DNA from: a virus
Direction: 5' to 3' (one strand)
Virus record (IMG/VR): IMGVR_UViG_3300009702_000408
Coordinates: 1-24,406 of that record
DNA length: 24,406 nt
The notes below the pieces were generated by a model that was not told the origin of the DNA, ran no database searches, and saw nothing but the letters and a program-made list of their open reading frames with translations. Both the position numbers and the translations under genes were made by a program. This document shows, piece after piece, positions 1-24,406 of the stretch (within the stretch, counting starts at the first letter, position 1; each line of letters starts with the position of its first letter).

Positions 1-453
1 ATAAGGCTTGCCAGTGTCCGGGTGATCGTGATAGGCAACCCATTGTTGACCTTCGCCAAGCATTTCTACTTTATGGATATGCCAGTCTGGGCTTATGAAT
101 CGTTGGGATTGGACTTTGTGAAATGGAGTGATGGTTCGATATGGTAAGAGTACCTTCGGTGGCAGGCCGACACGCACAAGCGATGGCCCAAGAACATCAA
201 TGACAAAATCTTTCATCTTTTTACAGACTTCCTCATCATAGATATCCAGGTCCACGCCGACACAGTGGCGGGCCTGAATGCCCACACCGGGATAGCCTGA
301 TCGAACCCATTCTCGTTGCGTTTTATGTGTTGCGTGTAATTTTTGCCACCCGGCTAATCCTTTTGGGTGTTTGAATCCTTTTGCTATAGGTACAATGTCA
401 TAGCCCTGATCGATGAGAGCAGGACCATATTTCTCCAGGTAATTTGTGGTCAT
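1..453 (-). CDS. Bifunctional DNA primase/polymerase (PrimPol), N-terminal part, truncated by the window edge
   Basis: The frame is open for 151 codons from an ATG at 453 to the left edge, so only the N-terminus is visible. It reads MTTNYLEKYGPALIDQGYDI and continues with IPIAKGFKHP-type residues, GVGIQARHCVGVDLDIYD around residues 57-73, and a stretch ending EMLGEGQQWVAYHDHPDTGKPY. The D-x-D in GVDLDIYD and the GEGQQWVAYHxHPDTGKPY block are typical of phage PrimPol (archaeo-eukaryotic primase superfamily) domains, which make RNA or DNA primers and extend them. An AAAAAGG ribosome binding site lies about 8 bases before the ATG. It sits at the downstream end of the replication cassette visible here. 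A helicase domain or separate helicase gene may follow beyond the left edge, but this cannot be seen. Confidence 0.85.
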   Translation of the reverse strand, partial: MTTNYLEKYGPALIDQGYDIVPIAKGFKHPKGLAGWQKLHATHKTQREWVRSGYPGVGIQARHCVGVDLDIYDEEVCKKMKDFVIDVLGPSLVRVGLPPKVLLPYRTITPFHKVQSQRFISPDWHIHKVEMLGEGQQWVAYHDHPDTGKPY

Positions 454-520
454 GCGACTGCCTTTTTTATTTAATTAATAAATTTTTTGAACATATTTTT
501 AATAATTATTTCAGCCACAA

Positions 521-721
521 TTAGAAAAATAGTCCTTCTTTTTTATGATCTTCAAGTAGCTGTTTTATTTCTTGAACGATGCGCAAATCAAAACATTGAA
601 CTGACATTGGGTCGGAATCCCATTCAGAAACTATTAAATCAACAAGCTCCCATATACGCCGATCACGATCGAATTTTTTCTCAAGCTCCTTAACACCTTG
701 ATTGCTTAAATATGATTGCAT
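521..721 (-). CDS. Small hypothetical protein (66 aa)
   Basis: I do not recognise a family. The start at 721 is supported by a GGAGG ribosome binding site about 8 bases upstream, and the gene overlaps the end of the preceding gene by 16 bases, which suggests translational coupling. The product is charged and mostly helical in character, with no Cys pair, no membrane segment and no signal peptide. It lies between the 110-aa gene and the primase gene, so it is probably expressed with the replication genes. Function unknown. Confidence 0.6.
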   Translation of the reverse strand: MQSYLSNQGVKELEKKFDRDRRIWELVDLIVSEWDSDPMSVQCFDLRIVQEIKQLLEDHKKEGLFF

Positions 722-1038
722 GCCTGGCCCTCCAATATTTCAAGGATAACCAATTGGAGTGCTTTGTTTAGATTCTTATTTTGTGCCTGATAGAGCATAT
801 TGTCACTTGAATCGTAAAAAGAGAACTTTGTTACTCTCACTCGATATCCATACTCAGATTTGCTGATATTCATATTCAGTTCATTTGGCTCAAGTATTTT
901 GTGAATCATTGTAGTCTCGCCTTCTGGGGAGGAAAGCCAGTCTCGCACATATATTTGGTCAGAAAGTTCATACCCTAACCACTCAGCGATTTTTTTCGTT
1001 TGCTCTGCTGTTATTTCATTGTTTGTTTCAGTTTTCAT
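706..1038 (-). CDS. Hypothetical phage protein (110 aa)
   Basis: The ATG at 1038 is preceded by GAGGGA about 6 bases upstream. The protein begins with an acidic helical stretch containing KKIAEWLGYEL, followed by a beta-rich middle part, and ends with a helix containing NLNKALQLVILEIL. The pattern of a W at the start, beta strands in the middle and an Ala/Leu helix at the end recalls small phage proteins of the ABA-sandwich kind, but I cannot confirm that by eye. It precedes the 66-aa gene with a 16-base overlap. Just upstream is a perfect inverted repeat, listed separately. Confidence 0.6.
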   Translation of the reverse strand: MKTETNNEITAEQTKKIAEWLGYELSDQIYVRDWLSSPEGETTMIHKILEPNELNMNISKSEYGYRVRVTKFSFYDSSDNMLYQAQNKNLNKALQLVILEILEGQACNHI

Positions 1039-1057
1039 ATCGGTCCCTCATTTTAGT

Positions 1058-1076
1058 ATGTTCATTTTTTGAACAT
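1058..1076. repeat. Inverted repeat ATGTTCA-TTTTT-TGAACAT
   Basis: A perfect 7-base palindromic pair (1058-1064 and 1070-1076) separated by five T sits in the short gap upstream of the 110-aa gene. It could be an operator for a dimeric regulator or a weak hairpin. Its right half is part of a 17-base stretch repeated upstream of the primase gene at 482-498. No function is assigned. Confidence 0.45.
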
Positions 1077-1078
1077 AT

Positions 1079-1330
1079 TTAATTATATTTTGCAAAGTGA
1101 CTTTTTGCACTTGCTATGAGTCCGTCATAATGGTCTGGATAATGTTCTTTTATATATTTATGACCGACATCTTCTTCTAATTTAAAAGTAATATCGTCGC
1201 CATAAATTTCTTTTAGGACATTTTTGACCTTTTCAATTTGTTCTTTAATATTTTTTCCAGGAATATTGTGAATAACACAAGTTCTCGGTCCATTAACAGT
1301 TTCGATTGTGAGCAAATAAAGTTTAATCAT
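1079..1330 (-). CDS. Small hypothetical protein (83 aa)
   Basis: The frame is open further upstream, to 1429, but that region lies inside the J-domain gene. The start at 1330 is chosen because it has a very strong GGGGGAGGG ribosome binding site directly upstream. The product begins MIKLYLLTIETVNGPRTCVI and continues as an alpha/beta protein of basic and acidic character. It has no recognisable motif and no membrane segment. It starts 14 bases after the stop of the J-domain gene, so it is probably co-transcribed with it. Confidence 0.65.
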   Translation of the reverse strand: MIKLYLLTIETVNGPRTCVIHNIPGKNIKEQIEKVKNVLKEIYGDDITFKLEEDVGHKYIKEHYPDHYDGLIASAKSHFAKYN

Positions 1331-1344
1331 AGCCCTCCCCCAAA

Positions 1345-2043
1345 TTAATCTATATTCCATTGATATCCACTGAGTGAAAGACTTTGTTGAAGTGTTTCTT
1401 GCGCTTTTGTCATACTCTCGAACGTGCATTCAAACTCATCGAGGATGGCAAGGACTTCCTCGCAAACAAGAATATTATTTTTTACGACCCCTATACTTGC
1501 GATGCTTTGTTTTTCATCGACGTCAATTTGTGCTTTTATTAATTTGACGAGATAATCTCCTTTTTTTCCATGCCCGGAAATCCGTTCTAACATTTTTTTG
1601 GATTTCTCGATGCTCTGTTTTTGTTTTTTTATTTCGGCTTCTTGTTGTTTTATACTTTGCTTGGTGCTTTGAATCATCGATTCTTTGATGTCCGTATAGT
1701 CCAGATATTGAGATTTCTGCACGACCGCTTTAAATATATGCTGAATCTGGCCAAGAGCATCACGATAATTTTTTCCCTCCGTCTTATTATTAAATATATA
1801 ATATTCATCATATAGAGCTCTTTTTTTAGAATCAAGCAATGTGATCTTTGCTACGCCCAGAAGCAGAAAATATTCTTGTTCGCCTTCATACTTATCCGGG
1901 TGATAACGAGCCGCCAGCATTTTATACGCCCGGATTATTTCGTCGTTGCTGGCGTCTTTAGTTATGCCTAAAATGGCGTAAGGATTATCTTTGATTTTAT
2001 CGAGATCAATCTCTATATCCCCTTCAAATTTTATTAATTTCAT
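1345..2043 (-). CDS. J-domain (DnaJ-like) protein
   Basis: Residues about 20-80 form a J-domain: NPYAILGITKDASNDEIIRAY, then RYHPDKY with the invariant HPD at residues 48-50, then a helix ending KKRALYDEYY. The HPD loop is what stimulates ATP hydrolysis by DnaK/Hsp70. There is no Gly/Phe-rich linker, Cys-rich zinc finger or substrate-binding C-terminal domain, so this is not a full DnaJ. The C-terminal part is a long charged coiled coil (about 112-160, rich in Gln, Lys and Glu) followed by a helical end. The start ATG overlaps the previous stop (ATGA) and has an AAGGAG site 7 bases upstream. It probably recruits the host Hsp70 to a phage process such as replication-complex remodelling or virion assembly; the target is not visible. 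Confidence 0.85.
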   Translation of the reverse strand: MKLIKFEGDIEIDLDKIKDNPYAILGITKDASNDEIIRAYKMLAARYHPDKYEGEQEYFLLLGVAKITLLDSKKRALYDEYYIFNNKTEGKNYRDALGQIQHIFKAVVQKSQYLDYTDIKESMIQSTKQSIKQQEAEIKKQKQSIEKSKKMLERISGHGKKGDYLVKLIKAQIDVDEKQSIASIGVVKNNILVCEEVLAILDEFECTFESMTKAQETLQQSLSLSGYQWNID

Positions 2044-2423
2044 TTTGTCTCCTTGAATGTTCTCATGGTTGTGCCGACGAATTTTCCATTGTCGTTGATA
2101 TACCCAATGGGTTCGGTGTCAACTGAATAACAATAGGGTCGTGAATCTCGTGTAATCAGAATCGTTCGTCTGTCATCGACAGTGGAGAAATCTGACTCGG
2201 TGCAAGGTTCCGAATGCAAGAGCGTGAACGCCCAAAATGTCTTATCGCTTTTGAATTGAACCAATACTATGCGTGAAGGCATTGGCCTCCACTGTCTTAT
2301 TCTTTCGATCTCGAACGGCGGGCATTCCGCTTTTGCCGTATTGATCCACCAGGATAGCAGGAGGGTCAGCAAAATCATTATCCACATCACTATAAAAACT
2401 GCTCCGACCTCCGATATCTTCAC
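2040..2423 (-). CDS. Membrane-anchored or secreted hypothetical protein, GTG start inside the upstream gene
   Basis: A GTG at 2423 preceded by AAGGAG with 6-base spacing is the best start; the frame is open to 2540, and ATG at 2438 is a weaker choice with no good site. The 127-aa product has a short N-terminus, a strong hydrophobic segment (WIMILLTLLLSWW), then TAKAEC, which could be a signal peptidase I site after AKA or a membrane anchor. The rest is soluble, with Cys residues at four or so places and no recognised domain. Its first 61 codons overlap the 3' end of the metallophosphoesterase gene in another frame. The stop overlaps the start of the J-domain gene (ATGA). It may act in the envelope; a lysis-related or superinfection role is conceivable but not shown. 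Confidence 0.6.
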   Translation of the reverse strand: MKISEVGAVFIVMWIMILLTLLLSWWINTAKAECPPFEIERIRQWRPMPSRIVLVQFKSDKTFWAFTLLHSEPCTESDFSTVDDRRTILITRDSRPYCYSVDTEPIGYINDNGKFVGTTMRTFKETK

Positions 2424-2976
2424 TCGTGTCTCCTTCATAGGGTTGGCATCCGGCGTTGTCGAGTTTGATCTTACCACGGATAATTCGACTGATTTTATCA
2501 AGCGATACCGGAAAGAAGTCCCATACATCAACACCGACATTCAATCGCCCGCCTGTATAATAGACATTTTCTCTTATCCGCCATCTATTATGTACATGCC
2601 CGTGTAGCATCCATTTGCAAGCAATATACATTGGATAATGCGATAACTCGACTCGCTGACCGATGACTTCGATTGATTCTTCGTTCGTGGCCCGGTCAAA
2701 CCCCATTTTCACCCACTTGGTTTTTTTGTAGGTGTGATCGTGATTTCCGATAATAAGAATTTTATTTCCTTTTAAACGACGCAAAATATATTCTATTTTA
2801 GTGGCCGACGCAAAAGCGAAGTCCCCCAGGACATAGACAATATCGTCGGGCTTTACAACATGATTCCATCGATCAATCATAACATCGTTCATTTCAAAAA
2901 TGTCTTTGAATGGCCGATTGGCATACTTGATAATGTTCTTATGAAAAAAATGATGGTCTGACGTAAACCAGATCAT
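2242..2976 (-). CDS. Calcineurin-like metallophosphoesterase
   Basis: The motifs of the family are present in order: SDHHFFH (residues 6-12), GDFAF (51-55), GNHDH (77-81), LSHYP (111-115) and GHVHN (126-130). These are the His, Asp and Asn ligands of a two-metal centre that cleaves phosphomono- or diesters. NVGVDVWDFFPVSLD (146-160) matches the usual C-terminal part of the phage and bacterial single-domain members. Those are about 170-180 aa, while this one runs to 244 aa. The extra tail of some 65 residues is Asp/Gly-rich and coincides with the overlap with the next gene, so it may be a late extension. The start overlaps the previous stop (ATGA), and AGGAGAT lies upstream. Substrate unknown; nucleotide or RNA 3'-end processing are possibilities. 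Confidence 0.88.
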   Translation of the reverse strand: MIWFTSDHHFFHKNIIKYANRPFKDIFEMNDVMIDRWNHVVKPDDIVYVLGDFAFASATKIEYILRRLKGNKILIIGNHDHTYKKTKWVKMGFDRATNEESIEVIGQRVELSHYPMYIACKWMLHGHVHNRWRIRENVYYTGGRLNVGVDVWDFFPVSLDKISRIIRGKIKLDNAGCQPYEGDTSEDIGGRSSFYSDVDNDFADPPAILVDQYGKSGMPAVRDRKNKTVEANAFTHSIGSIQKR

Positions 2977-3377
2977 AAATCATCTCCTGTCGCCAAAATG
3001 AATAAATTCTTCTGATTAATTAGCCTTCCCAAATTGATTTCATAGTCGTAAATAATATACTTACCTTTGAGAGTAGCATACATTATTTCGTTTAGTGTAC
3101 TTTGACCGATATAACGATTTTTTATATCTGAGTTTTTTCTATCTGGGTTTTGTTCATTGTTAGTGATTACCAGAATGGCGTCGGAATCATCAATCTTTTT
3201 TAAGTGCACAAGATCAAGCAATCTTTTTTGTTTTTCATTGTACCAATTTTTGTTTCCACCTTTATCCGATGGCAGAACGGTCACTGAATAAACAAGATGA
3301 CCGCGCAAGGTTAATAATTCATTCCAGAATTTCCAGGAATTTTCAAATCTACACGACCCACAGAGCGTTATTTTCAT
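2973..3377 (-). CDS. Nucleoside 2-deoxyribosyltransferase-like protein (DUF4406-type)
   Basis: The 134-aa product begins MKITLCGSCRF, has the helix and strand LDLVHLKKIDDSDAILVIT (residues 54-72) and YIGQSTLNEIMYA (89-101), where the GxST...E pattern matches the nucleophile Glu (E97) and phosphate-binding loop of the deoxyribosyltransferase fold. Such proteins cleave the N-glycosidic bond of deoxynucleosides or deoxynucleotides, or of related substrates. In phages they are linked to nucleotide salvage or base modification. It is flanked by ATGA overlaps on both sides (SNF2 helicase upstream, phosphoesterase downstream), indicating one operon. Which nucleotide it uses cannot be read from the sequence. 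Confidence 0.72.
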   Translation of the reverse strand: MKITLCGSCRFENSWKFWNELLTLRGHLVYSVTVLPSDKGGNKNWYNEKQKRLLDLVHLKKIDDSDAILVITNNEQNPDRKNSDIKNRYIGQSTLNEIMYATLKGKYIIYDYEINLGRLINQKNLFILATGDDL

Positions 3378-4966
3378 TTTGTTAACTCCTTTTTCATAAA
3401 AATTAATAGATCTGTCATACTCATTCCTTTATTTTTAAGAGATGGCATAACCATTAAATCCTCGATGGAATCTTGAACGATTAAATGATGAGCCAGGACG
3501 GTATTTTCCTGCCCTTGACGTTTTAACCGACGATTCAATTGATCGTACCATTCATAATTCCATGTTAACCCAAACCACACAAGAGTTCGTGACCCATATT
3601 GAAGATTGAGGCCGTGGCCCGCACTTGCCGGGTGTACGGCCATGACCTCAATCTCCTTACGGTTCCACTGGCGTTCCACTTCAATAGAGTCCAGGGTCCG
3701 TAATTGTTTGAATCTTTTTTTAAGACGTATTAAATCATGTTTGTAATTAAAAGCAACGAGCACTGGTTCACCTTGGGCCTCTGCAATAATATCCCCCAGT
3801 GCGTCGAGCTTTGCATTGTGCACCTCCTTCCATTGTTTTCCCGCCGCCCCATTATCTCGAAGAAAAAACTCATCTTTAAAACCAACATTTTGCATCATGC
3901 CGTCAAGATAAACGGCACCGTTACAAAACTGTAACATTTTATTCGAGAGTGCGGCGGCAGTCTTAGGGTGGATAACTTGGTCGCCATCAAAACAGACCAG
4001 AAAATCTTTTTTCAATTCATCATATTGTGAACGTGCTTTAGGCGGTAATTGTATATCGACATGGATAGGAAGCATTGGTGGCACATCCAGATAATCACCT
4101 TCCATCATGGACATGCATTTGTCTTCTACTTTTCTATAAATCTGAATTTTTGCGTCATCATTATCATTATCGACTACACGTTCGAGAAGTCTTGTTTTTT
4201 TATTTTTCATCCATCCGTTTGGGATGCGCGAGAAACCATCGAAACCGACATAAAAATATTTTTTTCTGAAAGAAGTAACTGTTTCGCCCAGGCGTTCGCC
4301 TCTGTCTAATAAGAATATTTGCGGATATAATTTTTCAATATGATTTGCCGCCGGAGTTCCAGTAAGTTCAACAATTCTTTCAGTCTGATAAATGACTTTC
4401 CTCAATGCTTTTGTACGATTAGAAGACCAATCGCCAAACCCGCTTGCTTCGTCGATGATAATATTATCGAAGCACCAATGGTTCGAGAGAACGCGAGCCA
4501 GGAGAGCAACCTGTTCCTGATTGATAACGTAGAAATGTGCCTGTTGTCGTAGAAGCGGTTTCAGCCATTTAATATAATGGTGGTATGTGATTTCATCAAT
4601 TGTCTTTTCTCGTTGTTTTATATCTTTGGCGGTGTCATCGTCACTTGGCTTGGAAACTTCCTCTCTGATAATTTTATTACATATTTTATTTTCCGGCGCG
4701 CCGGGCCAGTAGAGAGAAATATATTTTAAATGTTTCAGATGCTTCCATAGATAAGGCTCTTGTGGCCATACCATTTGACTCACACGGAGTGGAGCGATCA
4801 CAATCGTCATGTGGATCGCCCATTCTTGAATGAGAATATCAAGTGCGGTTAATGTGGAAACTGTTTTACCCAACCCTGGCATCATCCAAAGGGCACAGGT
4901 TTTATTTTCCAGAATCCAATCAACGGCCTTGCGTTGATATTCGTGAAGATCAGAAAAAGATTTCAT
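3374..4966 (-). CDS. SNF2-family DEAD-like helicase/ATPase
   Basis: A complete superfamily 2 helicase of the short phage SNF2 type. Visible motifs are the Q-like region HEYQRKAVDWI (8-18), Walker A MPGLGKT (29-35), motif Ia VIAPLRVSQMVW, Walker B IIDEASGFGD (170-179; DEAS rather than DEAH), motif III LTGTPAAN (201-208), motif V HPASAGHGLNLQYGS and motif VI DQLNRRLKRQGQ (about 475-486). These proteins translocate on double-stranded DNA and are common in phage replication cassettes with VRR-NUC and DUF2800. The start shares bases with the preceding stop (TGATG), showing translational coupling. Roles in replication restart or recombination are inferred. Confidence 0.93.
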   Translation of the reverse strand: MKSFSDLHEYQRKAVDWILENKTCALWMMPGLGKTVSTLTALDILIQEWAIHMTIVIAPLRVSQMVWPQEPYLWKHLKHLKYISLYWPGAPENKICNKIIREEVSKPSDDDTAKDIKQREKTIDEITYHHYIKWLKPLLRQQAHFYVINQEQVALLARVLSNHWCFDNIIIDEASGFGDWSSNRTKALRKVIYQTERIVELTGTPAANHIEKLYPQIFLLDRGERLGETVTSFRKKYFYVGFDGFSRIPNGWMKNKKTRLLERVVDNDNDDAKIQIYRKVEDKCMSMMEGDYLDVPPMLPIHVDIQLPPKARSQYDELKKDFLVCFDGDQVIHPKTAAALSNKMLQFCNGAVYLDGMMQNVGFKDEFFLRDNGAAGKQWKEVHNAKLDALGDIIAEAQGEPVLVAFNYKHDLIRLKKRFKQLRTLDSIEVERQWNRKEIEVMAVHPASAGHGLNLQYGSRTLVWFGLTWNYEWYDQLNRRLKRQGQENTVLAHHLIVQDSIEDLMVMPSLKNKGMSMTDLLIFMKKELTK

Positions 4967-5184
4967 CAGTCAATATAGACTTTTTCGCCGTGTTCTAGCA
5001 TATCCGCCTCAACGTGATCTGTTACAACTCCGTTCCCGGTTCGGAAATAAACATGATATTGTTCTTCGCCTCCAGACATATCCTCGATCCATCGGCGAGA
5101 AGAGACGGTGCCGTTGGCTCGATATAATTCTGAATGCACCTGTTCGCCTACTTCAAACTTCCAATTATAGATTAGCTTATTCAT
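4966..5184 (-). CDS. Small hypothetical protein (72 aa)
   Basis: The frame is open to 5535, but that stretch overlaps the DUF1353-type gene. The ATG at 5184 has AAGGAG with 6-base spacing and is the clear start. The protein begins MNKLIYNWKFEVGEQVHSEL and is beta-rich with VGEQVHSE-, RRWIEDMSGGEEQYHVYF- and DHVEADML-type stretches, a pattern resembling a small SH3-like or KOW-like barrel, though that is only an impression. The stop TGA overlaps the helicase start by one base, so the two are translated together. It might be an accessory factor of the helicase. Confidence 0.65.
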   Translation of the reverse strand: MNKLIYNWKFEVGEQVHSELYRANGTVSSRRWIEDMSGGEEQYHVYFRTGNGVVTDHVEADMLEHGEKVYID

Positions 5185-5620
5185 AAGACTCCTTCCGTTT
5201 TGGCGCGTAATATGTTTTTTTTGGTTTGGCTGTAGCCGCACCTTCGGCAAACAATCGAACCGATTTGTAAACATACCATGCTCGGATATGAGACATTCCA
5301 TCTTGTAAACAAATATCTCGGAGAGTTTCGTCTGCGATTTTACGATATTCACGTACATCAAGATGATGTTCTCGCATGAGTTGGTATAGCGCATCGTGAA
5401 CCAGAGAACCGCGCATGAAATTATTAGAATCAATCGTAGGCCCACTGGGCCCATCCCACGCATAGCCTGCACGAATGATAAGACTACCATCGGGGTATAA
5501 AATAATAAAAGGCGTGGAGATATCATTGCGATCATCTTGTTTAAATTTTTTTAAGATGATGGTGTATTTATACGCGAGTTGATATTTATATCCGCCCCGA
5601 TATGCAATTCTGTGGCTCAT
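5177..5620 (-). CDS. DUF1353-family phage protein
   Basis: The diagnostic block is YAWDGPSGPTIDS (residues 53-65) followed by NFMRGSLVHDALYQLMR (67-83), which I recognise as the DUF1353 core found in many phages and prophages. The function of the family is not established. The His-Asp of VHDALY and the nearby acidic residues could form a metal or catalytic site, but this is speculation. The C-terminus is basic (KPKKTYYAPKRK). It overlaps the VRR-NUC gene by 35 bases upstream and the 72-aa gene by 8 bases downstream. GAAAGGGA lies upstream of the ATG at 5620. Confidence 0.8.
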   Translation of the reverse strand: MSHRIAYRGGYKYQLAYKYTIILKKFKQDDRNDISTPFIILYPDGSLIIRAGYAWDGPSGPTIDSNNFMRGSLVHDALYQLMREHHLDVREYRKIADETLRDICLQDGMSHIRAWYVYKSVRLFAEGAATAKPKKTYYAPKRKESYE

Positions 5621-5885
5621 TGTTTTCCCTTTCTTTAAATATTTTTTTCCCTTGGCTAATAGTATCGACCAAAAAGAAATTCATTTTATGATGACGAAGA
5701 AGTCTATGTGTTTCTTTCTGGCCGGGAGACACTTTGCCTCCCGGCTTTTTAAATTCAATGAATATGACGATACTTTGACGGTAATAGAGTCGATCCGGGT
5801 CATCTTTATTTTTCAAACGACAGACTTCCCATCCCAGAGATCGTGCAAACTCATTTACTTTAGTCTGAATATAAGATTCTTTCAT
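5586..5885 (-). CDS. VRR-NUC domain nuclease
   Basis: A standalone 99-aa VRR-NUC domain, the usual phage size. The PD-(D/E)XK-type active site is visible as an N-terminal Glu (E3, in MKESYIQ), DDPDRLYY (28-35), IEFKKPGGKVSPGQ (43-56, with E44-x-K46) and the Gln at 56. The N-terminal ESxIQ...AxxxGW pattern also fits. Such enzymes cleave branched or flapped DNA. It starts directly after the stop of the 121-aa gene with no clear ribosome binding site, so it likely relies on translational coupling. It lies in the cassette with SNF2 helicase, family A polymerase and DUF2800, its usual company. Confidence 0.9.
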   Translation of the reverse strand: MKESYIQTKVNEFARSLGWEVCRLKNKDDPDRLYYRQSIVIFIEFKKPGGKVSPGQKETHRLLRHHKMNFFLVDTISQGKKIFKERENNEPQNCISGRI

Positions 5886-5886
5886 T

Positions 5887-6252
5887 TTATAGCCGTGCTT
5901 GCATTTGCCGCCGGGATTCAGATTTGTGAGTTATGACGATATTGAAAATTTTTTCTTTGAGTTTCTCAATTTTTTCTCCAATATCGAAAGCCTCGCCTTC
6001 TATGCCCGGAGCGAAATTAAATTGTCGAAGTGATACCAAACCACACACTGTTTTCCATTCCCATTTTCCGGTTACGTTATTGAACTCTTGAAATGTGTGG
6101 TCTCTCTTGAAACTGGGCAATACAGGTCTTAATTCATAAAGTTGTTTTCTTAAAATCCTTATTTTTTTCTCGATTGATTGCACTGTTTTCAAATGTTTTT
6201 CAGACAGTTTTGGTTTTCCTTTTTCGATTTTTTCAAGTTCTTCATAATTCAT
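5887..6252 (-). CDS. Hypothetical coiled-coil protein (121 aa)
   Basis: I recognise no domain. The ATG at 6252 has AAAGGAGTCAGTT upstream, the standard leader of this genome. The first 45 residues are a charged helix (MNYEELEKIEKGKPKLSEKH, then SIEKKIRILRKQLYELR) and the C-terminal third has another (IGEKIEKLKEKIFNIVI), with a beta-like section containing GKWEWKTVCGLVSL between them. That suggests a helical hairpin or coiled coil. It ends one base before the VRR-NUC start and may support that nuclease. Confidence 0.65.
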   Translation of the reverse strand: MNYEELEKIEKGKPKLSEKHLKTVQSIEKKIRILRKQLYELRPVLPSFKRDHTFQEFNNVTGKWEWKTVCGLVSLRQFNFAPGIEGEAFDIGEKIEKLKEKIFNIVITHKSESRRQMQARL

Positions 6253-6297
6253 AACTGACTCCTTTATTAAAATAATGATATTTGCGTGGAAATTTTC

Positions 6298-6399
6298 TTA
6301 TAGAAAATAGCCCACGGTGAGACCAATAACAAACCCAACCATATAAATAATGATTGAATCTATTAAATTTGACGAAACTGGGACAGGCATAGTTTTCAT
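6298..6399 (-). CDS. Small membrane protein (33 aa)
   Basis: An ATG at 6399 has a perfect AAGGAG with 7-base spacing and the same leader as neighbouring genes (AAGGAGATCAGTTATG). The product starts MKTMPVPVSSNLIDS and continues IIIYMVGFVIGLTVGYFL, a single hydrophobic segment of about 18 residues with a GxxxG-like spacing (GFVIGLTVG), and then stops with TAA. It is too short for routine gene calling but fills a gap of about 160 bases between the methyltransferase and the 121-aa gene. It could be a phage membrane effector, for instance in superinfection exclusion or lysis control; the function is unknown. Confidence 0.55.
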   Translation of the reverse strand: MKTMPVPVSSNLIDSIIIYMVGFVIGLTVGYFL

Positions 6400-6412
6400 A
6401 ACTGATCTCCTT

Positions 6413-7468
6413 TTATTTTATTTCTGTTTTTATGATTGCCCGACCTAACATTTCAACAACTTGTGGTACCACGGCATTCCCTAACTGTTTAAGTCGGGCC
6501 GACCTGTTCTTGACTACGCTTGCAACCCGCGGGATATGGATAGGTTCTACGTCCCAATGTCCGTCCAACCTTCTGGATAACCCATCAACCATTCGACCCA
6601 TGCGGGATTGAGACTCCCAGCTTTCGGGTTCTGCATGTCGTGGACCTGCCTTCCCAATAATCCGTTTGTTGGAACATTTTGACAGCTTTTTGCTGTCCCG
6701 TCCTTGTGGTCCCTCTGCGTCGGCGTGGGCCACATGCGAACTGATCGGTTCAATGTTATTTGGACATGCTTCCCTGTGTTCGGATTGTATGCTCTCTCCC
6801 CCGGTTTTGCTGACTCTCCCTCCTTTGTAGTTAGGGTATTTAATAGTGGACCCTCCCCTGCTGTTTGCGCACTCGGCGTGGGCCACATCTTCTGCGCTAA
6901 CGCTTTCTCTAAATTTCTGTTTTTGTCGTTCAATCTGTTTGGGGTTATATTCCCCGTCAATCCCACTCTCATTGTGGGCCACAATCCAGACTCTTTTTCT
7001 TTCGTGCGGGGCCTGGACGGCGCAAGCTGGTATGTTGAATACCCGTGTTTCGTAACCTTCTTTTTCCAAATCAGAAACCGTGCGTCCGAGGCCCATTTCG
7101 TGATGAATAAAGCCCTGCACATTCTCGCCAATGACCCATCTGGGTTTGACTTCTCGTATAACTCGTAGCATTTCAGGCCAGAGGTCACGGTCGTCTGTAT
7201 GGCCTCTGCGCTTCCCAGCAACTGACCACGGCTGGCAGGGGAACCCTCCGCAAATAAGGTCGATTTCTGGGATTCCGTCGAGCCAAAAAGAACTCGGTTC
7301 CAATGTTCTGATGTCGTCATAAATTAAAACCTCCGGCCAATGTTTTTTCAAAACCAATTGCGCTTTTTTATCAGCTTCACAAAACGCAACTGTTTTCATT
7401 CCAGCGCGTTCTAACCCCAAACTGAATCCGCCGATGCCTGAAAAAAGATCAAGTATATTCATCCGCAT
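6413..7468 (-). CDS. C5 cytosine-specific DNA methyltransferase
   Basis: A complete methyltransferase of the Dcm type that moves a methyl group from S-adenosylmethionine to cytosine C5. Motif I is DLFSGIGGFSLGLERAG (7-23), motif IV GGFPCQPWS (74-82, catalytic C78), motif VI GENVQGF (114-120), motif VIII HERKRVWIVAH (155-165), and motifs IX-X end at RLKQLGNAVVPQ (325-336). The stretch of about 165-300 is the variable target-recognition region. No restriction endonuclease is adjacent, so it is probably an orphan enzyme that protects phage DNA from host restriction. GGAG lies 11 bases before the ATG at 7468; an ATG at 7462 is an alternative. The gene overlaps the end of the 78-aa gene by 10 bases. 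Its middle also encodes a second protein in the +1 frame. Confidence 0.95.
   Translation of the reverse strand: MRMNILDLFSGIGGFSLGLERAGMKTVAFCEADKKAQLVLKKHWPEVLIYDDIRTLEPSSFWLDGIPEIDLICGGFPCQPWSVAGKRRGHTDDRDLWPEMLRVIREVKPRWVIGENVQGFIHHEMGLGRTVSDLEKEGYETRVFNIPACAVQAPHERKRVWIVAHNESGIDGEYNPKQIERQKQKFRESVSAEDVAHAECANSRGGSTIKYPNYKGGRVSKTGGESIQSEHREACPNNIEPISSHVAHADAEGPQGRDSKKLSKCSNKRIIGKAGPRHAEPESWESQSRMGRMVDGLSRRLDGHWDVEPIHIPRVASVVKNRSARLKQLGNAVVPQVVEMLGRAIIKTEIK
6547..7320 (-). CDS. Nested overlapping gene: WPTP-repeat phage protein in the +1 frame of the methyltransferase
   Basis: A 257-codon frame lies wholly inside the methyltransferase gene, shifted by one base. Its ATG at 7320 has a GGAGG site at 7330-7334, spacing 9. 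The protein has SPASRGQLLGSAEA (27-40) and TSGLKCYELYEKS (46-58), then APSRPRTKEKESGLWPTM (100-117), two MWPTP blocks (145-149, 186-190), and a C-terminus with LNPAWVEWLMGYPEGWTD (237-254). I recognise this order, including repeated WPTP blocks and the LNPxWVEWLMGxPxGWTDL tail, from phage proteins that also occur as separate genes with no methyltransferase overlap; their function is not established to my knowledge. The Cys-Gln-Pro region of the methyltransferase read one base later gives the SPASRGQLLGS segment. Whether the protein is made here is an inference from the ribosome binding site, length and family likeness. Confidence 0.6.
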   Translation of the reverse strand: MTTSEHWNRVLFGSTESQKSTLFAEGSPASRGQLLGSAEAIQTTVTSGLKCYELYEKSNPDGSLARMCRALFITKWASDARFLIWKKKVTKHGYSTYQLAPSRPRTKEKESGLWPTMRVGLTGNITPNRLNDKNRNLEKALAQKMWPTPSAQTAGEGPLLNTLTTKEGESAKPGERAYNPNTGKHVQITLNRSVRMWPTPTQRDHKDGTAKSCQNVPTNGLLGRQVHDMQNPKAGSLNPAWVEWLMGYPEGWTDIGT

Positions 7469-7695
7469 ATAATATATTCTCCGATTTCCTCTTCTTTTTT
7501 ACGAAGAAGCCATTCTTTGACGTATAGCTCGAATGGACCTCCATTCGGAGTATCATATTCTGTTACAAAACTTTTTGATTTGGGGAAAAATATTTCGACC
7601 TGTTGGCCGTCTTCGAGGTGGACTTTTACTTTGCGGGATAATTCGCGGTCTTGAATTAATTCAGGGGAATACAACTTAATAAGATCATCCGGCAT
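7459..7695 (-). CDS. Small hypothetical protein (78 aa)
   Basis: The start at 7695 has AAGGAGTCGATC upstream, the common leader in this phage. The protein has a helical N-terminus, a beta section (KVKVHLEDGQQVEIFFPKS) and a charged C-terminal helix (ELYVKEWLLRKKEEEIGEYI). I do not recognise it. It overlaps the methyltransferase start by 10 bases, so the two are likely co-translated. A strong hairpin lies about 40 bases upstream of it. Confidence 0.65.
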   Translation of the reverse strand: MPDDLIKLYSPELIQDRELSRKVKVHLEDGQQVEIFFPKSKSFVTEYDTPNGGPFELYVKEWLLRKKEEEIGEYIICG

Positions 7696-7736
7696 GATCG
7701 ACTCCTTATTTTTCGTTATTGATCGTTAGATTCAGT

Positions 7737-7767
7737 GTGCGGCAAGGCCATTAAAACCTTGCCGCAC
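7737..7767. other. Intergenic hairpin, 11-bp perfect stem
   Basis: GTGCGGCAAGG at 7737-7747 pairs perfectly with CCTTGCCGCAC at 7757-7767 across a 9-base loop. It lies between the HAD-like gene and the 78-aa gene. Neither strand has a T-run after the stem, so it is not a typical intrinsic terminator. It may be an RNA-processing or mRNA-stabilising structure between two parts of the operon, or a protein-binding site. Confidence 0.6.
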
Positions 7768-7792
7768 GGTTGGTACCGCTACCTGGAGAAGG

Positions 7793-8407
7793 CTACTCTG
7801 CCATGACAGGAAAGGACTTGTCCTTCACAGTCACAACCGCATTGTCTGCCATTGTATCTGATATTGAGCATCGGTGCAAACATTTTAAGTCGATATTTTC
7901 CTGGTCCATCCAATTGAATACCGCCGTGAGGCCCGTCTGAGACTGCGCTCTGTCAGAATAGATGTGAATATGATAGCCAGCATCCTGATATGATTTCATG
8001 GCGTCAAACACGCCTTCTATTGGCTCTCCGGCGATTATTTCACGTTCTTCCCAATGTTTTCGAGACGAATGAATGCCTCCATCGAATATCATTTGTATGA
8101 TTGGCTTCATATCTTCGTGGATTGGAGGCTCGTCAAGATTAAGCCGTGGCAGAACATTAGATTCAACCGAAGGCTTTTCTGAGGGCTGTGGAATCATTTC
8201 AGAAGGTTCTTCGTCTGATGGTTGAAAATGCCCGTCTTCATTTCCTAAACTGTGATCGGGTTGAGATTTCAAATCGAGATTTGGAGAGTTTTTGTCTTTC
8301 TCCACGATCAACGGATCATTATCTTCCATGGCAGGCGGAACAGAGGATAATTCTATTCTTTTCTTCTTGTCTGGTTCACTTCCAAAAGGGTTATTTAAGT
8401 CTGTCAT
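7793..8407 (-). CDS. HAD-like phosphatase-fold protein, probably inactive
   Basis: The first 95 residues are low-complexity, acidic and Pro/Ser-rich, starting MTDLNNPFGSEPDKKKR. The rest resembles the small HAD-type phage and bacterial proteins that read DFDGVIHSxxxxW, then a helix, then HIFSSRS. Here the corresponding parts are MIFDGGIHSSRKHW (about 107-120) and GYHIHIYSDRAQSQTG (about 144-159). The first Asp of the DxDG motif, the nucleophile of HAD phosphatases, is replaced by Ile (ATA codon). The second Asp and the motif II Ser are retained. Activity as a phosphatase is therefore doubtful. AAAGGAG lies upstream of the ATG at 8407, and the gene follows the DNA polymerase gene. Confidence 0.6.
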   Translation of the reverse strand: MTDLNNPFGSEPDKKKRIELSSVPPAMEDNDPLIVEKDKNSPNLDLKSQPDHSLGNEDGHFQPSDEEPSEMIPQPSEKPSVESNVLPRLNLDEPPIHEDMKPIIQMIFDGGIHSSRKHWEEREIIAGEPIEGVFDAMKSYQDAGYHIHIYSDRAQSQTGLTAVFNWMDQENIDLKCLHRCSISDTMADNAVVTVKDKSFPVMAE

Positions 8408-8419
8408 AATTTTTCTCCT

Positions 8420-10570
8420 TTAAAATTTTCCATATCGGGTCGCTTCAAAAGCTACCGCCTGAATAGGAAACCCGGTCGCCCAATCAGGCACTTTTTCCAT
8501 AATTTCTTTGAACATTTCTTTGCTACCATTGTCGCGTTCTGAGACTATTTCATCATGAACTGTTAATACCACATCATATCCTGCCGCACGAGCACGAAGC
8601 ATCGCCCATGCTAATAACTCCCGACAGATGGCGGAATCATTGTTTTCTACAATTTTACCGCCATGCATGTGTTGAACTTCCCATTGCCGAGTGACAGAAT
8701 TGGTGCCGTAATATCTAAGTTGTGGTGATCGAAACGTAGTGATTTCAGCATCGAATCTTTTTGCTTCGGCCATAAAATTATTTGATGCTTCGACGATGGT
8801 ATCGCCCCAGTCTTCACGCCTGAATACAGTATGAATTAAAATATCAGGGTCTTCATCTGATCGTACAGAAAACATTTTGACGGTGGTAAATTTTATATGT
8901 GGACGATAATAAGACATCAATCGGCCAGATGGCAGACGCGCAAAAAGAAATCCTTTTTTACAAATATATTGTACGTCTCCTGTTTTATTGAATGGGCCGT
9001 CATAATCAGAATAATTTTCATCATGAATAATGGCCTCCATCATTCGTTTGACTGAATACACAGTGCCAGGATTCATAGTGGCTTCGATGGCGGCTTTGAT
9101 GGTAGCTCTCCACAACTTCACAATTCGAGGATTGTTTTTTCTCCATTCTCTTTTAATTTTTTCACCGAACGCTCGTGTAATATTTACATCATATACTCTT
9201 GAATCATATACACCCGCCATTTTTACAAAAGCATTGCCCCCGCCTTCGTATCCCATTGCCAATTCTGCAACTTTTCCAATAAAGCGTTGAGTCTTGGTGA
9301 CTGATTCAAACGGCACATTATAAATCCCACTGGCGGTATGTTCGTAAATTTTTCCGTGTGTTCTAAAAACTTCAAGACGTTCCTGATCGTCAGCCATCCA
9401 TGCAAGACATCGCGCTTCGATAGCGGAATAATCGCCACCGAAAAATGTTTTACCTTTCGATGGAATCAACATACTGCGAACACAGGATGCCAGAGCTTCC
9501 ATCGGGTCTTCATACATGGCCGATAGATAATCAATGTCTCTTGATTTTATAATTTCAACACACTCATCGGTGTCATCAAAAGATGGGCGTTGCATATTTT
9601 GTGGCTGGAACATACGACCACCCCACCTGCCAGTAGAGGCGGCATACACTTGTAAGAGACCGTGGACCCGGCCATCATCGGCGATCAGATGTTCCAGCAC
9701 TTTATATTTTGCAAGACTTGTTTTTCCTACCTGTTGTCGTGCGGTTAAAATCATGCGAACTTCGTTTGGTAGATCAGTGGCGAGCATCGCGGTCACTGCA
9801 TTCTTATCCATGCAAGGCATATTTATGCCGATGTCAAAAAGAAATTTTTTTATTTGTGCTATTTTCTTGGCGTCGGATACCTTTCCTAATGTGGCCTCAC
9901 TGACTTTGGCGTTCATACGATCAGTCACAGTATCAATAATATAGATTGCGTCTTTCACAGTATTAATATCCACATTGATACCACGAGTATTGATTTCCTG
10001 ATCCATAATCCACACTTCTCGCTCCACTGGGTTAAGCGGGAGTAGTTTTCGATCACAAGCCATTTCTGTTTTCACATCCTGCACACAATAATTATAAAAC
10101 TCATCGAGTAAATCCGGGTCAGTACATCTTTTTCCGTTTCGTGGTTTTGAAAGTTTATTAATAAGATATTTTCCGCGTTTATCTTTTTGTTCGTCAGATG
10201 GCAAGCCTAATGCGAGAGCACATTTGGCAAGAGACATTGGAAGCGACATTGCCGCCGCTTTTGCCATTGTGTCATTCCAAAAAGAAAAGGGCGGTATTGG
10301 AAGTTTCAATGTATATTTCCAAATCACGAATTCAAAAAACGAATTCCATGCATTCAATTCAAAGTTATATGATTTATTAGGATCATATTGCAAGAACGCA
10401 GGAATCGCTTTATGATGGGGTAAAAATAAATCCACATCGTTTGGCGTGGAACCATATGCCATACAGACAACACGGGTGGAAGGATGTTGGGCATAGACAA
10501 ATGCACCATGCTTTTTTAGGTCACATTCACTATAGGTTTCAAAGTCGAAATAAATTTTATTTTTTGTCAC
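8420..10570 (-). CDS. DNA polymerase I-like family A polymerase with 3'-5' exonuclease domain
   Basis: This 716-aa enzyme is the phage replicase. An exonuclease domain comes first: Exo I IYFDFET (6-12; D9, E11), Exo II AWNSFFEFVIW (74-84), Exo III YNYCVQDV (169-176). The polymerase part has ASTGRWGG (321-328), motif A FFGGDYSAIEAR (376-387; metal-binding D380), motif B region IGKVAELAMGYEGGGNAF (431-448) and motif C TVHDE (670-674). No 5'-3' nuclease domain is present, as usual for phage replicases of this type. The start is GTG at 10570 with AAAGGA upstream. It lies just downstream of a terminator-like hairpin and within the DUF2815/DUF2800 cassette. Confidence 0.95.
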   Translation of the reverse strand: MTKNKIYFDFETYSECDLKKHGAFVYAQHPSTRVVCMAYGSTPNDVDLFLPHHKAIPAFLQYDPNKSYNFELNAWNSFFEFVIWKYTLKLPIPPFSFWNDTMAKAAAMSLPMSLAKCALALGLPSDEQKDKRGKYLINKLSKPRNGKRCTDPDLLDEFYNYCVQDVKTEMACDRKLLPLNPVEREVWIMDQEINTRGINVDINTVKDAIYIIDTVTDRMNAKVSEATLGKVSDAKKIAQIKKFLFDIGINMPCMDKNAVTAMLATDLPNEVRMILTARQQVGKTSLAKYKVLEHLIADDGRVHGLLQVYAASTGRWGGRMFQPQNMQRPSFDDTDECVEIIKSRDIDYLSAMYEDPMEALASCVRSMLIPSKGKTFFGGDYSAIEARCLAWMADDQERLEVFRTHGKIYEHTASGIYNVPFESVTKTQRFIGKVAELAMGYEGGGNAFVKMAGVYDSRVYDVNITRAFGEKIKREWRKNNPRIVKLWRATIKAAIEATMNPGTVYSVKRMMEAIIHDENYSDYDGPFNKTGDVQYICKKGFLFARLPSGRLMSYYRPHIKFTTVKMFSVRSDEDPDILIHTVFRREDWGDTIVEASNNFMAEAKRFDAEITTFRSPQLRYYGTNSVTRQWEVQHMHGGKIVENNDSAICRELLAWAMLRARAAGYDVVLTVHDEIVSERDNGSKEMFKEIMEKVPDWATGFPIQAVAFEATRYGKF

Positions 10571-10592
10571 TCCACATCCTTTAAAAAAATTG

Positions 10593-10622
10593 AAAAAAGT
10601 TTTCGCCGCCCAAAAGCGGCGA
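10593..10622 (-). terminator. Terminator-like hairpin (repeat copy 1) upstream of the polymerase gene
   Basis: On the minus strand TCGCCGC, a six-base loop TTTTGG and GCGGCGA form a perfect 7-bp GC-rich stem (10603-10622), followed by AAAC and a run of six T (10598-10593) and another T-run shortly after. It starts 8 bases past the stop of the 120-aa gene. It fits an intrinsic terminator, possibly a leaky one that lowers polymerase expression. The same module occurs at 11312-11344 and, degenerate, at 11013-11032. Confidence 0.65.
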
Positions 10623-10629
10623 GAATATG

Positions 10630-10992
10630 TTAATCGGTGTATTCATTGAGAATACGTTGCACTTCGTCGTTGGTCTTGGTGGACATCATATGGTTTTGAA
10701 AATTTAGATATCGCTTTCGTTCAACATCCATTAGTTTATTAAACTTTGAGTCGTTTCTCTCGTCACTGTATTCATATTTCGAGAAATCGAACGAATCCAT
10801 AACACTGTCATATCTATCGAGGCGTACGCACTCCTTTTTGAGTTGCACTTTGCCTTTACGGATGAGATCAGCTCTTTCTTTTTTCGAAAGCGTCTTCCCC
10901 GGACTCGTGCATTTCGCTGAGATGTCAGATGTTTTACTTTTATACAAATCTTTAAGTTGTTTTAGACAAATTTTTAGTTGCGCTGTATTCAT
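10630..10992 (-). CDS. Hypothetical basic helical protein (120 aa)
   Basis: The start at 10992 has the standard AAGGAGCCAGTC leader. The protein is highly charged and rich in Lys and Asp, with MNTAQLKICLKQLKDLYKSK at the N-terminus and a predicted helical character throughout. There is no membrane segment or recognised motif. It lies between two copies of the intergenic hairpin repeat in the replication operon. It may be a nucleic-acid or replication-complex accessory protein, but nothing in the sequence proves this. Confidence 0.65.
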   Translation of the reverse strand: MNTAQLKICLKQLKDLYKSKTSDISAKCTSPGKTLSKKERADLIRKGKVQLKKECVRLDRYDSVMDSFDFSKYEYSDERNDSKFNKLMDVERKRYLNFQNHMMSTKTNDEVQRILNEYTD

Positions 10993-11012
10993 GACTGGCT
11001 CCTTATTTATTC

Positions 11013-11032
11013 AAAAGTTTTCGCCGCCCAAA
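11013..11032 (-). repeat. Degenerate copy of the intergenic hairpin module (copy 2)
   Basis: Twenty bases, AAAAGTTTTCGCCGCCCAAA, match copy 1 exactly, but the second stem arm is replaced by GGCAATGA. Only a weak GCC/GGC pairing remains and the T-run is shortened to four. It sits between the 81-aa and 120-aa genes. It appears to be a decayed copy that would no longer stop transcription. Confidence 0.6.
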
Positions 11033-11043
11033 GGCAATGAATT

Positions 11044-11289
11044 TTAATTATCTTCATTTGGATTCCTTTCATATCCTAATACTGAGACTATTGATTCCTG
11101 TTGGTCGTCGGTGAGTGTGTTAAAAATCAACTGTTGTATCCGGGTGAGTTCTTCAATGTTGCTTTTTATGCGTTCGATTTCGCCATCGCACAACATGCTT
11201 TGCTCGTTAATATATCCTTCGATGATTTCTTCTGCGGTGATTCCTGGGTCACTACTTTCTATTAAGTGCGGCCATTTTGTAAATTTCAT
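11044..11289 (-). CDS. Small hypothetical acidic protein (81 aa)
   Basis: ATG at 11289 is preceded by TAGGAGTCAATT. The protein begins MKFTKWPHLIESSDPGITAE and then has an acidic amphipathic helix, CDGEIERIKSNIEELTRIQQ (about 34-53), followed by LTDDQQESIVSVLGY. I recognise no family. It is the first gene after the terminator-like hairpin downstream of the ssDNA-binding protein gene. Confidence 0.6.
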   Translation of the reverse strand: MKFTKWPHLIESSDPGITAEEIIEGYINEQSMLCDGEIERIKSNIEELTRIQQLIFNTLTDDQQESIVSVLGYERNPNEDN

Positions 11290-11311
11290 AATTGACTCCT
11301 ATAAAAAATTG

Positions 11312-11344
11312 AAAAAAGTTCTCGCCGCCCAAAGACGGCGAGAA
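11312..11344 (-). terminator. Terminator-like hairpin (repeat copy 3) after the ssDNA-binding protein gene
   Basis: On the minus strand TTCTCGCCG and CGGCGAGAA form a perfect 9-bp stem (11336-11344 with 11319-11327) around an 8-base loop, followed by C and six T (11317-11312). It begins 22 bases after the stop of the DUF2815 gene. A terminator here would let the abundant ssDNA-binding protein be made at higher levels than the genes downstream. Confidence 0.7.
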
Positions 11345-11365
11345 AAGATTAATCATAAGGGTTAA

Positions 11366-12061
11366 TCAACCAAAAGGATTATTACTATCTCCCGCAGGAA
11401 GAGCTTCCTGGCTTGCTTGATTACCATCTTTGAATATATCTCCACTGGCCCCCATGTCTTCGGCCATTGGGACTTCGCCAAAATCATTGGCCGCACTGGA
11501 GCCATCTCCGCCAAGTGCTTCGCCTTCTTTCAATAGTTGAACCCCTCGAAGGCTGAATGCAATGCCATCTCCACCTGTATTATAGGGGTAAGCGACACAA
11601 GAGATACGAAGATAATCACCGGACTTGATACCTGAACCCTGTTCCAGAATATCTTCGTTCCTTTGATTTTTAATCACGATATCTTGTGTGTTTTTGCAAT
11701 TGAAAAAGAAATGATTATTAAACTCAGGCATCTGTCCTACACGTTTACCTTTTGGTAATCCGCCCAGATCAGGTCCGCCTTCTTTATCACCGTCGCGCAA
11801 TGGATTACGAAACCCAGGCAACGGAGCTTTATTCCCCCATCCTTGGATGTAAGCCATTTTTGCGGCGTTACGCAGAGCCTTTATTGTTTCAGTGGCTTCT
11901 TTTGGTACAAGTACCTGAACAGATTTTTCCAATTTTCCGTTCTGTTTGTTTTCTTCAAATTTGAAAATTTTGATATATGAGCCACGAACAGGGTGTTCCA
12001 AAGTTGTGACTACCTTCAACTGCGCTTTTTGCTCATCGGTTAATTCAGTTGCGTATTTCAT
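11366..12061 (-). CDS. DUF2815 family ssDNA-binding protein
   Basis: Family features are visible: a beta-rich N-terminal half, FRNPLRDGDKEG (84-95), PEFNNHFFFNCKN, GDYLRISCVAYPYNTGGDGIAF and VQLLKEGEALGG, then NDFG. DUF2815 proteins are annotated as phage ssDNA-binding proteins and sit next to DUF2800 in replication cassettes, as here. The C-terminal 45 residues are disordered, acidic and Gly/Ala-rich, ending GDSNNPFG. This resembles the layout of bacterial SSB, where an acidic tail ending in DxPF recruits partners; that analogy is my inference. AAAGGAGAATAATATT precedes the ATG, and a terminator-like hairpin follows the stop. Confidence 0.88.
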   Translation of the reverse strand: MKYATELTDEQKAQLKVVTTLEHPVRGSYIKIFKFEENKQNGKLEKSVQVLVPKEATETIKALRNAAKMAYIQGWGNKAPLPGFRNPLRDGDKEGGPDLGGLPKGKRVGQMPEFNNHFFFNCKNTQDIVIKNQRNEDILEQGSGIKSGDYLRISCVAYPYNTGGDGIAFSLRGVQLLKEGEALGGDGSSAANDFGEVPMAEDMGASGDIFKDGNQASQEALPAGDSNNPFG

Positions 12062-12065
12062 AATA

Positions 12066-13394
12066 TTATTCTCCTTTAGTTACATCGTTAAAATCATCGG
12101 CGTCGGTCGTTATTTCTATTTCAGGACGTTTATCCGATATGTGAGCGATGGTGAGTTTCCCTTCTGGTCTATCCCAGAAATCCTCCAATCCATCAATTTT
12201 CTTACCATTTGCTTTTATCGCTTTTTCAATATTTGGCGGCGATTTCACCTGCGCTGGCTGAAATAAATCTCCTTTCTTTGCCAGCTTATTTTTGACAACC
12301 CATTTCACCATTTTATCTTCATCAATAAAATAACGATTACCGGGTCTTCCTCGCACAACTTTATAATTAAGAATATCACGACCTGCCATTTTCTCATCGA
12401 AAGCATGAGCCTCTAAATGTTTTCCCCACTTATAAAACCCTGGCAGAAGTGGGAGGATCATTCCTATTTCATCATTGGTAAGTTCGTTGATTTCACACAA
12501 TGGCTTATCCGCCATTTTTGTAACATCCTCGAAATCTCCCTGTACCAATTTTGCGTTGAAAGCGGTTTGTGTCCTACAACCTGCTTTACCACGTCTGCAA
12601 AAACCATCAATGCACCAAGGTCCGGCGATACAAGGCGCATCGTTCTTGAGAGCGAGAGTAGCCGCAGGTTTTATTTCTAATTCTGCCCATTCTCTTAAAT
12701 GGCCTACAGTTATCTGCCATTGGTCAATGTGATCGAGACGTGGCTGAACAATGACGATATTCACCACATCATGGTCTTTAAAATCGAAAAGAAAATTGAG
12801 ATCGTTCACGGTCCCCAGGCCATATAACATAGCTTGTGAGTTATTTTCTGCGAAAACCCGAACTCCTTTACCAAATTTTAAATCGACAACATTGATGACT
12901 CTGACTTGTAGCACTTCTGTCGCTTCCAATTCCTGAACGACGCGCCATTTTTCATTTAATTCACCGACATATGCCGACCATATTTTGATGAAATCGGCGG
13001 TTCCCCAATTACCGGGAACAGCATCACCAAAGAAAACTTTTCTTTCGACATAAGATTGTTCACCTTTGAGATTACGACAGAAATCTAAATATAATTGAAC
13101 GCCTGCCATCATCTCATCATCGACCTCAATGACTTTATAATCAGAAGGTTGCCACCAGTTCATAATTTGAAAGTCACTTTTTTCTGTTTCTTTTACAGCA
13201 TATTTATTTTTATATTTGTTTGCGTTTTGATGACTTATTAAACATGATTCAGCTAAAGCATGTGCCGCACTTCCATACAAAGAGAACTCATTGTCAGGGT
13301 TCGGGAGAGCACTGTTTTCTCTCACCGACCCTGGACAATTAATCCATAACTTTGAACCACTCGCGGAAAGTTTGGCGTGTAAAGTCTTGTTCAT
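12066..13394 (-). CDS. DUF2800 RecB/Cas4-like PD-(D/E)XK nuclease
   Basis: The 442-aa product has the DUF2800 pattern: LSASGSKLWINCPGS near the N-terminus, GSAAHALAE (41-49, H45), GTADFI (131-136, D134) and VVDLKFGKG (169-177, D171 and K173), then NNSQAMLYGLG. This gives the His, Asp and Asp-x-Lys set of RecB/Cas4-type nucleases. C20 with C261, C266 and C273 (and C255) could hold an iron-sulphur cluster as in AddB and Cas4. It likely acts as an exonuclease in phage recombination with the DUF2815 partner downstream. The ATG overlaps the preceding stop (ATGA). Confidence 0.88.
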   Translation of the reverse strand: MNKTLHAKLSASGSKLWINCPGSVRENSALPNPDNEFSLYGSAAHALAESCLISHQNANKYKNKYAVKETEKSDFQIMNWWQPSDYKVIEVDDEMMAGVQLYLDFCRNLKGEQSYVERKVFFGDAVPGNWGTADFIKIWSAYVGELNEKWRVVQELEATEVLQVRVINVVDLKFGKGVRVFAENNSQAMLYGLGTVNDLNFLFDFKDHDVVNIVIVQPRLDHIDQWQITVGHLREWAELEIKPAATLALKNDAPCIAGPWCIDGFCRRGKAGCRTQTAFNAKLVQGDFEDVTKMADKPLCEINELTNDEIGMILPLLPGFYKWGKHLEAHAFDEKMAGRDILNYKVVRGRPGNRYFIDEDKMVKWVVKNKLAKKGDLFQPAQVKSPPNIEKAIKANGKKIDGLEDFWDRPEGKLTIAHISDKRPEIEITTDADDFNDVTKGE

Positions 13395-14257
13395 ATCTTG
13401 ACCAGTTCTGCGTCACAAGCCGCGACGAGAGCGTTATAACTACTTTTATCTAACTGTGGCACAGACTTTGCTCCGCCAAACCGAGCAAGCAAATTAATCG
13501 CATGAGAACGTCCAGCCAGAACATCTGTTTTGCCATAGGCGTTTGCTACATCGTTTAATTTTTGACGTACTTCGGCTTCACTGTAATTTTTATCAGGTTC
13601 TATTCCAGTGGCCGAAAGTTCCTCTTTTTTATCTGCGATGGCTTCTTGTTCACGAACATTTTCAACGAAATCCTTGGCCCTATCTCGGAACATACACCAA
13701 TATTTTTCATCCAACGAACTGATTGTTTTGGCCCCATCAAAAAGATTCAAATATTCAGCGGCTTTCTGTTCACCGATCATTTGTTTCATATTCTTATACC
13801 CTGCTGACAATTGAGCCATTGTTGGCATATCTGTCTCCATATTTTCGGGAGAAGTTTCAACTGTTTCGGTCTGTGGTGTTTCTACTGGAGGTTTTGGTTC
13901 TTTCTTTTTTCGCCCTCGTTTAGCAGGTTTGTCTTTTGATCGTTGTTCTGCGGCAACTGTTTTCTGATCGTCAGCAGGAAGATTTATCTGTTCATTTTCA
14001 GTTTGTTGCGGATTCATCGCAAGCATGAACATTTGTTGCATTTGAGCAAGTACGGTAAACATTGCTTTCACTGCCAATGTGTTTGCCTCCACCACGTCCA
14101 GCAAGCGTTGATTGGCTTCTACCACAGAATGAGCGACGATATCAGGATCATGGGATTTTGAATTTGTTTTTTTGGCTGTCTTCTTTTTAGCCGTCTTCTT
14201 TTTAACTGCTTTCTTTTTAATTGCTTTCTTTTTTACTGCTTTCTTTCTTGTTGCCAT
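13391..14257 (-). CDS. Lys-rich DNA-binding-type protein with histone H1-like tail
   Basis: The first 32 residues are (K)KKAV/KKKAI/KKKTA repeats resembling histone H1 tails and encoded by 15-base tandem repeats. Residues 45-63 repeat VVEAN twice and look helical. A linker contains PAKRGRKKKEP (111-121), similar to an AT-hook. The C-terminal part has two related segments: LNLFDGAKTISSLDEKYW (160-177) and LLARFGGAKSVPQLDKSSY (256-274). Such a short helix-turn repeat is common at the end of phage recombination and ssDNA-annealing proteins, but I do not recognise an Erf or RecT core. It precedes DUF2800 with an ATGA overlap and probably coats or condenses phage DNA or aids recombination. AAAGGAGTCAATC precedes the ATG. 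Confidence 0.7.
   Translation of the reverse strand: MATRKKAVKKKAIKKKAVKKKTAKKKTAKKTNSKSHDPDIVAHSVVEANQRLLDVVEANTLAVKAMFTVLAQMQQMFMLAMNPQQTENEQINLPADDQKTVAAEQRSKDKPAKRGRKKKEPKPPVETPQTETVETSPENMETDMPTMAQLSAGYKNMKQMIGEQKAAEYLNLFDGAKTISSLDEKYWCMFRDRAKDFVENVREQEAIADKKEELSATGIEPDKNYSEAEVRQKLNDVANAYGKTDVLAGRSHAINLLARFGGAKSVPQLDKSSYNALVAACDAELVKI
14167..14250 (-). repeat. 15-base tandem repeats encoding the KKKAV/KKKTA tail
   Basis: About five units of the form AAAAAGAAAGCAGTT, with variants ending ACGGCT or ACAGCC, run in tandem at the start of the Lys-rich protein gene. They give its KKKAV, KKKAI and KKKTA repeats. Such arrays expand and contract readily, so length variation among related phages is expected. 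Confidence 0.75.
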
Positions 14258-14268
14258 GATTGACTCCT

Positions 14269-14802
14269 TTAAAATGGGATAGCTTCTGAGGGTATCCTTG
14301 CCTCATATTCTTCTGGAAAATTCAGTTGTGCAAACTCACAAAACATCTCGAATGCCTTGGCATCATAGGCCTTGGCCGCTTCTATTTCTTCATTGAACAT
14401 ACCGACATGAATTTCATTTCCGTTAAAATATACAGTGGCGCGATATTTTCTCTTTTTAGATTTTCGCACTCCTCTATATTTACTGGTACCGCCAGGATGA
14501 ATTTTATTGAGATTATTGGCTTGAACAGTGACCCTTCTTAAATTACATCGTCGATTATTCAACCCGTTTCGATCCCAATGATCCACAACCAGTCCTGTCG
14601 GGCATTTCATAATGAATCGATGCATATAAATTTTTTTTCTTTTACCATTGATTTTTTGGCAACGCACCGCATATCCAGTTTTGTCGCCGGAAGATTGATA
14701 TGACCATTTCCACTGGTTCAGCCATTTATAATCTTCTTTATCAATGGCGCACCAATGTCCTTGTGTCAGTCTTAAATAAATCAAGACGCAAAAAAGCCAC
14801 AA
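14269..14802 (-). CDS. HNH homing-type endonuclease with AP2 domain (start uncertain)
   Basis: The core is YMHRFIMKCPTGLVVDHWDR followed by NGLNNRRCNLRRVT and QANNLN, an HNH motif with the order H-H-N (VDH, then N, then N). After it comes an AP2 DNA-binding domain: SKYRGVRKSKKRKYRATVYF, then HVGMFNEEIEAAKAYDAKA. This combination is typical of phage-borne homing endonucleases. The family usually begins about five residues before LTQG; here that codon is TTG at 14784, and the frame opens only at a TTG at 14802. Neither has a ribosome binding site. A good AGGAG-ATG at 14855 starts a 24-codon frame that differs by one base. The N-terminus may be decayed or frameshifted. Confidence 0.8.
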   Translation of the reverse strand: MWLFCVLIYLRLTQGHWCAIDKEDYKWLNQWKWSYQSSGDKTGYAVRCQKINGKRKKIYMHRFIMKCPTGLVVDHWDRNGLNNRRCNLRRVTVQANNLNKIHPGGTSKYRGVRKSKKRKYRATVYFNGNEIHVGMFNEEIEAAKAYDAKAFEMFCEFAQLNFPEEYEARIPSEAIPF

Positions 14803-14855
14803 TGCGGTTTTATGGCATTATGGCGTTTTGAAAATAATTTAAATTTGTTATGCAT
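14781..14855 (-). CDS. Short leader frame (24 codons) before the endonuclease
   Basis: ATG at 14855 has the strong site GAGGAGTCGAGTC directly upstream, like the leaders of true genes in this phage. It encodes MHNKFKLFSKRHNAIKPHCG then FFAS and stops at TGA 14783-14781. The stop lies inside the endonuclease frame. A run of six T just before it allows a one-base slip backwards to enter the endonuclease frame. It could be the remains of the endonuclease start, a leader peptide, or part of a frameshifted product. Confidence 0.4.
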   Translation of the reverse strand: MHNKFKLFSKRHNAIKPHCGFFAS

Positions 14856-14900
14856 GACTCGACTCCTCGGTTCATCGTTATTCGTTATTTCGATATCCAA

Positions 14901-14927
14901 GTTATATCATAAATATTTATTTGTCAA
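14901..14927 (-). promoter_or_regulatory. Sigma70-type promoter for the leftward replication operon
   Basis: On the minus strand TTGACA (14927-14922), 15 bases, then TGATATAAC (extended -10 TGnTATAAC, core 14906-14901). The consensus -35 and extended -10 outweigh the slightly short spacing. It begins just after the stop of the last structural gene at 14930 and points into the replication module. It is the best promoter I see and fits early transcription by host RNA polymerase. The rest of the gap to 14856 holds repeats of CGTTATT and the ribosome binding site of the leader frame. Confidence 0.6.
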
Positions 14928-14929
14928 AT

Positions 14930-15805
14930 TTATTTTATCCCATATAATTTGAAAGTTCCTTTGCTAATATTGCCTGAACTCATTAATAGTTGAATCGCGT
15001 TTACGTTTGCTGTACTTTTTCTCATGCCAGCACCAATCACATGAATTATATTAGCACTGTCTCCCGATTTAGCATACGTCATTTCCCAACTAAACTTAGT
15101 TTGGTCTATACCTAATGGATTACCAATTTTGATTATACCAAAAGCCTCATCTCCTGCTACGTTACTGAGGTCTAGAAAAGAATCACTTTGATTCAACACT
15201 ATCGCGACACCGCTAGCAGGATTAGTAGCCCCTTGATGCGATGTACTGTCTGACGTTATACCGTTCACTCCAGACGCATATTGCAAAATTGAACTGTCAT
15301 AAGTTATTCCATTGTCAGTAGAAGTCCTTATATATAAATCTGTGGCGTCTGTGACAGGCAATAAATCATAAAAACGAATCTCATAAATATCATATGTCGA
15401 AGTTATTAAAGATTCAAATTTAATATCTACACTATTTGATGCTATTTGTGTATTTAACAATACGATATCAGCATTCGACGGAAGATTTATTAATTGACTC
15501 CCATCGACTGCGGGAAGTTTCGCGGTCGCATCCAATTGCACCATATTATTTGCAGTGACACCAGCATTCTCTATTGCCGAACTGCCAAGGCCCAAATTGG
15601 TCCTGGCCGTGGGGCTGTCTGCGAGATCATTTAAATTGTTTGCCGGGTCTAGTGTATTGGCGGTGGCCGGAAAATCGAGAGCAGTTCTAGCCGCCGCCGC
15701 TGTCGCTGAGTTTGTGCCACCTTGGGCTATCGGTATAGGAACAGCAAAATCTCCATTCGCCGACAACTTTTTTGAAAAAAACCATAATTTCGAGTTGATA
15801 CTCAC
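14930..15805 (-). CDS. Tail fibre-like protein
   Basis: The start is GTG at 15805 with AAGGAG and 7-base spacing; it overlaps the preceding stop (GTGA). The N-terminus has VPIPIAQGGTNSATAAAART (about 22-41), a repeat-type segment common in phage fibres, then NLNDLADSPTARTNLGLG, another fibre repeat, then GVTANNMVQLDATAKLPAVD. The C-terminal half is beta-rich (YDIYEIRFYDLLPVTDATDLY, GTFKLYGIK at the end) and looks like a receptor-binding beta-sandwich. It is probably a host-recognition fibre or its tip. It shares the PIPxAxGGT motif with the collar-domain fibre at 16401-17468. Confidence 0.75.
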   Translation of the reverse strand: MSINSKLWFFSKKLSANGDFAVPIPIAQGGTNSATAAAARTALDFPATANTLDPANNLNDLADSPTARTNLGLGSSAIENAGVTANNMVQLDATAKLPAVDGSQLINLPSNADIVLLNTQIASNSVDIKFESLITSTYDIYEIRFYDLLPVTDATDLYIRTSTDNGITYDSSILQYASGVNGITSDSTSHQGATNPASGVAIVLNQSDSFLDLSNVAGDEAFGIIKIGNPLGIDQTKFSWEMTYAKSGDSANIIHVIGAGMRKSTANVNAIQLLMSSGNISKGTFKLYGIK

Positions 15806-16047
15806 GGCAAAACTCCTTTGGCCATATCACTGGCCAATCCTTTGGCGATTTCTCCGGCTATCTTTGTTTTTACCTTACTGACTTTTACTTTAACTGAGAG
15901 ACGATCTTTGGATTTACGAAAATCAAAAGTTACATTCTCCAAATCCTTTGCACTTGAATAACTCCACACAGTGCCGTCTGATTGCGTCACACTGACTGTG
16001 GTACACGCAGGAAAAATAAATAGAATAATAAAAATTAAAATTTTCAT
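15802..16047 (-). CDS. Small lipoprotein
   Basis: The 81-aa product starts MKILIFIILFIFPACTTVSV, a hydrophobic signal followed by a lipobox FPAC, so the mature chain would begin at C15 carrying lipid. The rest is basic and beta-rich (DGTVWSYSSAKDLENVTFDF) with a helical end. A lipoprotein among tail genes could be an outer-membrane spanin, a superinfection-blocking protein or a host-envelope protein. It has no Pro-rich stretch typical of small outer-membrane spanins, and no inner-membrane spanin partner is adjacent. The ATG follows the preceding TGA by one base (TGATATG), so translation is coupled. Confidence 0.65.
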   Translation of the reverse strand: MKILIFIILFIFPACTTVSVTQSDGTVWSYSSAKDLENVTFDFRKSKDRLSVKVKVSKVKTKIAGEIAKGLASDMAKGVLP

Positions 16048-16048
16048 A

Positions 16049-16381
16049 TCAGTTTATTTTTTCGATAATGGTTGTCGTGACTACTTGAGACCCAGTTGCG
16101 TGTTGGATATTGTAAGTTTGTCCTGGGGCTATTACAATATCTTCTGAATACAAAACAGCCGCAGGAACAGCAGTGCCCGCATTTAGTTTAAATGTCTTTG
16201 TTACAACACCATCAGTCACAATAACAAGGACTACAGATGTGGTCGCCAAAAGTATCTGAAGGGTGTGCGTTGTTGGTCGTTGGAACGCAGTAGGTCCGCT
16301 GGCTAATGCGGTAGAAAACCAGTCTGTATTTATGGCGACAGCAACTGCATCCCATTTTTTACCAATTAATCGGTTCGACAT
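16049..16381 (-). CDS. Small structural-type protein (110 aa)
   Basis: The start at 16381 has AAAAAAGGAGAAACAAA upstream. The protein is almost entirely beta-type with Thr/Val-rich strands: TTHTLQILLATTSVVLVIVTDG, then KLNAGTAVPAAVLYSEDIVIAPGQTYNIQHATG. That is typical of a small phage virion or chaperone protein associated with fibres. I do not recognise a family. It lies between the collar fibre and the lipoprotein, and resembles the 105-aa protein at 23067-23384 in one segment (VVLVxxxDGxxT, then LN). Confidence 0.55.
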   Translation of the reverse strand: MSNRLIGKKWDAVAVAINTDWFSTALASGPTAFQRPTTHTLQILLATTSVVLVIVTDGVVTKTFKLNAGTAVPAAVLYSEDIVIAPGQTYNIQHATGSQVVTTTIIEKIN

Positions 16382-16400
16382 TTTTGTTTCTCCTTTTTTA

Positions 16401-17468
16401 TTACGCCGCCACTAAAACAATTGAAGTTTTCTGAATATACATCAATTGATAAAACGCTGGTTGATTGTCAAGAACTTGAGTACCGGCATGAGTGTGATCT
16501 GTCTGATTTGGCACACCGTGATTATGTGTACTGCCACTACCAACAGAAGATGTATTAGTATTTCCAGGTTGTACTTCGCTAAAAGTAAAACCTGTTTCAT
16601 TCGACGGTCTAAAATTTCTTTGTAAAAGTGGAACAGTGTGATTATGTGCTGGTAATTCCGCCACACTCAATGCATGGCCATTAACAAGGCCACCATGGTC
16701 ATGACTGCCAGCGGCGGCCATATTTGAGAATGTGACTGTTTGGGCGTCATTACCGCCCGTTGTGCCAAGACCTGCTTCATCGGTACCGCGCACAAATTTT
16801 CCTACAAGATTAATAGTCCCATTGTTACCGTCACAAAGATTATATCCGGCAGGAATATTCGCAACCAGCCCTGTCCATAATTTAATTGTACCAATGGGTT
16901 CCAAATTTGCGATCAAAGTTTCTATTTGATTTCTGGAATACAAACTTTGATTCACTCGTGAAGTTTCTTTATCGGCACTATTTTGTATTTTAAACGGTAC
17001 GCGAGAATTAAATTCAGTCTGAGATAATTCTACTCGTTTGGTATGGTCTCCTGCGCTAAATGCAAGCATGGCGGCCAGTGGAGAATACATTCCAAGAGTC
17101 GGTCGAGACGAAAAACTATATGGCATGTCCGCGCCAGGAAGTGCATCGGTTGGCCCAGTATCAGATGTCAATACTTTTGCAGGAATAGCTGGTAAATAGT
17201 TTGCATCTGCTTCTGCTTTACTATAAACATCGATCCCGGTACGCGCTGTCGCTTGCGTTGTGCCGCCCGTGCCGCCGCTTGCGACAGGGATAGGCGTCGT
17301 GGACCCTGGCAGTGTTCCATCTGCAATGCTATCTCCCAATAGCCTTATTTCTGCCATTATATCTCGAATGGTATCATTCACAACAGAAGGGACCATGCCC
17401 TCTGGCGCACCATTGGGAGGCGGGTTTGTGTTATTTGCGGCGTTGACGTCATATTTTGTATAAACCAT
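16401..17468 (-). CDS. Tail fibre protein with phage tail collar domain
   Basis: The C-terminal half contains the tail-collar domain: EPIGTIKLWTGLVANIPAGY then NLCDG (about 190-214), LVGKFVRGTDEAGLGTTGGND, SHDHGGLVNGHAL, LPAHNHTV, HNHGVPNQTDHTHAGT and QPAFYQLMYIQKT. The His pairs are spaced as in collar domains, where they bind metal ions in trimeric fibres. The N-terminal part begins with NAANNTNPPPNGAPEGMVPS, a virion-attachment type segment, and has PIPVASGGTGGTTQATARTG at 59-78. It is probably a short tail fibre or receptor-binding protein. The ATG shares the preceding TAATG overlap with the 968-aa gene, and AAAAGGA is upstream. Confidence 0.9.
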   Translation of the reverse strand: MVYTKYDVNAANNTNPPPNGAPEGMVPSVVNDTIRDIMAEIRLLGDSIADGTLPGSTTPIPVASGGTGGTTQATARTGIDVYSKAEADANYLPAIPAKVLTSDTGPTDALPGADMPYSFSSRPTLGMYSPLAAMLAFSAGDHTKRVELSQTEFNSRVPFKIQNSADKETSRVNQSLYSRNQIETLIANLEPIGTIKLWTGLVANIPAGYNLCDGNNGTINLVGKFVRGTDEAGLGTTGGNDAQTVTFSNMAAAGSHDHGGLVNGHALSVAELPAHNHTVPLLQRNFRPSNETGFTFSEVQPGNTNTSSVGSGSTHNHGVPNQTDHTHAGTQVLDNQPAFYQLMYIQKTSIVLVAA

Positions 17469-20374
17469 TATTGATCCTTTTGGTCGGTGAGGACATTGTT
17501 TATTGTATAATGTATAACTCGACGTGCTTCTTTACTATTATCTCCGACTTGTTTGTTGAGTAACATTCTGGCATATGCCGGGTCTGTCATAGATTGAGCA
17601 ACGATATCATTCAATCGTTTGTCTACACTCCCCCCTGTGAATTTGTTTACCACAAATTTTGAAAGTGTAAATAACCCACGGCCTTTTGCTATACCATATA
17701 TAGAAGCAAATATATTAGCCACTTTCTGAGATTCGACTGTTAATTCTCTGATTATTGAACCACTATTGGAAACGGCTCCAGCAACTTGTGACGACTCTAT
17801 TATCCTCTTACGAACTTCTGAAAGTGCTTTAATATCAGATTTTTTGAAAAGACGACCCATAATACTTTTAGTCACAGGATCATTCAGAATTTCATTTAAC
17901 TTAGCGGGTTTTACTTCACCTTCGATTAACTTGACGTTATTAATTATTTTTTTTCGTAATGCTTCTGATACAGCGGCTTTTAATCCAGCACGAGCCTGTG
18001 GATCTTTTTTAGTTGCCACAAATAATTTATCGAACTGGGTTTTACCAGTGGGGGAAGATAAAATCCCGTCAAGAGTTCTTACTGGATCATCCATTTTGAC
18101 TACTTTTCTAAAAGCTTTTGCGGCCTCTGATTTATCGGTTTCTTTAAGAGCTTTTTGTAAACTGATTACTTCGTCACCAAGTTGATTCACTCTGTTTAAT
18201 CCATTTTCAAGTCCTTTAGCGAAGTCTTCCACTTGTTTAGCGGCTTGTGGGAAGGCATTCAGATTATCGGCATTGGCTTTCTGAAATTGTCTGACAATAG
18301 GAGCAGATTGTTTTGCATTTTTACCCTGCAATGCTATACCAAGGTCTTCGACAATAAAATCCTGCACGGCTTGTCTGCCAGCCTGTATGGCTTTTGCTTT
18401 GCCTATCTGAGAAGTTCCAGAAGAAGGGATATCAAACGAATCGATAATCCGGGATAATTGCTGAGCGGATTCTTCCGCTCCCCCAGTTCTGTTTGACAGT
18501 TGCAGAAATTGAGCCGCAGTGGATGTCGGAGTTTCTTTAAATCTACGGACACTTTTTTTAAACTCTTTTCCCACACCTTCCCCGAACAACGGAGCAAATT
18601 TATTTTTGAAAAATGATACTGCATCTTTAGCTCTGAGTCCGACCTGATCTCCTCTCTCGGCTAAAATGTCGGCCTGTTTATTGATAAAACGCCGAATTTG
18701 TTTTAATTTCAACACTTGACTTCCGTCACCTGAAATACGAGCTTTTTCAATAGCGTCTGACACTGAAGGGCGTAAATCATTAATTTCTTTAAATACCGGA
18801 TTACGTCTTGTAAAAAGCTGGGCACCGTCTTTTCCAAGAATAGGTGTGACACCATCTGCGGCGACAGCGGGTTTTTCAGTGAAACTTCTCAAAGTTTCTA
18901 CAATATCACTATTCAGAAATTTTTTACCAGAAAGATCGCCTGCACTGGTTGGTCGAAATCCTTTAAGCAAATCAAGGGTATCGTTGACATCGGTTTCCAC
19001 AACGCCTTGTGGATCAATGGCTTTAAATTTCTTATTTTTGAGGATTGTTTTCTGTGTTAACACCTCTTTGGCTACTTTGTCGATCTCTTTGCTTGCTTGA
19101 TTACGACCACCTGCGGACCCTGGAACAGAAGCAAGGAGGTTATCAACTTCGTTTTGTGCCACATCCTGCGCTCTCTGAGCCGTCCTGAGAGCGTCCTCAC
19201 CGGCTTTTCCGATCAATGCATCTCTTTGTTCAGCAAATGCTTTTATATCAGCAGGATCGCCCTCAGATTTCAGTGTATTCTGCACTTCCAATGATAAAGC
19301 AGTTTTGTTTTCTTTAGCACGAGCGGCAAGAGTAGGATCGCGCATAGCCCCTTTCTCAAAACCTAAAAGTCCAGTATCACCTGTTATCGCTCCTGTAGTA
19401 GGTTTAAATCCCGGAACTTCATTACGGGCCAGTCCTTTTGTAATGTCATTAGCGACTTCAGATGGTGGCTTTTGAACAAATTCCTGTAATTTTTCAGCGA
19501 CTTGGCTTTCGAGGCCTTTTTTGGTAAAAGGACGGAGACCAACTTTTATTGATCGTAAAATAGCGGCCAAACTATTGGCCATACTTCCAATTGACCCACT
19601 TTCAAATCCTGTCTGAACTCGACTTTGTATCGGTGACATTTTTCGACCTGTAACCGATTCAACAATAGATTGATTTTGTGTAGGGTCAGATGCAATGACA
19701 TCTGCCGCAGAGGTTCCGGCTAGATTTGCGAGAGCTTGCCCTTTTCCCGGTACAATATCATTGATCCCTTTAATAGTTTTTCCAAGAAAAGTTCCCCCTT
19801 TGGCAACAGTCGCAGATGGAACACCAAATTGTAATATTCCTCCACCGACATCGCCTGCTGTTGAACCACCTTTAATTCGAGGAATACTTCTGCCAATATC
19901 TCCAATAGTTTTGACCAGCCCTAAAATTGGGTTTTTAAAAAGATCTTCATTTGAAATATTATCACTTGCCAATCCTCGAATAATATCCTGTGGCGATGTG
20001 AGCAATCCTCGTCCAAGACCGGTAATTCCTTTCAACGCGCTTTCAGCCATGATAGCTCCTGGATTTGGGAGATTTTGCAGACTATTCATAACTTGTTGAA
20101 ATGTAGAATCATTGGGATTTGAAGGTGTTTCCATCGGTCTTGGCAAAGTCAGTGTAATATTTCCATTATCTTTCGACATACCAACGCCTGCAAAAGGATC
20201 GTTTGCCTGTTGCCCCGGTGGAGTCAGGTCCGAAGCAACAGGCGGTGCGTCACTAGGCGTGGCCGCACTGGAATTTGGTGCGCCGGTTTCTCCGGCGAGA
20301 GCCGTAGAAATTTCTGCGTCCGTAAAATCATCTGGAAAATTAAATGTCTTCCCTTCAAATTGAACAGTTTTCAT
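17468..20374 (-). CDS. Large internal virion/DNA ejection-type protein (968 aa)
   Basis: The protein opens with VQFEGKTFNFPDDFTDAEIS, a motif at the start of many podophage internal or ejection proteins (FPDDxxDxEIxxAL). It then has a Pro-rich disordered stretch (about 32-62), a glycine-rich hydrophobic region around 110-220, and a very long alpha-helical part rich in Ala, Lys, Gln and Asp. I see no lysozyme or transglycosylase motif. Proteins like this pass through the tail to build the channel for DNA entry. It is followed by the collar fibre with a TAATG overlap and preceded by the 537-aa gene, also with TAATG. AGGTTAAATTA precedes the ATG. Confidence 0.65.
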   Translation of the reverse strand: MKTVQFEGKTFNFPDDFTDAEISTALAGETGAPNSSAATPSDAPPVASDLTPPGQQANDPFAGVGMSKDNGNITLTLPRPMETPSNPNDSTFQQVMNSLQNLPNPGAIMAESALKGITGLGRGLLTSPQDIIRGLASDNISNEDLFKNPILGLVKTIGDIGRSIPRIKGGSTAGDVGGGILQFGVPSATVAKGGTFLGKTIKGINDIVPGKGQALANLAGTSAADVIASDPTQNQSIVESVTGRKMSPIQSRVQTGFESGSIGSMANSLAAILRSIKVGLRPFTKKGLESQVAEKLQEFVQKPPSEVANDITKGLARNEVPGFKPTTGAITGDTGLLGFEKGAMRDPTLAARAKENKTALSLEVQNTLKSEGDPADIKAFAEQRDALIGKAGEDALRTAQRAQDVAQNEVDNLLASVPGSAGGRNQASKEIDKVAKEVLTQKTILKNKKFKAIDPQGVVETDVNDTLDLLKGFRPTSAGDLSGKKFLNSDIVETLRSFTEKPAVAADGVTPILGKDGAQLFTRRNPVFKEINDLRPSVSDAIEKARISGDGSQVLKLKQIRRFINKQADILAERGDQVGLRAKDAVSFFKNKFAPLFGEGVGKEFKKSVRRFKETPTSTAAQFLQLSNRTGGAEESAQQLSRIIDSFDIPSSGTSQIGKAKAIQAGRQAVQDFIVEDLGIALQGKNAKQSAPIVRQFQKANADNLNAFPQAAKQVEDFAKGLENGLNRVNQLGDEVISLQKALKETDKSEAAKAFRKVVKMDDPVRTLDGILSSPTGKTQFDKLFVATKKDPQARAGLKAAVSEALRKKIINNVKLIEGEVKPAKLNEILNDPVTKSIMGRLFKKSDIKALSEVRKRIIESSQVAGAVSNSGSIIRELTVESQKVANIFASIYGIAKGRGLFTLSKFVVNKFTGGSVDKRLNDIVAQSMTDPAYARMLLNKQVGDNSKEARRVIHYTINNVLTDQKDQ

Positions 20375-21987
20375 TAATTTAACCTCACAGGTCGGCCTGA
20401 TTTATCTCGACCAAATTTTATTACTTGTGGCTGAGACGATCCACCTGTAGGCGGCGTATTTCCGCTTGATCTAATAAATGTCATCGCTTGATCGCTCACT
20501 CTTTTTAATATTTCTTCCTGACTTTGTGATGGTTTAAATGGAAATCGTCCTGTGCTAATATTTTTCCCGGTCTTTCTTGTTTTTTTTACGGTTCGGTTCA
20601 GCAGACTTCCAAGAGTATTCGCAACCGTTGCCGGGTCCCCGCCGGAGCCAACAATGTCAAGGGCGATCTGGAAATCTCTATCAGATAATCCTCGCCCAGT
20701 TTGGCCATTCAACGCCGCGATGGTAAAAGCCAATTCCAGTGTCGCACTTCTAAGTTCCGCGGAATTTTTTGCCAGTGACTCTAATTTATTTTGTTGAGAC
20801 TTACTGAGTGTTTTTGAAGGAGCTTGACCTAATCCAAGGTCTAAAAAACTTGAAAGACTTGTAACCCCTGTCGTAATATTATTGACCTTTTCAGCAAGCC
20901 CACCAGTAAACGTAGACGCGGCTGGAGATTTTCGTAGAATGTCCAGAATATTACTCGCATTGACACTTAAATTATCGACTTGATTCACCGTAGTATTAAA
21001 GTCATCTTGGGCAAGTTGAGATCTTTTCGCTAGTGCTTTTTCTGTTCCTATAGGAACTGCATCAATACTATTGCCTGGGTCTATTCTTTCCTTAAAAGTA
21101 TTTAACTCGTCGCCGTTAAACACATGAGCCTTAACAAAATTTCCTTCCGGGTCTAGTTCTGTAACATCGAAAAATTTTGTACTGGGTTTCCCTTCCGAAC
21201 CGACAGTGGGTGTTCTTTTTCTAAAACCTGTTCTGTTTGCACGTTCTATGTCAGCAGGATCATTTTGATTAAATGAACGGATATTGCCATTTTCGTCAGA
21301 AAGTAAAACGGAATTTTGTTTTTCAACAGTCAGTTTTTTTAATGTGCTCCCATTGGCATTTGCATCAGCGATTACTTTTGGGTCTGCCAGGTCTACAAAA
21401 GTTCGTGTGCCATCCTTATTAATCTGTTCGCCTAATTCAGGTTTATTCTTACGAGGATTTTTAGCTATAACCATATTCTTGTTGTTTAATAATACCGCTC
21501 CAGGCCCTAATGTAGTTTTTTTTCGACCGAGTATAGCTTTTATAACAAGACTACTTTCTTTTTCGGGGAGAGATCGCAAAACAGCGCCTTGCTCACTCGT
21601 AAGCCCCAAGGCTTTTATATTTTGGTCAGATAAAACACCTAACCTCATTTTTTCTTTTTTATTTTCAGTGTTAAAAAGATTACTTATCCCAGTCCCCACC
21701 GCAATACCTCCCACGGGGCCAAGGAAAGGACTAGCGGCTAATCCTGCGAGAGAACCGGCAATAGCGGCCCCCGGAGAATCCGGTAATAAACTTTTTAAAC
21801 TGTCAAGAATCCCTGAACTTTTAGGTGTTGCGACAGGAATATTTGGCATAACAGGAATATTTATTGCGGCAGGAGTATTTACAGCCGGAAGATTTGTAAT
21901 CATGTCCGGGTTGACCCCTGGCGCGGCATTTACATTTGCATTTCCAAGTGCCAATAATCTTAAAATATCATTTTGTGGGCTTGTCAT
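20374..21987 (-). CDS. Internal virion-type protein (537 aa)
   Basis: The first 60 residues are Asn/Pro/Ala-rich and disordered. A glycine-zipper-like hydrophobic segment follows, GAAIAGSLAGLAASPFLGPV then GGIAVGTGI (about 73-101), which could insert in membranes. The remainder is soluble and beta/helical, with GRKKTTLGPGAVLLNNKNMV, then ending in a basic tail (QPQVIKFGRDKSGRPVRLN). The hydrophobic segment and the position between two other candidate ejection proteins suggest a protein that helps form the channel through the host envelope. I cannot assign a named family. The ATG has TAGGAAAATATT upstream. Confidence 0.6.
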   Translation of the reverse strand: MTSPQNDILRLLALGNANVNAAPGVNPDMITNLPAVNTPAAINIPVMPNIPVATPKSSGILDSLKSLLPDSPGAAIAGSLAGLAASPFLGPVGGIAVGTGISNLFNTENKKEKMRLGVLSDQNIKALGLTSEQGAVLRSLPEKESSLVIKAILGRKKTTLGPGAVLLNNKNMVIAKNPRKNKPELGEQINKDGTRTFVDLADPKVIADANANGSTLKKLTVEKQNSVLLSDENGNIRSFNQNDPADIERANRTGFRKRTPTVGSEGKPSTKFFDVTELDPEGNFVKAHVFNGDELNTFKERIDPGNSIDAVPIGTEKALAKRSQLAQDDFNTTVNQVDNLSVNASNILDILRKSPAASTFTGGLAEKVNNITTGVTSLSSFLDLGLGQAPSKTLSKSQQNKLESLAKNSAELRSATLELAFTIAALNGQTGRGLSDRDFQIALDIVGSGGDPATVANTLGSLLNRTVKKTRKTGKNISTGRFPFKPSQSQEEILKRVSDQAMTFIRSSGNTPPTGGSSQPQVIKFGRDKSGRPVRLN

Positions 21988-21996
21988 AATATTTTC

Positions 21997-23055
21997 CTAT
22001 TTGAACCCAAGGGTTGAATTAAACTTTCTTTGTTCAATATTCTGTGATGACTGTGTAGAAGACTGTGCTTGTTTCTGCTCATTCTCAAGAATATTTCTAA
22101 GAATATCAACCACTTGAGTTTGAATTTGTTGATTTGTTGTTTGTGCCTGAGCCATATTTGCAACATTGCCAAGTTGTTGGCCAGTTTGAGTCTGTGAGCC
22201 AAATTGGGCATTAATAGCATTTAAAACATTCGTCAATCTTTCTGCATCGGTTCGCGGCGCTTCCTGACCAAATTGGAATCTTTTCACTGCCTCATCTATT
22301 TTTTGTTGTTCATCGGCAGTTTTACTTCTGCCAATATTAAACAGTTGAGACAGTTCGTTGGTCCGGTTTTGAGCCAACGTTGGAGCAAATTGAGCCGCCG
22401 CCTGCTGACGATTTCTTTCATTTTGAAAAGATTGAAATCCAATATTAGAAGCGATATCGCCAATGTTTCGAGTAAAATCACTATTCGCAATTTGTGTGGC
22501 TCGATCTGCCGCTCCTGAACCTGTTCGATTTGACCCTATAAAATTTGCATTCAGATTCGGCAAAACATTATTTAAAAAAGATTGTTCCACAGGGCGGATA
22601 GCGGCTTGCACTGTATCAGAAATAAACGGATTATGAACTCCATTAAGAATTTTCAGTGTTTCCGCTGTAGACGCCTGCTGAAGGTCGTTCCCGCCAAATA
22701 ATCGATTGATGAGAGCATTTTGGGCTTGTGTCTCTGTTGCGCTCGGATTGGCAACCGTGGAACCCGGAAAAAATTGAGGTGTCTGTGAAAAAGCCTGAGG
22801 GCCAGATTGTAAAAGCTGTTGCAAAAAAGGCAAAGCCTGTTCAGACACATTTCTGCCAGTGGTGATATTAGAGGACTGCTGTGACGTTTGCCCGGATTGA
22901 GATAGCGACTGTTGGAGATTATTTAAAATATCCGTTAATGTTCTATTGGTCGTATCTTGAACAGTAAGATCACGATTACTTGAAGATTGTGTATTTGATT
23001 GTGATTGAGTGTCTTGATTTGTGCCAGAAAAACCTATGCTTCCTAGGAATGACAT
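21997..23055 (-). CDS. Gln/Ser-rich virion protein, ejection or tail-linked (352 aa)
   Basis: The N-terminal 65 residues are Ser/Gln-rich (DTQSQSNTQSSSN). Then comes QALPFLQQLLQSGPQAFSQT, PQFFPGSTVANPSATETQAQ and NALINRL, a layout I recognise from many podophage structural proteins that read FYPGxTVAPxxxxTxxA. Further on it is mainly helical, with an Asn/Gln/Ala-rich coiled region and NRTGSGAADRATQIANSDFT. It ends with a Gln-rich helix. It is probably an internal virion or ejection component, working with the two following genes. The start has GAGGAAAATAAA upstream. There is no enzymatic motif. Confidence 0.65.
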   Translation of the reverse strand: MSFLGSIGFSGTNQDTQSQSNTQSSSNRDLTVQDTTNRTLTDILNNLQQSLSQSGQTSQQSSNITTGRNVSEQALPFLQQLLQSGPQAFSQTPQFFPGSTVANPSATETQAQNALINRLFGGNDLQQASTAETLKILNGVHNPFISDTVQAAIRPVEQSFLNNVLPNLNANFIGSNRTGSGAADRATQIANSDFTRNIGDIASNIGFQSFQNERNRQQAAAQFAPTLAQNRTNELSQLFNIGRSKTADEQQKIDEAVKRFQFGQEAPRTDAERLTNVLNAINAQFGSQTQTGQQLGNVANMAQAQTTNQQIQTQVVDILRNILENEQKQAQSSTQSSQNIEQRKFNSTLGFK

Positions 23056-23066
23056 TTTATTTTCCT

Positions 23067-23384
23067 CTAAAATTGCGTTGCTTCAAACACAAGAAAACCC
23101 ACATTTGCAGACACCGGGTTTAAATTATGATTCACTGTCAATGCGCCATCAACAATACTTACAAGGACAACTGCGGCGGCTTGAGCGGCGGCGTTCTGTG
23201 GTTCCAATATAGCAATCATAGTCGATTTAAATATTGGACTGTTTATCACTGTCTGTGTACCCGCGCCGAGAACAAAAAATCCAGCGTTGTGACTTCCAGA
23301 ACCGACCATAATAGCTCGTAATGTACTTGCCAAAGTGGGCACATCTTTTATATTCGCAGGCGACGGTATTTCATAAAGACTCAT
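23067..23384 (-). CDS. Small structural-type protein (105 aa)
   Basis: The protein starts MSLYEIPSPANIKDVPTLAS, then has a small-residue-rich region (AAAQAAAVVLVSIVDG) and ends in a beta stretch (NVGFLVFEATQF). The composition and position between two virion genes suggest a minor structural component. I do not recognise it. Its ATG overlaps the stop of the preceding gene (ATGA), so it is translated with it. Confidence 0.55.
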   Translation of the reverse strand: MSLYEIPSPANIKDVPTLASTLRAIMVGSGSHNAGFFVLGAGTQTVINSPIFKSTMIAILEPQNAAAQAAAVVLVSIVDGALTVNHNLNPVSANVGFLVFEATQF

Positions 23385-24406
23385 CGTAAACCTAACTTTT
23401 TAACTTTGACATCCAACGCCTTTGCGCTGGTCCATTCTCCCGATATATCCAAACGAAGACGATGGAATCTACCGCGTGAATTTGTAGGAAAAAACCCTTC
23501 TGATTCTAAACTCAATTGATTTCCAAGTATCGGAGTTTCCTGAGATGTATTAACCGTTCCAGTTTGTAATTTTATATTTGTGGCGGTGGCATCAACTACA
23601 GGAAATACTTTTTGAATGTATGTCAAATTGGTATCGCTCAATTCTAAATCGCCTGTGATAAATTGAGCGGCCAATGTAGTTCCACCACCAAAACTCGCGG
23701 CTTTTTTTGCCACCACCGCGCCGTTGGTTATTTTTCCGCCTTTGTAAAAATTATCGTCCATTGGGCCGGCTAGATCGGTATCAAGAGTGCCAAATTGGTC
23801 CAATTGATCGAGAGTGAAGCCCGAAGTGGATATCGTTCCGAGACAATCAATGTCCATTTGTAAAACAGCCCACTTCTCGACTGCATAGTTATATACTAAC
23901 ACACGATTTGGATCGCCACCACTGCTTCCTGGTCCTGGGTATGCCCATAAAATTAATTGTTGTTCTGCGTTAATAAATGAAGATATTCGATTCAGATTTA
24001 AGTCATCAATATCTTTAAAAAAGAATCGATCAATTTTTCCATTGCCTATGCCAGTCAATGAATTATCTTTTCCCATTCGGAACCATCCATCTTCTGACAA
24101 ATAATAAACAGAACCGAGAAAAGGCACCATTGTATTTCCTGCAAGGCAACCGTGGTCTTCTTGAACGCGATCAAAACGAAAAATAGTCTGGCCACCCTCG
24201 AAAGTGGCACGATAGATATGATTTTTTGCCAAAATAACTGGCTGTGCACCGCCTGATATATTCCGTATTTCGCCAGCATCATTTAAATCTTGAAATCCTG
24301 CGAGAGATGCGGCCAAAACTGGAGCCGCAGGATAATATAATGTAGGATCATTGGAAGCACTCCAACGCACTCTGTGAGGAATATGAACGCCTGGATCATT
24401 AGGTGA
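23381..24406 (-). CDS. Virion structural protein, tail-associated beta-propeller type (N-terminus beyond the window)
   Basis: The frame is open to the right edge, with SPNDPGVHIPHRVRWSASND at the edge, so the gene starts outside the window; a GTG at 24370 inside is not the true start. HRVRWSASNDPTLYYP, then YRATFEGGQTIFRFDRVQED, YYLSEDGWFRMG, IGNGKIDRFFFKDIDDLNLN and QLILWAYPGPGS follow the pattern of podophage tail proteins with repeated WxxxxDPTxW and blade-like beta segments. The C-terminal half is also beta-rich and ends GRFHRLRLDISGEWTSAK then VKKLGLR. It probably belongs to the tail tube, hub or nozzle. It overlaps the 105-aa gene by ATGA. Confidence 0.7.
   Translation of the reverse strand, partial: SPNDPGVHIPHRVRWSASNDPTLYYPAAPVLAASLAGFQDLNDAGEIRNISGGAQPVILAKNHIYRATFEGGQTIFRFDRVQEDHGCLAGNTMVPFLGSVYYLSEDGWFRMGKDNSLTGIGNGKIDRFFFKDIDDLNLNRISSFINAEQQLILWAYPGPGSSGGDPNRVLVYNYAVEKWAVLQMDIDCLGTISTSGFTLDQLDQFGTLDTDLAGPMDDNFYKGGKITNGAVVAKKAASFGGGTTLAAQFITGDLELSDTNLTYIQKVFPVVDATATNIKLQTGTVNTSQETPILGNQLSLESEGFFPTNSRGRFHRLRLDISGEWTSAKALDVKVKKLGLR

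Follow-up and report, generated by a model that had tools for sequence, protein, structure and literature searches.

The C5-cytosine DNA methyltransferase (MTase) gene of a 24.4-kb viral contig (IMG/VR record IMGVR_UViG_3300009702_000408, positions 1 to 24,406; hereafter the window) contains a second open reading frame (ORF) in its +1 frame, which, judged by its conservation and substitution patterns, is a real and selected gene. The protein it encodes is probably the recognition and motif IX subunit of a heterodimeric C5-cytosine MTase, with one stretch of DNA specifying two proteins.

Organisation of the overlapping genes

Both ORFs are located on the minus strand. The MTase ORF (6413..7468; 351 aa), the putative large subunit with motifs I-VIII and X, matches PF00145 (E 8.8e-51). 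The nested ORF (6547..7320, minus strand; 257 aa), the proposed small subunit, lies wholly within it in the +1 frame, and starts with an ATG (7318..7320, minus strand) preceded by a GGAGG Shine-Dalgarno (SD) sequence (7330..7334, minus strand) at a distance of 9 nt, as the original prediction of a 257-codon gene with its own ribosome binding site had it. The predicted sequence features are likewise present, with LWPTM, two MWPTP blocks and the tail LNPAWVEWLMGYPEGWTD in the nested protein, while the MTase frame retains FPCQPWS and LGNAVVPQ across the overlap. The description of a long open frame in AT-rich DNA holds for the length of the frame (258 codons, versus a mean of 89 after shuffling) but overstates the base composition, the GC content of the gene being 48 %. 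The phrog_1008 profile, whose family carries the label 'DNA methyltransferase', matches residues 14-255 of the nested protein (E 1.3e-30). No match of any kind was obtained in Pfam or NCBIfam, and no sequence relative was found in the PDB.

Openness and selection of the +1 frame

The codons of the MTase were shuffled among synonyms and the longest +1 open run was compared with the real one. None of 300 shuffles of the window gene reached its 258 codons. Among the 243 genes analysed, the +1 frame was unusually open (p<=0.05) in 234 and the +2 frame in just eleven, while among 49 control C5 MTases that lack this nested family only two reached this level for the +1 frame.

As the third codon position of the MTase is the second position of the nested ORF, constraint on the latter can be read from MTase codons. 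Among conserved four-fold degenerate MTase codons, third-position entropy is 1.89 bits outside the overlap and 1.26 bits inside it, where highly divergent genes share the same individual codons (GGT in 93/93, GTT in 58/58 and GCT in 119/122 cases). In a set of loci selected on the upstream MTase sequence alone (described below), the corresponding values are 1.85 bits upstream, 1.29 over motifs VI-VIII, 0.37 over the nested tail and 1.73 downstream. Variation at MTase third positions resumes directly past the nested stop codon, while the part of the overlap over PCQPFS shows weak +1 constraint. In the recognition zone, the third position of the nested frame evolves faster than its second in 25:5 independent pairs on the MTase alignment and 36:0 on the nested alignment; alignment of this variable zone is imperfect, but the two approaches agree. 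In the flanks the ordinary MTase pattern holds, the reverse of that in the recognition zone (28:0 independent pairs). Furthermore, a start codon with an SD sequence occurs 25-45 codons before a conserved TSG motif in 155/206 genes, against 65.6 expected. The entropy and codon-position patterns thus show constraint on the catalytic zone in both frames, whereas the recognition zone is mainly under +1 constraint. The synonymous-site constraint anticipated for a dual-coding gene is therefore visible, with MTase third positions frozen in the overlap and the recognition zone evolving as +1 coding sequence.

Prevalence of the nested arrangement

Searches with the nested protein matched 91 phage records and more than 590 IMG/VR stretches. 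Of the 169 loci examined, all chosen by their match to the nested protein, 167 have the nested family in +1 overlap with an MTase, the remaining two representing a withdrawn copy of the window or a nested ORF running into the MTase C-terminus. Because these loci had been picked by the nested frame, an unbiased set of 80 further loci was chosen solely on the first 56 MTase residues, almost all of which lie upstream of the overlap. A nested ORF matching the profile was found in 77/80 of these, the three exceptions being short or cut at contig ends. The overlap often extends over 600-1000 nt, and the nested arrangement appears to be near-universal in this phage clade on these sequence comparisons. 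The nested ORF also occurs within the Escherichia coli prophage MTases inspected, in N15 gp58 and in phage K1ind2, where the 'Mte8-like' ORF28 belongs to the same family.

The original prediction held that proteins with the WPTP architecture exist as separate genes without MTase overlap. The search for standalone homologues covered phages, plasmids, IMG/VR and five bacterial phyla, and no independent gene of the nested family was found among approximately 250 viral and prokaryotic loci or the matches from approximately 1,790 bacterial genomes. Searching the latter genomes, representing the five phyla, with the nested profile recovered 68 nested ORFs in +1 overlap with an MTase and three same-frame fusions. 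Since every bacterial-genome match overlaps or is fused to an MTase, the existence of standalone genes is unsupported, and 'separate' database entries probably reflect gene callers choosing the +1 ORF. The arrangements other than nesting, found mainly in actinophages, comprise a second half-ORF or an in-frame part of a C5 MTase.

Several loci show irregularities of copy number, annotation or frame. The chromosome of an uncultured Roseovarius (metagenome-assembled genome OX638333.1; L123-L125, L127 and L128) carries five identical 6.7-kb MTase loci, several of them approximately 46-47 kb apart and near the record ends, which may represent repeated prophage copies or assembly of a phage concatemer. 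In E. coli NZ_CP041110.1 (L272, 2317-3528), the public annotation splits the MTase into two 'incomplete' pseudogene pieces, although both the MTase frame (404 codons) and the nested frame (343 codons) remain open there, which points to mishandling of such genes by annotation pipelines. The MTase frame is broken or shifted with the nested frame open, or the nested frame enters motif X, in L018, L024, L054, L143 and L204, which could be due to sequencing errors or real state transitions. The MTases of phages Lc-Nu and Harrison (L259 and L260) are very short (260 aa), with the recognition zone almost gone, and in their nested ORFs most WPTP blocks have been lost, whereas the N-terminal domain and tail persist.

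Distribution of MTase motifs and domains between the two proteins

The profile of the MTase frame aligns with M.HhaI at residues 12-175 only (motifs I-VIII; E 3e-35), and weakly at motif X (residues 299-319). The AlphaFold2 model of this protein, which matches the M.HhaI fold with a Z of 24.8 over the whole model, is of high confidence for the greater part of the catalytic region (motifs I-VIII at residues 1-167; 6968..7468, minus strand), where pLDDT is mostly 80-98 but falls to 61 around residues 81-90. Confidence is high again for motif X (LGNAVVPQ) and the C-terminal helices, which lie past the nested stop (6419..6505, minus strand). The recognition zone between them (residues 188-320; 6509..6907, minus strand) is predicted to be disordered (pLDDT mostly <50), and it is the +1 frame that the codon-position test marks as constrained here. 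Among nested-class genes, motif IX could be detected in the MTase frame in 0/245 by a strict pattern and 3/245 by a loose one, compared to 22/49 (strict) and 33/51 (loose) of the control C5 MTases.

Confidence in the nested model is low overall (mean pLDDT 65, pTM 0.32); the parts predicted with confidence are residues 38-105, residues 161-190 and a tail helix (239-246). The N-terminal domain (residues 38-105; 7006..7209, minus strand; helix-helix-strand-strand, pLDDT about 80-91 over most of its length) lies over MTase motifs IV-VIII, where the MTase third positions are frozen, while residues 161-190 (6751..6840, minus strand; pLDDT 86-93) form a module of the WPTP region. Comparison of this weak model against known folds (Foldseek, VIA) gave nothing above background, which does not imply a novel fold. 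By position and profile homology, the tail LNPAWVEWLMGYPEGWTD (6559..6612, minus strand) corresponds to C5-MTase motif IX. In hhalign comparisons, which are single comparisons rather than calibrated database searches, it aligned with the actinophage IX-X module at 97.4 %, that module with the canonical bacterial motif IX-X at 91.7 %, and the tail directly with canonical motif IX at a modest 57 %, in the correct register. The actinophage IX-X profile recovered no methylase from the PDB. Taken together, the pattern counts and profile comparisons place motif IX in the +1 frame and not in frame 0.

Split and fused forms in actinophages

Among mycobacteriophages and their allies (577 phage records), the same WPTP...xEWMMGxPxGW module is joined to motif X. 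The catalytic ORF of Eagle, Vash and DaVinci stops just after motif VIII, with WPTP, IX and X on the +1 ORF, whereas frame 0 carries the fused motifs IX and X in Batiatus, MidnightRain and Graduation. Across the scorable loci, in numbers that depend on the queries used, motif IX was in the +1 frame with X in frame 0 in 148 cases, both were in the +1 frame in nineteen and both in frame 0 in three. As motif IX and the +1 WPTP ORF are separated in MidnightRain and Graduation, a motif IX role alone cannot account for the +1 frame. The nested, split and fused states could all have arisen from a monomeric ancestor if compensating frameshifts occurred around its recognition domain.

A proposed two-subunit methyltransferase and its alternatives

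Under the proposed mechanism, frame 0 would yield a large subunit in which a long flexible linker connects catalytic motifs I-VIII with motif X, while the +1 ORF would be translated from its own SD and ATG inside the MTase gene to give the small subunit. The N-terminal domain of the latter is perhaps involved in docking, the WPTP region is a probable target-recognition domain and the tail would provide a motif IX-like element. The small protein, once made, is expected to bind the large one and set its specificity, and the assembled subunits would methylate and so mark phage DNA. Among the explanations that had been put forward for the overlap, a partner of the MTase is the best. Whether the large phage C5 MTase clade as a whole is an obligate two-frame enzyme, its recognition half having been relocated to the +1 frame of the gene for its catalytic half and passing between nested, split and fused states, is an evenly balanced proposition; with the recognition half so placed, one DNA stretch would encode both halves of one enzyme.

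Other readings of the nested ORF are less probable. The protein could be real but independent in function, for example an anti-restriction or host-takeover protein that merely shares the MTase DNA, and the separate start signal and an N-terminal domain without known relatives would suit such a role. This is nevertheless rather unlikely, considering that the family never occurs away from a C5 MTase, that in actinophages it is linked to motif X or forms part of the MTase itself and that the nested protein carries the motif IX missing from frame 0. Less likely again is programmed +1 frameshifting near motif VIII, which would attach the WPTP region to the catalytic domain in one product instead of yielding a separate protein. 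The layout of Eagle, Vash and DaVinci is compatible with it, since a single shift there would restore the whole enzyme, but genes of the window's class show +1 constraint well upstream of motif VIII, their nested ORF has a start codon and SD sequence, and a shifted product would be devoid of motif X.

That the +1 ORF is only a shadow of constraint on the MTase frame is scarcely credible. Some nested motifs do overlie conserved MTase motifs, and the stretch over PCQPFS is weakly constrained, yet the frozen third positions and the codon-shuffle and codon-position tests oppose this explanation, and the 49 control C5 MTases lack such open frames. It was rejected on these grounds. The original view that the frame is no chance shadow is thus borne out, as is the claim of two conserved proteins from the same DNA, given the conservation in relatives and the selection in both frames.

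Comparison with known systems

EcoHK31I, which recognises YGGCCR, and M.EaeI are both two-subunit C5 methyltransferases, and the small (beta) subunit of EcoHK31I is encoded within the alpha (large-subunit) gene in a different frame. The window resembles it in having the second polypeptide in another frame of the same gene. A passage of PMC3404938 citing Lee, Kam and Shaw (1995) describes M.EcoHK31I as having motifs I-VIII and X on the large subunit and only motif IX on the small polypeptide, and in the literature its predicted recognition domain is assigned to the large subunit. The large subunit of the window similarly has motifs I-VIII and X without IX, which is on the second polypeptide, a likeness of motif layout. 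The two differ in that the evidence places the recognition domain of the window in the +1 frame, and in that EcoHK31I forms part of a restriction-modification system (PMC6174562), whereas no restriction gene is recognised in the window phage. The EcoHK31I gene was not among the E. coli hits inspected, the loci inspected there being prophages.

Other split or internally coding genes show different layouts. M.AquI (CYCGRG) is a C5 methyltransferase split between motifs VIII and IX into two polypeptides, with IX and X on the small subunit. The actinophage form (Eagle gp78/gp77) is split at the same point, with IX and X on the +1 ORF. Motif X of the window differs in being located in frame 0, on the large subunit, apart from motif IX, and the small ORF is fully nested. 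The ShiLan-type hidden HNH homing endonuclease is also a second protein encoded out of frame within a phage methylase gene, but there a mobile insertion carries the HNH nuclease. No such insertion was found in the window, where the overlap covers the methylase's own motifs and is ancestral to the family, and the nested protein is no nuclease by Pfam. The nested family of the window protein also includes members of phrog_1008 and, in a Paenibacillus phage, the 'g50 internal gene' (Redbud gp51); these are single cases noticed by annotators and labelled 'DNA methyltransferase' or hypothetical, with family-wide dual coding unrecognised.

The two-subunit arrangement is thus known in kind from EcoHK31I, while its pervasiveness in phages looks unreported, no published account of the +1 overlap in phage MTases being found among open-access papers. 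Beyond the EcoHK31I precedent, the recognition zone, and not just motif IX, appears to lie in the +1 frame. The nested ORF is long, ancient and widespread among dsDNA phages, and has for the most part escaped notice since annotation tends to retain one frame. Many phage 'cytosine methyltransferases' that were cloned alone, or whose +1 frame was lost to codon optimisation, may therefore be inactive or misjudged. The nested, split and fused states of one module make the long-standing question of the origin and separation of overlapping genes directly testable, and a split enzyme of this type could be of use in engineered methylation.

Genomic context

Matches to phage helicase, DNA polymerase, exonuclease, tail fibre, DNA ejection and virion structural families occur on the same strand over positions 3374-24370 of the window, while the 968-aa and 537-aa ORFs at 17468-21987 have no PHROG match. 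A second pair of long ORFs (4966-5535 and 5177-5620), also on the minus strand, overlaps by 359 nt, although the real start of the longer one may be an internal ATG further downstream.
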